This document shows positions 1 through 64,000 of a DNA stretch of 64,000 nucleotides, piece after piece. The notes beneath the pieces were generated by a model. That model was not told the origin of the DNA and did no database searches. It saw only the letters and a program-made list of their open reading frames with translations. Location: NCBI GenBank assembly GCA_016207825.1, contig JACQZI010000008.1, positions 204,152-268,151 of the forward strand, read 5' to 3'. A program made the translations under genes and the position numbers. The stretch is from Planctomycetota bacterium (GTDB lineage: Bacteria > Planctomycetota > MHYJ01 > JACQXL01 > JACQZI01). Position 1 is the first letter of the stretch; the number at the start of each line of letters is the position of its first letter.

Positions 1-1
1 A

Positions 2-103
2 GGGCATTATCTTTTAGGCAAGGAAACGGCTAAGAAACGGATGCTTTACCGCCAGCAGTATTGCGGCTGTATCTTCAGCGAGGCGGAAAGGTATTTGGGA
101 TAA
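2..103 (+). CDS. queH: Epoxyqueuosine reductase QueH, C-terminal fragment
   Basis: The window opens inside a gene. Frame 2 reads about 33 residues to a TAA at 101-103 and ends with YRQQYCGCIFSEAERYLG. The YCGCIFS tail matches the cysteine-rich C-terminus of QueH (DUF208), the iron-sulfur enzyme that reduces epoxyqueuosine to queuosine in the tRNA wobble position. The next gene starts 2 nt later, so the two are probably cotranscribed. Only the tail is visible, so the assignment rests on this short motif. Confidence 0.72.
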   Translation, partial: GHYLLGKETAKKRMLYRQQYCGCIFSEAERYLG

Positions 104-105
104 AG

Positions 106-1344
106 ATGAAACAGATTTACGCTTTACTAATAACTGTTTACTGCTTACTTTATATCTCTTGCGTGTCCGCCACGCCTTATTACCGTTATCAAACCAAAGC
201 AATTACGATAAAAGGGCCGCCTGATATCCAGGTGCTATTGACAGCGACGGAAGGCGAGGGCAAGGTGTCCATTAGCACGACATCCGATTACAAGGTGTAT
301 CAATATACTTTTGAAAGGCAAAAGCATTTTTTGGGGGCGGTTATTGATGATAGGCGCGAGGTTACTAATGGCGCGGTGTATTCTAAAAACGGCAGTATCT
401 ATTTTGATAATCATGGTTTGAAATCAGACGATATTGTAATCAAGCCATATTCAGGATTGGTTACGATAGGCATCGGGAAAGAGAAGCGCTCGTATCGCGG
501 GATGCTCAGGATTAAGGCGCTTGGTAACAGCAAGGTTTTGGTCGGCAACATACTGGATTTGGAATCTTACCTTTACGGCGTTATCGGGAGCGAGATGGAT
601 ACGAGCTACCCGTCATTTGCGCTGGCCGCCCAGGCGATTGCCTCAAGGACGTTTGCCTTGTTTAAGATTAAAGAAACTTATTACCGCCTTGGCATGGGTA
701 ACAACAAGCCCGAGGCTGATTTTGATGTCACGGCTAATATTTATTCCCAGGTTTACCGGGGCGAGGAGCGCGCTGATTCCAGGGCGATAGAGGCGGTGAA
801 CACCACCCGCGGGGTGTACCTGGAATATAACGGCAAGATAATATATTCCATTTTCCACGATACCTGTGGCGGCGCCACCGAGCCGGGCGATGTGGTTTTT
901 GGGTTAACCTTGATTCCACCATTGCATGGGGTGACCTGCGGATTTTGCTACCATTCCAAATTCAGCAATTGGAAAGCGTCATTCAGCGAACGGGAGATTA
1001 TTGAAAAACTTAAAGCGGATGATGTCAAGCGGATAGATGAAATCATGGCTGCCAGGTCCGCGCCGGGAGGGCATATTACGTCTATTGGGCTTAAGGTGTC
1101 AAATGACTATACCAAGATAATGGACGCGCAGAAGTTCCGCATCGCGCTCGACCCGAATAGATTAAGAAGCACCAAGTTAAAGGTCGTCAAAGACGGTGAC
1201 ATGTTCGAGTTCACCGGCGAGGGCTGGGGGCACGCGGTCGGTTTATGCCAGGAAGGCGCCAACGGCATGGCGTTAAAAGATTTTAATACACTTCAAATAT
1301 TAGAATATTATTACCCTGAATGCAGGGTGGTAAAGATATATTAA
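106..1344 (+). CDS. SpoIID/LytB-domain secreted protein
   Basis: A 412-residue protein. I place the start at ATG 106, not at an in-frame TTG at 61, because residues 1-22 then form a clean signal peptide (MKQIYALLITVYCLLYISC). The central block LYGVIGSEM followed by ALAAQAIASRTFALFK is the SpoIID/LytB signature, and the C-terminal EGWGHAVGLCQEGANGMA block is the family's second hallmark. SpoIID proteins are lytic transglycosylases that act on denuded glycan strands; related LytB proteins enhance amidases. A sporulation role is not implied, since the domain is widespread in non-sporulating bacteria. It probably acts in the periplasm on cell-wall glycan. It sits 2 nt after queH. Confidence 0.85.
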   Translation: MKQIYALLITVYCLLYISCVSATPYYRYQTKAITIKGPPDIQVLLTATEGEGKVSISTTSDYKVYQYTFERQKHFLGAVIDDRREVTNGAVYSKNGSIYFDNHGLKSDDIVIKPYSGLVTIGIGKEKRSYRGMLRIKALGNSKVLVGNILDLESYLYGVIGSEMDTSYPSFALAAQAIASRTFALFKIKETYYRLGMGNNKPEADFDVTANIYSQVYRGEERADSRAIEAVNTTRGVYLEYNGKIIYSIFHDTCGGATEPGDVVFGLTLIPPLHGVTCGFCYHSKFSNWKASFSEREIIEKLKADDVKRIDEIMAARSAPGGHITSIGLKVSNDYTKIMDAQKFRIALDPNRLRSTKLKVVKDGDMFEFTGEGWGHAVGLCQEGANGMALKDFNTLQILEYYYPECRVVKIY

Positions 1345-1392
1345 GCATTTCCTGTAATATTTTAATAACATTACGTTAAAATACAACAAGAT

Positions 1393-3336
1393 ATGATAAC
1401 CGTTTCCGTCGTTTCCGGGAGAAGCCCAGATTATCTGAAAAGGTGTTTGCGCTCCCTGTCCGAAAACGGCCAGGGGCTGATTTCCGAAGTGGCAGTGATT
1501 GATAATATCGCTTCCTATGACGTTGCCGCTATCGTCAAGAAAAGTTATCCTTCCGCGCGTATTATCAGTAATGACAAACTTAAAGGGTTTGCGGAAAACC
1601 ATAATCAGGTTTTAAGGAAACTCAATACGCCTTACGCGCTGGTGATTAATGATGATATAGAATTCGGGGCGGATTGCGTTAAGCGTCTGTATGATTTTAT
1701 GGAAAGCCATCCTGATGCTGGTTTAGCCGGGCCGCTGTTACACGCCGGTTCATGGGATGGGAAAAGGCAAACTGCTGGCGGGTCGGTTAAGCCGATAGTT
1801 CCTGTCCATATCAAAACGATTGTTTGGAATTTGATGAAATTATTAAGGGTTGATGATTTGTTTGATAAATGGCGCGGGTATCAGCGTGGGCTGGATAAAT
1901 CCGGTGCGTTTAACTTGGGATATATCAGCGGCGCGTGCTGCCTGATGCGTAAAAAAGCCCTGGATGAGGTTGGCACATATGATGATAAATTTTACATGTA
2001 TCTGGAAGATGCTGATTTGGGTAAACGGATGATTGGAAAGGGATGGAAATGCTATCAGGTTCCTGATGCTGAAGTCGCGCATTACGAAGGGAAGTCGTTT
2101 TCGTTTAAAACATATAAATGGATTATCCAAAGTGCTGTTTATTATGCGGGTAAATATTATGGGATAATCAATCAGGTTACTACCTGGATTTTGGCAATAA
2201 CATTGCGGATTGTTGCGTCTTTTATGCTGCCGCAGGATGTTTCAAAGTCGGATTTCTCAAGGAAGGTGTTAAATCCGAAACGCATTCTGGTATTAAAATT
2301 AGGCGGAATCGGAGATGTTTTATTGATCAGCCCAGCTCTGCGAAGCTTGAAACAGAGGTTTCCTGATGCCTCAATCAGTTTAATCGCCGAGCGGCATTCA
2401 GCGGAAATCATCAAGGGTTCGCCGTATATCGATGATTATATCCTGATGCCGCCGTTATACGATACGCCTTTGCGGATTGCCAGAGAATTATTCGGGCTGT
2501 TGGGATTGGCCTGGTATTTGGCATTTAATAAATATGATGTTTACATCGAATTCCAGAATCTTTATTCCAAGCGGGGGATTATTAAGCCATTGCTGATAGG
2601 TTATCTAAGCGGCGCCCATCGAAGGTTCGGGCTGGATGCGCATCATCGGGGTTTTTTCCTGACTGATAAAATCCATGACGATGAATTCCAGAACAGGCAC
2701 AATATCCAAAAATATTTAGATGTGGTGAAAACGCTTGGCGCGGATGATACATACCAAACGCCGGAGATTGCTGTTTCCAGGAGTGACACGGGGTTTGCCG
2801 CTGAGTTTGCCAAGAAGCATGGAATTACGGAAAATGATTTCCTTATCGGCATTCACACGGGAGGTAATCCGTCTTATCCTGTGAGAACGAGCTGGCTGCC
2901 GGAGAGGTTTGCCGAGGTTGCTAATGTTCTTGCTGATAAATATCAAGCGAAGATATTGCTTACCTCCGGACCGTCTGATTTATCCATAGTCAGCCAAATA
3001 AAAGAGCGGCTGAATAAACTGCCGGTTATCCTTTCCGGAGCCTCAATAAAACAATTAGCTGCCGTTATTCAGCATTGTAAGATTTTTATAAGTAATGATG
3101 CCGGGCCAATGCATATTGCCGTGGCGATGAAGGTGCCGGCAATCGGAATATTCGGCCCAGGACATTGGCCGTCATACGGCTCGTATCCTCCGGAAGCAAA
3201 GTTTATAGCGCTATATAAAAAGATTGATTGCTGGCCGTGTAATGATTTAAAATGCATTTCCAGGGAGTGTATGAAGCTAATAACGGTTGATGATGTGCTT
3301 AACGCCGTTAATATGCTGATAAATAAAGTGAAATGA
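1393..3336 (+). CDS. GT2-GT9 fusion glycosyltransferase
   Basis: A 647-residue two-domain protein. Residues 1-240 are a family 2 glycosyltransferase: a beta-strand start (MITVSVVSG), an NDDIEFG metal-binding motif near 88 and an EDADLGKRM motif near 205, as in rhamnosyltransferase-like enzymes. Residues 295-645 are a family 9 (heptosyltransferase-type) domain: ILVLKLGGIGDVLL at about 297 and ISNDAGPMHIAVA near 569. Each domain has its expected motifs, so both are probably active. The gene overlaps the next by 4 nt (ATGA), marking a translationally coupled LPS or polysaccharide operon. Acceptor and donor sugars cannot be read from sequence. Confidence 0.85.
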   Translation: MITVSVVSGRSPDYLKRCLRSLSENGQGLISEVAVIDNIASYDVAAIVKKSYPSARIISNDKLKGFAENHNQVLRKLNTPYALVINDDIEFGADCVKRLYDFMESHPDAGLAGPLLHAGSWDGKRQTAGGSVKPIVPVHIKTIVWNLMKLLRVDDLFDKWRGYQRGLDKSGAFNLGYISGACCLMRKKALDEVGTYDDKFYMYLEDADLGKRMIGKGWKCYQVPDAEVAHYEGKSFSFKTYKWIIQSAVYYAGKYYGIINQVTTWILAITLRIVASFMLPQDVSKSDFSRKVLNPKRILVLKLGGIGDVLLISPALRSLKQRFPDASISLIAERHSAEIIKGSPYIDDYILMPPLYDTPLRIARELFGLLGLAWYLAFNKYDVYIEFQNLYSKRGIIKPLLIGYLSGAHRRFGLDAHHRGFFLTDKIHDDEFQNRHNIQKYLDVVKTLGADDTYQTPEIAVSRSDTGFAAEFAKKHGITENDFLIGIHTGGNPSYPVRTSWLPERFAEVANVLADKYQAKILLTSGPSDLSIVSQIKERLNKLPVILSGASIKQLAAVIQHCKIFISNDAGPMHIAVAMKVPAIGIFGPGHWPSYGSYPPEAKFIALYKKIDCWPCNDLKCISRECMKLITVDDVLNAVNMLINKVK

Positions 3337-4511
3337 TAGCTCGTAAGATAAAAGTTATTCAGGTGATAACGCGCCTGATTAAAGGCGGGGCGCAGAAGGT
3401 ATGCCTTGACCTGGTTGAAGGCTTGCCCAAAGATATTTACGAGGTCTACCTGGTTTCAGGGAACGCCACCGGCAGTGAAGGTTCTTTGTGGGAGAGAGCC
3501 AAAGGCGTAAAGGATATAAAAATCAGGCTTGTCCCTGAAATGGAACGGGAGATTTCACCTTTGCATGATATAGTTGCCTTGCTAAAGTTATACCATCATT
3601 TTAAAGTAATTAAGCCTGATATTGTTCACAGCCATACTTCCAAAGCCGGTTTTATCGCCTGCCTGGCCGCGCGGATGGCTGATGTGCCGGTAATTATTTA
3701 TTCCCCGCACGGCCATTTATTTGCCCCGCAGGCTAAGATACCAAGCGTTTCCGGAAGTTTCTGGCGGTTAAAATTATTTTATTCTTTAAGGAAATTTGCT
3801 TCTTCGCTGGCTACAAAGGTGATTGCCTTGAATCACGCGGATAAGGATGAACAGGTGAAATTAGGTTTAGCTGGCGAGGGAAAATATGAAGTTGTATATA
3901 ACGGAGTTGATATACCCGATGATGGATTGCTGGTTAATGTTTCTAATCAACTAAGGGATGATAAACCTTATCCGGTGCTGGTTACAGTGGGGCGCTTGAC
4001 CCCGGAAAAAGGGCAGGTGTATTTATTGGACGCGGTTAAAGAACTGAAGGTTGATTATCCGGATATAAGGCTGGTGATTATCGGAGATGGCTCGCTAAAG
4101 CGCCAATTAAAGAGGCATACTGAAATCCTGGGCATTGAGGGAAATGTCAGTTTTCCCGGGATTCAGGATGAAATCGGCCCGTATCTTAAAGATTCCGATA
4201 TATTTGTTTTGCCGTCGCTTTATGAAGCATTTGGGATTGTCCTCTTAGAGGCAATGGCGAATATGAAGCCGGTTGTTGCCAGCCGGGTTAACGGGATTCC
4301 TGAAGTGGTGGAAGAGGGCGTTTCCGGCATTTTGGTGCCTCCTGCTAAAAGCACTGAATTAGCTGAAGCGATAAAAAAGCTTGCTTTTGATAATGAACTT
4401 GCGCAAAGAATAGGTGAAGAAGGTTATAAGAGGGTGAAGATGTTATTTACCAGGGAAAAGATGATAATAAAGTTTGATAAGCTTTATCAGCAATTATTGG
4501 AAAATTTATGA
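3333..4511 (+). CDS. Family 4 (GT-B) glycosyltransferase
   Basis: A 392-residue retaining glycosyltransferase. The N-terminal domain has the KGGAQKVCLDLVEGL glycine-rich start and a HSHTSKAG segment; the C-terminal domain has GRLTPEKGQ near 220 and the E-x7-E type motif EAFGIVLLEAMA near 299, both typical of GT4. It starts inside the stop of the GT2-GT9 gene and its own stop overlaps the next start, so it is the middle gene of a tightly coupled trio. Predicted to extend an envelope glycan on the cytoplasmic face of the inner membrane. The donor sugar is unknown. Confidence 0.88.
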   Translation: MIARKIKVIQVITRLIKGGAQKVCLDLVEGLPKDIYEVYLVSGNATGSEGSLWERAKGVKDIKIRLVPEMEREISPLHDIVALLKLYHHFKVIKPDIVHSHTSKAGFIACLAARMADVPVIIYSPHGHLFAPQAKIPSVSGSFWRLKLFYSLRKFASSLATKVIALNHADKDEQVKLGLAGEGKYEVVYNGVDIPDDGLLVNVSNQLRDDKPYPVLVTVGRLTPEKGQVYLLDAVKELKVDYPDIRLVIIGDGSLKRQLKRHTEILGIEGNVSFPGIQDEIGPYLKDSDIFVLPSLYEAFGIVLLEAMANMKPVVASRVNGIPEVVEEGVSGILVPPAKSTELAEAIKKLAFDNELAQRIGEEGYKRVKMLFTREKMIIKFDKLYQQLLENL

Positions 4512-5359
4512 AGATAATGATTTTTACTCCTGATGAGCACTTTCACGCTCCTATTATCTTGCGGGAAATAGGGCTTAAAAATACCTGCCCGAACCCGTCC
4601 GAACGGCTCGTCCGGGCGGATGACCCGGTCAGGCGGGACGGCGATGAAATTATGGTCGTGACAACCCCAAAGCTGGGGAAAAAAGGGTTTCTTCTCGGCT
4701 TAGCGCACCTGGTAAAGCAGTCAGGCATTGATTATTTGGTTTCCATGGCCGTAATCAAGCTGTCTTATTTCTTTCTGGGGATAGCGGAGAAAATAATGAT
4801 GACACCGTTTTCCGAAAGGAAGTTTATATCGGTTAAAGAGGCTATTAATAACAACAATTTAAAGAAAATCTGGTTTAAGAATATTAATAGCCGCAAGGCA
4901 GAGTCATTTATTAAGGACTATAATCCCGATATTATTCTTGTCATCTTTTTCAATCAGATAGTCGGTAAGCGGATAATGGAAATCCCGCGCTCTGGGATTA
5001 TTAATATACATCCTTCGTATCTGCCTTCGTATCGCGGAATCAGCCCGTGTTTCTGGGTTTTGGCTAATAATGAACCGACAACGGGGATTACCGCGCATTA
5101 TTTATCTTCAGGGATTGATGTTGGTAACATAACCTGGCAGGAGAAAATAGCGATAGAGCCGGACGATACTTTTTTCAGCCTTTACCGCCGGTGCGCCCGG
5201 AAAGGCGCGGAAAATATTTTTAAGGTGTTGGGAAAGGTTAAAAGCGGGGAAAAAGGAATCGTTCAGGATGAAAGGAACGCAACTTATTTTTCCGATATCA
5301 CTTCGAATGCCGTGCGCCGATTCCGCAGGAACAGGCGTAAATTTGGCTGGTTAATGTGA
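4508..5359 (+). CDS. Formyltransferase-family protein
   Basis: A 283-residue protein of the formyltransferase fold used by methionyl-tRNA formyltransferase and by sugar N-formyltransferases. The catalytic core NIHPSYLPSYRG near residues 165-176 carries the Asn-His pair, followed by GITAHYLSSGIDVGNI. Its place in a glycosyltransferase operon favours an amino-sugar N-formyltransferase, but that is inference. Residues around 28-47 (PNPSERLVRADDPVRR) look like a translated GC-rich palindromic element (DNA about 4590-4648) inserted in frame between otherwise normal secondary structure. Overlaps the upstream gene by 4 nt. Confidence 0.75.
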   Translation: MKIMIFTPDEHFHAPIILREIGLKNTCPNPSERLVRADDPVRRDGDEIMVVTTPKLGKKGFLLGLAHLVKQSGIDYLVSMAVIKLSYFFLGIAEKIMMTPFSERKFISVKEAINNNNLKKIWFKNINSRKAESFIKDYNPDIILVIFFNQIVGKRIMEIPRSGIINIHPSYLPSYRGISPCFWVLANNEPTTGITAHYLSSGIDVGNITWQEKIAIEPDDTFFSLYRRCARKGAENIFKVLGKVKSGEKGIVQDERNATYFSDITSNAVRRFRRNRRKFGWLM

Positions 5360-5392
5360 CAAATTATATCAAGAAGAAAGTCGCAATGATAC

Positions 5393-6247
5393 TTAGGACG
5401 AAATGCCTTCTGTTTCTTTTATCACATCCTGGATAATATCGGCATCTATCTGCGAAAGGTTTTTACCGTATGCGGCCAACAGCGCGATATTGCAGATATG
5501 GTTTATGCGTCTGGGGATGCCGCCTGAGCCTTCGAATATCAAATGAGATGCTTGTTCAGTGAAAAGTGATTCCGGCTTGCCGGGCGCACACCGGTTTATC
5601 TCGCAGCCGGCGACCTTTAAGCGGTGTTCGATGTATTTCTTGGTTTCCTCCTCATTCAGGCGCTCTAAATGGCATCGTATTGCAATCCTTTGCGCTAATT
5701 GCTTGATGTTATCCACATTGCGGGTCAATTCCGGCTGGCCGGCCAGTAACAGTGAAAGCAAGAACCTGTCATGCAGTTGGAAATTCAAAAGCAGCCGGAT
5801 TGATTCCATGATGGTTTTATCCTCAATGATATGCGCTTCGTCTATGATTAACACCGTGCTTTTTCCGTCCGACCAGTTATTGCGCAGGGTTTCCTCTATC
5901 TTTTCCACCAGGAAATCAGCCATTATTTCCGATTTCTTTTCCGGTAGGTTGGGCACTCCCAGGTGATAAGCGATAGAGCGGAGTAGTTCAACATGCGATA
6001 ATTGGGGGTTTGAGATATAGGCGATTTTATAATTGCCTGCCTGGGTAAGTTCCTTTATGAGCGTCTGGATGACCAGTGTTTTGCCGCACCCAAAGATGCC
6101 GCTCAACATCGCCGCGCCTAATTGTTCCTGCATCGCGTACATCAGGCGGTTGAGAGATTCTTCATGCTGCGCCGAATAATAGAAAAACCTTGGGTCAGGC
6201 GTATTCTGGAACGGCTTTTCTTTTAATCCCCAATATTTTTCGTACAT
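5393..6247 (-). CDS. ExeA-like AAA+ ATPase
   Basis: A 284-residue ATPase that begins MYEKYWGLKEKPF, the standard N-terminus of ExeA/GspA-type and exosortase-associated ATPases. Walker A is GIFGCGKT (residues 50-57) and Walker B is LIIDEAH (133-139). It ends after the AAA+ lid and lacks the peptidoglycan-binding C-terminus of true ExeA. In polysaccharide loci such short forms are common and of unclear role, perhaps in assembly or positioning of the export machine. It follows the methyltransferase gene by 3 nt, so it belongs to the minus-strand operon with that gene and the WecA-like gene. Confidence 0.83.
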   Translation of the reverse strand: MYEKYWGLKEKPFQNTPDPRFFYYSAQHEESLNRLMYAMQEQLGAAMLSGIFGCGKTLVIQTLIKELTQAGNYKIAYISNPQLSHVELLRSIAYHLGVPNLPEKKSEIMADFLVEKIEETLRNNWSDGKSTVLIIDEAHIIEDKTIMESIRLLLNFQLHDRFLLSLLLAGQPELTRNVDNIKQLAQRIAIRCHLERLNEEETKKYIEHRLKVAGCEINRCAPGKPESLFTEQASHLIFEGSGGIPRRINHICNIALLAAYGKNLSQIDADIIQDVIKETEGISS

Positions 6248-6250
6248 ATC

Positions 6251-7021
6251 TTATTTCCTGGCAATCAGGTAAAAGTGCGTATAAAAGCTTCTTAAAGGTA
6301 TAACATAGGAAAATATTTTTAATAGGACAAGAAAAAAGCGGGATAACAATGATAACCCCTGGTTGGTCGTATGGCGGTAATGTATTTCCACTTCGTTTAA
6401 CCCGGCAGCACGCAATTTATTTTTAATCAGTTCAGGATTTATTCCGCTGGTCTGGGTGTTATGGAATTCGGCAATCTCCTCTTGAGGCGTGCCGAATCCA
6501 GCCTTGCCATGGTACCGCAGGCGGTAATATAGATGGTAAAAGCGGTTGAAGAAATAATTTGGGTCGTGGTCCGTATATAAAAATCCGTTGGCTTTTAAAA
6601 GGGGAGTGGCTTTTCCCAATGTCATCACGGGGTCGAAAAGGTGATGCAGTGTTCCGTATAGCGTGACGCAATCAAAGGCATTCTTTTTAAACGGCAAATA
6701 ATCGGCATCCGCCACGACCAGGTTTAATTCAGGATTTCGCTCTTTTACCTGTCGGAGAAGATTTATCGAAGAATCCATGCCTATTACGAACCGGAAATAG
6801 TCCTTGCCGAGTTTCAGCACATTGCCCGTGCCGCATCCGATATCCAGCAGTTTATCGCCTCCTGTTTTTCGGCTTATCCCCGCAAGTAGGGCTTTGATTT
6901 GTTCCTGGCGGCTGGGTTCAAAAATGCTGGGGTTTTGTTCGTATTCGCGGATATCTTTTTTATCGTAGACAAGGCGATTGGCTTTTCGGACTTCTTTGCA
7001 TGATACGTTGCTGAATTTCAT
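6251..7021 (-). CDS. SAM-dependent class I methyltransferase
   Basis: A 256-residue class I methyltransferase. Motif I is LLDIGCGTGN (residues 58-67), followed by an acidic GMDSS strand and VVADADYLPF, the motif II region. The C-terminal part is basic and hydrophobic. It overlaps the upstream WecA-like gene by 4 nt and abuts the ExeA-like gene, so it is likely to modify a lipid-linked sugar or another product of this locus. The substrate cannot be named. Confidence 0.8.
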   Translation of the reverse strand: MKFSNVSCKEVRKANRLVYDKKDIREYEQNPSIFEPSRQEQIKALLAGISRKTGGDKLLDIGCGTGNVLKLGKDYFRFVIGMDSSINLLRQVKERNPELNLVVADADYLPFKKNAFDCVTLYGTLHHLFDPVMTLGKATPLLKANGFLYTDHDPNYFFNRFYHLYYRLRYHGKAGFGTPQEEIAEFHNTQTSGINPELIKNKLRAAGLNEVEIHYRHTTNQGLSLLSRFFLVLLKIFSYVIPLRSFYTHFYLIARK

Positions 7022-8079
7022 TTGGGTTCACGGGTCGGTGCAATCCGGCTTACGATTATAAAGACAATCAGGACGATTAAGACGAACTGGAATAGAAGCA
7101 GGATAGCTTCCCATTTGCGCGTATTGCGCAGGATGAATGCCCCGCAGGATACGCAGAATGATATCAGCCAGACGAGGATGACGGTTTGTTTGTGCGATAA
7201 TCCCAATGCTTTTAAACGGTGGGAAAAATGGTCTTGGGCGGAGTATGTTATGATTTCTTTTATGCCATGGGTTATTCCCTGGCGGTAACGCCTGTAGATT
7301 ACGTAAACCAGGTCAAGCAGGGGCAAGCCCAGAATGATAATGGGGACGAAAGAGGCTTTGAACGGATTAGTTGACCATCCGCCCATAATGCCGAGCGCGG
7401 CTAATGTGAAGCCGAGGAAAAAACTTCCGGAATCGCCCATAAAAATCTTGGCCGGATAAAAATTATGCCGTAGGAACCCAAGATTGGCGCCGATTAACCC
7501 TACGGATATTAAACCCCATGTCCACTGTCCGGTTTGGATTGCTATCGCCAGGTAAGCCATGCTTGCGATCAATGCCAGTCCGCTTGCCAGTCCGTCCATA
7601 TTATCCATGGCGTTGAAAGCGCTTGTCACCCCGACCAGCCAGGTCATGGTGATTATGAGATTAATTAGGTATGGAAAAGGAAAATTTACCATGATACCCG
7701 CTTGTGACAGGATATAAGTGATGACAAACAATATTATCAATTTGATTGCGGCGGGGACTCCTCCGCGGCTTGCCGTTAAATCGTCCATCGCCCCGACAAA
7801 CATGGTCATTAACGCCCCGATTATAATTGCCCATCTCTGGGGGCCGAGTGTTCCGAACGGCAAGATATACTGGCTTAAAAAAAGGCTTAATGAAAAACCC
7901 AGGAAAATTGCCAGCCCTCCCAGCCGCGGGGTGGGGGTCTGGTGCAGTTTGCCTTCGGCCGGATTATCGATTATCCCTAAAGATTTGGCAAACGATTTAA
8001 TGATGAATCCGAATAAATAACTTATGATTGCGGCGGCGGCGAAAACAGCTAAGTAATTTAATATCCACTCTTTAATCAT
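7018..8079 (-). CDS. Polyprenyl-phosphate sugar-1-phosphate transferase (MraY/WecA family)
   Basis: A 353-residue polytopic membrane enzyme with about ten hydrophobic helices. Signature residues are present: the DD pair at 99-100 (GAMDDL), NAMDNMDGLASG at 156-167, the FMGDSGSFFLGF loop and a C-terminal HFSHRL histidine motif. This pattern fits the WecA/TagO branch, which moves HexNAc-1-phosphate from UDP to undecaprenyl phosphate and so starts O-antigen, teichoic or capsule synthesis. It is the first gene of a three-gene minus-strand operon and probably the initiating enzyme of the sugar locus. Confidence 0.87.
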   Translation of the reverse strand: MIKEWILNYLAVFAAAAIISYLFGFIIKSFAKSLGIIDNPAEGKLHQTPTPRLGGLAIFLGFSLSLFLSQYILPFGTLGPQRWAIIIGALMTMFVGAMDDLTASRGGVPAAIKLIILFVITYILSQAGIMVNFPFPYLINLIITMTWLVGVTSAFNAMDNMDGLASGLALIASMAYLAIAIQTGQWTWGLISVGLIGANLGFLRHNFYPAKIFMGDSGSFFLGFTLAALGIMGGWSTNPFKASFVPIIILGLPLLDLVYVIYRRYRQGITHGIKEIITYSAQDHFSHRLKALGLSHKQTVILVWLISFCVSCGAFILRNTRKWEAILLLFQFVLIVLIVFIIVSRIAPTREPK

Positions 8080-8115
8080 ATTGTAGAATAGTTACAGGTG
8101 CGCCCTGAAGCAGAA

Positions 8116-8820
8116 TTAACTGCCGAAGGGTTTCCCGTTTAGGATATTCAGGCTTTCCGGTCCGCAATTAAACAGGAGGTCAATTACGGATAGCTCCTCT
8201 ATAAACGGCTCGTATACCTGTTTATATACCGGGTGCCGGAATTCCTGGTAAATACATTTGATGTTATTATCGGTAAACTTATCGGGGTCGATGTAGTCCT
8301 TTCCGTGCTTGCCGTGTATATAGGCGTCAGCCCCGATTCTTTTGCACATGTCGATAATTAAATCAGTTCCCTTACCCTGCGCACCGATAGATGAAGAGCG
8401 GGTAAACTCTGCTTTTATCCCAAGCGCGTTGACAAGGTATTTGATAATGGCCTCCGAAAGCTCAGGTAGCTTTTCCCACCTGGTTTCGTAAATTTTACGG
8501 AAGAATTCCTTGTGCTCCTTGAAATATGGTGCTTTTTGGTAAGCCAGTGAAATCGCCCGCCAGTGCTGGTGCTGCCACGGTTTGGAATTATCTATCATCG
8601 TATCCGTGATGTTCTGGGTGTATTTCCCTTTGGATAACACCGGAACGGTCAGCCACTGCCATCCTTCGCTGGTCCTGATTTTATTCCGGTTAATCCAGCC
8701 GAATGGCCCTCGCTTGACATATTGGACGTTGTCAACGATAACGAACTTATCACAAAGGCTTGCCTTATGGAAAAAGCCTATGTAGGGCAGGTAATTCGGC
8801 TGGTGTCCGCTGATAATCAT
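8116..8820 (-). CDS. WbqC-like family protein
   Basis: A 234-residue protein that begins IISGHQPNYLPYIGFFHK and has the DNVQYVKRGPFGWINRNKI block, the hallmark of the WbqC family (PF08889). WbqC proteins occur in O-antigen gene clusters and are thought to act in amino-sugar or glycan modification; the reaction is not settled. It lies only 3 nt downstream of uvrC on the same strand, so it is likely cotranscribed with uvrC although its function fits the surrounding polysaccharide genes. Confidence 0.82.
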   Translation of the reverse strand: MIISGHQPNYLPYIGFFHKASLCDKFVIVDNVQYVKRGPFGWINRNKIRTSEGWQWLTVPVLSKGKYTQNITDTMIDNSKPWQHQHWRAISLAYQKAPYFKEHKEFFRKIYETRWEKLPELSEAIIKYLVNALGIKAEFTRSSSIGAQGKGTDLIIDMCKRIGADAYIHGKHGKDYIDPDKFTDNNIKCIYQEFRHPVYKQVYEPFIEELSVIDLLFNCGPESLNILNGKPFGS

Positions 8821-8823
8821 AGT

Positions 8824-10155
8824 TTACTTATATGTTCTTTTCTCTCTCAAATAATGGTGGTATTTCTGCGCAAAACGATGCGCCTCATCGCGTATATATT
8901 GCAATAACTTAAATCCCGCCGCGTATTTAGTCAATAATTTAGGCGTTATTACTTTGGGCGCTTTATCATTCGTCACGATGTGGTCGCCTTTGTGTTTGGA
9001 AAGCCCGACAATCAATGGGGGTGATATCTTTTCCTCGGCGAATACTTTTTCCGTAATGCTTAGATGCCCCTTGCCGCCGTCAATCAGCAGGATATCCGGC
9101 AATTCATTTTCCGTGTCAAATAATCGCCGCCTGATGACTTCCCGCATCCGGGCGTAATCGTCGGCTTCGCCTTCGGCAACTGTTTTAATCTTGTATTTCC
9201 GATAGCCGTTCTTAAAGGGTTCGGCGTCGATAAAAGTCACCAACGCCCCGACCGCCTCGTTTCCCTTGATATCGGAAATATCTATCCCCTCTATCTTCCT
9301 GGGCGGCTTATCCAGCCCCAAAAGCGATTGCAGGTTCTTCAAGCGTTCGGAAGGGTTGATTGCCGCCAAAGCGCCTTCGTAAAATTCTCCCATTCTGCCT
9401 TCGGTGGTGATTCCTTTCAGGGCGTTTATCCGGTCACGGTATTCGGCGGCATGTTCGAAATCCCTTAGCGCGCTTGCCTCTTCCATCTTTTTGGACAGGC
9501 GGCGCAGGACTTTTTTCTTATTTCCGCTTAAGAATTCATCTAGAAGTGAAATGATGTCTTTGTAATCTTTCTTTGATATCTTCCCGATGCACGGCGCGAC
9601 ACACCGGTTGATGTGGTATAAAAGGCACGGCTTTTGTATCGGGTTTTTCTCTTTTATGGATAGTTTGCAGGTGCGGAATTTGAATATTTTCTGGAGAGAG
9701 TTTAAGCCGCTGCGCAAATCTCCCGTGCTGATAAACGGCCCGTAGTAATCGATATCCTTATTGCCGCGCTGGCGGGTGATGATTACCCTGGGGAAATCAT
9801 CCGAGCGGCTTCGTCGTGAGCGCTCAGTCGAACGGCAGACGCCTATCAGCGGAAAGCTTTTATCATCCTTAAGCTGGATATTGTATTTCGGCTTGATATC
9901 GCGAACCAGATGCGCCTCTAAAAGCAGGGCGTCCACTTCGGAATCGGTTGCCAGGTAATCAATGGATTTCACCTGTCTCATCAGAGCGGCGGTTTTCGGG
10001 TCGCTCTGCGCCGCGGAGTGGTAGTAATTGCTTACCCGCTGCCTGATATTGCGCGCCTTGCCCACGTAAATCACGCGCTTGCGGCGGTCTTTCATGAGGT
10101 ATACCCCCGGCTGTTCGGGCAGTTCGCCGGTTTTCTTTGCCGCTTTTGATTTCAT
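8824..10155 (-). CDS. uvrC: UvrC excinuclease subunit lacking the C-terminal HhH domain
   Basis: UvrC makes both incisions in nucleotide excision repair. From ATG 10155 the product is 443 residues, against about 560-610 for typical UvrC. The GIY-YIG nuclease (GVYLMKD, IYVGKARN, residues 18-38), the cysteine region CLLYHINRCVAPCIG, the UVR motif and the RNase H-like domain (GIDISDIKG, LLIDGGKGHL, RDEAHRFA) are present. The protein stops right after EAHRFAQKYHHYLREKR, so the tandem helix-hairpin-helix domain is absent, and no continuation exists because WbqC begins 3 nt later. Residues about 108-119 (STERSRRSRSDD) are an in-frame insertion encoded by a palindromic repeat at about 9800-9838. The start is set by a promoter 6 nt upstream, not by the longer in-frame ORF. 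Confidence 0.9.
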   Translation of the reverse strand: MKSKAAKKTGELPEQPGVYLMKDRRKRVIYVGKARNIRQRVSNYYHSAAQSDPKTAALMRQVKSIDYLATDSEVDALLLEAHLVRDIKPKYNIQLKDDKSFPLIGVCRSTERSRRSRSDDFPRVIITRQRGNKDIDYYGPFISTGDLRSGLNSLQKIFKFRTCKLSIKEKNPIQKPCLLYHINRCVAPCIGKISKKDYKDIISLLDEFLSGNKKKVLRRLSKKMEEASALRDFEHAAEYRDRINALKGITTEGRMGEFYEGALAAINPSERLKNLQSLLGLDKPPRKIEGIDISDIKGNEAVGALVTFIDAEPFKNGYRKYKIKTVAEGEADDYARMREVIRRRLFDTENELPDILLIDGGKGHLSITEKVFAEEKISPPLIVGLSKHKGDHIVTNDKAPKVITPKLLTKYAAGFKLLQYIRDEAHRFAQKYHHYLREKRTYK

Positions 10156-10161
10156 AAAAAT

Positions 10162-10190
10162 AGTATAACATTTTATTATCAGCGAGACAA
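10162..10190 (-). promoter_or_regulatory. uvrC promoter, leaderless arrangement
   Basis: On the minus strand, TTGTCT (10190-10185), a 17-nt spacer and TATACT (10167-10162). The -10 box ends 6 nt before the ATG at 10155, so transcription should begin at or next to the start codon. Confidence 0.6.
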
Positions 10191-10205
10191 GATAACTTGA
10201 TTTTA

Positions 10206-10874
10206 ATGCCAAAGTTTTATAGAATCAGTCACATGCGCGAAAGACTGATTTCTTTCCTGGCATTCTGGCTTATCCGGGGAATTTCCCTGACCATAAGTTT
10301 CAAGACTATCAATCGGTCTGTGCGTGAGCAATGCGACCGGGAAAATAAACCTTTCATCTATGCCTTCTGGCACGGCAGGCAGTTTTTGCTTCTCGGTTGG
10401 AATAAGGACAGGAACCTGATGGTCATGACCAGCCTTTCCAAAGACGGGCGCTTGCAGGATAATATCTTAACAAGCCTCGGTTTCCGGACGGTGGCCGGTT
10501 CATCTTCCCGCGGGGCGGTGCGCGGCTTGGTCGGCATGATACGCGGGATAAAGGCCAATCACAATGCCGTGGTCTCGGTGGATGGCCCGCGCGGCCCTTT
10601 GCACCGGGTGAAAGAAGGCGTGATTTATTTAGCCGCCAAGACGGGAAGCGTTATAATTCCCTTGACTTCACGCGCCAAATGCCGCCATATCTTCGAGCAT
10701 GCCTGGGATAAATACGAATTGCCCTTGCCTTTTACCCCGGCTTTAGTTATAATGGGCGAGGCTATCAGGGTGCCGACTGATGCGGATGGCACCGTGATAG
10801 AAGCCAAGCGGCTGGAGTTGGAAAACGCGCTTAACGAGATAACAAAAAAAGCGGACAGCTATTATGAGATTTAA
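10206..10874 (+). CDS. Lysophospholipid acyltransferase-like protein (DUF374 type)
   Basis: A 222-residue protein from ATG 10206; an in-frame TTG at 10197 is less likely. It has AFWHGRQFLLL, a variant of the acyltransferase H-box, then SSSRGAVRGL and VSVDGPRGPLHRVKEG, which together define the DUF374/LPLAT group near lipid A acyltransferases. It probably adds an acyl chain to lipid A or a related glycolipid at the inner membrane. Its end overlaps the next gene by 11 nt, and that gene encodes a WaaP-like kinase, which supports a role in LPS core and lipid A assembly. Confidence 0.82.
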   Translation: MPKFYRISHMRERLISFLAFWLIRGISLTISFKTINRSVREQCDRENKPFIYAFWHGRQFLLLGWNKDRNLMVMTSLSKDGRLQDNILTSLGFRTVAGSSSRGAVRGLVGMIRGIKANHNAVVSVDGPRGPLHRVKEGVIYLAAKTGSVIIPLTSRAKCRHIFEHAWDKYELPLPFTPALVIMGEAIRVPTDADGTVIEAKRLELENALNEITKKADSYYEI

Positions 10875-12573
10875 AATATACGTTCCGGGATTTCCGACGA
10901 AACTGTTCGAATGGTATGTCGCCTCCGACCAGTCGAGCTTATTCCTGCGCGCCGAGCTTAATAATCGCGAGGATAAAATCATCCGCACCGCCGACCTTAA
11001 TTTCGAGCGTGACCGGAAAACCCGGACCATCTTCTATATGCCGCTCCCTTCGGAAAGCCGGCTCTTCGCCAAGCGGTATAAAATCCATAGTTTTGCCGAA
11101 AGGATAAAATCATTTTTCTCTACCTCCAAGGCGCAGTATGAATTCGAGATGTACCGCTACCTCAGGAACAAAGGACTGCCGGTCGCCCAGCCGGTGGCAT
11201 ACCTGGAAAAGCGCAAGTGGAACGTGCTTAAGGAATCTTATCTTTTCCTGACCGAGCTTCCTAGGGTGACCGACCTCAAGCAGTTTATACTGGATAAATA
11301 TTCTCCGCCCCAGGGCGGATTGCAATTGGATGATGAATTGCGCCAGGAAAAGAAGCATATCCTTAAAAGGCTGGCGGAAATCGTGCGGAGCCTCCACGGG
11401 GCGAATTTCTGGCACCGGGATTTGCATGTAGGCAATGTCTTGGTTCAAACACCGGAAATGGAGCCTTTGAAATTATACCTCACAGATTTCCACCAAGGCC
11501 GTAGGACCTGGATGTATTCCAAGCGGAAGGTAGATAATGTCGCCCAGCTTTGTTATTCTTTAAGATTAATTCTTCCGATGAGCGATATCGTCCGCTTCAT
11601 AAATTATTACCGCTCGCTCGATGTCAGGAAGGAAACCGTCAGGCCATTTATCAGGGAGGTTTTGGAGATTGTCGAGAAAATCCGTTTCCGCCACTGGCAG
11701 AGCCGCGCTAGGCGCTGCCTTAAGAATTCATCATTGTTTGCCGTGGAGTCCCAAAGCGGATACAAGGTTTACCACCGCCGTTCGTTCGCGCTTAACCGGA
11801 TAGGTGAGCTGATTAAGGCGCATAAGGAGCTTTCCAAAACGCCCGATAAGCTTTTTAAATCCACGCCTAAGAGGAAAATTTCCTTTCTGCCGCTTCCGGC
11901 TACCCAGACAGAAGCCGAAAAATGCTATGTTAAGGAATATTCTTATTCGTTTTGGAATATGATAGCCAGTCTTTTCCGCCAGCACCCGGCGAAGGCCGAC
12001 TGGTTTTCCCATCAAGGTTTTAACGTGCGTGGGATGTTTGTCCCGGAGGCGCTCGCCATGGTAGAGGAAAAGCTCGGCATATTCACCACGCGGGCGTTTA
12101 TTATCACCAAGGAAGTCTGCAATTCGCTTCCTTCCGGCCAATATGCGACGGCGCGTTTTTCAGGCGGAGTGGAAAGGGATGATAAAAAGAGGTATCTCAA
12201 GGAGTTTGCCAATGAGGTTTGCCATCTCCACCAGCGCGGGATTTTTCACGCCGACCTTAAGGCGAATAATATCCTGGTGATTGACGAGCCATCCGGTGAA
12301 AGGGACGGGGCTTTCCGCAGATTTTGCTTCCTGGATTTGGACCGGGTTAAATTCAAGCTGGAGACAAGCCGTAAAGAACGGGTTAAGAATCTTGCCCAGT
12401 TGAATGCCGCCACGGCAAGCGTATTAACGAGAGCCGACCGACTGCGCTTTTTCCGGCATTACCTGGCGGGCTTCGAGCCGATTAACCCGATTAAACAGCG
12501 CGAGCTTATCAAAGATATTATGAAGGAAACGATTAAGCGGCATCACTTCTGGCCGGAAGCAGTGAAAATATAA
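10864..12573 (+). CDS. Tandem LPS-kinase (Kdo/WaaP-like) protein
   Basis: A 569-residue protein with two kinase-like halves in one chain. The first half carries the catalytic loop FWHRDLHVGNVLV near residue 185 and the metal motif LTDFHQGRR; the second carries IFHADLKANNILV near 462 and FLDLDRVKF. Both keep the catalytic and metal-binding aspartates of the WaaP/KdkA (PF06293) family that phosphorylates heptose or Kdo in LPS core. Usual family members have one such domain of about 250 residues, so this is a duplication or fusion with two possibly distinct acceptor sites. It overlaps the LPLAT gene, so the pair is coupled. Confidence 0.82.
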   Translation: MRFKIYVPGFPTKLFEWYVASDQSSLFLRAELNNREDKIIRTADLNFERDRKTRTIFYMPLPSESRLFAKRYKIHSFAERIKSFFSTSKAQYEFEMYRYLRNKGLPVAQPVAYLEKRKWNVLKESYLFLTELPRVTDLKQFILDKYSPPQGGLQLDDELRQEKKHILKRLAEIVRSLHGANFWHRDLHVGNVLVQTPEMEPLKLYLTDFHQGRRTWMYSKRKVDNVAQLCYSLRLILPMSDIVRFINYYRSLDVRKETVRPFIREVLEIVEKIRFRHWQSRARRCLKNSSLFAVESQSGYKVYHRRSFALNRIGELIKAHKELSKTPDKLFKSTPKRKISFLPLPATQTEAEKCYVKEYSYSFWNMIASLFRQHPAKADWFSHQGFNVRGMFVPEALAMVEEKLGIFTTRAFIITKEVCNSLPSGQYATARFSGGVERDDKKRYLKEFANEVCHLHQRGIFHADLKANNILVIDEPSGERDGAFRRFCFLDLDRVKFKLETSRKERVKNLAQLNAATASVLTRADRLRFFRHYLAGFEPINPIKQRELIKDIMKETIKRHHFWPEAVKI

Positions 12574-12608
12574 AAACAGGAAGTATTCTAAATCACCCTG
12601 ATTGAATT

Positions 12609-13427
12609 ATGGATAAACCAGAAAGAGCAATAGAATTATTTAAATTGCATCAGAAAATAGTAAGTTTTGTTGATAATAATATTGTTAAGTTTCCTGATAA
12701 TCCTGGATTGAAAGATGCTTGTTGCATTCTATTGTTTTCTAAAAGCACAAAAACATTTAGGGCAATTCAGTGTCTATGTAATCCTGTTGATATGGGATAT
12801 GGGGAGGATGCAATAATCCTTGTCAGGAGCTTATTAGAGAACTTAATGAGTCTTGCTTATATTGTGAAGCCACAAAATGAAGAAGAACAAAACCGCAGAG
12901 CTGAGCTATTTAAAAACTGGTTAATATTAGATTTATATAATTTTAAGAAGGAATTAAAAGAATGCAGTTCTATGAAAACTCGACTAAATCAAGAAATAGA
13001 ACAAATAGATCCAGCAGGTGATAGATATTGCGAAGCAGATAGATTATTTAATGAAGAGATAAAGAAACTAAAACAAAATGGTTATAAAACGAATAAATAC
13101 TCATGGTCTGGGCTTAGCTTAAAATGGATGGCGGAGGAAGTTGGATTATTAGAACTTTATTATAAAATTGTCTATTGGCATTATAGCCAGTTAGTTCATC
13201 CGCATCCAGGGTGTATTGATTCTTATATAACACAATTACCGGATAGTAATATTAATATTTGCGATATGCCGGACTCTAGCTGGATAGAAGACGCCTTGTT
13301 TTCCAGCTTTGATTGCTACCGGCAAATAGCAAGATTGATTAATGACACTTTCAGTTTCAATCTTGGTGGTAAACTTGATGAAATAGAAAACGAATTCAAG
13401 AGTTTAGTTGAGAAGTTAATCTGTTAA
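12609..13427 (+). CDS. DUF5677-like hypothetical protein
   Basis: A 272-residue, mostly alpha-helical protein. The segment DAIILVRSLLENLMSLAYIV and the later YSQLVHPHPGCID histidine block resemble DUF5677 proteins, which are of unknown function and often found near defence or mobile genes. Base use is clearly more AT-rich than in both neighbours and the gene stands alone between two LPS genes, which suggests horizontal arrival. No signal peptide or membrane segment is seen. Confidence 0.6.
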   Translation: MDKPERAIELFKLHQKIVSFVDNNIVKFPDNPGLKDACCILLFSKSTKTFRAIQCLCNPVDMGYGEDAIILVRSLLENLMSLAYIVKPQNEEEQNRRAELFKNWLILDLYNFKKELKECSSMKTRLNQEIEQIDPAGDRYCEADRLFNEEIKKLKQNGYKTNKYSWSGLSLKWMAEEVGLLELYYKIVYWHYSQLVHPHPGCIDSYITQLPDSNINICDMPDSSWIEDALFSSFDCYRQIARLINDTFSFNLGGKLDEIENEFKSLVEKLIC

Positions 13428-13498
13428 AATTCTGGACGCGTCCTATTCATAAAGGAAGCTATCAAGCGCCAACACTTCTGACCGTAAAAAAATAAGTA

Positions 13499-14527
13499 CT
13501 ATAACACTTCAACGCATTTGTCAATGACTTCGCTTACCGTTATCTTGGTCATGCATTGCCGGTCCTCGCAGCCTTTAAGATAACACGGAACGCATTCTAG
13601 TTCCTTATGCTGGACGACGCGCGCCTGGGCATTCAAAGGTCCCACATAATATGTATCCGTCGGCCCGAAAAGTCCGACCAGCGGTTTATCCAATGCGGAT
13701 GCAAGATGCATCAAACCCGAATCAACCCCGACAAATAACGATGCATCCCGCAACACATAACATAAATCATTCAGGCTGACTTTTCCCGTGATATCAAGAA
13801 TCCGGTTTGCCTTATTGCCGCCTTTTTCCTTCACCAGCCTGATTATCCGTTCGTTTGCCTCGATATTCTCTTTCCCTCCGACTAAAACAGAATCAAGATT
13901 ATACTTTTCCTTGAGTGTGATAATAAGCTGGGCGAATTTATCGTCCTCCCACGCCTTGACCGTGCGCCTTAAGGATGTGCCGGGCGAAATCACCGCGTAT
14001 TTCCCGGCTAATGTGAATCCGGCGATGCTCTTTAAGTCTTTAGGCGGCAGTTTAAACAAACCCACGTAATCTTCTTTCTCAATCTTAAGCTCCAGATGTT
14101 TCATTATCTTGAGATTATTGCGCCAGCTGTGGTGTCCTTCTATTTTCTCTTTGATATCGAGCGATAAATCCCAGGGGAATGACTTAAACCCGGCTTTGTA
14201 TCCGGACTTGCTGAATGCGGTCAGTATCATGCATTCGGATGACGCGGAAAGTGATATCAATAAATCATAGCGGTTGGTCCTAATTTCGCCCATTAGTTTA
14301 AAGAATCCGCTCGTGGTGAATCCCCTCGGTATGAATCCGCCCTGGCGCGGGATGACTTTATCGACATACGGAATAAAGGCGAATAGTTCTGCCAGATACG
14401 GCCGGATGACGGAGTGTATCTGGGCTTGCGGATAATTATCCCGCAGTGCCTTTAAAAGCGGCAGTGAAAACACCAGGTCACCTATCTGGTTAAGGTGGAT
14501 TACGCATATCTTCTTCGCTTCTATCAT
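13499..14527 (-). CDS. Heptosyltransferase-type GT9 glycosyltransferase
   Basis: A 342-residue GT-B enzyme of family 9. The N-terminus ICVIHLNQIGDLVFSLPLL is the family start, VISPGTSLRRTVKAW opens the donor-binding half, and FVGVDSGLMHLASAL near residue 270 is the nucleotide-sugar site. The CVPCYLKGC and CMTKI cysteines near the C-terminus are common in heptosyltransferase II relatives. It resembles the second half of the GT2-GT9 fusion at 1393. Predicted to add heptose or a similar sugar to the LPS core in the cytoplasm. Confidence 0.87.
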   Translation of the reverse strand: MIEAKKICVIHLNQIGDLVFSLPLLKALRDNYPQAQIHSVIRPYLAELFAFIPYVDKVIPRQGGFIPRGFTTSGFFKLMGEIRTNRYDLLISLSASSECMILTAFSKSGYKAGFKSFPWDLSLDIKEKIEGHHSWRNNLKIMKHLELKIEKEDYVGLFKLPPKDLKSIAGFTLAGKYAVISPGTSLRRTVKAWEDDKFAQLIITLKEKYNLDSVLVGGKENIEANERIIRLVKEKGGNKANRILDITGKVSLNDLCYVLRDASLFVGVDSGLMHLASALDKPLVGLFGPTDTYYVGPLNAQARVVQHKELECVPCYLKGCEDRQCMTKITVSEVIDKCVEVL

Positions 14528-14539
14528 AGTTAATAGTCA

Positions 14540-14676
14540 TCCCACACTTTCGTTTTGGGACTCCCTATAAAATCGGGCATCCCCGAATCCCGCCCCAGCA
14601 GGATGAGCGGGGCTAAGGCACGAAGACACGAATTTAAACGATTCCTTAGTGCCTTAGAGTTTTAGTGGCAAATCTC
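14540..14676. repeat. Intergenic palindromic repeat cluster
   Basis: This gap between two minus-strand genes holds nested short palindromes: GGGACTCCCT, AAATCGGGCATCCCCGA, and CCCGCCCC paired with GAGCGGGGC. They belong to the same TCCCGA/TCGGGA-type family found inside several genes in the window. The same GACTCCC...GTCCCCGAA arrangement recurs at the 3' end of asd. No gene is seen here. Confidence 0.5.
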
Positions 14677-16986
14677 TCATAAGAAAAAGTTATCGTTTTG
14701 GAGCGCTACTATCTCATCGGCATTTCTCGATGAGTTGATAAAATCTTCTATCCACCAGTTAACCTTATGGTAAAAACAGCCGACTTCCCTGCATTCGCTT
14801 TCCGCGTTAAAAGCCTCGATTGAATGGCCGAGCGTTTTCATCGTCCGCTTAAAAGCCGCCTCTGTGGAATACCCGTCGGCAGGGGCTATCCGGGCTTTTT
14901 TCACCCCGCGGAAGGCAGGGCAGTGGAAAACCCCGGATGGGGTAACGACTGTCCGGAAAAACTGCTGGTGGCACTTCGCCGGCTGTTGCTTTAAGGCGTC
15001 CGTTTCGTTATCCAGAATCGCCGTCAGGTTCACGCTTTCCAGCACTTTTAGCCTATTCCCGGCCGCTTTTCTCGCCTTCTCTAAACTATTCCTCAACCTT
15101 ATCCTCAACCTATCTTCCTTTATCTTATTAACTTTGTGAAGCAAAGATTCCCTTTGCGTTCCCTTAAGCCTGACCAGGCACGGCTTAAAGGAGATATAGT
15201 CAAATAGATTCTCGCGGGCGAGTTTTGTCGCTTCGGCCATTTCATTGATATTAGGAGTAAGCTCTTTCCCGGCGCCTTCCCAGACAATCACAAAGGAATA
15301 TCCGAGCGAGATAAGCGGATTGGCTCTTTTAAGCTCCTTTGCCTTGGCTAATATTTCTTTCAGCGTCACACTGATTCTTGGATTATGTGATGACTTAAAG
15401 GTGTTTTCGTTTGCTGCGTCTATGGAAAGCCTGACCCAATCCTTTTTCTTTAGGAGCCCGGAGGTTTTGATGACCTTATCCAACCGTGTCCCGTTGGTGA
15501 CGATTCCCAGTTGCATCCCTTTACCTTTTATATAGCGGACGATAGCCTCAAAATCCCTGTGGAGCGTCGGTTCGCCTCCGCCCAGTAGTATCACGGATAA
15601 AAGCCCTTTGGATTTTAATCTATCAATGGTTTTCTTTATCGTATCAAAGGAAAGCATCTTGCCGCTGTTTATTATTCCTGAATCCACGCAAAACGGGCAG
15701 GCGAAGTTGCATGCCGAGGTCAGGTCGAGATTGATTGATATCGGGCCGGTTCCGGAAGGCATCTTGTTTTTATCCGGGTATTTGCGCCAGTTGATATAGC
15801 CCTTGAGCGATTTCACGGTGGATTCCTGCTTCAGCTTTGCGGCGAAGTCGTGTTCCTTGTTCTTCATGATTCTAGGCTTATCTGTCATTGCGAGCGACCC
15901 CGCCTTGACGGGGGAGCGTGGCAATCCCAAAAATTGAGATTGCGGAGCTTGTTCCGTCCCGATAGCTATCGGGATGAGATTGCTTCGTCCCGATAAAATC
16001 GGGACTCGCAATGACAGACGAGGAATCCCATTCCTCGCAATGACGCTTTTAGGTGTTTTGTGTTCCTTGTAGGCATCATAAATCTTTTTTAGTAACTGCA
16101 TATTATTCAGAATATGTCCGTAACCGATAGCCGCTTCTGATTTATTCCTGAACGAACGGATAAAATCTTTAATGGATGTTTCCAATGGGTCTGTTATTTT
16201 AATCCTTTTATTATTATATTTGTAATAGATAGTGTAGCTTTTAGGTTCTATGGTGCGCTTTATCATCCGGCCGTTAAATCCGAAGGAAAGATCCCTTGGC
16301 TGTGTCTCCTTGGTCTTAAGGTTTACAATCGCCAGGCATTCGGTCGCAGAGGTTTTATATTTAAAGCTTACGGATATACTGCTCTTCGCGATTGTATCAA
16401 AAGATATCTGTGATATTTCACCTTTCCCCAGCGTGTAGTAAAGGATGCTTAAAGGATGGGGGAGCGATTCCGGAATCATACTCTCGCCCTTCATCGAAGG
16501 GTTCATGTTCATAAGGAACCGATGGGTTTCCTTTGGGATGATTTTCCCTGAGAGCTTTTCGTACAAGGCAATCGTAAAAGGCAGTTGTGAGTTCATGGCA
16601 AGCGTGAGCCTTTTACGGCGTGCTTGGTTTATGAGTGTTTCGGCTTTCCCGGAGATATCTCCGGCCGGCAGGTCCCAGATAAACGGCTTTTCGCAGAATA
16701 CACTCAATCCCGAATCAATGGATTTCCTGAGGTATTCGTAATGCGTGTGGTAGGGCGAAGCGATGACTATGGCGTTCGGCGATGTCTCCTTGACCATCTT
16801 TGCAAAATCGGTAAAGGGAATCGCATTTATCTTGAATTGTTTCAGGTTTAAAGCGGCTTTTTGGGCGCTTTTGGTATTTGTTCCCAGGAGGGAGACAACC
16901 TGAACGCCGTTCTTATGGAAGTATTTGGCGATATATTCGCCTATGCCCGTATGATTCTTCCTCGCGCCGATGATTGATACTTTCAT
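14677..16986 (-). CDS. Gfo/Idh/MocA oxidoreductase fused to radical SAM protein
   Basis: A 769-residue reading frame with two unrelated halves. Residues 1-320 are a Gfo/Idh/MocA-type NAD(P) oxidoreductase (VSIIGARKNHTGIGEYIA; CEKPFIWDLP), a family common in amino-sugar synthesis. Residues 374-769 are a radical SAM enzyme with the cluster motif CNFACPFC near 425 and LLGGGEPTLHRDF. Residues about 320-373 are encoded by a palindromic repeat (15884-16044) and read as low-complexity sequence. Met374 (ATG at 15867) begins a plausible separate radical SAM protein, so the element may have fused two genes by removing a stop. A real bifunctional enzyme is possible. A leaderless promoter lies just upstream of 16986. 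Confidence 0.8.
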   Translation of the reverse strand: MKVSIIGARKNHTGIGEYIAKYFHKNGVQVVSLLGTNTKSAQKAALNLKQFKINAIPFTDFAKMVKETSPNAIVIASPYHTHYEYLRKSIDSGLSVFCEKPFIWDLPAGDISGKAETLINQARRKRLTLAMNSQLPFTIALYEKLSGKIIPKETHRFLMNMNPSMKGESMIPESLPHPLSILYYTLGKGEISQISFDTIAKSSISVSFKYKTSATECLAIVNLKTKETQPRDLSFGFNGRMIKRTIEPKSYTIYYKYNNKRIKITDPLETSIKDFIRSFRNKSEAAIGYGHILNNMQLLKKIYDAYKEHKTPKSVIARNGIPRLSLRVPILSGRSNLIPIAIGTEQAPQSQFLGLPRSPVKAGSLAMTDKPRIMKNKEHDFAAKLKQESTVKSLKGYINWRKYPDKNKMPSGTGPISINLDLTSACNFACPFCVDSGIINSGKMLSFDTIKKTIDRLKSKGLLSVILLGGGEPTLHRDFEAIVRYIKGKGMQLGIVTNGTRLDKVIKTSGLLKKKDWVRLSIDAANENTFKSSHNPRISVTLKEILAKAKELKRANPLISLGYSFVIVWEGAGKELTPNINEMAEATKLARENLFDYISFKPCLVRLKGTQRESLLHKVNKIKEDRLRIRLRNSLEKARKAAGNRLKVLESVNLTAILDNETDALKQQPAKCHQQFFRTVVTPSGVFHCPAFRGVKKARIAPADGYSTEAAFKRTMKTLGHSIEAFNAESECREVGCFYHKVNWWIEDFINSSRNADEIVALQNDNFFL
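15884..16044. repeat. Palindromic mobile-type repeat read in frame
   Basis: A compound palindromic element with terminal inverted repeats: GTCATTGCGAG at 15884-15894 against CTCGCAATGAC at 16005-16015 and again at 16034-16044. Inside it is the 18-nt perfect palindrome TCCCGATAGCTATCGGGA (15957-15974) and a second hairpin GTCCCGAT...ATCGGGAC. It has no stop codon in the reading frame of the surrounding gene and joins its two domains. It resembles the non-autonomous GTCATTGCGAG repeats scattered in many bacterial genomes. Confidence 0.75.
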
Positions 16987-16993
16987 TTATTTT

Positions 16994-17022
16994 ATTATAT
17001 CGGAAACAGGCGATTAAGGCAA
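16994..17022 (-). promoter_or_regulatory. Promoter of the Gfo/Idh-radical SAM gene
   Basis: On the minus strand, TTGCCT (17022-17017), a 17-nt spacer and TATAAT (16999-16994), ending 7 nt before the ATG. Consensus -10 and exact spacing; the transcript should be leaderless. Confidence 0.65.
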
Positions 17023-17109
17023 GAAGTGTATAATATAATAATTCTGACATTTCCCTGCCAATTATTTCCTCTGTGAACTCTGTGGTTTATATTGTATGCG
17101 TATTTTTTA

Positions 17110-17138
17110 TTGGCTTATCTTTCCTTTTAAGTTAATAA
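17110..17138 (+). promoter_or_regulatory. ubiE/menG promoter
   Basis: TTGGCT, 17-nt spacer, TAATAA ending 7 nt before the ATG at 17146. No Shine-Dalgarno sequence is present, again pointing to a leaderless start. Confidence 0.55.
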
Positions 17139-17145
17139 TAATCGT

Positions 17146-17826
17146 ATGAACCTGTTACTGAAGAGCTTTTATGAAAGAATCAGCCGGAGATACGAACTGG
17201 TCAACCACGTCCTTACCTTAGGTGCTGATATCCTCTGGCGCAAGCGCGCGCTGAGATTCCTGGATGGGGGAGCGGTTATTTTGGACCTGTGCACCGGCAC
17301 GGGTGATATGGCGAGACTGATTAAAAAGAAATTACCCGGGGCCAAAGTAATCGGAGCGGACTTCTCACTGCCCATGCTCCTAAAGGCTAAAGAAAAACGA
17401 GGAGATGGTGTTAATTGGGCCGGTTCATACGCGCAATATTTGCCATTTAGCGACAATACGTTTGATGCGGTTACGGTCACCTTTGCCGCGAGGAATCTCA
17501 AGGTCAACGAACAAGTTTTAATAGAATGTTTTAAGGAAATCCGGCGGGTCTTAAAGCCGGGCGGGGTGTTTATCAATCTGGAAACCTCTCAGCCAGCCAA
17601 CCGTTTATTAAGATGGCTTTTTTCTATGTATATAAAGGTATTAATCAAGCCGGTAGGGGGCGTTATTTCCGGCTATTCTCCGGCATATCAATATCTGGCA
17701 AGCACGATATCAAGGTTCTATTCCGCGCCGGAGCTGGCAGAAGTGATGAGGCATGCCGGTTTTAAGGAAGTGGATTATCAGCCTGTCTGGGGAGGTATCG
17801 CCGCAATCCATCAGGCGAGGAAATAA
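17146..17826 (+). CDS. ubiE: Demethylmenaquinone/ubiquinone methyltransferase UbiE/MenG
   Basis: A 226-residue SAM-dependent methyltransferase. YERISRRYELVNHVLTLG at the N-terminus and the block DLCTGTGDMARLIKK (motif I), ADFSLPMLLKAKEK, VTFAARNL and RVLKPGGVFINLE are the standard UbiE/MenG series. The enzyme C-methylates demethylmenaquinone, or the ubiquinone precursor, in respiratory quinone synthesis; in an anaerobe-like genome menaquinone is the likelier product. No other quinone genes are next to it. Length matches the family (about 230). Confidence 0.88.
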   Translation: MNLLLKSFYERISRRYELVNHVLTLGADILWRKRALRFLDGGAVILDLCTGTGDMARLIKKKLPGAKVIGADFSLPMLLKAKEKRGDGVNWAGSYAQYLPFSDNTFDAVTVTFAARNLKVNEQVLIECFKEIRRVLKPGGVFINLETSQPANRLLRWLFSMYIKVLIKPVGGVISGYSPAYQYLASTISRFYSAPELAEVMRHAGFKEVDYQPVWGGIAAIHQARK

Positions 17827-18004
17827 GGGATTTTACCACAGAGTACACAGAGAATATTAATAAGATAATTTAGGACGAAAAAAGCCACAGAAAACCCTGA
17901 AACGCAATATAGGGCACTTCCAGCCGGTTTTAACGGAGACTGAATTTTAAGATTCCCCCTTATAAATCATTGAGTTATGACCAAACAGGGGGGGACTACC
18001 CTAG
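17827..18004. other. Non-coding, with CCACAGAG-type repeat
   Basis: No gene. It begins with ACCACAGAGTACACAGAG, a copy of a short interspersed repeat also seen near 17071 (opposite orientation) and 21244. A palindromic segment, GGGGGGACTACCCTAGTCCCCC, spans about 17989-18010 and could act as a bidirectional terminator hairpin. Confidence 0.4.
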
Positions 18005-18290
18005 TCCCCCTGGGGGTAGTCGGTATAATCTATGCATCTAAGCGGTAAAATCTGTGTGGTTAAACGGCATGGATAGTGGGGTAAAATGATATAGATGGTG
18101 GTGTAAATCGGTATAGATGGTGGGGTAAAACGGTATAGAATATATACCTAAATGGCAATCTTTGTACGGGTAAAAGATATGGATGGTGTGGTAAAAGGGT
18201 ATAAATGGTGGGGTAAAAGGGTATTCTCTGTGTATCCAGATGATTAGGATAGTGGGGTAAATCGGCAGAGAGTGGGGTGTAAACGGGGTG
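18005..18290 (+). repeat. Degenerate 22-nt tandem array A
   Basis: Thirteen consecutive 22-nt units can be laid out without a gap. The best-preserved ones read AGATGGTGGGGTAAAACGGT followed by AT (18115-18136); close copies sit at 18071, 18093, 18181 and 18203. Column 18 is G in all units, columns 14-16 are mostly AAA and the unit usually ends AT. The period is not a multiple of three and no reading frame crosses it, so it is not coding. The function is unknown; the rest of the gap to 18420 holds nothing I recognise. Confidence 0.75.
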
Positions 18291-18420
18291 AATACATTTT
18301 AAACAGTGACTTGTACGAGACTAATTATTATTTTTATCTCGTCAAAGTCTCCCGCCTACTGGCGAGGCTCGTCTCGATTCATCGGGGCGGCGTCCAGTCC
18401 CTGTTAATCATCATCCTTGG

Positions 18421-19089
18421 TTAATTCCCTGTTGGCATCCAATATTTCCCTCCCGGCCCTTTGACCGTAGTCGGGTCTTTGCCGGGCCATTTGAGGACTA
18501 TCTTAGCATCATCACTCCCGCAATCCGTGGCATAAATAATACCTTTTTCATTAATGATAAATATTGAATAACAATATGGGGTTCCGTATTTCTCAGGATA
18601 AGCGGTAAAAGCAAACTTGGAGCTATTGGCTGCTTTAATCTTATTGTCTCCGACCTGATTCTGATTGTATAGATTTCCTTCTTCATCAAAAAGCATTGCT
18701 TGATAATAATATCCATAGAGCGGTTTAGGTTTAATTGCGGCTTGTGCCCAGTTTTCCAAGATGGGGTAGTTGCCGAATACAGCATCAAAGGCAGGCTTAT
18801 AATCTGCCTCGGCTAAATAAAGAGTAATGAAAGCGGCAGGTTCATTTCTCCTTAATATCCTGTATAACCCAGAAATATCATAAGTCCAGTAATCATTTAA
18901 GCCGTTATTTTCCGGGTCAACCTGTCTCCAAGTGGCTTCTGCGGCATAAATTGATTTCAGCATTCCCGGTACTGTTAGTTCACCGGCAATAATACAATGG
19001 CGGCGTGGAGTGATAATAACAATTATAGCGGCAGTGATTATAAGTAGCATAATGGTTAATAACAAAATAACAATTCCTTTTTTGTTCAT
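18421..19089 (-). CDS. Pilin-like/DUF2950-like exported protein
   Basis: A 222-residue protein with one N-terminal hydrophobic segment (about residues 5-27) and a globular rest. The pattern WRQVDPENNGLNDYWTYDISGLYR and the final AFTAYPEKYGT...IYATDCGSDDAKIV...WPGKDPTT are shared with the gene at 21265, so the two are paralogues. The C-terminal layout resembles DUF2950 and planctomycete pseudopilin-like proteins. It is the last gene of an eight-gene minus-strand cluster. Role unknown; it is probably anchored in the inner membrane facing the periplasm. Confidence 0.7.
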   Translation of the reverse strand: MNKKGIVILLLTIMLLIITAAIIVIITPRRHCIIAGELTVPGMLKSIYAAEATWRQVDPENNGLNDYWTYDISGLYRILRRNEPAAFITLYLAEADYKPAFDAVFGNYPILENWAQAAIKPKPLYGYYYQAMLFDEEGNLYNQNQVGDNKIKAANSSKFAFTAYPEKYGTPYCYSIFIINEKGIIYATDCGSDDAKIVLKWPGKDPTTVKGPGGKYWMPTGN

Positions 19090-19123
19090 CTCTGCGTCCT
19101 CTGTGCCTCTACCTCAACGCACT

Positions 19124-19405
19124 TTATTTATATAGTAAAATTGCAATAAAGTAAAACAGTATAAAAGCAGGCAAAAACATTAAACCGCCAAAGAGGATAA
19201 AATCAATATCTGATGGTTTAATTAAACCTCGTTTACGAATAATAATAAACACACTTATTGATAAATGAAATGCTACGGTGATGATGCTAAAGAAAAGAAT
19301 AACTCTTCCATCTAAAATAAGAGAGGAACAAAACAATAGAAATAAATCTATAAGTAAGCCTAAAATAATTGCATCTTTTAGCGTTACTTTTTTATCTTTT
19401 CCCAT
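19124..19405 (-). CDS. Small integral membrane protein
   Basis: A 93-residue hydrophobic protein with three or four predicted membrane helices (around residues 10-30, 32-55 and 70-92) and charged loops. AT-rich. No family recognised. It lies 35 nt upstream of the DUF2950-like gene and in the same direction, so it is probably part of the same transcript. Confidence 0.6.
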   Translation of the reverse strand: MGKDKKVTLKDAIILGLLIDLFLLFCSSLILDGRVILFFSIITVAFHLSISVFIIIRKRGLIKPSDIDFILFGGLMFLPAFILFYFIAILLYK

Positions 19406-19472
19406 ATAGATTAATCTGTGTAATCAGTCCCGCCTCCGCTAACGCTTCGGGGACGTCGCTACTGCTCCGTGG

Positions 19473-20360
19473 CTACTTTCGCTCCACCACCTTATCCACT
19501 TCCTCCATCGCCTTTTTGACCTTGTCATAAGTCGCCTGGTTAATCACGCCTTTCTGGTAATATTTTTCCAGCAGTTTATTGTATTCCGCTATCATCTCCG
19601 GCCGGCGGTATAATCCGAAAGAACCCATGACATAACAGGTGACCACATTTATCTGGCTGACACCCAGTGATAATAAAATCAAGAGGATTCCTCCGGCGGC
19701 TTTTACCGCGGCTTTGGCTCCTTTTATCGGCGTTTTCGAAAGGGACTTGTTGTCCGGCCCTTTGGATTTTGCGAATAAGACAATAAATAAGATGAGCAAC
19801 GAGAAGAATATTATCTGGACAGACCACATTTCTATCATCAGCCATTTATATTTCTGGTAAAAGAGCATCGTCCCGGCGGAATAGATATAGATGCCTTCAT
19901 CCACCTTAACGGAGTAATTCCTGCCGGTATCCAGCGTGGCGGGGGAGTCCGCGAATAGTTTCTCGTCAAGTCCGGTCCGGTTTTCGTAGATAAAGGGCTC
20001 AAACCAGGGGGAAAGGATGCCCGCACCGTATGCGACCATTTCCCTTGATGAGCCGGAACGTCTTTCATTATATTCTTTGGGTAGTTTTCCCATGGGTTCT
20101 GGTAAATCATACCTGTCCCCGGCGAGTTTAGCCCTGAATTCCGTTAAGGCGGCAAGCCCTTCGTTGTTATCCGGATACTTGCCGTTTCTGGAGAGGTAAA
20201 CTTTAAGTTCCTGGGTAATAGTTTGCAGGTGTTCTCGCATGGTTCTGAAATGCCCATTATACCAGCCCGGTTCATAGGAATATTTAGGTTGGCTGCAGAA
20301 CATCCCGCCGAAGGCTAAAAGCAGGCAGGTACAGGCAAACCAGATGTGGCGCATATTCAT
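19473..20360 (-). CDS. Membrane protein with pseudopilin-like N-terminal domain
   Basis: About 295 residues from ATG 20360, chosen because AGGAG lies just upstream. The N-terminus has a hydrophobic segment ending in FGGMFCSQ, possibly a lipoprotein signal. The block LQTITQELKVYLSRNGKYPDNNEGLAAL resembles the GspG pseudopilin pattern for the major subunit after its helix. A second membrane segment lies near 175-195, a third near 225-250, and the C-terminus is helical and charged. Unassigned, in the C39-peptidase/pseudopilin operon. Confidence 0.62.
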   Translation of the reverse strand: MNMRHIWFACTCLLLAFGGMFCSQPKYSYEPGWYNGHFRTMREHLQTITQELKVYLSRNGKYPDNNEGLAALTEFRAKLAGDRYDLPEPMGKLPKEYNERRSGSSREMVAYGAGILSPWFEPFIYENRTGLDEKLFADSPATLDTGRNYSVKVDEGIYIYSAGTMLFYQKYKWLMIEMWSVQIIFFSLLILFIVLFAKSKGPDNKSLSKTPIKGAKAAVKAAGGILLILLSLGVSQINVVTCYVMGSFGLYRRPEMIAEYNKLLEKYYQKGVINQATYDKVKKAMEEVDKVVERK

Positions 20361-20412
20361 ATAAATTCTCCTTTCCGACAACAGGATTTAACGGATTAAA
20401 CAGGAGTTTAAA

Positions 20413-21231
20413 TCAGTTGAATCCGTGTAATCCCGTTGTTATAACGATGGCCGAACCGCGCCATTTATCCAGAAATTCTTCCTTAGTCAATCTATATTTT
20501 CCGGCCAAGGGGTCGGCTATAAACGCCTTATTATTTTCCGCCTTTAAGACGACTATCACATGGTCAACTACGGCGTTCCATTTGACATCCACTATGCAGG
20601 GCATATTTAATTTCTGCAGGGTTTCCCAGTCTGTTGAAATCAGGTCGACCTTTAATCCTTTATCGCGGCACTTTTGGGCGACGGCCATTGCCAGCGGGCA
20701 CATTTCCACTCCCAATCCGTAGCGGGTGTGGGATAAATACGCCATTTCCTTTTCGGTCGCATCAATCCCGAAGTGTTTAAGGAAAGTCACCGCGCTGGAT
20801 GCGCCGCAGGAGTAGCCGGTGGATTGCAGGCAGACGCCGTCCTTATTGATTCTGAACCTGGCGGGATTAATGCCGTTATCCATGAAAATCCAGTTGACCC
20901 GCGCTATCCCGAAGATAAAGACCATTAACGCGATAAAAGCCATTTCATACGGCAGGAATTTAGTTGTCACCTTTTTGATAGCCAGCCCGAAGAAGAAGGT
21001 GGCGAAAGGAATCCAGCCGATGATTTCCGTCAGGGGGCTGAGCCACAAAGGGATAAGGCGGTATTCCAGCGTCGGGTAGAAGCGGAAGACGCTGTAAAGG
21101 ATTAATGCCGCGAGGGAAAGTGAGGCGAAGGTAATCCAGTATTTATTCTCCATCCTGCCGACATAGCGCCAGCCGGCATAGAATCCGGCGAGGGAGAGAA
21201 GAATCAACAATATAAAATAAATATATTCCAT
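20413..21231 (-). CDS. Membrane-anchored C39-like cysteine peptidase
   Basis: About 272 residues from ATG 21231; the ORF can be extended to 21258 but the 21231 start leads directly into the first membrane helix. Three or four N-terminal membrane helices precede a papain-like C39 domain: GYSCGASSAVTFLKHFGI supplies the Cys, VKWNAVVDHVIVVL the His and FIADPLAGKYRL the Asp. C39 peptidases cut leader peptides after double glycine or act as substrate-binding domains. No ABC transporter is fused or nearby. The neighbours are pilin-like proteins, which could be substrates, but that is inference. Confidence 0.78.
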   Translation of the reverse strand: MEYIYFILLILLSLAGFYAGWRYVGRMENKYWITFASLSLAALILYSVFRFYPTLEYRLIPLWLSPLTEIIGWIPFATFFFGLAIKKVTTKFLPYEMAFIALMVFIFGIARVNWIFMDNGINPARFRINKDGVCLQSTGYSCGASSAVTFLKHFGIDATEKEMAYLSHTRYGLGVEMCPLAMAVAQKCRDKGLKVDLISTDWETLQKLNMPCIVDVKWNAVVDHVIVVLKAENNKAFIADPLAGKYRLTKEEFLDKWRGSAIVITTGLHGFN

Positions 21232-21264
21232 ATTAATACCTCTCACCACAGAGAACACAGAGAG

Positions 21265-22050
21265 TTATTTTCCTGCGTTAACCTGAGCCTGATTTTTATC
21301 GTCTTTCTTAAATAATACATAACCGGTTGAGATAATTATTATGATTAATACCAATACGCCCCAAAAGGTTAAAGGGGAATTATTATTCCTTGAGTAATAT
21401 GAGCCGTTTTCCATATTATGCCAGTAACGGGCGTTGGGGGTTATAGTGGTTGTCGGGTCTTTCCCCGGCCAATAGCGGATTATTTTATCTTGCTCGCTTC
21501 CGCAATCAGCCGCATAGACAATTCCATCCTCGCACATGATATATGTTAAATCTCCGCTTGACCCGTAAGCGGCCGGATAAGCGACGAAGGCGTATTTTAA
21601 TGGATTAGATGATTTAATCCCATGCAGTGTATTGCGATTATAAGGGGTTCCGTTTTCATCTGCCAGCATTGCCTGAACGTAATAGCCTGCTTTTGGTCCA
21701 AGCGTAGTGCTGATGCTCTCCCAGTTTTCGGTTGTTCCTCTTCCAAAGGTGTTATCTTTATGCCAGCCCGCATCGGATTTGGCAAGGTCTATTGTTATGT
21801 ATGCTGCTGGCATGCCGTCTTTTAACATCCGATACATGCCTGAGACATCGTATGTCCAATAATCGTTAATTCCATTATCATCAGGGTCGGTTTGTTTCCA
21901 TATGTCTTGGGCGGCACGGATTGCCTTCAACGCGCTGATAGCGGATGTTTCGTTGGCGGCTTTCCTGGAAGAATAGTTGTTGGGAATCGCGATAGCTATA
22001 ATAAGTAGCACTATGCATATAATTATAATAATCCATAATATGCGTTTCAT
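21265..22050 (-). CDS. Pilin-like/DUF2950-like exported protein, paralogue
   Basis: A 261-residue protein with an N-terminal membrane helix (IIIIICIVLLIIAIAIP) and a second near the C-terminus (WGVLVLIIIIISTGYVLFKK). The central region (IWKQTDPDDNGINDYWTYD; FVAYPAAYGSS; IVYAADCGSEQDKIIRYWPG) matches the protein at 18421 across most of its length. The N-terminal segment after the helix looks like a pseudopilin alpha-1 helix. It lies 34 nt upstream of the C39 peptidase gene and 17 nt downstream of the polytopic membrane protein. Confidence 0.7.
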   Translation of the reverse strand: MKRILWIIIIICIVLLIIAIAIPNNYSSRKAANETSAISALKAIRAAQDIWKQTDPDDNGINDYWTYDVSGMYRMLKDGMPAAYITIDLAKSDAGWHKDNTFGRGTTENWESISTTLGPKAGYYVQAMLADENGTPYNRNTLHGIKSSNPLKYAFVAYPAAYGSSGDLTYIMCEDGIVYAADCGSEQDKIIRYWPGKDPTTTITPNARYWHNMENGSYYSRNNNSPLTFWGVLVLIIIIISTGYVLFKKDDKNQAQVNAGK

Positions 22051-22066
22051 AAAGGAGGCTCCTATA

Positions 22067-23326
22067 TTAATTATGTTTCCCTTCGTTATTATGCAATGAC
22101 ATTAACTTCGCCTTCTTCAGGCTCACGAGGAATCCGAAGATAAAGACGACAAAGGCGCCGATAATGCTGACGATTCCCCATTGCTCTTTGGTTTCCGGAA
22201 GAAGGTCTTCAATCCATTCAAGCCACCTTTCTATGGTTTTGCCAATCATGGTTAAGTCGTAACCCATGAAAGATATCAAGAGGAAAATAGCGCTGAAACC
22301 CAGCGGCAGTTTCCTACGGTAAACCATGAAGAAATAGAAGAATACCAGCGCCGATAGGGTAAGGCTTATCCTTAAAGGCGATATCGCAATAGGGACGAGC
22401 GCTGATTTATTTAAGACAAGCTTGGCAGGGAAATCGAGCGTGATTAATACGGCGCTTATCGGCAGGGCGTATTGTATCCAGTGAAGTATCTTCCCTTCTT
22501 TCCAGTGCGGCTTAAGCTCGGCGATAATCACGGCAAAGGCGATTAAGAACGTTGCCAGGAAACAGAGGTAAAAAGTCGAGCTGACAATCCAGGTCATGGT
22601 TGCCAGATGGATAAACGCCATTGAGCTGAGTATCAAAGAGAAAGCAAGATGCGTCTTTTCCCTGAATCCGGAAGATTCGCCTTTCTTGTTTGAGATGCCT
22701 AAGAGGGCAATCGGTATAATTCCGGCTGTTGACCAGATGATGAACATGAGCATTTCGTTATTAAATCCCTGCCGGATACCCAGCGCGATGATATTGCCGA
22801 ATAAATAGAGGAAGACCATCCCGATAACCATGAAGCGGTAAAAGATGGGCGAGAGGGAAAGATTCAGGTATTTTACAATTAAAAATATCTTTGTGGCGGA
22901 GAGACCGATTGCCAGCATGCTCAAGAAGAGTCCCGCCCACAAGCCCTGGAACTGGAAGACCGGATTTATTAATGTAACGTCCGCCAGGAAAAAACCTTCG
23001 ATAATCAGGAGGATAATGCCGTCGCGGAAGACCTGCTTTTTAACCATAATGTAAATTGCCGTGACGATAAGGATTACTTCATATACGTTTACGATGGATA
23101 AATATATTAATATGTCGGCAAGGCTTCTTGCTCCTTGTTGGAAAGGGGAGAGGACGAGATAACAGCCGATAATCATCAAGAGTGCGCTGATGAGATAGAA
23201 CGGGTTATTGAACATCAAGAGTTCCTTTAAGGATTTCTTGGGTTCTTTGGGCTTATCCGATTCATCGGACCGTGGTATTTCAGGTATGTTTTCCGGATAT
23301 TCGGGATTAATATTTTCTTCTTCCAT
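22067..23326 (-). CDS. Polytopic membrane protein of unknown function
   Basis: A 419-residue protein with an acidic proline-rich N-terminal tail (about 45 residues) followed by roughly ten or eleven hydrophobic helices and a short basic tail. No catalytic motif stands out. GAGAGGT just upstream supports the start. Within the operon it could be a membrane platform for the pilin-like proteins, but nothing in the sequence proves it. Confidence 0.65.
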   Translation of the reverse strand: MEEENINPEYPENIPEIPRSDESDKPKEPKKSLKELLMFNNPFYLISALLMIIGCYLVLSPFQQGARSLADILIYLSIVNVYEVILIVTAIYIMVKKQVFRDGIILLIIEGFFLADVTLINPVFQFQGLWAGLFLSMLAIGLSATKIFLIVKYLNLSLSPIFYRFMVIGMVFLYLFGNIIALGIRQGFNNEMLMFIIWSTAGIIPIALLGISNKKGESSGFREKTHLAFSLILSSMAFIHLATMTWIVSSTFYLCFLATFLIAFAVIIAELKPHWKEGKILHWIQYALPISAVLITLDFPAKLVLNKSALVPIAISPLRISLTLSALVFFYFFMVYRRKLPLGFSAIFLLISFMGYDLTMIGKTIERWLEWIEDLLPETKEQWGIVSIIGAFVVFIFGFLVSLKKAKLMSLHNNEGKHN

Positions 23327-23399
23327 ATGATACCTCTCTTTCTTTAGTGATAGGCATCCCTGCCCCGCATTAAACAGGGCAGGGAATAACTATTTCCGG

Positions 23400-23954
23400 T
23401 TATTTCTTGTAATCGCTTGCTTTGTCTGTCAGATACTTGTCGGCTTCCTCCCATTCCGGAGAGCCTTTTTTTACCTCTTTCACGCTTCCGCCGAAATAGA
23501 GGATATTGATGGTATCGTCCCCGTGGTTTCCGGGCAAATCCGCCGCTATCGGCTTGGTCCCGATTGTTCCGGCGCTGACATCGTAATTGGGTCCCCTGTA
23601 ATGGCATAAACCGAAACTTCCTTCCCCGCCTTTTACCGGGCAGACATAAAACAGATGCTTATTTATTTCGTCCTTTAAAGCCGATTCGTCAGGAGAGGGG
23701 AGAGTTCTCAAAACCTCCCAGAATGCCGGGCCTCGGTAGTTGTCGCCCTGCGGATAAGCGCCTTTGCTGATGTCATTGACGTAGGTAACCAGCGCCGTGA
23801 ATAAATGTTTCTGCAGGTTTTGAGTGCAGGCGGCTTTCCTGGCTTTGATTGTGCCGGTCGATATCGCAGGCAGAAGCACCACCGCCAAAATAGCGATAAT
23901 GGCAATAACCACCAGGAGTTCTATCAGGGTAAAGCCTTTGTTATCCCTTTTCAT
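23400..23954 (-). CDS. Type II secretion/type IV pilus pseudopilin
   Basis: A 184-residue protein with the class III signal MKRDNKGFTLIELLVVIAII: cleavage after Gly, Glu at mature position 5 and a long hydrophobic helix. The rest is a small globular domain with a CPVKGGEGSFG segment. Such proteins are cut and methylated by prepilin peptidase and assembled into (pseudo)pili. No peptidase or assembly ATPase is in the window, so it must use machinery encoded elsewhere. It is the second gene of the minus-strand cluster. Confidence 0.85.
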   Translation of the reverse strand: MKRDNKGFTLIELLVVIAIIAILAVVLLPAISTGTIKARKAACTQNLQKHLFTALVTYVNDISKGAYPQGDNYRGPAFWEVLRTLPSPDESALKDEINKHLFYVCPVKGGEGSFGLCHYRGPNYDVSAGTIGTKPIAADLPGNHGDDTINILYFGGSVKEVKKGSPEWEEADKYLTDKASDYKK

Positions 23955-24066
23955 AGCTCTTTCCTCCTTTCTTTAGAGCCAGTTAGCTATTTCGACTCAG
24001 CGAGGCGAAAGAGCGTTACTGGGTCTTAGTCCCCCTACGATATGTCGGGGGATAGTTCATAATTAG

Positions 24067-24507
24067 TTATTTCTTCTTTATCAGTTTATTCAGTTTCGCG
24101 GTATCCGAAAATATCTGGATAAAACCGCACTTTGGGCAGCTTTTGGCTTCTATATTGACATTGCTTTCTAAGAATGTAAAGAATTTAGTCTTTATAGGTT
24201 TAAAATAGACCTTGCCTGTCCCGGCAATCCTGCCCGGGATTAAGACCGAATGCCCGCAGGCAACGCATTTAGTCCCGTATTTTTCGGCTTCTTTCTCTCC
24301 GGTGAATTTGGTGACCATGAGCTCGAGGTCTTCCTGCTTAAAGCGGGTGGAATCGCCCACCTTAAAGTAGGTGAGCTTGCCGTCTTTCATCCAGCGGAAG
24401 ATGGTCTGCTCGCTCACGTCCAGGTAATCGCATGCCTCGCGGATGGAATACCAGTCCCGGCTTTCAGTCCTTTCCGGCGGGGCAGGGGTCTTTGTTTTCT
24501 CTACCAT
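24067..24507 (-). CDS. Excisionase-type HTH protein with zinc-ribbon C-terminus
   Basis: A 146-residue protein from ATG 24507, which has AAAGGAG just upstream; an ATG 15 nt earlier is less likely. Residues 17-65 form a MerR/excisionase (HTH_17) winged helix: YSIREACDYLDVSEQTIFRWMK and the wing with RFKQEDLE. The C-terminal half has CVACGH and later CPKCGF, one likely zinc site. It is the first gene of the pilin-like/C39 cluster and is the natural candidate for its regulator. It is followed by a 112-nt gap to the pseudopilin gene. Confidence 0.75.
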   Translation of the reverse strand: MVEKTKTPAPPERTESRDWYSIREACDYLDVSEQTIFRWMKDGKLTYFKVGDSTRFKQEDLELMVTKFTGEKEAEKYGTKCVACGHSVLIPGRIAGTGKVYFKPIKTKFFTFLESNVNIEAKSCPKCGFIQIFSDTAKLNKLIKKK

Positions 24508-24756
24508 ACAAACTCCTTTCAATTTTAAACACGAATCACACTAAAGGACGAATGACACGAATTATTCGTGCTATTCGTGTTCGAATTTTCTCTTGAATTA
24601 CTCATATAGTTTATTACTATCTTTTACTGACTTCTACTATAAGTATAACACATGTCAGTGTTTTGTCAAGTAAAATATTATTTTTATGGAAAGATTTTTA
24701 GCCACTGATTTCACAGATTTCCTTTGCACCTTTGCGGTGATGAACGATTGTTTTAC

Positions 24757-24785
24757 TTGAATACAGTGTCTTATTCGGGTAGAAT
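24757..24785 (+). promoter_or_regulatory. Promoter of the beta-barrel gene
   Basis: TTGAAT, 17-nt spacer, TAGAAT ending 9 nt before ATG 24795. No Shine-Dalgarno site. Confidence 0.55.
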
Positions 24786-24794
24786 CGGCTGATA

Positions 24795-25571
24795 ATGAGA
24801 ACCATAAATATCGGTTTGTTTGGGGTGTTCCTGTGCCTGTCCGTTTGCGGATTGTACGCGGCGGAGAACTACCGTGATATCTTTTCTTATTCCAGGCATA
24901 AGTTCGACGAAGATTCCGCCGGCGTTTCCGCGCTTGACCGGAGCGCGGTGATTGAAAATAGTTTCTTCTTAAAGGCCGCCTACTCGGCTTCCGTGGTTAT
25001 CAAGAGCTTCCAGGATGTCCGGGACGGATGGAAGAACAATATCCTTTCGACCGGGACAATTTACAAGCCCGATAAGGATAGCCAGTTAGAAGTTACTTAC
25101 GGCTACGGGGAAGATTCCGATGACAACCGGGCGAATTATTTCCTCCTGGATATAACCGAGGGTGAGCAAAAAGAGCTGATAGGGCTGGGCGCCCAGCATA
25201 ATAAGTATTCAAAATATAATTACACCGCCCTATATCTCTCCATGAAATACGAGATAAATATAAAAGCAGCCGTGCGTGGCAGGTATTACTTGAGCTACGA
25301 TTCCGAGCACCATTATGATTACCGCGTCTGGGCGGAGCTGGAATACACGGCTTATAAAAAGATTTATCTTAACGCCGGTTTTGCCATCGGCGACCGTTTT
25401 TATACCGAGGAATACGGCCCGGTAAGCCGGGGCGATTATTATTCGGTTTCAGGAGGGGCGGGGCTTAAATTAAGCGAGAATATGTCCGTAAGGTTTAATT
25501 ACGAATATATCTCGCGCGAGGCAGAATTCCGGGACGCTAAAAACACCGTATTGCTGGACTGGAAGTTTTAA
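24795..25571 (+). CDS. Putative outer-membrane beta-barrel protein
   Basis: A 258-residue protein with a signal peptide (cut near GLYA-AENY) and then alternating polar/hydrophobic strands rich in Tyr (YTALYLSMKYEINI; YRVWAELEYTAYKKIYLNAG). It ends in a C-terminal phenylalanine (LLDWKF), the usual insertion signal of outer-membrane barrels. No named family is recognised. Alone on the plus strand, 44 nt before asd. Confidence 0.65.
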   Translation: MRTINIGLFGVFLCLSVCGLYAAENYRDIFSYSRHKFDEDSAGVSALDRSAVIENSFFLKAAYSASVVIKSFQDVRDGWKNNILSTGTIYKPDKDSQLEVTYGYGEDSDDNRANYFLLDITEGEQKELIGLGAQHNKYSKYNYTALYLSMKYEINIKAAVRGRYYLSYDSEHHYDYRVWAELEYTAYKKIYLNAGFAIGDRFYTEEYGPVSRGDYYSVSGGAGLKLSENMSVRFNYEYISREAEFRDAKNTVLLDWKF

Positions 25572-25615
25572 CGGTTGGCTAAGGAAAAGTATAGATATAA
25601 CCGATTATTAGACAT

Positions 25616-26734
25616 ATGGAACGCAAATACAATATTGCCGTGGTCGGCGCGACCGGCGCGGTGGGACTGGAAATACTGAAGATTCTTGCCGAGCGCCGTT
25701 TCCCGGTCAAGAGCTTACATCTATATGCCTCGGAGAGGTCGGCAGGAAGAATACTAACGTTTAAGAGTTTAAAGTTCAAGGTTCAAGAGTTAAAGAGGGA
25801 TTCGTTTAAAGAGGTTGATTTTGCCTTCTTTTCACCCGGCAGCGCGGTTAGCAAAAAATGGGTGCCAATAGCCCAAAAGAGCGGGGCGGTGGTAATCGAT
25901 AACACCAGCGCCTTCCGTATGGATAAGAATGTTCCGCTGGTCGTTCCGGAGGTCAATGCCCATACGCTTAAGAGCCATAAAGGCATTATTGCTAATCCGA
26001 ACTGCGCGACCATCCAGTTGGTGGTTGCCTTAAAACCCTTGCATGATTACGCCCGGATTAAAAGGATAGTGGTGACCACGTTCCAATCCGTTTCCGGGGC
26101 GGGCCTGCGCGCCTTGAGTGAAATGGAGCAAGAGGCAAGGCTTTACCTCAAATCCCAAACCACAAATTCCAATTTCCAATTTCACCGGCGAATCTTTCCC
26201 CACCAGATTGCCTTTAACATAATTCCCCAGATACCGCAATCGGATGCTTTTGAACCAACCGGATATACCGGGGAAGAAACCAAGGTAATCAATGAAACCA
26301 AAAAGATAATGGGGGATTATTCCATAAAAGTCACTTCAACCTGCGTGCGCATGCCGGTTTACCGTTGCCACAGCGAATCGGTGAATATAGAAACCGCCAA
26401 GCCCTTATCCGTATCAAAGGCGCGTGAACTCTTGCGCAAGGCACCCGGTGTAAGGCTTATGGATGATGTATCCAAAGAACTTTACCCGACTCCCGCGGAG
26501 CTTGCCGGATGCGATGCGGTTTATGTCGGGCGCATCCGGAAAGACGCTACGGTAAAAAACGGCCTGAATCTGTGGGTGGTATCGGATAACATCAGGAAAG
26601 GCGCCGCTCTTAATGCCGTTCAGATTGCGGAGATTCTCACCGCCGAGGCGCCCCATTCCTGCCGTCAGGGACTCCCTATCATTCGGGTGTCCCCGAATTC
26701 CGCTTCGCGGGAGGAGCGGGGCAAAGGACGCTGA
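25616..26734 (+). CDS. asd: Aspartate-semialdehyde dehydrogenase
   Basis: Makes aspartate semialdehyde from aspartyl phosphate for lysine, diaminopimelate, threonine and methionine. 372 residues against about 335-345 usual. NIAVVGATGAVGLEIL is the NADP site; the catalytic cysteine is Cys130 in ANPNCATIQL, and the FPHQIAFN and RMPVYRCHSESV blocks are conserved. The normal end is near VQIAEIL; the last 30 or so residues (GLPIIRVSPNSASREER) are translated from a GC-rich palindromic repeat (about 26668-26726) that has replaced the native end. A further low-complexity stretch, SQTTNSNFQFH, is also atypical. Confidence 0.9.
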   Translation: MERKYNIAVVGATGAVGLEILKILAERRFPVKSLHLYASERSAGRILTFKSLKFKVQELKRDSFKEVDFAFFSPGSAVSKKWVPIAQKSGAVVIDNTSAFRMDKNVPLVVPEVNAHTLKSHKGIIANPNCATIQLVVALKPLHDYARIKRIVVTTFQSVSGAGLRALSEMEQEARLYLKSQTTNSNFQFHRRIFPHQIAFNIIPQIPQSDAFEPTGYTGEETKVINETKKIMGDYSIKVTSTCVRMPVYRCHSESVNIETAKPLSVSKARELLRKAPGVRLMDDVSKELYPTPAELAGCDAVYVGRIRKDATVKNGLNLWVVSDNIRKGAALNAVQIAEILTAEAPHSCRQGLPIIRVSPNSASREERGKGR

Positions 26735-26757
26735 GAAAGAAATAAATCATTTTTGCC

Positions 26758-26786
26758 TTGATTCCTGGCTAAATATTTGATAAAAT
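26758..26786 (+). promoter_or_regulatory. rnhA promoter
   Basis: TTGATT, 17-nt spacer, TAAAAT ending 7 nt before ATG 26794. Confidence 0.6.
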
Positions 26787-26793
26787 TCATATT

Positions 26794-27246
26794 ATGAATA
26801 AGCTGCTGGAGATTTATGTAGACGGTGCGTCAAGGGGAAATCCGGGGCCGTCGGGCGTCGGCATCTTTATCAAAGACGATAAAGGCAAGGAGCTGGTAAA
26901 AAGAGGGGAGTTTATCGGCGAGTGCACCAATAATGTCGCGGAATACGAGGCGCTTAAGCGGGCTTTGAAGCTTGTGCTTAAGGATAAGGCGCTTAAGGCG
27001 GATACGCTTGTCTTACGGGTCCATACGGATAGCGAACTGGTGGTCAAGCAGCTGACCGGTTGTTATAAGATAAAAAGCCAGAATTTGATGTCCCTGGTGA
27101 TAGAGGCCAGGAACCTGATGAAAAAGTTTAAGGCAATAGAGTTTAAACAGATTCCGCGCAAGGACAATAAAATCGCGGATACATTGGCCAATAAATCGAT
27201 GAACCTTAAGGATGATGTCGACGATTTAAAGGTGACTGTTCTTTGA
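26794..27246 (+). CDS. rnhA: Ribonuclease HI-like protein
   Basis: A 150-residue RNase H fold protein that removes RNA from RNA-DNA hybrids. IYVDGASRGNPGPSG holds the first Asp, CTNNVAEYEAL the Glu, VHTDSELVVKQL the second Asp, and PRKDNKIADTLAN the C-terminal Asp region, so all four metal ligands are present. It belongs to the short bacterial/archaeal group without the basic handle region. It is followed 44 nt later by the RNase P RNA gene. Confidence 0.88.
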   Translation: MNKLLEIYVDGASRGNPGPSGVGIFIKDDKGKELVKRGEFIGECTNNVAEYEALKRALKLVLKDKALKADTLVLRVHTDSELVVKQLTGCYKIKSQNLMSLVIEARNLMKKFKAIEFKQIPRKDNKIADTLANKSMNLKDDVDDLKVTVL

Positions 27247-27290
27247 CAATAAGGCGTGTGTGTCTCAGGCATGGCTGGGTTGTAACTAAA

Positions 27291-27745
27291 GCTTTCAGGT
27301 ATGTAACCGCTCTATCCGACTACGCGTCGGATAAGGGAGGAAAGTCCGGGCTCCGGAGGGCAGGGTGACTCATAACGAGAGCCGTCCCGCACTCATTTGT
27401 AGTAAGAGGTTGTTTGGAGTTTAAGTGATTTATGGCGAGTAGTATATTCTTAAATAAATAATCGCTTCTTTTTACAAATAAGTGCGGGATAAGGGTGAAA
27501 AGGTGAGGTAAGAGCTCACCGCTCTGACGGTAACGTCGGGGGCATGGTAAACCCCACCCGGAGAAAGGCCAAACTCCTCGTCCCGCTTTGCGGGATCGGG
27601 GATGGCGGGAAAGAGGGCCGGCCCGGTCCTGTATTCTGCGCTTCGGCGCAGGGTTAAACCGCAGGTAGGCCGTTGGAACCCCGATGCGAATCGGGGCAAA
27701 GACAAATGGTTACGTAAAACAGAACCCGGCTTATTCCCGAAGGCC
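27291..27745 (+). ncRNA. rnpB: RNase P RNA, bacterial type A
   Basis: The catalytic RNA of RNase P, which trims tRNA 5' ends. The conserved core GAGGAAAGTCCGGGCTC is at about 27337-27353, GGTGACTCATAACGAG, GTAAACCCCACCCGG and CAGAACCCGGCTTAT follow in canonical order. P1 pairs CTTTCAGG (27292-27299) with CCCGAAGG (about 27736-27743), and P2 pairs GTAACC with GGTTAC (27709-27714). The P12 arm is unusually long: GTCCCGCACTCATTTGTA and TACAAATAAGTGCGGGAT close an AT-rich insert of about 70 nt. Ends are placed by the P1 pairing and are accurate to a few bases. Confidence 0.92.
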
Positions 27746-27897
27746 CAATACCAACTCCAGCCATGCTTGAGCCATACTTTTTCCAACATTTCACCATCTA
27801 TATCCGTATATAATATCAGAAAACCCTTTATTAGAATGATGGAATATGCTAAACTCTTATTCGATATCAAAAAGTATTTCCGATAATAAGAGTTGCT

Positions 27898-28440
27898 ATG
27901 CCATCAGAAGACAAAGAACTTATCCAGGAGTGCCGGCAGGGGAATAAAGGTTCCTTCCGCCTGCTGGTAGAGCGCTACGAGAAAGCCGGTTACGCCCTGG
28001 CGTATAATATGCTTTACGATTATGACCTGGCGCGGGATATTTCACAGGAGGCGTGGATAAAAGTGTATACAAACATCCGGAAGTTTGATTTAAACCGTAA
28101 GTTTTATCCGTGGTTCGCGCAGATTGTCAATAACCTGTGCATTGATTACCTGCGAAAACATAAAATAAGAACGAAACCGCTTGAGGAGTTTGACGCGATA
28201 AAAAGCGATAAGCCGGTTGATGCCGCGGATATTAATGAAAGGCAGGAAATGGTTCGAAGGCTTCTTCAGAAGCTTCCGGAGAAATACCGGGAAGTTCTGG
28301 TCCTGAGCGATATCGAAAGCCTGCCTTCCAAGGAAATAGCCGGCATAATTAAATGTAACGATGCAACGGTGAGGTGGCGGATTCACGAGGCGCGCCAGTT
28401 ATTTAAGAAGGTGTGGGAAGAATATGAAAGAATGCAATAA
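27898..28440 (+). CDS. ECF-type RNA polymerase sigma factor
   Basis: A 180-residue sigma70-family factor with region 2 (YDLARDISQEAWIKVYTNI) and region 4 (PSKEIAGIIKCNDATVRWRIHEARQ) and no region 3. A candidate promoter, TTCGAT with 18-nt spacing to TAATAA, ends 8 nt before the ATG. Its end overlaps the anti-sigma gene by 17 nt, the usual sigma/anti-sigma arrangement. With the PDZ and HtrA genes that follow it forms what looks like an envelope-stress operon comparable in logic to the sigmaE system. Confidence 0.9.
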   Translation: MPSEDKELIQECRQGNKGSFRLLVERYEKAGYALAYNMLYDYDLARDISQEAWIKVYTNIRKFDLNRKFYPWFAQIVNNLCIDYLRKHKIRTKPLEEFDAIKSDKPVDAADINERQEMVRRLLQKLPEKYREVLVLSDIESLPSKEIAGIIKCNDATVRWRIHEARQLFKKVWEEYERMQ

Positions 28441-29113
28441 GATAAAAGAGCTTTTACCGCTTTATGTGAGCCGGGATATTACGGCTTATGAGGTGGAAAC
28501 CGTGGAAAACCACCTTGCCCTTTGCGGTGAATGCAAGCGCGAGGCGGAAAAATACCAATCCATAAAATCCGAATTGGGCGGTTTAAAGGAAGTCAGCCGT
28601 CCGCCGGAATTCTGGATTGGCTACGAGCGTTCACTTTATGATAAGATAGAAACTATTGGAAGCGCAAAGCCCGCCTGGCAGTTTGCGCTCTTGAGGACTG
28701 CGGCGGTGTTGCTCATCGGCATCTTGACTGGATATTTCGTTGCGCCGTTTATAGGCTTAAAATCTCCGCAGGAGACTGTTGAGGAGCCGGGAATCGGCAT
28801 TGTTAAAGCGGAAGATCCCTCGGTTAAAATAATAGCCAACGAAACACTCGGTCTAAAGCTTTATCCGGTCAGCGAAGCCTTAGGCGCGCATCTCAATATA
28901 AATCCGAATTGCGGAATGGTGGTATCCGATTTTATCGGGGAATGTCCGGCGCAGGGATGCGGGTTAATGAAGGGCGATATCATTACGGGAATTAACGGAG
29001 AGCCTTTATCAGGCAACTTGGTTCTGCCTTCCGGCAGCAGGATTAACCTGCATATTATCAGGCAGGGCAAGGTTATTAATATCGCAGTCGATTTATTGGA
29101 GAAAAGGAGGTAG
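28424..29113 (+). CDS. Zinc-finger anti-sigma factor with a periplasmic PDZ domain
   Basis: A 229-residue protein. Residues 1-45 hold the ZAS-type anti-sigma motif: a His and HLALCGEC, that is H-x3-C-x2-C. A single membrane segment follows near residues 88-110 (TAAVLLIGILTGYFV). The C-terminal 90 residues, CGMVVSDFIGECPAQGCGLMKGDIITGING, read as a PDZ-like fold. Predicted to hold the ECF factor in the cytoplasm and to sense a periplasmic signal through the PDZ domain. Fusing the PDZ sensor directly to the anti-sigma factor is unusual. Confidence 0.82.
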   Translation: MKECNKIKELLPLYVSRDITAYEVETVENHLALCGECKREAEKYQSIKSELGGLKEVSRPPEFWIGYERSLYDKIETIGSAKPAWQFALLRTAAVLLIGILTGYFVAPFIGLKSPQETVEEPGIGIVKAEDPSVKIIANETLGLKLYPVSEALGAHLNINPNCGMVVSDFIGECPAQGCGLMKGDIITGINGEPLSGNLVLPSGSRINLHIIRQGKVINIAVDLLEKRR

Positions 29114-29115
29114 TT

Positions 29116-30195
29116 ATGAAAAAACTGGCAGGATTTATCATAGTTTTAATGCTGGGGTTTGGAATGGGAATGATAGTGAATTCACTTTATGCCGATGATG
29201 GCAAAGAGGAAGCAAAACCTGAACAGGAAGAATTGCAGGTAAAGATAAAGAATTTTATCAAAGACCTCGGAGCGGATGAATCCAAGGTGCGCGATAACGC
29301 CACCAAGGAGCTTAAGGATATAGGCGAACCGGCGATTCCGTTCTTGAAAGAGGCTTTAGGAAGCGATGACCCGGAAGTCGTCTGGCGTTCTAAAATTATC
29401 CTTAAAGCCATTGAACGCAACAAGCAGAAAGCGGCCAATAAAGAAGAGCCGCAGGAAGATGATAAAGTGCAGGTTTGGCCCAAACTTCCCAAATCATCCA
29501 ATAATATTCAAATTATCATTCAGGGCAGCCAGCCGTATGAATCATTCAGCCTTTCAAGCGACCAATCGGGCCGGGTTACCGTAACCATCAAGAAAAAGGA
29601 TAAAGAAGGCGAGGAAAAAGTGGAAACTTACGCCGCGGATTCCATGGAAGAATTTATCAAGCAATATCCCGAACTCGCGGAGAAATACGGATTGAATAAA
29701 GAAGAGAAGACGGAAATCCCCGGCATGGACGAAGATGAACTTCTGGAGGATTTCGGCAAGTCATGGGGCAATGAATTCGACCGCGTCCGCAAGCAGATGG
29801 AACAAATGGATGAGATGATGAAGAAAATGTTCGAAGGGCAGGGTTTGGATGATTGGCCGGATTTGCCCAGGTTAACGCGCCCCAAGAAATCACCGGAAGA
29901 GAAATCCGAACCAAAGCTGGAACTGGGCATGGTCGTTTCCGCGATAGAGCCGGCGCTTAAGGAACAGCTGAGCATCAAGGAAGAAGGCGGCATTCTCGTT
30001 CGTGAGGTAAAAAAAGACAGCCTTGCGGAAAAGATGGGATTTAAGCAGTGGGATTTGGTCTTGAAAGTGAATGACGAGGATATCAACAGCATCTGGACAT
30101 TCCGCAGGCAGATGATGGAAAAACTGGATAAGGGTGAGGTGGAAATTACCGTTATCCGCAAAGCCGAAAAACAGGTGCTGAAGTATAAGAAGTGA
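29116..30195 (+). CDS. Secreted HEAT-PDZ protein
   Basis: A 359-residue protein with an N-terminal signal or anchor (AGFIIVLMLGFGMGMIVNSLYA), a short HEAT-like repeat (VRDNATKELKDIGEPAIPFLKEAL), a charged coiled-coil region rich in Met/Glu/Lys and a C-terminal PDZ domain (EEGGILVREVKKDSLAEKMG, QWDLVLKVNDEDI). AGGAGG in the end of the previous gene is its ribosome site. Likely a periplasmic partner or adaptor for HtrA, since the PDZ type matches. No enzymatic motif. Confidence 0.75.
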   Translation: MKKLAGFIIVLMLGFGMGMIVNSLYADDGKEEAKPEQEELQVKIKNFIKDLGADESKVRDNATKELKDIGEPAIPFLKEALGSDDPEVVWRSKIILKAIERNKQKAANKEEPQEDDKVQVWPKLPKSSNNIQIIIQGSQPYESFSLSSDQSGRVTVTIKKKDKEGEEKVETYAADSMEEFIKQYPELAEKYGLNKEEKTEIPGMDEDELLEDFGKSWGNEFDRVRKQMEQMDEMMKKMFEGQGLDDWPDLPRLTRPKKSPEEKSEPKLELGMVVSAIEPALKEQLSIKEEGGILVREVKKDSLAEKMGFKQWDLVLKVNDEDINSIWTFRRQMMEKLDKGEVEITVIRKAEKQVLKYKK

Positions 30196-30202
30196 CTGAA
30201 AA

Positions 30203-30320
30203 GTCATCCCGAATTTATTTCGGGATCCAGTGTAGATTCTGAACCCCGCCTGCCCAGAATAGATGCTGAAATAAATTCAGCATGACAGTTTCGGGGTTCA
30301 GAATGACATGTTTCGCGCTC
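30203..30320. repeat. Nested palindromic repeat between PDZ and HtrA genes
   Basis: Several inverted repeats: CATCCCGAATTTATTTCGGGATC (30206-30228), CTGAACCCCG with CGGGGTTCAG, and GCTGAAATAAATTCAGC. The family core TCCCGA/TCGGGA is the same as inside cas4-cas1 and the radical SAM fusion. It could act as a hairpin attenuating transcription into htrA. Confidence 0.6.
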
Positions 30321-30351
30321 ATAGGAGGGGAATCGAGAAAGGAGGATTTGT

Positions 30352-31518
30352 ATGCGTAGTGAAACGAAGTCCCGATGCATATCGGGAAATAGAAAATGGG
30401 TGATGGGACTAACGCTTTTTATCGGGATTATTGCCGGGATAATTATCGCCAAATATTACGAGCTTTCCGTAATGCAGGCGGATGAAGAAGCCGACAAGAG
30501 GCATGCCAAACTCCAAAAAGAACTGCGGGATACTAATGATCCTATTCAGCTTTTTGCCAAGGTGGCTGAAGTAGTAAAGCCATCGGTTGTTAATATCAGC
30601 ACTCTTAAAAATATCAACCTGGTTTATGAGGATTTCCCGTTCTTCAGTTCTCCACGCCAGCAACAGCAAATCGGTTCCGGCGTAATCGTGGATGCGGATG
30701 GCTATATCCTGACCAATTACCATGTGGTCGGCGGCGCGGATGAGATAAAAGTAATCCTGGCTGATAAAAGGGAATTTAAGGGAAAGGTTATCGGCGGCGA
30801 TGAGATGACCGACCTAGCTGTGGTTAGAATCAAGGCGAAAAACCTGATACCGGCGGCCATGGGAGATTCCGATTCAACGAAAATCGGTGAATGGGTCGTG
30901 GCTATCGGCAATCCTTTTGGGCTGGATAATACCGTGACATCAGGCATTATCAGCGCCCGGCGTGAGGCTTTTAATGTTAGCGGAAAAGGAAATGATTTTA
31001 TCCAGACTGATGCGGCAATTAATCCTGGTAATTCAGGCGGTCCGCTGGTCAATCTCAAAGGAGAAGTTATCGGCATTAATTCTTCAATCCTTACCAGAAG
31101 CGGTGGATACCAGGGAATCGGTTTTGCCATACCTTCCAACCAGGCTAAGATAATCATGGCCAGGCTCATCGAATCAGGGAAAATCCAGCGTCCGTATCTG
31201 GGCGTTTACCTGAGTGAAATAAACGAATCACTGGCGCGCCATTATGGATTAAGCGGATTACAGGTATTGCTTAAGGAATTGAAAATAAAAGAGCCGGTTG
31301 GTGCTTTTATCATGGGGATAGAAAAGAAATCACCATCTGAAAAAGCGGGCTTGCTGGAAGGCGATGTGGTGGTAATTTATAACAAGGAAAAGATAACGAA
31401 TCCCGGTGAATTAGTCGCGCTTATCGGCAAATCCAAGATAGGGGATACGGTTGAAGTTACGGTTGTTCGCGATGGCAAGGAACAGTCCTTTAAAGTAACG
31501 GTGGGGGAGCGGGAATAA
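30352..31518 (+). CDS. HtrA/DegP-type serine protease with PDZ domain
   Basis: A 388-residue periplasmic protease anchored by an N-terminal membrane helix (residues about 20-42). The S1C triad is visible: His124 in NYHVVGG, Asp154 in TDLAVVRI and Ser228 in NPGNSGGPLVN. One PDZ domain follows (AFIMGIEKKSPSEKAGLLEG). AAAGGAGG lies 8 nt before the ATG. Residues 3-12 (SETKSRCISG) are encoded by a palindromic element, AAGTCCCGATGCATATCGGG, placed just after the start codon. Likely degrades misfolded envelope proteins and is under control of the ECF factor upstream. Confidence 0.9.
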   Translation: MRSETKSRCISGNRKWVMGLTLFIGIIAGIIIAKYYELSVMQADEEADKRHAKLQKELRDTNDPIQLFAKVAEVVKPSVVNISTLKNINLVYEDFPFFSSPRQQQQIGSGVIVDADGYILTNYHVVGGADEIKVILADKREFKGKVIGGDEMTDLAVVRIKAKNLIPAAMGDSDSTKIGEWVVAIGNPFGLDNTVTSGIISARREAFNVSGKGNDFIQTDAAINPGNSGGPLVNLKGEVIGINSSILTRSGGYQGIGFAIPSNQAKIIMARLIESGKIQRPYLGVYLSEINESLARHYGLSGLQVLLKELKIKEPVGAFIMGIEKKSPSEKAGLLEGDVVVIYNKEKITNPGELVALIGKSKIGDTVEVTVVRDGKEQSFKVTVGERE

Positions 31519-32878
31519 GCGAATATCAGAACATCAGATTATCAGTGGAGTCGGATGGGAGTTGGCATGGAGTTGGGACACGCTGCCTAATCTCAAATAA
31601 ATCAACATAATACAAACGATTTATTCGTCTAAGCCGTTCGTTTTTGCGGGAAATACGGGTATTTTCATCTCTTATAGCTGGATAGATTCTCGTATCATCC
31701 CTTATTGTTCCATATAAGTTCGAGATTAAGAATTCTAAAAATGCCAGAATGTATTAAACTAATCCCGGCAACAGGGCAGTTTTGGGAAGCTTATAAATTT
31801 CGCACCCTCCTAGACAGATAAAAACACCCCCCTCTACCCATCCCCCCTATACCCCCAGGGGTATCCCTCTCTGGGGTATACCGAGAACGAAAAGGGAGTA
31901 TATAGAATTTCTATTTAAGGGGAATAAAACTAATTATTCGGGTAAGAGCCGGTATCACTACCCCCTCTACCCACCTCCCCTATACCCCCCTCCCTAACCC
32001 CATTCTGGGGGAGTAGAAAAACTGGGATAGAGGGTGCGAAGGTAAAACGAACATATTGATTAAAAAAGTCCACAGCACCAAAAGCTTACTTTTGTGTGCA
32101 CTTGACTGCCCCAAAAACCATGTTTTTTGGGCATTTTGTAAGGTGCGAAGCCTACCTTTAGGGGCGGATTTAGCTCATCCGTTTAATCCACTTATTGATT
32201 CTAAATATATTGAGAATGGGAGCGAATATACCTGTCTCGCTGGCAAGGCGGGTGGGTTTTTATACCCATGGTTCCCTTTTTCAGTTGACAAAGTTCCCTT
32301 TTTGGGTTGACATAATCAGTGTGTATTTATGTGTGTTTATTTAGCCGTCAGTTTTTCCATTATCGCTGGATGAGCGAGTCGCCTTTTATCCTGCCGCGGT
32401 ATGTCTTCATTATTTTCCCTGCATAAAATGCCGTCTTTTTAGCAAGCAGGTTATTATCCTTCTTTCCGAGCGGCTTAAACCTGCAGGGCGTTTGTCAGGA
32501 TTTACCCACGCACCACCATGGGGTGCGGGATTTCGCTCACAAAACCCCGTAATCCAAAGATACCATCCCGCCCCGATGTACATCGGGACGGGGTGGAGCT
32601 TCACTACAAATACGAGCAGTCCGCGGTGCGGGTCATCGCCAAAGACTATGCTTTGAAATTCATCACCCGGATATTCTGAAGCCCCCCGACGTTCGTCGTG
32701 GGGCTCCCTATCAATCCCCGGCCTGGGGCGGGAAGTAAAGCTGAGCGGGGTCTATTATCAAAGGCGCGGAATTCCTTATTAAGGAAAAATAATCAGGAAA
32801 ACGGTAACGCATATTCTGACTATATGACTTAACCTCCGGCAGTTCAAGGCAGCTATACCACAAACTATTAGTAAAATC
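31519..32878. other. Long gene-poor stretch with decayed fragments and repeats
   Basis: About 1.36 kb without a convincing gene. It contains an inverted-repeat bounded block (31799-32040, listed separately), a short open remnant on the minus strand at about 32360-32494 (ending KTYRGRIKGDSLIQR) and a remnant on the plus strand at about 32560-32679 (reading HYKYEQSAVRVIAKDYA then a stop), with a palindrome CCCGATGTACATCGGG just before it. I could not identify the source proteins. A further palindrome, CCCCCCGACGTTCGTCGTGGGG, lies at about 32684-32705. Confidence 0.5.
31799..32040. repeat. Inverted-repeat bounded pyrimidine-rich block
   Basis: TTCGCACCCTC at 31799-31809 and its exact reverse complement GAGGGTGCGAA at 32030-32040 bound about 240 nt. 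Inside, two near-identical copies of a C-rich sequence start CCCCCTCTACCCA at 31828 and 31961, 133 nt apart, and run on into CCCCTATACCCCC. ATACCCCCAGGGGTAT is a nested palindrome. No reading frame. This looks like a small non-autonomous element or a structured non-coding unit. Confidence 0.5.
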
Positions 32879-32907
32879 TTGATTTATTGCCTCGCCTTGG
32901 GTATACT
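32879..32907 (+). promoter_or_regulatory. Promoter of the TPR membrane protein gene
   Basis: TTGATT, 17-nt spacer, TATACT ending 11 nt before ATG 32919. Confidence 0.5.
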
Positions 32908-32918
32908 TTAAGCCCATA

Positions 32919-33449
32919 ATGAAGAAATCAACCAAACTCACTGCCGTGGCGCTTTCCATATTCCCCGGACTGGGCCAAATCCTGACCGGCCGATACATGC
33001 GAGGGTTTATCCTTTTTTTCTCCTTCCTCCTCTTTATGGATTTCGCGCTGGTAATCATCCCTTGCCTCTGGAGCGATTATTATGTAAGGGATATTTCACG
33101 TGCTCTGGTTATTTCATCCGTTCTTATCTGGTGTTATAATATTATGGATATCCTGCGGATTGTCTGGTGGCTCGAAAGGGCTTCGCTTACTGAGAAAAAA
33201 GCCCCGTTTTTCCAAAAGACAATCGCCTATTACCTGCAGAATAACTTCCCCGAAGCGCGCAAGGAACTTAAAAATATACTGCGCCTGGACCGTGATGACG
33301 CGGATGCGCTCTTTTACCTGGGGGCGATAGCGCATCGGGAAGGGAAGTATCCGGCGGCGATTCGGTTCTTCCATTATTGCCTCCAATTAGACCAGACGGA
33401 AAAATGGAGATGGGAAATTTCCCAACTAATCGCCGGGCAAGGACAGTAA
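32919..33449 (+). CDS. Small membrane protein with TPR-like C-terminus
   Basis: A 176-residue protein. The first half has two or three hydrophobic segments (VALSIFPGLGQILTG, FILFFSFLLFMDFALVII, SRALVISSVLIWCY), typical of small-conductance or TM2-like anchors. The second half reads as TPR-like helices (NNFPEARKELKNILRLDRDDADALFYLG). No catalytic motif. It probably exposes a small protein-protein interaction domain at the inner membrane. Confidence 0.7.
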   Translation: MKKSTKLTAVALSIFPGLGQILTGRYMRGFILFFSFLLFMDFALVIIPCLWSDYYVRDISRALVISSVLIWCYNIMDILRIVWWLERASLTEKKAPFFQKTIAYYLQNNFPEARKELKNILRLDRDDADALFYLGAIAHREGKYPAAIRFFHYCLQLDQTEKWRWEISQLIAGQGQ

Positions 33450-33523
33450 TTGTATTAATATATTTGAAAAGTGCTGAGTTATTTGATTACTTATTGCTTA
33501 AGCTCTAAAAGAAATAATTTTAT

Positions 33524-34588
33524 ATGGCAGAACAATTGACTTACAAAAGCTCCGGGGTGGATACCCAAGCCAAGGACGGCGTGATTGACCGTATCTTCAA
33601 GATGATGCGCCGGACTTATGATCCGCGGGTGATAGAATTACCTTGGGGTTTTTCCGGATTGTTTTCGCTCCAGTCCAAGCACCAGCTTTTCAGGAAGGCG
33701 TATAAGAATCCGGTCCTGGTTGCCTGCACAGATGGAGTGGGCACCAAGCTCAAGATTGCCGTGATGATGGATAAGCACGATACGGTCGGGATTGACCTGG
33801 TTGCCATGAGCATTAACGATTTGATTGTCTGCGGGGCGGAACCGCTTTTCTTCCTGGATTACCTGGCAGTCGGGAAAGTAGAGGAGAATGTTATTGTTGA
33901 TTTGGTCAAGGGCATTGTCACCGGATGCGAGCAGTCCGGTTGCGCCCTTTTAGGGGGCGAAACAGCCGAGATGCCCGGATTTTATCCGCCCGGCGAATAT
34001 GATATGGCCGGATTTGCCGTCGGCATGGCGGAAAAGAGCCGCATCATTACCGGGAAGGGCATAAAAGCGGGAGACATAGTAATTGGATTAGCTTCAAACG
34101 GCATCCACAGTAACGGTTATTCTCTGGTCAGGAAAGTGTTTTTTGACAAGGCACATATGAAGGTTTCAACCCATATCGACGAGTTTGGCTCCACTTTAGG
34201 CGAGGAACTTTTGAGGCCGACCAGGATTTATGCCAGGGCGATGCGTGATTTACACCGCTTTTACCGGGTGAAGAACGCCATTAAAGGCATCGCGCATATC
34301 ACCGGAGGCGGAATAATGGAAAATGTCCCGCGCGTCCTGCCAAAGGGCGTTTCGATTGAAATAGAAAAAAGCAAATGGAAAGTCCCGCCGGTATTTTCCG
34401 TAATCCAGAAAACAGGTAATGTTCCCGAACAGGAAATGTTCAGGGTTTTTAATATGGGAATCGGCCTTATAATCATCGTGGATTCTTATTTCGCCGGGGC
34501 GATATTGAAACGTCTGGTGAAAAGCGGAGAAAAGCCTTTTGCCATCGGGCAGGTCAAAAAAGGCAATCAGCAGGTCATCATAAAATAG
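33524..34588 (+). CDS. purM: Phosphoribosylformylglycinamidine cyclo-ligase
   Basis: PurM closes the imidazole ring of AIR in purine synthesis, using ATP. 354 residues, near the usual 340-350. The N-terminal YKSSGVDTQAKDGVIDRI, CTDGVGTKLKIA and LLGGETAEMPGFYP are standard, and the C-terminal ITGGGIMENVPRVLP and VFNMGIGLIIIV complete the family pattern. It stands alone without other pur genes, and is followed 12 nt later by a lipoprotein gene. Confidence 0.92.
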   Translation: MAEQLTYKSSGVDTQAKDGVIDRIFKMMRRTYDPRVIELPWGFSGLFSLQSKHQLFRKAYKNPVLVACTDGVGTKLKIAVMMDKHDTVGIDLVAMSINDLIVCGAEPLFFLDYLAVGKVEENVIVDLVKGIVTGCEQSGCALLGGETAEMPGFYPPGEYDMAGFAVGMAEKSRIITGKGIKAGDIVIGLASNGIHSNGYSLVRKVFFDKAHMKVSTHIDEFGSTLGEELLRPTRIYARAMRDLHRFYRVKNAIKGIAHITGGGIMENVPRVLPKGVSIEIEKSKWKVPPVFSVIQKTGNVPEQEMFRVFNMGIGLIIIVDSYFAGAILKRLVKSGEKPFAIGQVKKGNQQVIIK

Positions 34589-34600
34589 GAGAATATAAAA

Positions 34601-35434
34601 ATGAGCCGTAAAATTATTATGTGTTTGATGTCATTGGGCTTGGCTTTTGCGTTTTTAGGTTTCGGCTGCGCTTCTTCATCCAAGCTGAATGATTGCATCA
34701 TGGAAATAAACCGCTTGCGTACGCAGACCGATTATTTCAATAAGGAAAACCAGGAATTAAAGGCAAAGATGAAGGATTTTGAAGGTAACATAGAAAGGCT
34801 GAAGTTTGATTTGGGGCTTGTCCGGAAAGAAGTGATGGATATGAAAAGTGGTGGTCCCCAGCCGACCCAGCCCGAACAGGTTGATAAACTGATAAAGGAA
34901 TTGGCCAATCCGGAATCCGATATCGCATTGGTAAGCGAAAAACTACGCGAATACGGGAAACAATCCGTAATCGCCTTGGTCCAGAGATTGAAGGATACGG
35001 ATATTGATTTTTTAAGGCGGGTGGAAATGTCTTTAGAGCGGATGGCTCCTTCGGATGCTGTGCCGCTTCTTCTGGATGCTTTAAGGCAGCCGGAAATCCG
35101 TAATTCTGCCGCCAGGGTATTGGGGCGGCTTAACGACCGCTCGGCTGTTTTACCGCTTGCCGAATATCTTAAAAAAGGCGAGGATTCAGATTTTGTGTTT
35201 ACAGTGGCCGAATCGCTGGTTAAACTGAAAGACCGGCGGGGGATACCGGTCTTGATAGAAAACCTGAAAAGCGATAATTCTGCCAGGCGCGCTTTGTCTT
35301 TTGACGCTCTTTCCAAATCCACCGGGCAGACTTTTAATTATAAGCCGTATCTTTCCGAAGAGGAGCGGATTATGGCCGTGCAGAAATGGGAAGAGTGGTG
35401 GGCTAAAGAAGGCGATAAGTTCGATTTTAAATAA
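34601..35434 (+). CDS. HEAT-repeat lipoprotein with coiled coil
   Basis: A 277-residue predicted lipoprotein: signal peptide ending FLGFGCASSS with the lipobox cysteine. Residues 30-85 form a heptad coiled coil (INRLRTQTDYFNKENQELKAKM). From about 110 onward three or four HEAT/PBS-lyase-type repeats follow (VPLLLDALRQPEIRNSAARVLG, VLPLAEYLKKG), then a Trp-rich end. Likely a periplasmic scaffold. Family not named. Confidence 0.72.
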   Translation: MSRKIIMCLMSLGLAFAFLGFGCASSSKLNDCIMEINRLRTQTDYFNKENQELKAKMKDFEGNIERLKFDLGLVRKEVMDMKSGGPQPTQPEQVDKLIKELANPESDIALVSEKLREYGKQSVIALVQRLKDTDIDFLRRVEMSLERMAPSDAVPLLLDALRQPEIRNSAARVLGRLNDRSAVLPLAEYLKKGEDSDFVFTVAESLVKLKDRRGIPVLIENLKSDNSARRALSFDALSKSTGQTFNYKPYLSEEERIMAVQKWEEWWAKEGDKFDFK

Positions 35435-35436
35435 TA

Positions 35437-36078
35437 ATGCCTATGGCCGAGAATGATTGCTTCCGCGTAATATTGCGGCAAAAAATAGTTTCGATCGTCA
35501 GGGCAAGCCATCCGGAAGATGCCGAAAACACCGTTCGGGCGATAGCCAAAGGCGGCATTAAGGCAATAGAAATTTCCCTGAATACACCTGGTGCTTTGAA
35601 GGCCATTGGAAATATCTTAGCCGATAAAAAGCGCGATTTTTTTATCGGAGTCGGTACGGTGCTTGAGCTTTCCGTTTGCAAGCAATTATTGAGGATGGGA
35701 GTGGATTTTTTGGTTTCGCCTGTGGCGGATGAGAAGATTATCCGGCTTTGCAAGAAACACAAGAAAGTTATGATTCCCGGTGCCTTTACCCCAACTGAAA
35801 TATTGAATGCCCAACGTTTGGGAGCTGATTTAGTAAAAATATTCCCGGTTTCTTCAGTCGGAGCTCTTTATATAAAAGACCTCAAAACACCATTCCCTGA
35901 TATTCATCTGGTTGCGACCGGGCAAGTGAATAGTGAAAATATTAATGAGTATTTTGAGGCGGGCGCTTCTGCCGCAGCAATCGGTGGGGCGATTGCCAAC
36001 CCAAAGGCAATTAGCGAGGGTAATTTTGCTTCCATTACACGCCGTGCCGAACACTTCCTGAAATTATCGGAAAAGTGA
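35437..36078 (+). CDS. eda: KDPG/KHG aldolase
   Basis: A 213-residue class I aldolase that splits 2-keto-3-deoxy-6-phosphogluconate into pyruvate and glyceraldehyde phosphate. KIVSIVRASHPEDAENTVRA, IEISLNTPGALKAI, FIGVGTVLE, and the Schiff-base lysine in DLVKIFPVSSVG are family features. The active-site Arg (SIVRA) and Glu (IEI) are in place. No edd or other Entner-Doudoroff gene is adjacent, so it may serve uronate or Kdo-type sugar turnover instead. Confidence 0.86.
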   Translation: MPMAENDCFRVILRQKIVSIVRASHPEDAENTVRAIAKGGIKAIEISLNTPGALKAIGNILADKKRDFFIGVGTVLELSVCKQLLRMGVDFLVSPVADEKIIRLCKKHKKVMIPGAFTPTEILNAQRLGADLVKIFPVSSVGALYIKDLKTPFPDIHLVATGQVNSENINEYFEAGASAAAIGGAIANPKAISEGNFASITRRAEHFLKLSEK

Positions 36079-36086
36079 AATTTTAC

Positions 36087-36115
36087 TTGAAATTCCCAGC
36101 GGGATTTGCTATGAT
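36087..36115 (+). promoter_or_regulatory. groESL promoter
   Basis: TTGAAA, 17-nt spacer, TATGAT; transcription should start near 36122. It gives a 5' leader of about 117 nt that contains the 26-bp palindrome at 36155, unlike the leaderless promoters elsewhere in the window. Confidence 0.6.
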
Positions 36116-36154
36116 ATAAAATTCTTGTTTTAGGATATTTTGGAATTATTATTT

Positions 36155-36180
36155 ATGGTTAGGACTATAGTCCTAACCAT
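36155..36180. promoter_or_regulatory. 26-bp perfect palindrome in the groESL leader
   Basis: ATGGTTAGGACTA followed at once by its exact reverse complement. Its place between promoter and groES suggests an operator or an RNA hairpin. It is not CIRCE (TTAGCACTC-N9-GAGTGCTAA), the common HrcA site in front of groESL, and no CIRCE is present in this leader. Confidence 0.7.
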
Positions 36181-36238
36181 TGAAAATCACATTGGTTATT
36201 GTGTAATAATTTTCTTATTATTAGAAGGAGGAAAGGAT

Positions 36239-36526
36239 ATGAAGCTGAAACCGTTAGGAGACAAGGTTTTGGTGCAACGAGTTGAGGGAGAGACCAAAAC
36301 CAAGGGCGGCATAGTATTGCCGGATACTGCCAAGGAAAAGCCGAAAGAGGGTAAAGTGATTGCCGTAGGCGAAGGGAAACTGCTTGATAGCGGCAGCCGT
36401 TCAAAACCCAATGTCAAGGTGGGGGACCGTGTAGTTTTCGCGTCTTTCGCCGGAAGCGAAGTGAAAGTGGAAGAAAAAGAATATCTTATAATGCCCGAGG
36501 AAGATATCCTCGCAGTGATTGAATAA
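36239..36526 (+). CDS. groS: Co-chaperonin GroES
   Basis: 95 residues from ATG 36239, selected because AGAAGGAGG lies just before it; an ORF start at 36140 would be far longer than the family. [32 protein letters not shown] (mobile loop) and [16 protein letters not shown] are canonical. Forms the heptameric lid of GroEL. Only 29 nt separate it from groL. Confidence 0.95.
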
Positions 36527-36555
36527 TTAATTTAGCTAAAAGGAGGAAGTATAGT

Positions 36556-38196
36556 ATGGGAGCAAAAAGGATTCTTTACGACCAGGACGCTCGCGAAGCA
36601 ATCAAGGAAGGCGTGGTTGCTTTATCAAAAGCCGTTAAGGTTACTCTGGGCCCGAGAGGGCGAAACGTAATTCTGGAAAAGAAATTCGGCGCGCCGACCA
36701 TAACCAAAGACGGCGTAACCGTGGCAAAAGAAATTGAACTTAAGGATCCGTATGAAAACATGGGGGCCCAAATGGTTAAGGAAGTTGCCTCCAAAACCAG
36801 TGATATCGCCGGAGACGGGACAACCACTGCCACATTGTTAGCCGAAGCAATTTTCCTGGAAGGGCTTAAAAATGTTGCGGCCGGTGCCAATCCGATGGAA
36901 CTGAAAAACGGCATCGAAAAAGCCGTCGAGACCATTGTCGATGAGCTTAAAAAGATGAGCGTTAAGGTTAAAGGCAAGGAAGAAATCGCACAGGTCGGTT
37001 CGATTGCCGCCAATTCCGATACCGAAATAGGCAACATGATTGCCGAAGCTATGGAAAAAGTTGGCAAGGACGGCGTTATTACCGTTGAAGAAGGAAAAGG
37101 CCTGAAGACCGATGTAGAATGGGTGGAAGGTATGCAGTTCGACCGCGGTTACATTTCTCCTTATTTTGTCACCGATACGCAGAATATGGAAGCTGTCCTA
37201 GACGACGTCTATATTTTGATTTACGAGAAAAAGATTTCAGCCGTAAAAGACCTGGTTCCCTTGCTGGAAAAAACAGCAAAGACCGGAAGGCCTCTCTTAA
37301 TAGTTGCCGAAGAGATTGAAGGCGAAGCCTTGGCTACTTTGGTGGTTAATAAGCTCAGAGGCACATTGAGAATTTGTGCGGTAAAAGCACCCGGTTACGG
37401 CGACAGGCGTAAATCCATGCTGGAAGATATTGCGGTTCTGACCGGTGGACAGGCTATTTTTGAAGACCTCGGCATAGAGTTGGAAAAGCTGGAGCTTAAT
37501 CAACTCGGCCGTGCAAAGAAGGTTACGGTCGATAAGGATAACACCACGATTATCGAAGGCGCGGGAGATACCAAAGCCATTCAGGGGAGAATCAACCAGA
37601 TCAGGAAAGAAATGGAAACAACCACTTCCGATTATGACAAGGAAAAACTTCAGGAAAGGCTTGCCAAACTTACCGGTGGAGTTGCCCAGATTAATGTCGG
37701 TGCGGCTACCGAAGTCGAGATGAAAGAACGTAAAGCCCGCATTGAAGATGCTCTACATGCCACCAAGGCAGCGGTTGAAGAAGGCATTCTGCCTGGCGGC
37801 GGAGTAGCCCTTTTGAGGAGCATTGCCGCTCTTGATAAAATCAAGGCGAAAGGCGATGTGGCAACTGGCGTGGATATTATTCGACGTTCGCTGGAAGCCC
37901 CGATAAAGCAGATTGCCGATAACGCCGGAATTAACGGCGCGGTGGTTTGCCAGAAAGTCAGGGAAGAAAAAGGCAATTTCGGGTTTGATGCCGGAAAGCT
38001 GGAGTATACCGATATGGTGAAATCAGGGATTATTGATCCGACTAAGGTTGTCCGTTCGGCTTTGCAGTACGCTTCAAGCGTTGCTTCGCTGCTCCTGACG
38101 ACCGAAGCGGTAATCGGTGAAATTCCTGAGAAAAAGGAAAAGATGCCTCCGATGCCTCCGGGAGGCGGCGGGTACGGCGGAGAAGATATGTATTAA
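36556..38196 (+). CDS. groL: Chaperonin GroEL
   Basis: A 546-residue ATP-dependent folding chaperonin. [26 protein letters not shown], the GDGTTTAT nucleotide loop and GGGVALLRS are conserved. AGGAGG precedes the start. The C-terminal tail is [16 protein letters not shown], shorter in GGM repeats than most GroELs and ending in Tyr. Followed by a strong terminator, so groS-groL form a two-gene operon. Confidence 0.96.
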
Positions 38197-38220
38197 GGAT
38201 ATTTGCCTAAACTAAAATCA

Positions 38221-38252
38221 GAGGGGCGTGCCGAAAGTCGCGCCCCTCTTTT
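38221..38252 (+). terminator. groESL Rho-independent terminator
   Basis: GAGGGGCG (38221-38228) pairs with CGCCCCTC (38241-38248) and is followed by TTTTC. It lies 24 nt after the groL stop. Confidence 0.82.
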
Positions 38253-38347
38253 CATTTGCAAGATTATTTGTTAAATTATATTTTTTTATTGCATTCCATT
38301 CTGAAATATTGTAATCTTTAGATTAAATTTAAAAAGGAATATTAGAA

Positions 38348-38893
38348 ATGTCATTTACGCCGAGAGAAATTTTTCTGACCAAAGGAGTCGGACGCCATAA
38401 GGAGGAATTAGCCAGCTTTGAAGAATCCTTGCGAGATGCCGGTATTGCCCATCTTAATCTCGTCCATGTCTCAAGCATTTTTCCCCCGTATTGCATACTC
38501 GTCTCTCGCGAAAGGGGATTGAAGAAGCTTAAACCGGGGCAGATTACTTTTTGCGTGCTGGCGCGCAATTCAACCAATGAGAATAGGCGCCTGATTGCCA
38601 CGTCAATAGGCCTGGCGATTCCTACAGACCGCAGCCAGCATGGATATCTTTCCGAACACCATAGTTTCGGAGAGACCGATGACCAGTCAGGAGATTATGC
38701 GGAAGATTTGGCCGCTTCAATGCTGGCCACCATTTTAGGATTGCAATTTGACCCCGATGCGAACTGGGATAAGAAAAAAGAGATTTGGAAGATAAGCGGT
38801 GAAATCGTAAAAACCACCAATATAACCCAATCCGCAATCGGCGCAAAAGGTCTCTGGACAACCTCAATTGCCGTTGCTGTGTTTATTCCTTAG
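38348..38893 (+). CDS. pdaD: Pyruvoyl-dependent arginine decarboxylase
   Basis: A 181-residue proenzyme that makes agmatine from arginine. The self-cleavage site is the Ser42-Ser43 pair in [10 protein letters not shown], where the second Ser becomes the pyruvoyl group; [14 protein letters not shown] and the [16 protein letters not shown] segment match the family. These enzymes are common in archaea and scattered bacteria. The agmatinase-like gene follows 5 nt later, so arginine to putrescine is encoded as a pair. Confidence 0.88.
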
Positions 38894-38898
38894 AGCTG

Positions 38899-39768
38899 AT
38901 GAAATCTTCAGACCTGTTGCCTCAATTCCGACAAGGCGAAAAATCAAAGTTCATTATTTTGCCGGTGCCGTACGAAAAAACCACTTCTTATAAAAAGGGG
39001 GCGGCTAAGGGGCCTGAGGCGATTATTTCCGCGTTGAACCAGGTGGAGTTTTACGATGAGGAGTTAATGACAGAAACGTGGCGTTTTGGGGTTCACACTA
39101 TTCCGTTAAAGAAGATAAAATCAGCTTTGCCATTTAGTGCGCCACCGGAGAAATTTCTACCAAAGCTTTCCGGATATATTGAAAACTTTGTCCGGAACAG
39201 CCGTGTTATCGTCGGATTAGGCGGGGAGCATTCTATCAGTTACGGTTTGGTGAAGCCGTATTGTGACAAATACAAGGACCTTTCGGTTTTGCATTTTGAC
39301 GCGCATTCTGATTTGCGTGATGAATACAACGGCACTCCCTATAGCCACGCATCCGTAATGAGGCGCATTTCTGAATTATCTCCGGTTACCCAGGTCGGTA
39401 TTAGAAGTATCAGTGAAGGTGACTACAAGATAATCAATAAAGGCAATATCCGGACTTTCTTTGCGCACCAAATGCGCGGCAAGGATATTAAAAAGATAGC
39501 TAAACAGATTGATAAGACTCTTTCCGGGAATGTCTATATTACGATTGACCTTGATGTCTTTGACCCAGCATATATGCCCGGGGTAGGGACGCCTGAGCCG
39601 GGTGGTTTATCATGGTATGAAATCCTTGATATCTTAAAGACGATTTGCCATACTCACACGATTGTTGGGTTTGATGTTGTGGAACTTTGTCCGTTAAAAG
39701 GAAATAATATATCCGAGTTCACCGCGGCAAAACTTGTTTACAGGATGATTGGTTACCTGACGACTTGA
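38899..39768 (+). CDS. speB: Agmatinase (ureohydrolase family)
   Basis: A 289-residue manganese enzyme. The metal motifs GLGGEHSISYGL, LHFDAHSDLRDEY and TIDLDVFDPAYMPGVGTPEP are intact. Family members hydrolyse agmatine, arginine or similar guanidino compounds. Its tight coupling to the arginine decarboxylase makes agmatinase the natural call: agmatine to putrescine plus urea. The residues that separate arginase from agmatinase were not examined in detail. Confidence 0.86.
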   Translation: MKSSDLLPQFRQGEKSKFIILPVPYEKTTSYKKGAAKGPEAIISALNQVEFYDEELMTETWRFGVHTIPLKKIKSALPFSAPPEKFLPKLSGYIENFVRNSRVIVGLGGEHSISYGLVKPYCDKYKDLSVLHFDAHSDLRDEYNGTPYSHASVMRRISELSPVTQVGIRSISEGDYKIINKGNIRTFFAHQMRGKDIKKIAKQIDKTLSGNVYITIDLDVFDPAYMPGVGTPEPGGLSWYEILDILKTICHTHTIVGFDVVELCPLKGNNISEFTAAKLVYRMIGYLTT

Positions 39769-39771
39769 TTT

Positions 39772-41049
39772 ATGCGTATCAAATATATTGTTTTATCGTT
39801 ACTTATTTGCGTTATTTTCCCGCTTGCTATAGTAACACAGGAAGATTTTTTTGGTGATGCTTTTTACGTCAATAACGGTAGCATGGTGACCAGCCCGGAG
39901 TTTTATAACATTAAACAGTTATGGGTTGAAATCGGCAAATTGAACCCGGATATAGTAACTAAGAATAAGTTGAAAGAGTATCAGCGTCAATTGGAAGGTT
40001 ATATTGAAGACCTGGAAAAACAGTGCCTTTGCGGCAGGTGGACGAAACAGTTTTTATTGTACGAAATGGATTATCTATGTTCTGAATTGATCAGAAAAAA
40101 AGATAATATTGAGACAAAAACCTTACCCGAGGAAGAACGTGCTATAACGTTTTGGAAAGAATTGGAATTTTGTAATGAAGGTGGGGTTACCTTGCTGACG
40201 TTGAAGGAATATGATACTTGGCTAGGGACTTTGCTGGCAAATCGTTTTCGCCGGACGTTTAAGAATATGGCCGGCATGTCATTTAAGAAACGCCTTGAGG
40301 CGCTTAAAATAACGGCCGATCAATATAAGGATAAAATCATTAAAGCCTTTGATAAAGTTGCCGAATATCAAAATTTATCCGCAGCAACATTCCATAACGT
40401 TATTATAGGAAAGAGCAAGGATGAATTGAAAAATATAATGTTCCGCTCCGGGAATGAGTGGGTTGAACACAACTCCCGTAAAGGCAGAGAATTTTTTGAG
40501 ACAGACCTGATTGAAATTAAATCCATAGACGATATTAAAGTAGTGTTAACTGACCGCAGACATGTTATTTTGGAAGGAGGCTCTTTTGTTACCGGATGGG
40601 AGATTTTACCGAATATTCCGGAAACCCTTGGACAAGAAATTGACAAGCTGATTGAGTTGTTAAATAACGATGATTGGGAAACCAGGGAAAATGCCACGAA
40701 AGAACTCATCGGGATAGGAGATTCCGTTGTCAATCCATTGAAGGAATCATTAAACAGCCGAGAACCGGAAGTCCGGATGCGTGCCAGTATGATTATTAAG
40801 AAAATAGAACAGGCGAAAGATCCGCTTCTTCAGATACGTACTGTTATTGAATCATACATGAGCCAACATCAGGCAATTCCGCTAAAGGAATTACTTCAAA
40901 TAGGTGATATTAACCAGATTGCGAAGGTATTAGGGCCGATGCTTAGCGAAAGCCAAAATGAAATGATATCTGAAGAAGAAGCAATGTCTGTAGAGTTATT
41001 ATATAAGTTATACGAAGAGGTAATGGGTGAGGTTGAGCAGAACCGCTAA
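39772..41049 (+). CDS. Secreted HEAT-repeat protein of unknown function
   Basis: A 425-residue protein with an N-terminal signal peptide (YIVLSLLICVIFPLAIV). The central part is helical and charged; a HEAT motif, WETRENATKELIGIGDSVVNPLKESL, is near residue 305 and is the same type seen in the proteins at 29116 and 51371. No catalytic motif. It starts 3 nt after speB, but its function is unlikely to be linked to polyamines. Confidence 0.65.
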   Translation: MRIKYIVLSLLICVIFPLAIVTQEDFFGDAFYVNNGSMVTSPEFYNIKQLWVEIGKLNPDIVTKNKLKEYQRQLEGYIEDLEKQCLCGRWTKQFLLYEMDYLCSELIRKKDNIETKTLPEEERAITFWKELEFCNEGGVTLLTLKEYDTWLGTLLANRFRRTFKNMAGMSFKKRLEALKITADQYKDKIIKAFDKVAEYQNLSAATFHNVIIGKSKDELKNIMFRSGNEWVEHNSRKGREFFETDLIEIKSIDDIKVVLTDRRHVILEGGSFVTGWEILPNIPETLGQEIDKLIELLNNDDWETRENATKELIGIGDSVVNPLKESLNSREPEVRMRASMIIKKIEQAKDPLLQIRTVIESYMSQHQAIPLKELLQIGDINQIAKVLGPMLSESQNEMISEEEAMSVELLYKLYEEVMGEVEQNR

Positions 41050-41129
41050 AGTAATTTTAACCTTAATTAGTTTTATCCGGTAAAGTTATTGCATATCAAA
41101 AGACCCGCGTATTAATGCTGTTCGGGTAA

Positions 41130-41387
41130 TCATACCTTTTTTTCACCAGCCGGTTTTGCTGCCGGGGCTGGTTGGGCAGGGGTAGCGGTGCCTTCTTCTT
41201 TCTTGGCGCCGGTTAGTGCAGCCAGTTTTTTCCCGTTCATAATCCTTATTTTACGCTGAGCCCGCTTGAGGTTTTTATGGAATGACCTTAATTCTTCAGG
41301 TTTGGATTTATCTTTGTTTTTCTTGGATTCACTAATTTTACTTTTCAAAACTTTAACTTTTTCCTGCAGAATTTCTAATTTTACCAT
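41130..41387 (-). CDS. Small basic coiled-coil protein
   Basis: An 85-residue, lysine-rich protein. Residues 1-55 form a basic helix with heptads (EILQEKVKVLKSKISESKKN) and the C-terminus is an Ala/Pro/Lys tail (TPAQPAPAAKPAG). AAAGGAGG in front of the ATG supports a real gene. The alanine-proline-lysine tail resembles small nucleic-acid-binding proteins, but no family is recognised. It is divergent from uvrA. Confidence 0.62.
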   Translation of the reverse strand: MVKLEILQEKVKVLKSKISESKKNKDKSKPEELRSFHKNLKRAQRKIRIMNGKKLAALTGAKKEEGTATPAQPAPAAKPAGEKKV

Positions 41388-41455
41388 AATCCTCCTTTAG
41401 TGCGTTATTTAAAGGTTATCATTTAATCTTATTTAAATATAACTGTCAAGTTTTA

Positions 41456-41485
41456 TTGGACATATATCGTCTGTTGTGGTATAAT
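41456..41485 (+). promoter_or_regulatory. uvrA promoter
   Basis: TTGGAC, 18-nt spacer, TATAAT. It leaves a leader of about 32 nt without a clear Shine-Dalgarno site. No LexA-type box was recognised. Confidence 0.55.
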
Positions 41486-41523
41486 AACGATTTTTAATAC
41501 CCACAAAAATTCTGCCTATAGCT

Positions 41524-44343
41524 ATGAGAAATAATTTGATATCCGTACGCGGAGCGAAAGAACATAACCTAAAAAACATCAATATGGATATCCCGCGTGA
41601 TAAGCTGGTTGTGGTAACCGGTGTGTCCGGTTCCGGAAAATCTTCTTTGGTTTTTGATACTATCTATGCGGAGGGGCAGCGCCGGTATATTGAAAGCCTT
41701 TCTGCTTATGCACGCCAATTTCTTGAGCAGATGACCAAACCGGATGTGGAGCATATCGAAGGGTTGCCCCCGACTATTTCTATTGAACAGCGTTCATGGG
41801 TGGGAACGCCGCGTTCTATCGTCGCGACAACCACAGAAATATATGATTATTTAAGAGTTCTTTTCGCCCGTATCGGCCAGGCTCATTGCTACAAATGCCA
41901 AAGGGAAATAACCATACAATCATCCCAACAAATAGTTGATCAGATTATGAAACTCCCGTCAGGAGCAAGGGTTATCCTTTTGTCGCCTGTGGTTAGGGGC
42001 AGGAAAGGAATCCACCGCGATGTTTTTGACCGCATAAAAAGAGAAGGGTTCGTCCGTGTCCGGGTGGATGGCAAGTTGCTGGAAATGGCAACAGTAAAGA
42101 AGCTTAATCTTCCCAAGAATAAAAAACATAATATAGAAATATTGGTTGACAGGATTGTTCTTGACGAAAATATCCGTAACCGCTTAAGCGATTCGGTTGA
42201 AACCGCCTTGCGGTTAGGAGAGGGGTTGATAATTGTAAGTCGTGAAAATAACGGGCATTGGGAAGATACTGTTTACAGCGAACATTATGCTTGCCCTGAA
42301 TGCGGTGTTAATATTGCCGAACTTTCTCCCAGAATGTTTTCGTTTAATTCACCGTACGGCGCCTGTTTGGTTTGTAATGGGTTAGGGACAAAAATAGAAT
42401 TAGATGTTGAATTGATCGTTCCGCAGCCTGGTCTTTCTCTGAAAGAAGGAGCGGTTGAACCTTTTCGCAGGTTAGGACACCGCATGGCAATATATTACTA
42501 TTCGGTGCTCCGGGACTTTGCCCGTTCCTTTGAAGTGAGTTACGAAATGCCTTTTTATAAAATACCGGAATCAAAGCGCAAGATTCTTCTTTACGGTTCT
42601 AAGCCGGAAGATGAGGAACGCTACGGCGCCTCGTTTGAAGGTATCGTGCCCATGTTGGAACGGCGTTTTCATAATACAACCAGCGATTATGTGAAAAGGC
42701 GTATTATGGATTACATGAGTGAGTTGCCATGCCCGTCATGTAACGGGGCAAGGCTTAGACCTGAGCCTTTGGCTGTCAGGATAGGAGGTAAGAACATCCA
42801 CGAAATAATTAAAATGACTATTGAGTCTGCTTACGATTTCTTCTGTAAATTAAGCCTTAATGGCGAAGAAGCATTAATTGCAAAAGGATTAATGAAAGAA
42901 ATAAAAGGCCGTTTAAACTTCCTGATAGATGTCGGCTTGTCTTATCTTACTCTAGACCGCAAAAGCAGCACGTTAGCCGGAGGAGAATCGCAGCGTATCC
43001 GCTTGGCTTCTCAGGTTGGTTCCGGATTAGTCGGCGTATGTTACGTTCTTGATGAGCCGACTATCGGTTTGCACCAGAGCGATAATGAGCGTTTGCTGGG
43101 CACTCTTAAAAGGTTGCGTGATTTAGGCAATACGGTCATAGTGGTGGAACATGATGAAGATACTATCAGAACCGCTGATTATCTTTTTGATATAGGCCCT
43201 GGGGCAGGTAAGCACGGTGGTGAAATTATTTCCCAGGGTACGTTTGAAGAAGTAATTAAGCAGAACAAAACTCTTACAAGCCAGTATTTGACGGGCACTC
43301 TTAAAATTCAATTCCCTAAAGAGCGCCGCCCGATAAAAGAAGATAATATGTTGCAGATAATCGGAGCGCGGGAAAATAATCTTAAGAATATAAATGTGAA
43401 TATTCCGTTGGGATGCTTTTGCTGCGTTACCGGAGTTTCCGGTTCAGGGAAAAGCACTTTGATTGAGGAGGTGTTGTATAAAGGATTACGCCGTAAGCTT
43501 TATAAAACCCGCGAAAAGGCAGGAGTTCATAGTGAGATTATCGGCACGGAAAACATCAACCACGTTATCGTTATAGATCAGTCCCCGATTGGCCGGACCC
43601 CTCGTTCGAATCCAGCGACTTATACCGGAGTATTTGATGAGATAAGGAAATTATTTGCCCAGACCAAAGAAGCTAAAATGCGCGGATATCAGTCAGGAAG
43701 GTTCAGCTTTAATCTTAAAGGCGGTCGTTGTGCTTCCTGTGAAGGGCAGGGGACTAAAGTGATTGAAATGCACTTCCTGCCTGATGTTCATATTGTCTGC
43801 GCCGAATGCAAAGGCAATCGTTATAATAGGGAAACACTTGAAATAAAATATAAAGGGAAAAATATTGCAGAGGTGTTGGATATGGAAATAACCAGTGCCC
43901 TTGATTTCTTCCAGAATATTCCTTCAATATACCAGATTCTTAAAACGCTTGATGATGTCGGATTGGGATATATGACCCTGGGACAATCATCCATTACGTT
44001 ATCCGGTGGTGAAGCGCAGCGGATAAAACTGGCTTCCGAATTGACCAGTGTATCAAACAGCCAGACACTTTACCTTTTAGATGAACCTACTACCGGCTTG
44101 CACTTTTCGGATATATCCAAGCTGCTTAAAGTCCTTAACGAATTGGTTAACCGTGGTAATACTGTTTTAGTGATTGAACACAATCCCCATGTTATAAAGA
44201 TGGCCGATTATTTGATAGATCTCGGCCCGGGCGGGGGAGACCATGGTGGGAAAGTGGTGGCAACAGGAACTCCCGAAGAAGTGGCCGCTAATCCCCATTC
44301 GATTACGGGTAAAGTAATTAAAAAGTATTTAGGGTCCAATTAA
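41524..44343 (+). CDS. uvrA: Excinuclease ABC subunit A
   Basis: A 939-residue DNA-damage sensor with two ABC ATPase modules. Walker A motifs are GVSGSGKSS near residue 35 and GVSGSGKST near 638; signature motifs [12 protein letters not shown] and [12 protein letters not shown]; zinc modules CPECG...CLVCNG and CASCEGQG...CAECKG. Length and order are normal (about 940). UvrA being complete while UvrC lacks its HhH domain makes the UvrC truncation more striking. Next gene is 51 nt downstream. Confidence 0.95.
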
Positions 44344-44394
44344 AATTGACACCGATTGGATAAGGTGGTTAACTCATGATTTAAGGAGTAAAAA

Positions 44395-45930
44395 ATGGCT
44401 TTTTTTTCCAAGCGTAAATTGAGAAGGGTCCAAACTGACCGTGTCAAGTCTGCCTCGGGGCAGGAAAATGGTTTTGGAAGCACAAGACCTCTTACCAATA
44501 TCCTGCTTGGCGTTTTGGCGGTGGTGATAATCATCGCTGTTCTGGGGATTAACCATGCCGAAGATGTTGCATCGCTTATCACCATCATATTTGTCACGTC
44601 TATGGTGGTGTTTATCATGGGTTGTTATCTTTTTACACTGGAAGCGCATTTGTTTTCCTATTTAACCAGGATATTTTCGTTTAGTTTGTTGTCACTTTCT
44701 TTATTTGTATTTATTACGTTGTTTCAGCAATTTGGTTGGAAATTGGACTATTATCATTTTTTACCGATTACTTTACTTACCATGATTATCACTGTGGGGT
44801 ACTCACGGGAACTGGCGATTATCAATGTTTTCTTCCAGGCTTTTCTTCTTTGGGCAATCAATCATCCTGTATTTGATGTCTTAATGCTTCACTGCCCGGC
44901 TTCAATAATAGCATCGCTTGGTTTAGTCAATATCAGGAACAGGTCGAAAATCATCAGATTAGGCATCGCTTCCGGGATTATTCTTTTTATCATGATTATT
45001 GTAAAAGGAATTATTGATAATAAACTTCCATCGGATATATTTTCCGTGCTGTTCTGGTCTTCGGAGACGATTGAAAATGCTTTGAGGGGGCTAGGGAACG
45101 GGGTGATTTCCGGCTTTATACTTTTAGGTATTCTTCCCGCTCTGGAAAAGATTTTCGGGGTGGTGACCAACCTTTCGCTTTTAGAGCTGGCTGATTTAAA
45201 CCAGCCGCTCTTGAAGCGGCTGGCCCTTGAAGCGCCCGGAACTTACCACCATTCTTTAAGGGTTGGTGACCTGGCGCAGGCCGCGGCAGAGGCAATCGAT
45301 GCTGATGCTATGCTTGCCAGGGTCGGCGCGTATTACCACGATGTCGGTAAACTCAATAAACCGGAATATTTTGTGGAAAATGAAGCCGGAACTAATAGCA
45401 AACACAAAGACCTTTCGCCGACCATGAGCACCTTGATTATTACCGCTCATGTTAAAGATGGATTGGAAATGGCGAGAGAAGGAAAGTTGCCAAAGAAAAT
45501 CCAGGCTTTTGTGTCACAGCATCATGGCACCTCCGTCATGAAATATTTCTATCGAGAGGCATTAGAAAAGGTTGGAAGTAATGGTAATGATGACGAAGCG
45601 GCCGAGAAAAATGGTTCGGATAAAGAAACGGTGGATGCGGAATCATTCCGTTATCCAGGCCCTAAACCGCAGTTTAAAGAAGTGGGTATTGTCCTTTTGG
45701 CCGATGGCGTTGAGGCGACATCCCGGACCATCCGTAATATTACGCCGGGGAAACTGAAAAGCATGGTCCATGATATTGTGATGGCGCGCTTGGCAGAAGG
45801 GCAGTTGGACCAGAGCGACCTTACCATGAGGGATTTTAAGAAAATAGAGGATACTTTTATCAAAGTTTTGGCGGGCATTTTCCACGCTCGCATTGAATAT
45901 CCTAAAGCGCAGCCCGGCGAGTCTTCTTAG
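44395..45930 (+). CDS. 7TM-HD phosphohydrolase (PgpH-like)
   Basis: A 511-residue membrane HD-domain protein. About seven hydrophobic helices fill residues 35-260, then a cytoplasmic HD domain: APGTYHHSLRVGDLAQAAAEA, YYHDVGKLNKPEYF (the HD pair), IITAHVKDGLEMA and VSQHHGTSVMKYF. This matches the PgpH/YqfF group that breaks down cyclic di-AMP in other phyla, but without the large extracellular 7TMR-HDED domain. AAGGAG precedes the ATG. ybeY follows within 8 nt, as in many genomes. Confidence 0.85.
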   Translation: MAFFSKRKLRRVQTDRVKSASGQENGFGSTRPLTNILLGVLAVVIIIAVLGINHAEDVASLITIIFVTSMVVFIMGCYLFTLEAHLFSYLTRIFSFSLLSLSLFVFITLFQQFGWKLDYYHFLPITLLTMIITVGYSRELAIINVFFQAFLLWAINHPVFDVLMLHCPASIIASLGLVNIRNRSKIIRLGIASGIILFIMIIVKGIIDNKLPSDIFSVLFWSSETIENALRGLGNGVISGFILLGILPALEKIFGVVTNLSLLELADLNQPLLKRLALEAPGTYHHSLRVGDLAQAAAEAIDADAMLARVGAYYHDVGKLNKPEYFVENEAGTNSKHKDLSPTMSTLIITAHVKDGLEMAREGKLPKKIQAFVSQHHGTSVMKYFYREALEKVGSNGNDDEAAEKNGSDKETVDAESFRYPGPKPQFKEVGIVLLADGVEATSRTIRNITPGKLKSMVHDIVMARLAEGQLDQSDLTMRDFKKIEDTFIKVLAGIFHARIEYPKAQPGESS

Positions 45931-45937
45931 CACAGCC

Positions 45938-46369
45938 ATGATAAAAATCCATATAGCCAACCGGCAGGGATATCTTACTGTGAATCGTTCCCTGATAGTA
46001 AAAATATATAAATCCGTCCTTAAGGGAAAACAGAGTGGGAATGTTTCGGTTAGCCTTGTTATAACCGATAACAGGACAATCCGCGAAACAAATAGGTTGT
46101 TTCTTAGGCATAATCGTATTACCGATGTTATGAGTTTCCCGTTATCAGATGATTCGGACAATTTGCTCGGAGAGATTTTTGTCTCAGCCCAAAAGGCTCT
46201 CCAGGAATCACGTAAAAGAAAAATACCGGCTCAACAGGAATTGTTACGCTACTGTGTTCACGGTCTTTTACATTTATTAGGCTATGATGATACTACTCTT
46301 TCTAAAAAGAAGATAATGTGGGAAAAACAGGAAGCATTAATTAACTTATACTTCAATCCCAGTTGTTGA
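45938..46369 (+). CDS. ybeY: Endoribonuclease YbeY
   Basis: A zinc RNase in 16S rRNA 3' maturation and ribosome quality control. From ATG 45938 it has 143 residues; a longer in-frame start at 45893 lies inside the HD gene. NRLFLRHNRITDVMSFPL and the metal motif VHGLLHLLGYDD (H-x3-H-x5-D type) are the family signature. Placed directly behind the HD phosphohydrolase gene, a conserved pairing. Confidence 0.88.
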   Translation: MIKIHIANRQGYLTVNRSLIVKIYKSVLKGKQSGNVSVSLVITDNRTIRETNRLFLRHNRITDVMSFPLSDDSDNLLGEIFVSAQKALQESRKRKIPAQQELLRYCVHGLLHLLGYDDTTLSKKKIMWEKQEALINLYFNPSC

Positions 46370-46865
46370 CCTTAGTCTTCAGGGAAATCTGTATCGGGTC
46401 TGTTACTTCCTCGGGTGTATGAGCGTCTTTGCTCCATAGATCATATCTTGTGATGTTACGGGCCTCAGGTGGCGGTGGATTCCTGCTTGAGTAATTGTGC
46501 TGTTGGTTATTTCGGTAATAATAAGGATATCCCAAATGACTCATCCACTCGCCGTTACTTCCGATTTCATGCGACTTAAAAGGGTAATACTCTTTTTTAG
46601 GAGGGTCGCTTAATGGGTCGCCTTTTAATTCCGATACGAAAACATTCGAGGAAAAGCTGGATTTGTCTTGGGGATAGCGGGAATGGTCGGCATAATAGGA
46701 TTCTAAAGACTTTGCCATTTCCAAGATTTTAGCGTTTGAGGTTTTTTCTTTTGAACCGTTTATTAAGGGAGGAAGATTGATCATTAAGGCAGCCGCTAAG
46801 ATGCATATTATGGCTATGACCACCAATATTTCAATCAAAGTAAATCCGTTTTGTTTCTTTATCAT
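46353..46865 (-). CDS. Pseudopilin
   Basis: A 170-residue protein with the type III signal IKKQNGFTLIEILVVIAIIC. The mature part reads AKSLESYYADHSRYPQDKSS, the GspG-type pattern. AAAAGGA is just upstream and GTGACA-17 nt-TATATT forms a candidate promoter at about 46891-46919. It overlaps the 3' end of ybeY by 17 nt on the other strand. Confidence 0.82.
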   Translation of the reverse strand: MIKKQNGFTLIEILVVIAIICILAAALMINLPPLINGSKEKTSNAKILEMAKSLESYYADHSRYPQDKSSFSSNVFVSELKGDPLSDPPKKEYYPFKSHEIGSNGEWMSHLGYPYYYRNNQQHNYSSRNPPPPEARNITRYDLWSKDAHTPEEVTDPIQISLKTKVNNWD

Positions 46866-46938
46866 AAGAGTCCTTTTCTATATAAATATAACACAAAGCT
46901 TTTGTTTTGTCACCTAAATTTTGGATAACCAGTGATTT

Positions 46939-48750
46939 TTATTTATTTCTTGCCTTCAGGTGAATCATCAGGACCGATATATCTGCAGGGGTTATGCCGG
47001 CAATACGGCCGGCCTGTCCTAATGAAATCGGGCGGAATTTTTCCAGCTTGTTCTTTGCTTCTTTGCTTAAATGTGAGATTGTCAGGTAGTTAATGTCAGC
47101 AGGAAGTTTCAGGCCTTCCATCTTCTTGGCGCGTTCTATCTGAACTATTTGCCGTTTAAGATAGCCCTCGTATTTGACTTCTATTTCCACCTGTCCTTTT
47201 GCCTCTTTGGAAATATCAAGTTTCTTCAAAGCGGGCGACAGCTTTTCCAATTCACTATAAGGCATCCTGGGGTTTTTCAGGAACTGGTATAATGTTTTCC
47301 CTTTATATTTATTTTTCTTGAGGAATTCAATCCCTTTTTGAATCTCTGATTCTTTTTTATCCAGAGCATATTTTTGTTTCTTATTAATCAAACCAAATTC
47401 ATATCCGTATTTCATCAGTCGCCTATCCGCATTATCGCTTCGCAGCATCAGGCGGTATTCAGCGCGTGAAGTAAACATCCGGTATGGTTCGGTTGGGCCG
47501 AGCGTAATCAGGTCGTCAATTAAAACTCCGATATATGCCTCGTCGCGCCTCAGGATAAACGGCGGCTTATTCTTTAGTTTTAGAACTGCATTTATCCCTG
47601 CCATTATTCCCTGTGCCCCGGCTTCCTCATATCCGGAAGTTCCGTTTATCTGACCGGCTAAAAATAGGTTTTCTATTTGCCTTGTTTCAAGATTAGGTTT
47701 TATCTGGTAGGGGAGCACGAAATCATATTCTATCGCATATCCGTAACGCAGGAATTTTGCCTTTTCTAAGCCATTAATGGAATGAACCATGTCTTCCTGC
47801 ACATCCTTGGGTAGGCTCGTTGAAATTCCATTGCAGTATATCCATTCCGTATCTTTTCCTTCCGGTTCCAGGAATACCTGGTGCTGGGGAGCTTCGGCAA
47901 AGCGTACCACTTTATCTTCTATGGAAGGGCAGTAGCGCGGGCCTACGGCCTTAATTTGTCCTGTATATAACGGTGCACGCTTCAGGTTTGAATTGATAAT
48001 CTTATGCGTTTGAGCATTTGTATGGGTAATGTAACACGGAACCTGTTCCTGTGAGATTTTCTCCGTTGAATAGGAAAAAGGCATCGGGCTTTTATCGCCC
48101 GGTTGGGGAATTAACCGGCTGAAATCAATGCTTCCTGCGTCCAAGCGCGGGGGCGTGCCGGTTTTTAATCTGCCTATTTCCAGTCCGAGCTTTCTTAAAC
48201 TGCCTGATATATTTTCAGCCGAAAGTTCATTTATCCTTCCACCGATTGATTTTTCCGGTCCGATGTGGATAAGCCCTTTCATAAAAGTGCCGGTGGTGAT
48301 AATCACCATATCTCCCTGATAAACTTTTCCTTTATGCCCTTTAACCCCGACTGCTTTATTCCCTTCAGTGATTATTTCATCTATGATATCCTCTGTTAAT
48401 GTAAGGTTGGATTGCTTCTCCAGAACATTTCTCATGTAATATGAATAAGACTGTTTATCGCATTGGGCGCGGGGGGATTGAACAGCCGGACCTTTGCCGG
48501 TATTAAGCACCCGGAATTGTATTCCGGTAGCATCCGTGGCGCGTGCCATTTCTCCTCCTAAGGCGTCAATCTCCCGGACTAATTGTCCTTTGGCAAGCCC
48601 GCCGATGGCGGGATTACAGGACATCTGTGCGATTGTTTCCAGCTTGATTGTGAGGAGAAGCGTCTTAGCGCCCATCCGTGCGGAAGACAAGGCCGCCTCG
48701 CATCCGGCATGCCCAGCGCCGACCATAATTACTTCATATTTCCGGTCCAT
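46939..48750 (-). CDS. mnmG: tRNA uridine 5-carboxymethylaminomethyl enzyme MnmG
   Basis: A 603-residue FAD protein that, with MnmE, modifies wobble uridine 34. VGAGHAGCEAALSSARMGAKT is the FAD site; CNPAIGGLAKGQLVREIDALGG and GYEEAGAQGIMAG are conserved, as is the C-terminal SLGQAGRIAGITPADI. Size is near the usual 620. Divergent from the first kinase gene, with overlapping promoter regions in the 113-nt gap. Confidence 0.94.
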   Translation of the reverse strand: MDRKYEVIMVGAGHAGCEAALSSARMGAKTLLLTIKLETIAQMSCNPAIGGLAKGQLVREIDALGGEMARATDATGIQFRVLNTGKGPAVQSPRAQCDKQSYSYYMRNVLEKQSNLTLTEDIIDEIITEGNKAVGVKGHKGKVYQGDMVIITTGTFMKGLIHIGPEKSIGGRINELSAENISGSLRKLGLEIGRLKTGTPPRLDAGSIDFSRLIPQPGDKSPMPFSYSTEKISQEQVPCYITHTNAQTHKIINSNLKRAPLYTGQIKAVGPRYCPSIEDKVVRFAEAPQHQVFLEPEGKDTEWIYCNGISTSLPKDVQEDMVHSINGLEKAKFLRYGYAIEYDFVLPYQIKPNLETRQIENLFLAGQINGTSGYEEAGAQGIMAGINAVLKLKNKPPFILRRDEAYIGVLIDDLITLGPTEPYRMFTSRAEYRLMLRSDNADRRLMKYGYEFGLINKKQKYALDKKESEIQKGIEFLKKNKYKGKTLYQFLKNPRMPYSELEKLSPALKKLDISKEAKGQVEIEVKYEGYLKRQIVQIERAKKMEGLKLPADINYLTISHLSKEAKNKLEKFRPISLGQAGRIAGITPADISVLMIHLKARNK

Positions 48751-48759
48751 TGGTGTAAG

Positions 48760-48788
48760 ATTATATCATATCCGCAATAATAAATCAA
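48760..48788 (-). promoter_or_regulatory. mnmG promoter
   Basis: On the minus strand, TTGATT (48788-48783), 17-nt spacer and TATAAT (48765-48760), ending 9 nt before ATG 48750. Confidence 0.62.
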
Positions 48789-48827
48789 TTTCTACCGCTT
48801 TTCCGCGGCTAGCCGTTTAATTAATAA

Positions 48828-48856
48828 TTGACAATATAAATATGCTAAACTATAAT
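48828..48856 (+). promoter_or_regulatory. Kinase 1 promoter
   Basis: TTGACA, 17-nt spacer, TATAAT: full consensus at both boxes. The -10 box ends 7 nt before ATG 48864, so the mRNA should start at or beside the initiation codon. Confidence 0.72.
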
Positions 48857-48863
48857 CTTTCCT

Positions 48864-51131
48864 ATGCTTGACGCCAAATTAAAAATTCGTGAGTTCAAGT
48901 CGCTGGATGAATTCCGCACCTGGTGGGAAGGAACTGAGGTTGCTCATTTCTGCCGGGATTATCCGGAAGAGGTTGCTTCGCTCAAGGAACATCCTGATAT
49001 AAAACTTTGGCTAACCGTTCTGGAAAATATTCCGAAGCCACTGCCGGTCGATTTTAAGACTTTCGGGAAATATACCATCGAAAAAAAATTAGGGCAGGGC
49101 GGGATGGGGGTTGTTTATTTAGCCTATGACCAGATTTTAAAACAAGCGGTTGCCCTTAAAATCATGGCATTGAAAAGCGAATCTGAAATGGAACGTTTTC
49201 TGCGTGAGGTGCGGGCTGCCGCCAGGCTGAAACATCCTAATATTGTCCAAGTTTATGAAGTCGGTACCGAGGGACAATACCATTATTTTACAATGGAGTA
49301 TATCGAAGGGCATTCCCTGAGTGCTTTGATTCAGAATGAGCCTCTAACGCCGAAAAAGACGGCAGAGATCATCCGGGATATCGCCATCGCTCTCGATTAC
49401 GCCCATCACGAAGGCATTATTCACCGCGACCTTAAACCGGCTAATATTTTGGTGACTGCGGATCAGCGGGTTTACCTGATGGATTTCGGGTTAGCGAAAG
49501 AGATGGCTGGGTTGGAAAAAGCCTTGACCTTAAGCGGGACGATTATGGGCACACCGGACTATATGTCACCGGAACAGATAAGAGGCGAGAAGAAAAACAT
49601 AGATGCCCGGAGTGATATCTTCTCTCTGGGGGCAACATTTTATCATGCCCTGACCGGGCAAACGCCTTTTCTAGGCCGGGGACTTTATCAGGTATTGGAA
49701 AGGGTGATTAACTCTGAGCCATTGCCTCTCCGGAGATTAGTGCGGAATCTCCCGCGTGACATGGAAATCATTTGCCTGAAATGCCTGGAAAAAGAGCCGG
49801 AACGGCGGTATCAGACGGCTCAAGCTTTAGCCGATGACCTAACCGCTTATCTTAAGGGCGATAACATTTCTATCCGTCCTGACGGATTGTTTACAAAACT
49901 GCTCCGGAAAACAAGGCGGCATAAAATAGCGGCTTTTTCCCTTTTGGGCGCCGTTGCGGCTATCATAATAGTAATTATTGTTACCTTCGCTATTGCCTCC
50001 GTTAATACCAGGCGACAGATAGCAGAATTGCGTAATAATGCTTTAAGGGCTTACCAGTTGAATAATTTTCCGGAAGCTTTGATGTTGGCTAATCAGGTCC
50101 TTACCCATTCTCCGAAATATGCTAAAATGATTGAGCTTCGTAATGAATGCCAGATTGCTTTAGATAAAGACAAACAAGAAAGGCAACAACGGGAAATCGA
50201 ACGAAAGCAAGCTGAGCAGGAACAAATCAATAAGCAACAGGCGGAAGAACTCCGTGCTGAGGCCAAAACTATTTTAGACGGCGTGGTTGATGACTTGCCG
50301 CCGGACCAGAAAATAGAAGTGGCGAAAGAAGCGCTTGTCAAAGATCCGTCTTTCGGACAGGCATGGCTGTTTATCGGCAGGACTTATAAGGCGATGGGCA
50401 AAGAAGACAACGCTTTAGACTCGTTCCGCAAGGCGATAGAAGTGGAGCCGTCTTTGTTTTCGGCCTACTATGAAAAGGGGTTGATACTGGCTGCCAAAGG
50501 CCTTCGCAAGGATGCGATAGCCGATTTCAGCAAGGCTATTGAATATAACCCAAAATATGACCAGGCGTTTTATAAGCGGGGGACACTTTATTACGCCCAA
50601 GGTGATTTCGACCTTGCTATCAGTGATTTCCAAACCACCATTCTGCTGAATCCGGAATTCGGCGATGCTTATAATGATATCGGCAGTGCTTACCTGTCGA
50701 TGGATGATGTGGATACGGCACTGATCAAATATAGTAATGCCATTACATTGTTTTCCGGCTTGTTAAAATCGTACCAGGATAAAACCGCGGAATTAGTTAA
50801 AGCCGGAAAGATAAGCGAGGCTATGTCCGAACATAATCCTAAGGAAGATGAAATAATCGCCATATTGGCAATACTTTATACCAATCGGGGGGTTGCCTAT
50901 CAGCAGAAAAAACAATATGATACGGCGCTGAATGACTTCACGGATGCCATCAAAATATATGGCCGATATCCCGCTTCATACTATAGCCGGGCTTTTGCTT
51001 ATGCCGAAATGGGTGATATTAGCCAAGCGGTTGCCGATGCCGAGACGCTTATCAAACTATTCCCGAACAGCGCCGAAGCCATCAGTATTATCACTTCATT
51101 AAATCAATGGAAAAAACAGTTAAATAAGTAG
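48864..51131 (+). CDS. Membrane Ser/Thr protein kinase with C-terminal TPRs (kinase 1)
   Basis: A 755-residue PASTA-less, PknB-like kinase. Residues 1-60 are a conserved leader (KIREFKSLDEFRTWWEG) shared with kinase 2. The kinase core has GQGGMG near 77, VALK lysine near 100, IIHRDLKPANILV near 184, DFGLAKE and GTPDYMSPEQ. A membrane helix lies at about 356-380 (LLGAVAAIIIVIIVTF), then a Gln/Glu-rich coiled coil and five to six TPRs. The kinase faces the cytoplasm and the TPRs the periplasm. Typical of planctomycete signalling; target unknown. Confidence 0.9.
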   Translation: MLDAKLKIREFKSLDEFRTWWEGTEVAHFCRDYPEEVASLKEHPDIKLWLTVLENIPKPLPVDFKTFGKYTIEKKLGQGGMGVVYLAYDQILKQAVALKIMALKSESEMERFLREVRAAARLKHPNIVQVYEVGTEGQYHYFTMEYIEGHSLSALIQNEPLTPKKTAEIIRDIAIALDYAHHEGIIHRDLKPANILVTADQRVYLMDFGLAKEMAGLEKALTLSGTIMGTPDYMSPEQIRGEKKNIDARSDIFSLGATFYHALTGQTPFLGRGLYQVLERVINSEPLPLRRLVRNLPRDMEIICLKCLEKEPERRYQTAQALADDLTAYLKGDNISIRPDGLFTKLLRKTRRHKIAAFSLLGAVAAIIIVIIVTFAIASVNTRRQIAELRNNALRAYQLNNFPEALMLANQVLTHSPKYAKMIELRNECQIALDKDKQERQQREIERKQAEQEQINKQQAEELRAEAKTILDGVVDDLPPDQKIEVAKEALVKDPSFGQAWLFIGRTYKAMGKEDNALDSFRKAIEVEPSLFSAYYEKGLILAAKGLRKDAIADFSKAIEYNPKYDQAFYKRGTLYYAQGDFDLAISDFQTTILLNPEFGDAYNDIGSAYLSMDDVDTALIKYSNAITLFSGLLKSYQDKTAELVKAGKISEAMSEHNPKEDEIIAILAILYTNRGVAYQQKKQYDTALNDFTDAIKIYGRYPASYYSRAFAYAEMGDISQAVADAETLIKLFPNSAEAISIITSLNQWKKQLNK

Positions 51132-51370
51132 TTTTTACTGTCAACTAATCAACTATTGGAATATTTCTTTGTTACCTTGATATCTCCCTGATGAAACAAC
51201 CCGCTCATCCATCGCATCGGGATTCCGATGCGGTTCTTCCGGAATATCTTCACTCGACAGATATAACCTTGCCTGTTCTGCAAAAAACAACACTTAATAA
51301 AATATTATTTTTTAGCATATTTTGCAATAATCATAGTCTAATCTATATAAGAATGATAAGGAGACAAATT

Positions 51371-53053
51371 ATGAAAACTATTTTTTTATGGATGGCCTGC
51401 TTGATAATTGCCCTCATTAATATTGCCCATGCCGTTCCTGTTGCGCCTAATGAGACAGGCTACACGGCTGAAGTATTGAGCGTGACTGCTGATAAGCAAA
51501 ACAATAATGATGTCCTCAAAATAAAGCTGAAAATCATCTCCCTTACAGCCCAGCCGGATGTGAAACCTCCTCAAGAGGAAATGGAAGCGGTTTTATACTT
51601 GAAAAGCTTTAAGCCTGCCGATATCCCGGAGCTTAAAGCGGACGATATTGTTAATGTCGTGATAAGCCGATGGGGTGATGAGCGCGGACAATCCTACCAC
51701 ATTATGGGGTTAAAATTAATCGGGAATAAATACCGGATGTTAATCAAACAATTGGGTGATAAGGATTTCGAAAAACGACAACAGGCCCAAAACGAGCTTG
51801 TTAAGTTCGGAAAATCTATAGAGCCAATACTCAAAGAATATATCAACGATCCTGATACGGAAATAAAATCACGCGTCAACGCCATTCTGGAGGAATTCAA
51901 ATGGCAGGGATGGGGACCGGAGAATAAAGGACTGCGCTGCCTGGTGGCCAGCGATAAGACATCATATACTATGGATGAGCCTGTTAATATTACCTGTAAA
52001 ATTGCTAATCTTTTAAATAAACCGCAAAACCTCAATGCAAACAGCTTACATATAATGGGATTGAATACAAAAGCATTTGTAAGGTTCAGTTTGAATGATA
52101 AAAATGGAAAAGAGTTTCAATTTAAAGGCGAAGGATATGAGGATAATAAAACTCATGTATTAGAAATTGCCGCCCTTGAAACCAAAGCCATCTTCACGAC
52201 TGAACTTAAAAAATGGTTTGATATCACCGCAGCAGGGGAATATACGTTCAAAGCGGAATTCATGCTTGACTATACTAATGTCCAGGTGGCATCCAACCCA
52301 TTAGCGATAATTCTCGCCGAAAAGAAAGCGATTGACGAAGAAGGCATAAATAAACTCATCAAACAATTAGGCGATAACGAATGGGAGATAAGAGAAAAGG
52401 CGACACGAGAACTAATTGTGGTTTGCGGGCAGATAGGGGAGTCGTCAATCGCTATTCTTAAATCACTCCTTGAAAAGGCGGATGACCCGGAGGTAAAGAT
52501 GAGATTAAAACTTGTCTTATCTGAACTGAACGGCTGTTTTGGAAATCTCCTTGCCAATCCTTCTTTTGAGGATGAATTAAAGGGTTGGAAAATAGTAGAT
52601 AACTGGAATAACTCTAAAATTAAACTGGTGAAAGCGGAAAAAGGGGAAGCGCCTGACGGAGATTATTATATTGAAATGTGGCATGACCCGGCAATGGGGG
52701 ATAAAGCCTGGTCTTCCAGTTGGTCATCCTGCGGGCAGGAAATCAGAAGCAAGTTAAAACCCGATACTTTTTATGAGATTAAATTCAGCTATAAAACAGG
52801 CCATAATTTTGGGTTCAGGGTTACTATTTCCGACGAAGCCATGGTAATGCACAGCACTGACATTATTGCTATCGGCAAATTGTTGCCGGATGGTAAATGG
52901 CATGAGGTAACCGGCACTGTTAAATTTACGAAGGAACAATTGGAATACGAGCCGTTTTTTACTTTTATTTATGACTATTCTACTCCCGGCACGATTTGGT
53001 TTGATAAATTGAGTTTTAAAAAGGCTCTTGTTCCGGTAGAAGAGAAAAAGTGA
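51371..53053 (+). CDS. Secreted HEAT-repeat protein with carbohydrate-binding-like end
   Basis: About 560 residues from ATG 51371, which follows AAGGAG and opens a signal peptide (LWMACLIIALINIAHA); the longer ORF from 51191 is not supported. Two blocks with the same motif, LIKQLGDKDFEKRQQAQNELVKFG and LIKQLGDNEWEIREKATRELI, are HEAT-like repeats. The C-terminal part (LANPSFEDELKGWKIVDNW; WHEVTGTVKF) resembles a jelly-roll carbohydrate-binding domain. It lies between two kinases and may be part of the same envelope system. Confidence 0.7.
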   Translation: MKTIFLWMACLIIALINIAHAVPVAPNETGYTAEVLSVTADKQNNNDVLKIKLKIISLTAQPDVKPPQEEMEAVLYLKSFKPADIPELKADDIVNVVISRWGDERGQSYHIMGLKLIGNKYRMLIKQLGDKDFEKRQQAQNELVKFGKSIEPILKEYINDPDTEIKSRVNAILEEFKWQGWGPENKGLRCLVASDKTSYTMDEPVNITCKIANLLNKPQNLNANSLHIMGLNTKAFVRFSLNDKNGKEFQFKGEGYEDNKTHVLEIAALETKAIFTTELKKWFDITAAGEYTFKAEFMLDYTNVQVASNPLAIILAEKKAIDEEGINKLIKQLGDNEWEIREKATRELIVVCGQIGESSIAILKSLLEKADDPEVKMRLKLVLSELNGCFGNLLANPSFEDELKGWKIVDNWNNSKIKLVKAEKGEAPDGDYYIEMWHDPAMGDKAWSSSWSSCGQEIRSKLKPDTFYEIKFSYKTGHNFGFRVTISDEAMVMHSTDIIAIGKLLPDGKWHEVTGTVKFTKEQLEYEPFFTFIYDYSTPGTIWFDKLSFKKALVPVEEKK

Positions 53054-53138
53054 ACCCAGCTGGGGTGGTTCTAAATAGGGAAGAATAATTGAACTAATTA
53101 ACTAAGCAACGGTTGAATTATGCCCTCTACCCTAATTA

Positions 53139-53167
53139 TTGACAATATACTGCGGAGTTTTTATACT
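53139..53167 (+). promoter_or_regulatory. Kinase 2 promoter
   Basis: TTGACA, 17-nt spacer, TATACT, ending 7 nt before ATG 53175. The TTG of the -35 box is also an in-frame start-like codon; I reject it as start because the paralogue begins at the matching Met. Confidence 0.72.
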
Positions 53168-53174
53168 CATCAAT

Positions 53175-55418
53175 ATGGTCGATACCAAATTAAAAATACG
53201 GGAATTTAAATCTCTGGATGACTTCCGTTTATGGTGGGAGGGAGATGAAGTAACCCAGTTCTGCCAGCGCCATCCGGAAAAGGTTGCCCGCTTGAAATCA
53301 CACCGCTGGGTGGCTCCCTGGATAACCAGGCATACCCAGTCCGAGGGTGAGGAAATAAAACAGCCCTCCGGCAAGTCGTTCGGCAAATATATCATAGAAA
53401 AGAAGCTGGGGCAGGGCGGGATGGGCGCGGTGTATTTAGCCCATGACCCGGCGCTCAACCGTAAAGTAGCACTCAAAGTAATGCTTCTGAAAGGAGAGCT
53501 GGCAACTGAACGTTTTAACAGGGAAGCCAAAGCCTCTGCCAAGCTTAAACATCCGAATATTATCTCCATTTACGAAGTAGGCGCAGTTGGCAAATACCAC
53601 TATTTTACCATGGAATATATAGAAGGCAATTCGCTGGACAAGCTGATAGCCGATAAGAAATTAACACCCAAACGAACCGCAGAAATCATAAGAGATATGG
53701 CAAACGCCTTGCATTACGCCCATAGCCAGGATATCATCCACCGCGATATCAAGCCTGCTAATATCCTGATAGATAAACAAGGCAAGGTTTACTTAACCGA
53801 TTTCGGCCTGGCAAAGGAATTAAGCGGGACCGAGCATTCCCTGACCATGACAGGGACGATTATGGGGACAGCCGATTATATGTCGCCTGAGCAGGCACAA
53901 GGCGATAAAAACAAGATAGACGCCAGAAGCGATATATTCTCTTTAGGAGCGACTCTTTACCACGCACTCACCGGGCATACGCCGTTTAAAGGGAAGGAAC
54001 TCTACCAGATACTGGAAAGTGTGGTGCGTAAAGACCCGATTCCGCCCAGCCGTTATATAAAGAATCTATCCAAAGATATAGAAACCATTTGCCTGAAAGC
54101 ACTGGAAAAAGAGCAAAAGACGCGTTACCTGACAGCCAAGGAATTAGCCGATGATTTAATCCGCTATATTAACGGGGAAGCTATATCAGCCAGGCCGATT
54201 GGGTTTATGGGCAGGATACTCCGCAAGGCTAAGCAAAATAAGATTGCCAGCTTGTCAGCCGGCGGGGTGATTGTGGTTTTAGCCGCATATTTCCTGATAA
54301 GCTATTTCGTTTCACAGGCTGATTTCAAAGGGAAAGTAGAAGAAAACACAAGACTGGCTTATCAGGAATTTGAAAGCGGCAATTACGAGAAAGCCATTGC
54401 CTACTGTGATTTGGTTTTGGATTTGGTGCATTACGATGAAAAGATAGATGAATTAAAAGATAAATGCGATAAAGCGATAACTGAAAGGAAACAAGGCGAG
54501 AAAAACACGGAAAAACGGCAGAAGGCCTTAGCCTTATTACAGAAATTAATAAGTATAAGAAATCCGCAAGAACAGATTAAAGTGGCGCAGGAAGCTTTAG
54601 AGATTGACCCTTCATGCACCGATGCTTATTTGTTTATGGGCGAAGCTTATGAGCTATCTTTCAATGATTATAAAAAAGCAATCGAGTGTTATACCAAGGC
54701 TATTAAAGCTGATTCTTCACTGCCGGTTTTTTATTTTAAGAGAGCGTGTTGTTATAGGGAAACAGATGAAACAGGTAAGGCTATTAATGATTATACCAAG
54801 GCGCTTGATTTAGAGCCGAATAACACCGAGTTTTTATATGGACGGGCGCTGGCTTATGAAAAAAAGAATGATTGTGATAATATGATTAAGGATTTAAGCA
54901 GGGCAATTACTCTTAATCCTAAAGATGAAAGATTTTGCCGCAGGAGAGGCGGGTATTACATGTCGGTTAAAAAGTATGAATTAGCTGTAAAAGATCTTGA
55001 TAGGGCTATAAAAATACGCCCTGACGCAGAAACTTATAATAATCTTGGGTTTTCATATGATAACATCGCAGTATCATATGATAATATAGGCTTATTCCCT
55101 GAAAGAGATGAAGCCTGTGATAACGCAATAAGAAATTATACTAAGGCCATTGAGTTGGACCCGGATTACGGCATGGCTTATTTTAATAGGGGATGCTGTT
55201 ATTTTTTGAGGCTGAATAAATCGGCTCAGGCGATTGATGATTTTACAAAGGCGTGTAATAATGGTTGTAGCAACGCATACTGGTCGCTTGCTTTGTGTTA
55301 TGCAAAAATGGAGCAGTTTGATAAAGCAATCGCCGCCGCCCAAAAATATATTGAGCTCTATCCGGAAAGCGATGAAGCAGCCTCTTTAAAAAACCAGATG
55401 AAGCAATGGCGGAAATGA
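53175..55418 (+). CDS. Membrane Ser/Thr protein kinase with C-terminal TPRs (kinase 2)
   Basis: 747 residues, paralogue of kinase 1 along its whole length. MVDTKLKIREFKSLDDF matches MLDAKLKIREFKSLDEF of kinase 1, fixing the start at 53175. Kinase motifs GQGGMG, VALKVM, IIHRDIKPANILI, DFGLAKE and GTADYMSPEQ are present. A membrane segment at about 357-379 (VIVVLAAYFLISYFV) precedes a coiled coil and seven or eight TPRs, more AT-rich than the kinase part. The CRISPR locus begins 280 nt downstream. Confidence 0.9.
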   Translation: MVDTKLKIREFKSLDDFRLWWEGDEVTQFCQRHPEKVARLKSHRWVAPWITRHTQSEGEEIKQPSGKSFGKYIIEKKLGQGGMGAVYLAHDPALNRKVALKVMLLKGELATERFNREAKASAKLKHPNIISIYEVGAVGKYHYFTMEYIEGNSLDKLIADKKLTPKRTAEIIRDMANALHYAHSQDIIHRDIKPANILIDKQGKVYLTDFGLAKELSGTEHSLTMTGTIMGTADYMSPEQAQGDKNKIDARSDIFSLGATLYHALTGHTPFKGKELYQILESVVRKDPIPPSRYIKNLSKDIETICLKALEKEQKTRYLTAKELADDLIRYINGEAISARPIGFMGRILRKAKQNKIASLSAGGVIVVLAAYFLISYFVSQADFKGKVEENTRLAYQEFESGNYEKAIAYCDLVLDLVHYDEKIDELKDKCDKAITERKQGEKNTEKRQKALALLQKLISIRNPQEQIKVAQEALEIDPSCTDAYLFMGEAYELSFNDYKKAIECYTKAIKADSSLPVFYFKRACCYRETDETGKAINDYTKALDLEPNNTEFLYGRALAYEKKNDCDNMIKDLSRAITLNPKDERFCRRRGGYYMSVKKYELAVKDLDRAIKIRPDAETYNNLGFSYDNIAVSYDNIGLFPERDEACDNAIRNYTKAIELDPDYGMAYFNRGCCYFLRLNKSAQAIDDFTKACNNGCSNAYWSLALCYAKMEQFDKAIAAAQKYIELYPESDEAASLKNQMKQWRK

Positions 55419-55657
55419 TTTTATACCTTATGAAACCGCTTCTAATCACTAATTAACTTTCGAGTTTACTTCTTCGTTATCAGGATATCTCCCGAATGAA
55501 TCAACCTGCTTGGGCTATCATAGGGATTACGCCGCCGAAGGCGAGCCTCCCGCCCATTAAAGCGAGGTTCGCTGCAGGCGACGCCAAAGGCGGGATGAAA
55601 CTCTTCCCGGGCATTATCATTCGGGATAGATACGACCCGGCTTGTAAACAATTTCCC
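55419..55657. other. Gap before cas12 with kinase-linked motif and palindrome
   Basis: Contains GATATCTCCCGAATGAATCA (55484-55503), which matches GATATCTCCCTGATGAAACA after kinase 1 (about 51178-51197), both about 50-65 nt beyond the kinase stop. A GC-rich palindromic element (CGCCGCCGAAGGCG ... CGCCAAAGGCGGGATG) fills about 55530-55597. A 58-codon open frame at 55497-55673 is probably accidental. Confidence 0.45.
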
Positions 55658-55686
55658 TTGACAATTGCGTAAGCGAGGAATATAAT
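55658..55686 (+). promoter_or_regulatory. cas12 promoter
   Basis: TTGACA, exact 17-nt spacer, TATAAT. The -10 box ends 10 nt before the ATG at 55697, so the mRNA leader is about 3 nt or absent. Full consensus suggests constitutive strong transcription of the effector. Confidence 0.75.
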
Positions 55687-55696
55687 CGCACATAGT

Positions 55697-57778
55697 ATGT
55701 CCACTAAAGCGATTCAGGCAAAAGTTATTATAGAAAAGCCGGAGCAACTCCAAATCCTCTGGCAGGTGCATTCTACTTTTAACCAGTATTTACCTTTTGT
55801 TATCAAGCAGATGTACCGGATGAAACGCGGTGAAGCAGGTAAGGAGTATCAGGAAATATTTAATTCTATTTCTTCCAGCCAGAATGCTGTAGGTAAAATG
55901 GAAGCGGTAACTGATTTAAACTGGGAAACCAGTAAGGCAGATAGTGAAAACGAGAGAGACCAATGGGCAAAAGTCGCGTCTAAACTGGTAAAAGATAAGA
56001 AAATACTATTTGACCGTAAGAAAGAATTACCGAATATTTCCAGTGAATTCCGCCGTAAAATCTTTGAGATGGCATTCCAACTTATTTCCGGACACGATGA
56101 ATTGATGAAGAATTGGAAATCAGAACATAAGAAATGGATAGAAGATAAGAAAAAATGGGAAGAGAAAAATCAGCAATATCTAAAGGTTAGATCAGTATTT
56201 GACCAGTTTGAAAAAGCGGTTGGCGGTAAGGTTACTGGTCGCCGTCAGCGATGGCATAAGTACATAGAATTCCTTAAATCCCATCCTGAATTAGCCGCTT
56301 GGCGTGGCAAAGAAGCCAAAGTGTTAGAAATCTCTGATAAGGCAATGAAGAAAATCGCTAAAGCTCCTCTTCGCAAGAAGAATTCTATTTATGCAAAGGA
56401 GTTCTTCAAGATAAACCCAGAATTAGAAGCACTGGATAGAATTCATAATTACTATGAAAGAGAATTTGTCCGGCGAACCGCTAAAAGGCGCAATTCAGAT
56501 GGATTCAAACATCCGCCTACTTTTACACAGCCTTCTGCAATTACTCATCCGGCTTGGTTCCAGTTTAAGAAGGGACCTGGTTATCAGGCTTTGAATATTA
56601 AAGATAGCTCTGTGGAATTGAATACTTTTAAAGGCTGGCTGAAATTCACCTTTAAGGCAGACCCAAGATTATACCAATTTGAACCAGTCAAAATAGTTAA
56701 GACCACGCGCGGTGGCAAGGAAAAGGAAGCTGATAGCTATGAATGGACTGACTCCAATCTACAATGTAAGCGCCCGGTAGATATTAAGGGGATAAAATTA
56801 GTCTTTAGAAATATTGAGTTTGAGAACAAGACTGGTAATCTTATTAGTGCAGACCCGTATCTTATTTTTACCTGCGATATACCTGATTTGTCCTCCAAGC
56901 ATAAGCTCCGCCAGGATTCCTGCGATAAATATTCATTTGACTGGGTGCGTAAAAGAATAATGAACGACACGGACGGGAAAATACCTGTTACCTGTGCAAT
57001 CGACCTTGGTATCAGGCATTTAGGCGCAGCAACTGTCCGTAAAGATGGCAAGATTATCCGCACCAGAATAATCTGGGAAGATTCCGTCTACGATACTAAT
57101 GATTCTACAAATATTTACCAGCGAGGCCCCGGTCTTGGGCATATTGCTTTACACAAACGCCAGATTAGTAAGATTCGCAGTCTGCGCGGCAAACCGATTA
57201 AGGGAGAAGAATCTTCTATTGAACTCCAACAGCATATTGATAATATGGGCGAAGACCGATTTAAGAAGGGTGCGCGTAAGATTATCCAGTTTGCCCTGGG
57301 ATTAGATGGCAGTAAAAATAATGATATTAAGGCAGATTTAATACTCATAGAGAAACTCGGCGGGAAAACATTTGTGCCTATGGCAGAGAGAGAACATGGG
57401 ATTAATAAAGCCTTGATTAATTGGAATCGCGGCAATTTGGTTACATGGATTAAACGCTTGGCTGTGGATGCCGGGTTAAGAGTGGTGGAAGTTCCGCCTG
57501 CGTATACTTCGCAAGTCTGCAGTAAATGCGGAGAATTTGGCAAGCGATATTCGTATGAGAAAAATAAGGAAAAACAGATAATCGTAAAAGATGACCCATG
57601 TGGTAAACTATTTAGATGCTCTAAACTTGGTTGTTATGCAGATGTTAATGCTGATTATAACGCCTCGGTTAACCTCCATAAGAAGTTCTTTGGTGAAATG
57701 TCTGATTACCAGAACCTCAAAGACAAATTTGAGGAATTTAAGAAGAAAGTAGTTGACTTCTTTGCCGGAAATAAGTAA
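55697..57778 (+). CDS. cas12b: Compact Cas12 effector, type V-B-like
   Basis: A 693-residue RNA-guided nuclease. The RuvC catalytic residues are visible: Asp436 in CAIDLGIRHLG (RuvC-I), Glu552 in LILIEKLGGK (RuvC-II) and Asp649 in ADVNADYNAS (RuvC-III). A zinc knuckle sits between II and III: Cys608/Cys611 (CSKCG) and Cys641/Cys646 (RCSKLGC). HPAWFQFKKG at 284 matches the HPxWxRF motif of Cas12b. Residues 1-270 are a charged helical region, much reduced relative to the REC lobe of Cas12b (family about 1100-1300 residues). With a Cas4-Cas1 fusion and a tracrRNA it fits type V-B, most likely V-B2. The effector should cut DNA next to a PAM, which cannot be deduced here. Confidence 0.82.
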   Translation: MSTKAIQAKVIIEKPEQLQILWQVHSTFNQYLPFVIKQMYRMKRGEAGKEYQEIFNSISSSQNAVGKMEAVTDLNWETSKADSENERDQWAKVASKLVKDKKILFDRKKELPNISSEFRRKIFEMAFQLISGHDELMKNWKSEHKKWIEDKKKWEEKNQQYLKVRSVFDQFEKAVGGKVTGRRQRWHKYIEFLKSHPELAAWRGKEAKVLEISDKAMKKIAKAPLRKKNSIYAKEFFKINPELEALDRIHNYYEREFVRRTAKRRNSDGFKHPPTFTQPSAITHPAWFQFKKGPGYQALNIKDSSVELNTFKGWLKFTFKADPRLYQFEPVKIVKTTRGGKEKEADSYEWTDSNLQCKRPVDIKGIKLVFRNIEFENKTGNLISADPYLIFTCDIPDLSSKHKLRQDSCDKYSFDWVRKRIMNDTDGKIPVTCAIDLGIRHLGAATVRKDGKIIRTRIIWEDSVYDTNDSTNIYQRGPGLGHIALHKRQISKIRSLRGKPIKGEESSIELQQHIDNMGEDRFKKGARKIIQFALGLDGSKNNDIKADLILIEKLGGKTFVPMAEREHGINKALINWNRGNLVTWIKRLAVDAGLRVVEVPPAYTSQVCSKCGEFGKRYSYEKNKEKQIIVKDDPCGKLFRCSKLGCYADVNADYNASVNLHKKFFGEMSDYQNLKDKFEEFKKKVVDFFAGNK

Positions 57779-57784
57779 TATATT

Positions 57785-58020
57785 ATTGCCTTCGGGTGAC
57801 TAACGCGAAGGTGCTATTAGCCTATAGGGTTAATATGCCGAATGGGGTACCACACTTTGTGGTCTTGTGTTAACAACCGCTGGCTGTAAGGGCTTCGGCC
57901 TGATGCAGACTTGAGCGAGTCCCGAAGAAATTCGGGATAAGTGCGGCGGCAAAACCCCGTCGAATCTTTCCTTTAGGTAGCGAGCGGGGGCGGAATTCAG
58001 AGCCCCGCTTACCCGCTCGC
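57785..58020 (+). ncRNA. Putative tracrRNA with split anti-repeat
   Basis: Between cas12 and the leader. Two segments complement the CRISPR repeat: GTCGAATCTTTCCTTTA (57959-57975) pairs with the 3' half of the repeat with one G-U pair and one bulged G, and ATTCAGAGCC (57995-58004) pairs perfectly with GGCTCTGAAT in the 5' half. They are contiguous on the repeat but 19 nt apart here. Upstream are hairpins CCTTCG/CGAAGG, CCACA-CTT-TGTGG and CCCGAA-GAAA-TTCGGG. A perfect stem, GCGAGCGGG/CCCGCTCGC (57980-57988/58012-58020), followed by TTGTTATT may end the transcript. Split anti-repeats are known in Cas12b tracrRNAs. Ends are approximate. Confidence 0.75.
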
Positions 58021-58154
58021 TTGTTATTACTCGTTAAGGCTCAAGGAATTAGAGTGAATAGTGGATTTAGTATTTATAACTAATAACCTGAATGATGCGA
58101 CCATTCGCATTTCGCTCTTTAACAATTTGGAAATTAACGAGTTAAATAAAAGCC
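58021..58154 (+). promoter_or_regulatory. CRISPR leader
   Basis: An AT-rich 134-nt stretch with no gene directly before the first repeat. The most intact repeats are on this side and the broken one on the other, so new spacers enter here and transcription runs left to right. Confidence 0.65.
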
Positions 58155-58589
58155 ATAGGAACGGCTCTGAATAAAGGAAAGGTTCGGACACCGTATTTAG
58201 TGGGCACTTCGACATTTATCGTTTCTCCTTATAGGAACGGCTCTGAATAAAGGAAAGGTTCGGACACAATTCGCGCCTGTAAAATAGACGTTCTCGAAGC
58301 TCATATAGGAACGGCTCTGAATAAAGGAAAGGTTCGGACACTACGCTGAAATGTAAAGGAAAGTTGGTTCCGCATTCGCATAGGAACGGCTCTGAATAAA
58401 GGAAAGGTTCGGACACGGGATGTGCGAATGTGAACGTTTCCAGAATGTCAAGGGATAGGAACGGCTCTGAATAAAGGAAAGGTTCGGACACATGGGTATA
58501 TACGACCCCGAAGAGATAGAATCTATCCATAGGAACGGCTCTGAACCCCGCACATAAAAACCATGTGCGGGACAGGTGACGGAAAGGTT
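58155..58589 (+). CRISPR. CRISPR array, five spacers, 37-nt repeats
   Basis: Five identical 37-nt repeats start at 58155, 58231, 58305, 58380 and 58455, beginning ATAGGAACGG and ending GGTTCGGACAC. Spacers are 39, 37, 38, 38 and 37 nt. The sixth repeat (58529) keeps its first 17 nt, is then interrupted by a hairpin, and resumes with GGAAAGGTT at 58581-58589. The GGACAC end resembles the GGCAC or GCAC ends of Cas12b repeats, which places the crRNA guide 3' of the repeat. The array is short, which may mean young or decaying. Confidence 0.95.
58546..58580 (+). repeat. Hairpin insert in the terminal CRISPR repeat
   Basis: A 35-nt insert replaces TAAA of the last repeat. CCCGCACAT (58547-58555) and ATGTGCGGG (58563-58571) form a perfect 9-bp stem with a 7-nt loop. 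It could be a small mobile palindrome or a terminator for the pre-crRNA. Confidence 0.65.
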
Positions 58590-58728
58590 TTAAATTATCA
58601 CACGGTTGCTTTTTACTTAAGTCATACCACCTAAATTTCCGAATAAACTATCAAGAACACACTTCAGCTATGCGTTTCCTTGACATTGTGTTATAGTGTT
58701 CGTGAGAGGGTATGACTTGGAGTGGTAT
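58590..58728. promoter_or_regulatory. Intergenic region upstream of cas4-cas1 with inverted repeats
   Basis: AAGTCATACC (58619-58628) and its inverse GGTATGACTT (58709-58718) flank the region; GAACAC and GTGTTC form a second inverted pair. TTGACA at 58679 is present but no good -10 at 17 nt is seen. Candidate operator for the adaptation genes. Confidence 0.35.
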
Positions 58729-60501
58729 ATGCCCAGCAATACAGAAAATCTGCCTGTTTATTGTCTCAATGCCTTTGTCTATTGTACACGTAGGTTTTAT
58801 TATGAATATGTTGAAGGCTTGAGTGTCGTTAATGACGCGGTAGCTGATGGCCAGATAAAACACCGCCGGGTAGACGAAGGCGTTGGCAAAACGACCGCCC
58901 CGGACGAAGAGACACTACAGACCCGCAGTTTCCATCTTTCGTCAGAGAAATACGGCATCACCGGTAAGATAGATGTTTTAGAAGAAAAGGATAGCGAATG
59001 TTATCCGGTAGAATATAAGAAACGAGCCTGTCCCCGTGACCAGAACGACCAGCCTTTTGTCTGGGATAATGATAAGATTCAACTCTGCGCCCAGGCATTA
59101 CTGCTGGAAAGCAATAATTATGGGAATATAGCCAAAGGCTATCTTTATTACGTTGGCTCTAAGATACGGGTTGAAGTCGTTTTTGATGATACACTACGGC
59201 AGAAGACAATAGAGACCATTCAATCCGCCCGCGCCTTAGCCGATAGCGATAAAATTCCTGAACCGCTTAAAGATGATAACCGATGTATCCACTGTTCGCT
59301 TCTGCCTATCTGTTTGCCTGAAGAAACCGGCGCGATAAAATTACCACCAGACCCCGCCAAACCCATCAGACGGATTATCCCAGAAAAGTCAGAGGGCTAT
59401 GTGGCTTATCTCAACCACCAGGGGGCGCGGGTCACCAAGAAAGGCGAGAATCTGGTTATCCTTGATTCCAAGGGCGAGAAATTGCAGGAACTTCATCTTT
59501 ATCATCTGGAACAGATAGTCGTCTTCGGGAATATTTCTATCAGCACACAGGCATTATCCTGCTTACTGGAAAATAATATCCCCATCGTTTATCTTTCCAT
59601 CCACGGCAAGTTTAAGGGCGTAACCACCGGTATTCCGCCTAAGAATATCTCATTAAGAATGGCGCAATATGAGGCGGCGAATAACCAGGCGCTGGCGTTA
59701 GCAATCGCCCGTTCCATCACCGCTACCAAGGTTCATAACCAACGGGTGATGCTGATGAGAAATGCCCAGAATAACACGAAGCAAAGCGGAGTCCCGAATA
59801 ATATCGGGAGTGAAGAAGCCAAATATAAACTCCAACATCTTATTTCGGAATGTGTAAATGCACCTGCTTTGGAATCATTGCTCGGATTTGAAGGCACAGC
59901 CGCACGGTATTATTTTGGCTCGTTCAACGAGATGCTAAAGCGAAGCGACAGTCCCGAAAGATCGGGAATCCAATCGGGATTAAATGGCAATGGTTTTACC
60001 TTTTCCTTTGAGGGCAGGAATAAACGACCGCCGTCTGACCCGGTTAATGCCTTGTTATCTTTTGCATATGCACTATTGGCGAAAGACTGTTTCTCGGCTT
60101 GTTTGACCGTTGGCTTAGACCCGTATTTAGGGTTTTATCACCAGACTAAATATGGCCGTCCGGCATTGGCGCTTGACCTGATGGAAGAATTTCGTCCGAT
60201 TATTGCCGACTCGGTTGTCCTGACGCTTATTAATAACAAGATGGTATCCAACAATGATTTCCTGATTAACAACGGAGCGAAGCGGAGTCCCGATAGCCAT
60301 CGGGGAGGTGCCTGTTACCTTACAGAATCCGGCAGACGTTCTTTCTTTGAGGCGTATGAAAGACGGAGAAATGATGTGGTAACGCATCCGGTGTTTGGCT
60401 ACCAAATGTCCTACGGTCGTGTTCTGGAAACACAGGCTCGTTTACTTGCCAGAGTAATTACCGGCGAAGCACCGGAATATATCGGCTTCAAGGTTAGATA
60501 A
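58729..60501 (+). CDS. cas4-cas1: Cas4-Cas1 fusion
   Basis: 590 residues from ATG 58729; GGAG lies 6 nt upstream, and the longer GTG start at 58696 is rejected. The N-terminal 200 residues are Cas4, a PAM-selecting exonuclease: YCLNAFVYC at the start, VEYKKRACP, QLCAQALLLE and the cysteine cluster CIHCSLLPIC. The rest is the Cas1 integrase with Glu388 in GFEGTAARYYFG, His471 in FYHQTKYGRP, and Asp483/Glu486 in LDLMEEF. Fusions of this kind are typical of type V-B. Three in-frame palindromic inserts lie in the Cas1 part (SGVPNNIGSEEA, SPERSGIQSGLNG, AKRSPDSHRGGA). The catalytic residues are untouched. Confidence 0.93.
   Translation: MPSNTENLPVYCLNAFVYCTRRFYYEYVEGLSVVNDAVADGQIKHRRVDEGVGKTTAPDEETLQTRSFHLSSEKYGITGKIDVLEEKDSECYPVEYKKRACPRDQNDQPFVWDNDKIQLCAQALLLESNNYGNIAKGYLYYVGSKIRVEVVFDDTLRQKTIETIQSARALADSDKIPEPLKDDNRCIHCSLLPICLPEETGAIKLPPDPAKPIRRIIPEKSEGYVAYLNHQGARVTKKGENLVILDSKGEKLQELHLYHLEQIVVFGNISISTQALSCLLENNIPIVYLSIHGKFKGVTTGIPPKNISLRMAQYEAANNQALALAIARSITATKVHNQRVMLMRNAQNNTKQSGVPNNIGSEEAKYKLQHLISECVNAPALESLLGFEGTAARYYFGSFNEMLKRSDSPERSGIQSGLNGNGFTFSFEGRNKRPPSDPVNALLSFAYALLAKDCFSACLTVGLDPYLGFYHQTKYGRPALALDLMEEFRPIIADSVVLTLINNKMVSNNDFLINNGAKRSPDSHRGGACYLTESGRRSFFEAYERRRNDVVTHPVFGYQMSYGRVLETQARLLARVITGEAPEYIGFKVR
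59778..60308 (+). repeat. Three in-frame palindromic elements in cas4-cas1
   Basis: Copies at about 59778-59812 (GCGGAGTCCCGAATAATATC then GGGAG), 59939-59972 (GCGACAGTCCCGAAAGATCG then GGAAT) and 60274-60308 (AGCGGAGTCCCGATAGCCAT then CGGGGAG). All share the core GAGTCCCGA or CAGTCCCGA, a 3-7 nt loop and TCGGGA/CGGGGA. All keep the reading frame open. Confidence 0.75.
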
Positions 60502-60503
60502 AT

Positions 60504-60521
60504 CCCCTCTGACAAGAGGGG
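60504..60521 (+). repeat. Hairpin between cas4-cas1 and cas2
   Basis: CCCCTCT (60504-60510), loop GACA, AGAGGGG (60515-60521), directly after the cas1 stop and 14 nt before the cas2 ATG. It may modulate cas2 translation or be another palindromic element. Confidence 0.6.
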
Positions 60522-60535
60522 TAGGGGTGTGTAAA

Positions 60536-60817
60536 ATGAATTATTACATTATCGCCTATGACATCGCCGACCCCAAAAGATTAAACCGCATCCATAAAAC
60601 ACTTAAGGATTACGGCAACCCTTTACAGTTTAGTATCTTTGAGTGTTACTTGACACGTAAGGATTTAATTATACTACAGGATAAATTAGAGAGAATTATC
60701 AATAACGCCGAAGACCGGATTATTGTTCTTGCTTTATGCCCGCCCTGCAAAGACCGGATAACGATTATCGGCAAACAGGAAATGCAGGAGCAACCAAATG
60801 GGGCAGTAGTAGTATAA
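60536..60817 (+). CDS. cas2: Cas2
   Basis: A 93-residue Cas2, the partner of Cas1 in the spacer-integration complex. I use ATG 60536, which gives MNYYIIAYDIADPKRLNRIH, the usual first strand with its Asp; a GTG 9 nt upstream is possible. SIFECYLTRKDL and IIVLALCPPC follow the ferredoxin-like pattern. It ends the plus-strand CRISPR locus; the next gene is convergent. Confidence 0.93.
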   Translation: MNYYIIAYDIADPKRLNRIHKTLKDYGNPLQFSIFECYLTRKDLIILQDKLERIINNAEDRIIVLALCPPCKDRITIIGKQEMQEQPNGAVVV

Positions 60818-60835
60818 ACTATGCACAGAATTAAC

Positions 60836-61528
60836 TTACTTCCTCGTCACCAATATATCCAAATACAACCCGGCCTGCTCCTTGATATACTTATAATCAA
60901 TATGGCATTCGCCGCCGGTTTCGAAGTCATTCAGGTTAAGCGATTTATCAACGTACCCGGCGACCATCTCATTAGTTGTATCGTTTTCTTCCTTGATAAT
61001 CGCCGTATCATATCCGCTTGCCACGATATTGGCGCCTGCCTGAATGAGGCGCTGGTTTATCGCCGCCTTGAAACTTCCTTTCAATGCTACCTTGGTAATC
61101 AATATGGGCATGCCGTTAACCTGCTCATCACCGGAAAGCAACCCCTCGGCGATATTATCCTTGGTGAGCCAGAGTGCCGTTAGGGGAGCGACACCGAGCC
61201 CGTCCACTTTAGTGCCGGTAAATGGCAATACTCTGGCAAGCACCCCGCGCGAGTAATTCTCCTTGGCGTGCTCCACGGCTTCCTTGAAACGCTTTGCCGG
61301 GATGCCGTCCACCGTCTCGTAAGCCTTTTCAAGATTATTCTTGCCGACCACCTGGCTTTGGTATCTGATTTCATCAGGAATTTTCTTCAAGAGCTTGGCG
61401 TTGGTCCGGACGGCATTGATGTGGAATCCGTCGCGCCATTTCTCTCCCAAATCCTTAAAGGGCTCGGTATACACGGGGACGGCCTTGGTCATGTGCAGTA
61501 AGAGCTTCTCATCGCTTTTCTTAGGCAT
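60836..61528 (-). CDS. Conserved-looking hypothetical protein
   Basis: A 230-residue protein with no signal peptide, no membrane segment and no family I recognise. GGAAAGGAG lies 6 nt before the ATG, so it is expressed. It is mixed alpha/beta, with LTALWLTKDNIAEGLLSGDEQVNGMPILITKVAL and NQRLIQAGANIVASGYDTAIIKE as the most regular parts. It converges on cas2 with 18 nt between stops. A link with CRISPR is not implied. Confidence 0.55.
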   Translation of the reverse strand: MPKKSDEKLLLHMTKAVPVYTEPFKDLGEKWRDGFHINAVRTNAKLLKKIPDEIRYQSQVVGKNNLEKAYETVDGIPAKRFKEAVEHAKENYSRGVLARVLPFTGTKVDGLGVAPLTALWLTKDNIAEGLLSGDEQVNGMPILITKVALKGSFKAAINQRLIQAGANIVASGYDTAIIKEENDTTNEMVAGYVDKSLNLNDFETGGECHIDYKYIKEQAGLYLDILVTRK

Positions 61529-61708
61529 AAATACTCCTTTCCGCAGATAAGCAATATCAATCTGACTAAGCAGTTGTTAATTGCTCACTGTTTACTTGTT
61601 ACTTTTCACTAATGGGGGAGTGGTCTTAACCAATCCCTATCTTTCTATCTGGTAAGCTATCAGATTATGCGAAGATAGTCAAGAATATTCATCACAAAGG
61701 GCATATCC
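61529..61708. other. Non-coding flank of array B
   Basis: Gene-free, AT-rich sequence upstream of the 22-nt array. No promoter of note was found apart from the SD-bearing end of the 60836 gene leader. Array B follows. Confidence 0.4.
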
Positions 61709-61972
61709 GGCTATTGTAGTAGGTGGACATGTAGACAGTGCTGATAGGCCATGGTAATATTGACGGTTAGGCATAGTTATAAATACGGTATGTCATGGTA
61801 TAATTATCCGTATAATATATAGACATAGCTAATAGGATATAAACATATTGTCTGTATGCTACAATAATAATGACTATGGGTGATATATATGATGATACAT
61901 GGATTTATAATACAATACTATAGGTCAATATAATATAGTTACAGGGGCATAATAGTATAGTGTGGGGGGGAG
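61709..61972 (+). repeat. Degenerate 22-nt tandem array B
   Basis: Twelve contiguous 22-nt units starting at 61709. Units share little sequence at first glance, but columns agree: A at 5 (10 of 12), pyrimidine at 12 (11 of 12), G at 18 (11 of 12), A at 21 (11 of 12) and T at 22 (9 of 12). Best units are GGTAATATTGACGGTTAGGC+AT (61753) and AGTTATAAATACGGTATGTC+AT (61775). The spacing matches array A at 18005, including the G at column 18. Confidence 0.65.
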
Positions 61973-62248
61973 GGGGGCCATGCCCCCCTATGGTAGTATA
62001 TATAGTAGACTAGTTGAAGTGGTTACACTACCTGTTGTATGAACCATATCGGGGTTTATGGAGTTATAGGGTTAGTAGGGTTTGGAGAGTCTATCGAGCC
62101 TATGAAGGTTATTGGATGGGTGAGATGACGATATCTTTAGCCTGGTCTCCGTTATTATCCACCATATTCTCACCAAGACTATAGAGCCAGAGCGTGCCTT
62201 TATCATCCACCTTATGTATAAAGGGATAACAGGGAATAGTATGGACGG
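61973..62248. other. Non-coding tail of the gap after array B
   Basis: Contains a G-run/C-run palindrome, GGGGGGCCATGCCCCCC (about 61973-61989), and then about 250 nt with no ORF or repeat that I recognise, ending at the kinase 3 stop. Confidence 0.4.
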
Positions 62249-64000
62249 TTAGCGTTGTTCCTGTAGGCAGATTTCGCAATCGCGAATTAAATCTTCCATC
62301 TGTTTCTTCATGGCATGGCCCGGCGCTATTTTAATCAGTTTTTTAGCGTCTTCCATTGCTTTTTGGTAATCTTTTAGTGCCACATAAACATTAGCCCGGT
62401 TATAATAATTATCCGGGTCTGCCGGGTTTAATTCTAATGCCTTGGAGAAATTTTCCATTGATTTAGCATAGTTGCCTTTTGCGTAATAACAAATGCCATT
62501 CAAGGAATAAGAACCCGAGTCCGCCGGGTTTAATGAAATGGCTTTTTCAAAATTCTTAATTCCCTCGTCCCAGTTTCTCAAATTGGTATACGCATAACCG
62601 ATAAAATAATAATACGTTGGGTATTCCGGGTCGGTTTTTGAGGCGTCTGAGGCGATTTGCAGTTGTTTTTGAGGGTCACCCGCGGCTTGCGTTATCAGCT
62701 CTTTTATTTTTTTCCTTTGTTCATTCAGCGCCTGCAGGCGTCTGGCTTCCTCTTCCTTTAGGCGTTTTTCATCTTCCAAACGCTTATTTTCCGCTTCCGC
62801 TTTATCGGTTTTTTCCTTTATTGCCTTGGCGCATTTATCCCGCAGGGCAATAACTGAATCATCGTCCGGTGCGAGCGCAAGCAGGCTGGCACATTCGGTC
62901 TTGGCTTCCTCGAATTTCCCTTCTTCGTAGTAATCCAGGGCGTTTTGGCGGTGCCGGGCAATACGGAGTGCGGTTTCGTTTGATGATATAACAGAGTTTA
63001 CCGTAAAAACAGCCAGCGTAATGGCTATCGCCACCGCGGACGCCGATAATGCTTTATGCTTCATTATAACGCGGTATAATTTGGCAAGCGGTCCGACCGG
63101 TCGGGCGGAAATGCTTTTCCCGTTTAAATAGTTTTTAATATCGCCGGCCAGTGCGCCGGCAGTTTGGTAACGGTCTTTCCTTTCTTTTTCCAGTGCTTTC
63201 AGGCAGATGGTTTCGATATCTTTAGGCAATCCTCGGACAAGGCTGCTCGGTGGTGCAGGAGCTTTGCGTATCACTTTTTCCAGTATCTGGTATAATTCCT
63301 TGCCTCGGAACGGAGAATGTCCGGTTATGGCATGGTAAAGGGTGGCGCCTAAAGAGAAGACATCGCTCCTGGCATCTATGTTTTTCTTTTCACCCCGCGC
63401 CTGTTCAGGCGACATGTAATCGGGCGTACCCAGTATCGTCCCGCTTAAGGTAAGCGAATGTTCGATTCCATCCACATCCTTTGCCAGCCCGAAATCCGTT
63501 AAATACGCCTTGAGTTTATCCTGAGCCTGGTCGAAGGATTTATCTATCAGGATATTAGATGGCTTAATATCGCGGTGGATGATTCCCTGGCTGTGGGCGT
63601 AATCCAGCGCCGAGGCAATGCTGGAGATGATTTCGGCAATCCGGCGTACCGGTAGTTTTTTATCCTTACTGTGGATGCAATCCTCAAGTGAAGGGCCTTC
63701 GATATATTCCATGGTGAAATAATGGTATTTGTCCACTGTGCCGACTTCATAGACCTGGATGATATTGGGGTGTTTTAGCTTGGCAGAGGCGCGCGCCTCG
63801 CGCATGAAGCGTTCGACGGCGTCCTTGCTTTTAAGGACATTATTTTCAAGGCGACCTGCCTGTTTAAGCCCGGGTCGAGCGCCAGGTAGACCACACCCAT
63901 ACCGCCCTGTCCCAATTTTTTTGTCAGCTGATATTTACCGAAAAACTTGGCCGAGACCTGCGGGGCAGTGTATTCTTTTTTTAGCTCCTCCAGCCACGGT
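62249..64000 (-). pseudogene. Ser/Thr kinase-TPR gene, frameshifted and cut by window end (kinase 3)
   Basis: A third paralogue, running off the right edge. The 3' part (62249-63805) holds the catalytic loop IIHRDIKPSNILI, DFGLAKD, GTPDYMSPEQ, a membrane helix, an Arg/Glu coiled coil and TPRs. Just upstream the frame breaks: 63829-64000 encodes [21 protein letters not shown] and VALKIMSLK, the ATP-binding lobe, in another frame. Comparison with kinase 1 and 2 shows one base missing in the AAAA run near 63830 (minus strand). This may be a real mutation or an assembly error. At about 63508-63546 an in-frame insert, SFDQAQDKLKA, replaces the QGKV of kinase 2. Confidence 0.82.

Follow-up and report, generated by a model that had tools for sequence, protein, structure and literature searches.

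A predicted tracrRNA with a hairpin inserted into its long anti-repeat at a compact type V-B CRISPR-Cas locus of a planctomycete

The stretch of planctomycete DNA analysed here (the window, 64,000 nt; all coordinates are positions within it) carries, judged from its sequence, a type V-B (Cas12b) system of compact size. The features of the locus, with the helices of the tracrRNA core given as paired strands, are as follows.

55697-57778, + strand: Cas12b-like effector of compact size (693 aa); RuvC residues D436, E552 and D653 (PADLOC, alignment, AlphaFold/Foldseek)
57753-57781, + strand: candidate promoter of the tracrRNA where the effector ends, the promoter-like TTGACT-17-TAATAT (consensus match only)
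57844-57958, + strand: predicted tracrRNA core (covariance model; helix strands in relatives)
57844-57848/57954-57958: P1, closing the core just before the anti-repeat
57849-57863: extra hairpin in the core
57867-57871, + strand: short anti-repeat GTGTT, pairing with repeat positions 33-37 (GACAC)
57877-57882/57944-57949: P2
about 57882-57910: P3
57919-57937: P4 hairpin
57961-57975, + strand: AR1, the first part of the long anti-repeat, able to form 15 bp with repeat positions 18-32
57979-58021, + strand: inserted hairpin, then TGTTATTAC; stems of 10 bp (outer, 57979-57988/58012-58021) and 5 bp (inner, 57989-57993/58005-58009)
57995-58004, + strand: AR2, the rest of the long anti-repeat, ATTCAGAGCC; it lies in the hairpin loop and is the complement of repeat positions 9-18
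58155-58491, + strand: CRISPR array, five identical 37-nt repeats
58529-58590, + strand: degenerate sixth repeat with a hairpin inserted after CTGAA
58696-60501, + strand: Cas4-Cas1 fusion (Pfam Cas_Cas1 1.6e-90, Cas_Cas4 8.2e-17; NCBIfam cas4g_cas1g 2.6e-199)
60527-60817, + strand: Cas2 (Pfam CRISPR_Cas2 2.8e-21)

Cas4, Cas1, Cas2 and an array are thus all present, as in type V-B; the effector, by PADLOC and structural matches, is of the Cas12b type with a single RuvC nuclease; and both short and long repeat/anti-repeat duplexes can be drawn for the tracrRNA at the level of sequence and pairing. The effector matches the PADLOC Cas12b models at E=3.6e-161, and D436, E552 and D653 are invariant across seven effectors in an alignment of relatives. 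The best Foldseek matches of its AlphaFold model (mean pLDDT 77.6, pTM 0.58) are BthC2c1 (5WTI, E=3.4e-18) and AacC2c1; normalised by query length, the global TM-scores of the four leading matches are a modest 0.43-0.53. Against the NCBIfam Cas12b equivalog it scores 62.9 bits, under the 150-bit cut-off, which sets it apart from standard full-length Cas12b; its 693 aa compare with about 1100 aa in Cas12b (C2c1). Going by the PADLOC Cas12b models of 664-720 positions, we take this compact Cas12b-type effector to be possibly V-B2-like. The host genome has a gene for RNase III, and the only Rfam family above its gathering score in the window was RNase P, the tracrRNA being without a match.

Related effectors were found in seven other planctomycete genomes (G145, G287, G578, G605, G653, G659 and G1009), with an array downstream in six of them, the G145 contig ending without one. 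Two further genomes with effector matches, G401 and G724, yielded no tracrRNA, as their contigs stop at or just past the effector. The matches L003 and L004 were taken as effector relatives, and L005-L013, being weak and partial, were left out. The first genome-contig scan and two viral-contig scans gave no relatives, a third viral-contig scan matched the query in its C-terminal part only, and the search of phages and plasmids returned nothing useful. In G287, two overlapping ORFs that look transposase-like by eye (L016, 5366-6414) lie directly upstream of the effector, which has an array; no adaptation genes were noticed nearby.

The intergenic regions of these relatives align in parts, and a covariance model trained on four of them (G1009, G605, G578 and G653), with the window left out, picks up the tracrRNA of the window at 57852-57966 (E=2.6e-4, 169 kb searched). 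The same search gave no report for G145, G287 and G659, whose homology rests on position and pairing for that reason. Against 397 Phycisphaerae genomes the model matched three training loci only, and at whole-genome scale in the class of the window nothing rose above threshold; this includes the window's own genome, where its match falls under the reporting threshold, a point that counts against the reading favoured below. The helix strands of the core pair in relatives despite changed bases, P2 and P3 among them (hand alignment, with three P1 pairs entered for G1009). Promoter-like sites comparable to the one at the effector's end occur near the effector stop in relatives and are better than shuffles in some. 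The region probably encodes the tracrRNA of the compact type V-B system. A first-pass annotation had proposed a tracrRNA at 57785-58020, and the covariance-model match, the homologous loci and the adjoining Cas12b-like effector and array all bear this out.

Two segments of the region, 57959-57975 and 57995-58004, can pair with the 37-nt repeat and lie 19 nt apart. The longest exact match to the reverse-complemented repeat is CTTTCCTTTA (10 nt), followed in collinear order by TTCAGAGCC (9 nt); in 3000 dinucleotide shuffles of the intergenic region the first match was reached by 0.9% and the second by none, and for the exact second 9-mer to occur in the 60 nt that follow, P=0.0002. The split anti-repeat with its 19-nt separator GGTAGCGAGCGGGGGCGGA (57976-57994) and the GC stem was correctly placed in the first-pass annotation, and the two segments do pair about 26 bases, as it had counted. 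It missed a third, the short anti-repeat at 57867-57871. An equivalent 5-bp pairing to the 3' end of the repeat is found between P1 and P2 in every one of the seven loci whose repeat is known, and in G659 it has changed on both sides, CTGTC facing a repeat that ends in GACAG. Since such a segment arises by chance with a frequency of 0.036 when the window junction is shuffled, the case for the short anti-repeat rests on this recurrence across loci. The long duplex, too, is stronger than nearly all shuffles in each of the seven. The repeat would accordingly be divided into positions 1-8 (free), 9-18 (AR2), 18-32 (AR1) and 33-37 (short anti-repeat), position 18 fitting either part of the long one. 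In relatives a conserved 3' tail, TTTGACAAG, could pair with the region of the short anti-repeat, a pairing that we do not claim.

A hairpin splits the long anti-repeat. The GC stem around the second segment had been noted before and stands, with the correction that it consists of 10 bp and a further, inner 5 bp; the second segment is its loop. All told there are 15 bp and an 11-nt loop, which AR2, complementary to the repeat at 10 of 10 positions, fills almost exactly; the stretch that follows is T-rich. The hairpin is predicted at -27.1 to -27.6 kcal/mol (outer stem alone -19.4) and forms with P=0.999 both alone and with the repeat. Among the loci compared it is found inserted in the long anti-repeat in the window only: in G1009, G578, G605, G653 and G659 the long anti-repeat is contiguous or at most bulged, and in G287 it is broken by unpaired stretches without a hairpin. 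The continuation of the anti-repeat over 10 nt (P=0.001) is likewise matched by no relative, the nearest being G578 with 7 nt (P=0.047) and G1009 with 6 nt (P=0.05). Several relatives have, by eye, a GC-rich hairpin after the anti-repeat. An origin of the insert from a repeated element was rejected on the 320-kb contig, where its arms occur only here. The insertion is unusual and so far confined to a single lineage, in a tracrRNA that is itself of a known kind.

In Cas12b guide RNAs, a 5-bp short duplex is combined with a long duplex of about 30 bp, and the intervening bulge can be removed without loss of activity (PMC11246509). The locus shares with those of BhCas12b and BthCas12b (PMC11246509) a guide-adjacent 5-bp short anti-repeat, an interrupted long one and a Cas12b-like effector; where the known tracrRNAs have a bulge, it has a 15-bp hairpin that carries the remaining anti-repeat in its loop. 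Its tracrRNA is best read as the published Cas12b design in which the bulge has become a hairpin. In the Cas12f1 tracrRNA, the loop of stem 3 forms AR:R duplex 1, and this loop duplex positions the guide (PMC8053092). In both systems a stem loop supplies an anti-repeat segment; the loop in the window, unlike that of Cas12f1, complements the guide-distal part of the repeat, and the effector is nearer to Cas12b than to Cas12f by sequence model and fold.

The reading that we favour runs as follows. Transcription would probably start from a putative promoter where the effector gene ends, and the RNA would end at the hairpin. The 5-bp short anti-repeat in the P1/P2 junction would bind the 3' end of the repeat, next to the guide, and the 15-bp long anti-repeat just after P1 would also bind the repeat. 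The stable hairpin that interrupts the long anti-repeat would stay folded, sitting where several relatives have their GC-rich hairpin, and its AR2 loop would probably make a third, pseudoknot-like contact with the pre-crRNA, which could, for example, give RNase III enough duplex. The loop contact is favoured because opening the inner 5 bp costs 7.7 kcal/mol, less than the -15.2 kcal/mol gained by AR2 pairing, values that ignore pseudoknot and loop-strain penalties; against it, 10 bp formed within an 11-nt loop would need the inner stem to be opened. We give a probability of about 0.85 to a tracrRNA with short and long anti-repeats whose hairpin stays folded, and odds barely better than even to the whole, loop contact included. 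The hairpin is more likely an enlarged bulge or a 3' cap than a switch, its loop being a possible third crRNA contact.

It could also be that AR2 is a relic, left behind when an inserted hairpin split a contiguous anti-repeat, and that AR1 and the short anti-repeat suffice, AR2 having no role. Such a history would fit the contiguous long anti-repeat of most relatives, the degenerate sixth repeat, which is likewise interrupted by a hairpin at almost the same point, and the stable duplex that AR1 yields alone. It fits less well with an AR2 that is complementary to the repeat throughout and takes up nearly the whole loop, or with the pairing of this same part of the repeat in relatives, and we consider it possible but on the unlikely side.

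A competition switch, as proposed in the first-pass annotation, fares worse. There, pairing with crRNA and folding of the hairpin were held to compete for the same bases, so that AR2-crRNA pairing would exclude terminator folding and crRNA supply would set tracrRNA length. AR2 does lie within the hairpin loop, a T-rich stretch follows, no promoter-like site is listed between tracrRNA and array, making read-through into the array possible, and AR2 is predicted to pair with the repeat before the 3' arm is made (P=0.999 for a transcript ending at 58004), which leaves room for a co-transcriptional effect. An attenuator or terminator switch depends on mutually exclusive base pairing, but AR2, being loop, has no base in either stem, so its pairing and the stem are not exclusive; pairing of the loop would open the inner 5 bp only and need not break the 10-bp outer stem. 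When the region is co-folded with the repeat, as the annotation had suggested, the hairpin is kept (P=0.999), AR1 is paired (P about 1) and AR2 is unpaired (P=0.000, as for a transcript ending at 58021). The arrangement was moreover seen in none of the relatives, and we regard the switch as improbable. No better are the prospects of a crRNA-sensing loop, in which nascent AR2 would capture pre-crRNA before the 3' arm and so alter termination or read-through into the array. The idea that the two segments resemble the repeat by coincidence, with no tracrRNA here, is already contradicted by the shuffles (0 of 3000) and the covariance-model match.

V-B2 is in use as a variant name within type V-B (PMC10137550); in the open literature searched we found no description of a V-B2 tracrRNA, nor of one for compact (about 700 aa) Cas12b effectors. 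The locus gives a tracrRNA model for the latter, and it suggests that a large structured insertion can be accommodated in the long anti-repeat. This may help in designing guides and in addressing which stretch of the duplex is there for RNase III and which for Cas12b.

Several minor observations concern the surrounding sequence. In the degenerate sixth repeat (58529-58590), the hairpin CCCGCACAT...ATGTGCGGG stands at nearly the same repeat position as the split in the anti-repeat. In G1009 a repeat-like TATTTTGATTAACTGACAC, possibly a pseudo-repeat, follows the tracrRNA anti-repeat (L031, about 8500-8520). Four relatives (L024, L026, L027 and L031) share a conserved inverted repeat, GCGAGTGCG...CTCGC, between tracrRNA and array, and in L024 and L027 GCGAGTGCG is found again directly ahead of the first repeat. 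The Cas4-Cas1 gene contains, in frame, copies of a palindrome, GTCCCGA...TCGGGA (59776-59808, 59951-59970 and 60272-60304), which also forms hairpin P4 of the tracrRNA (57919-57937); there are 12 palindromes of this type on the 320-kb contig, and a related motif is enriched in the window.
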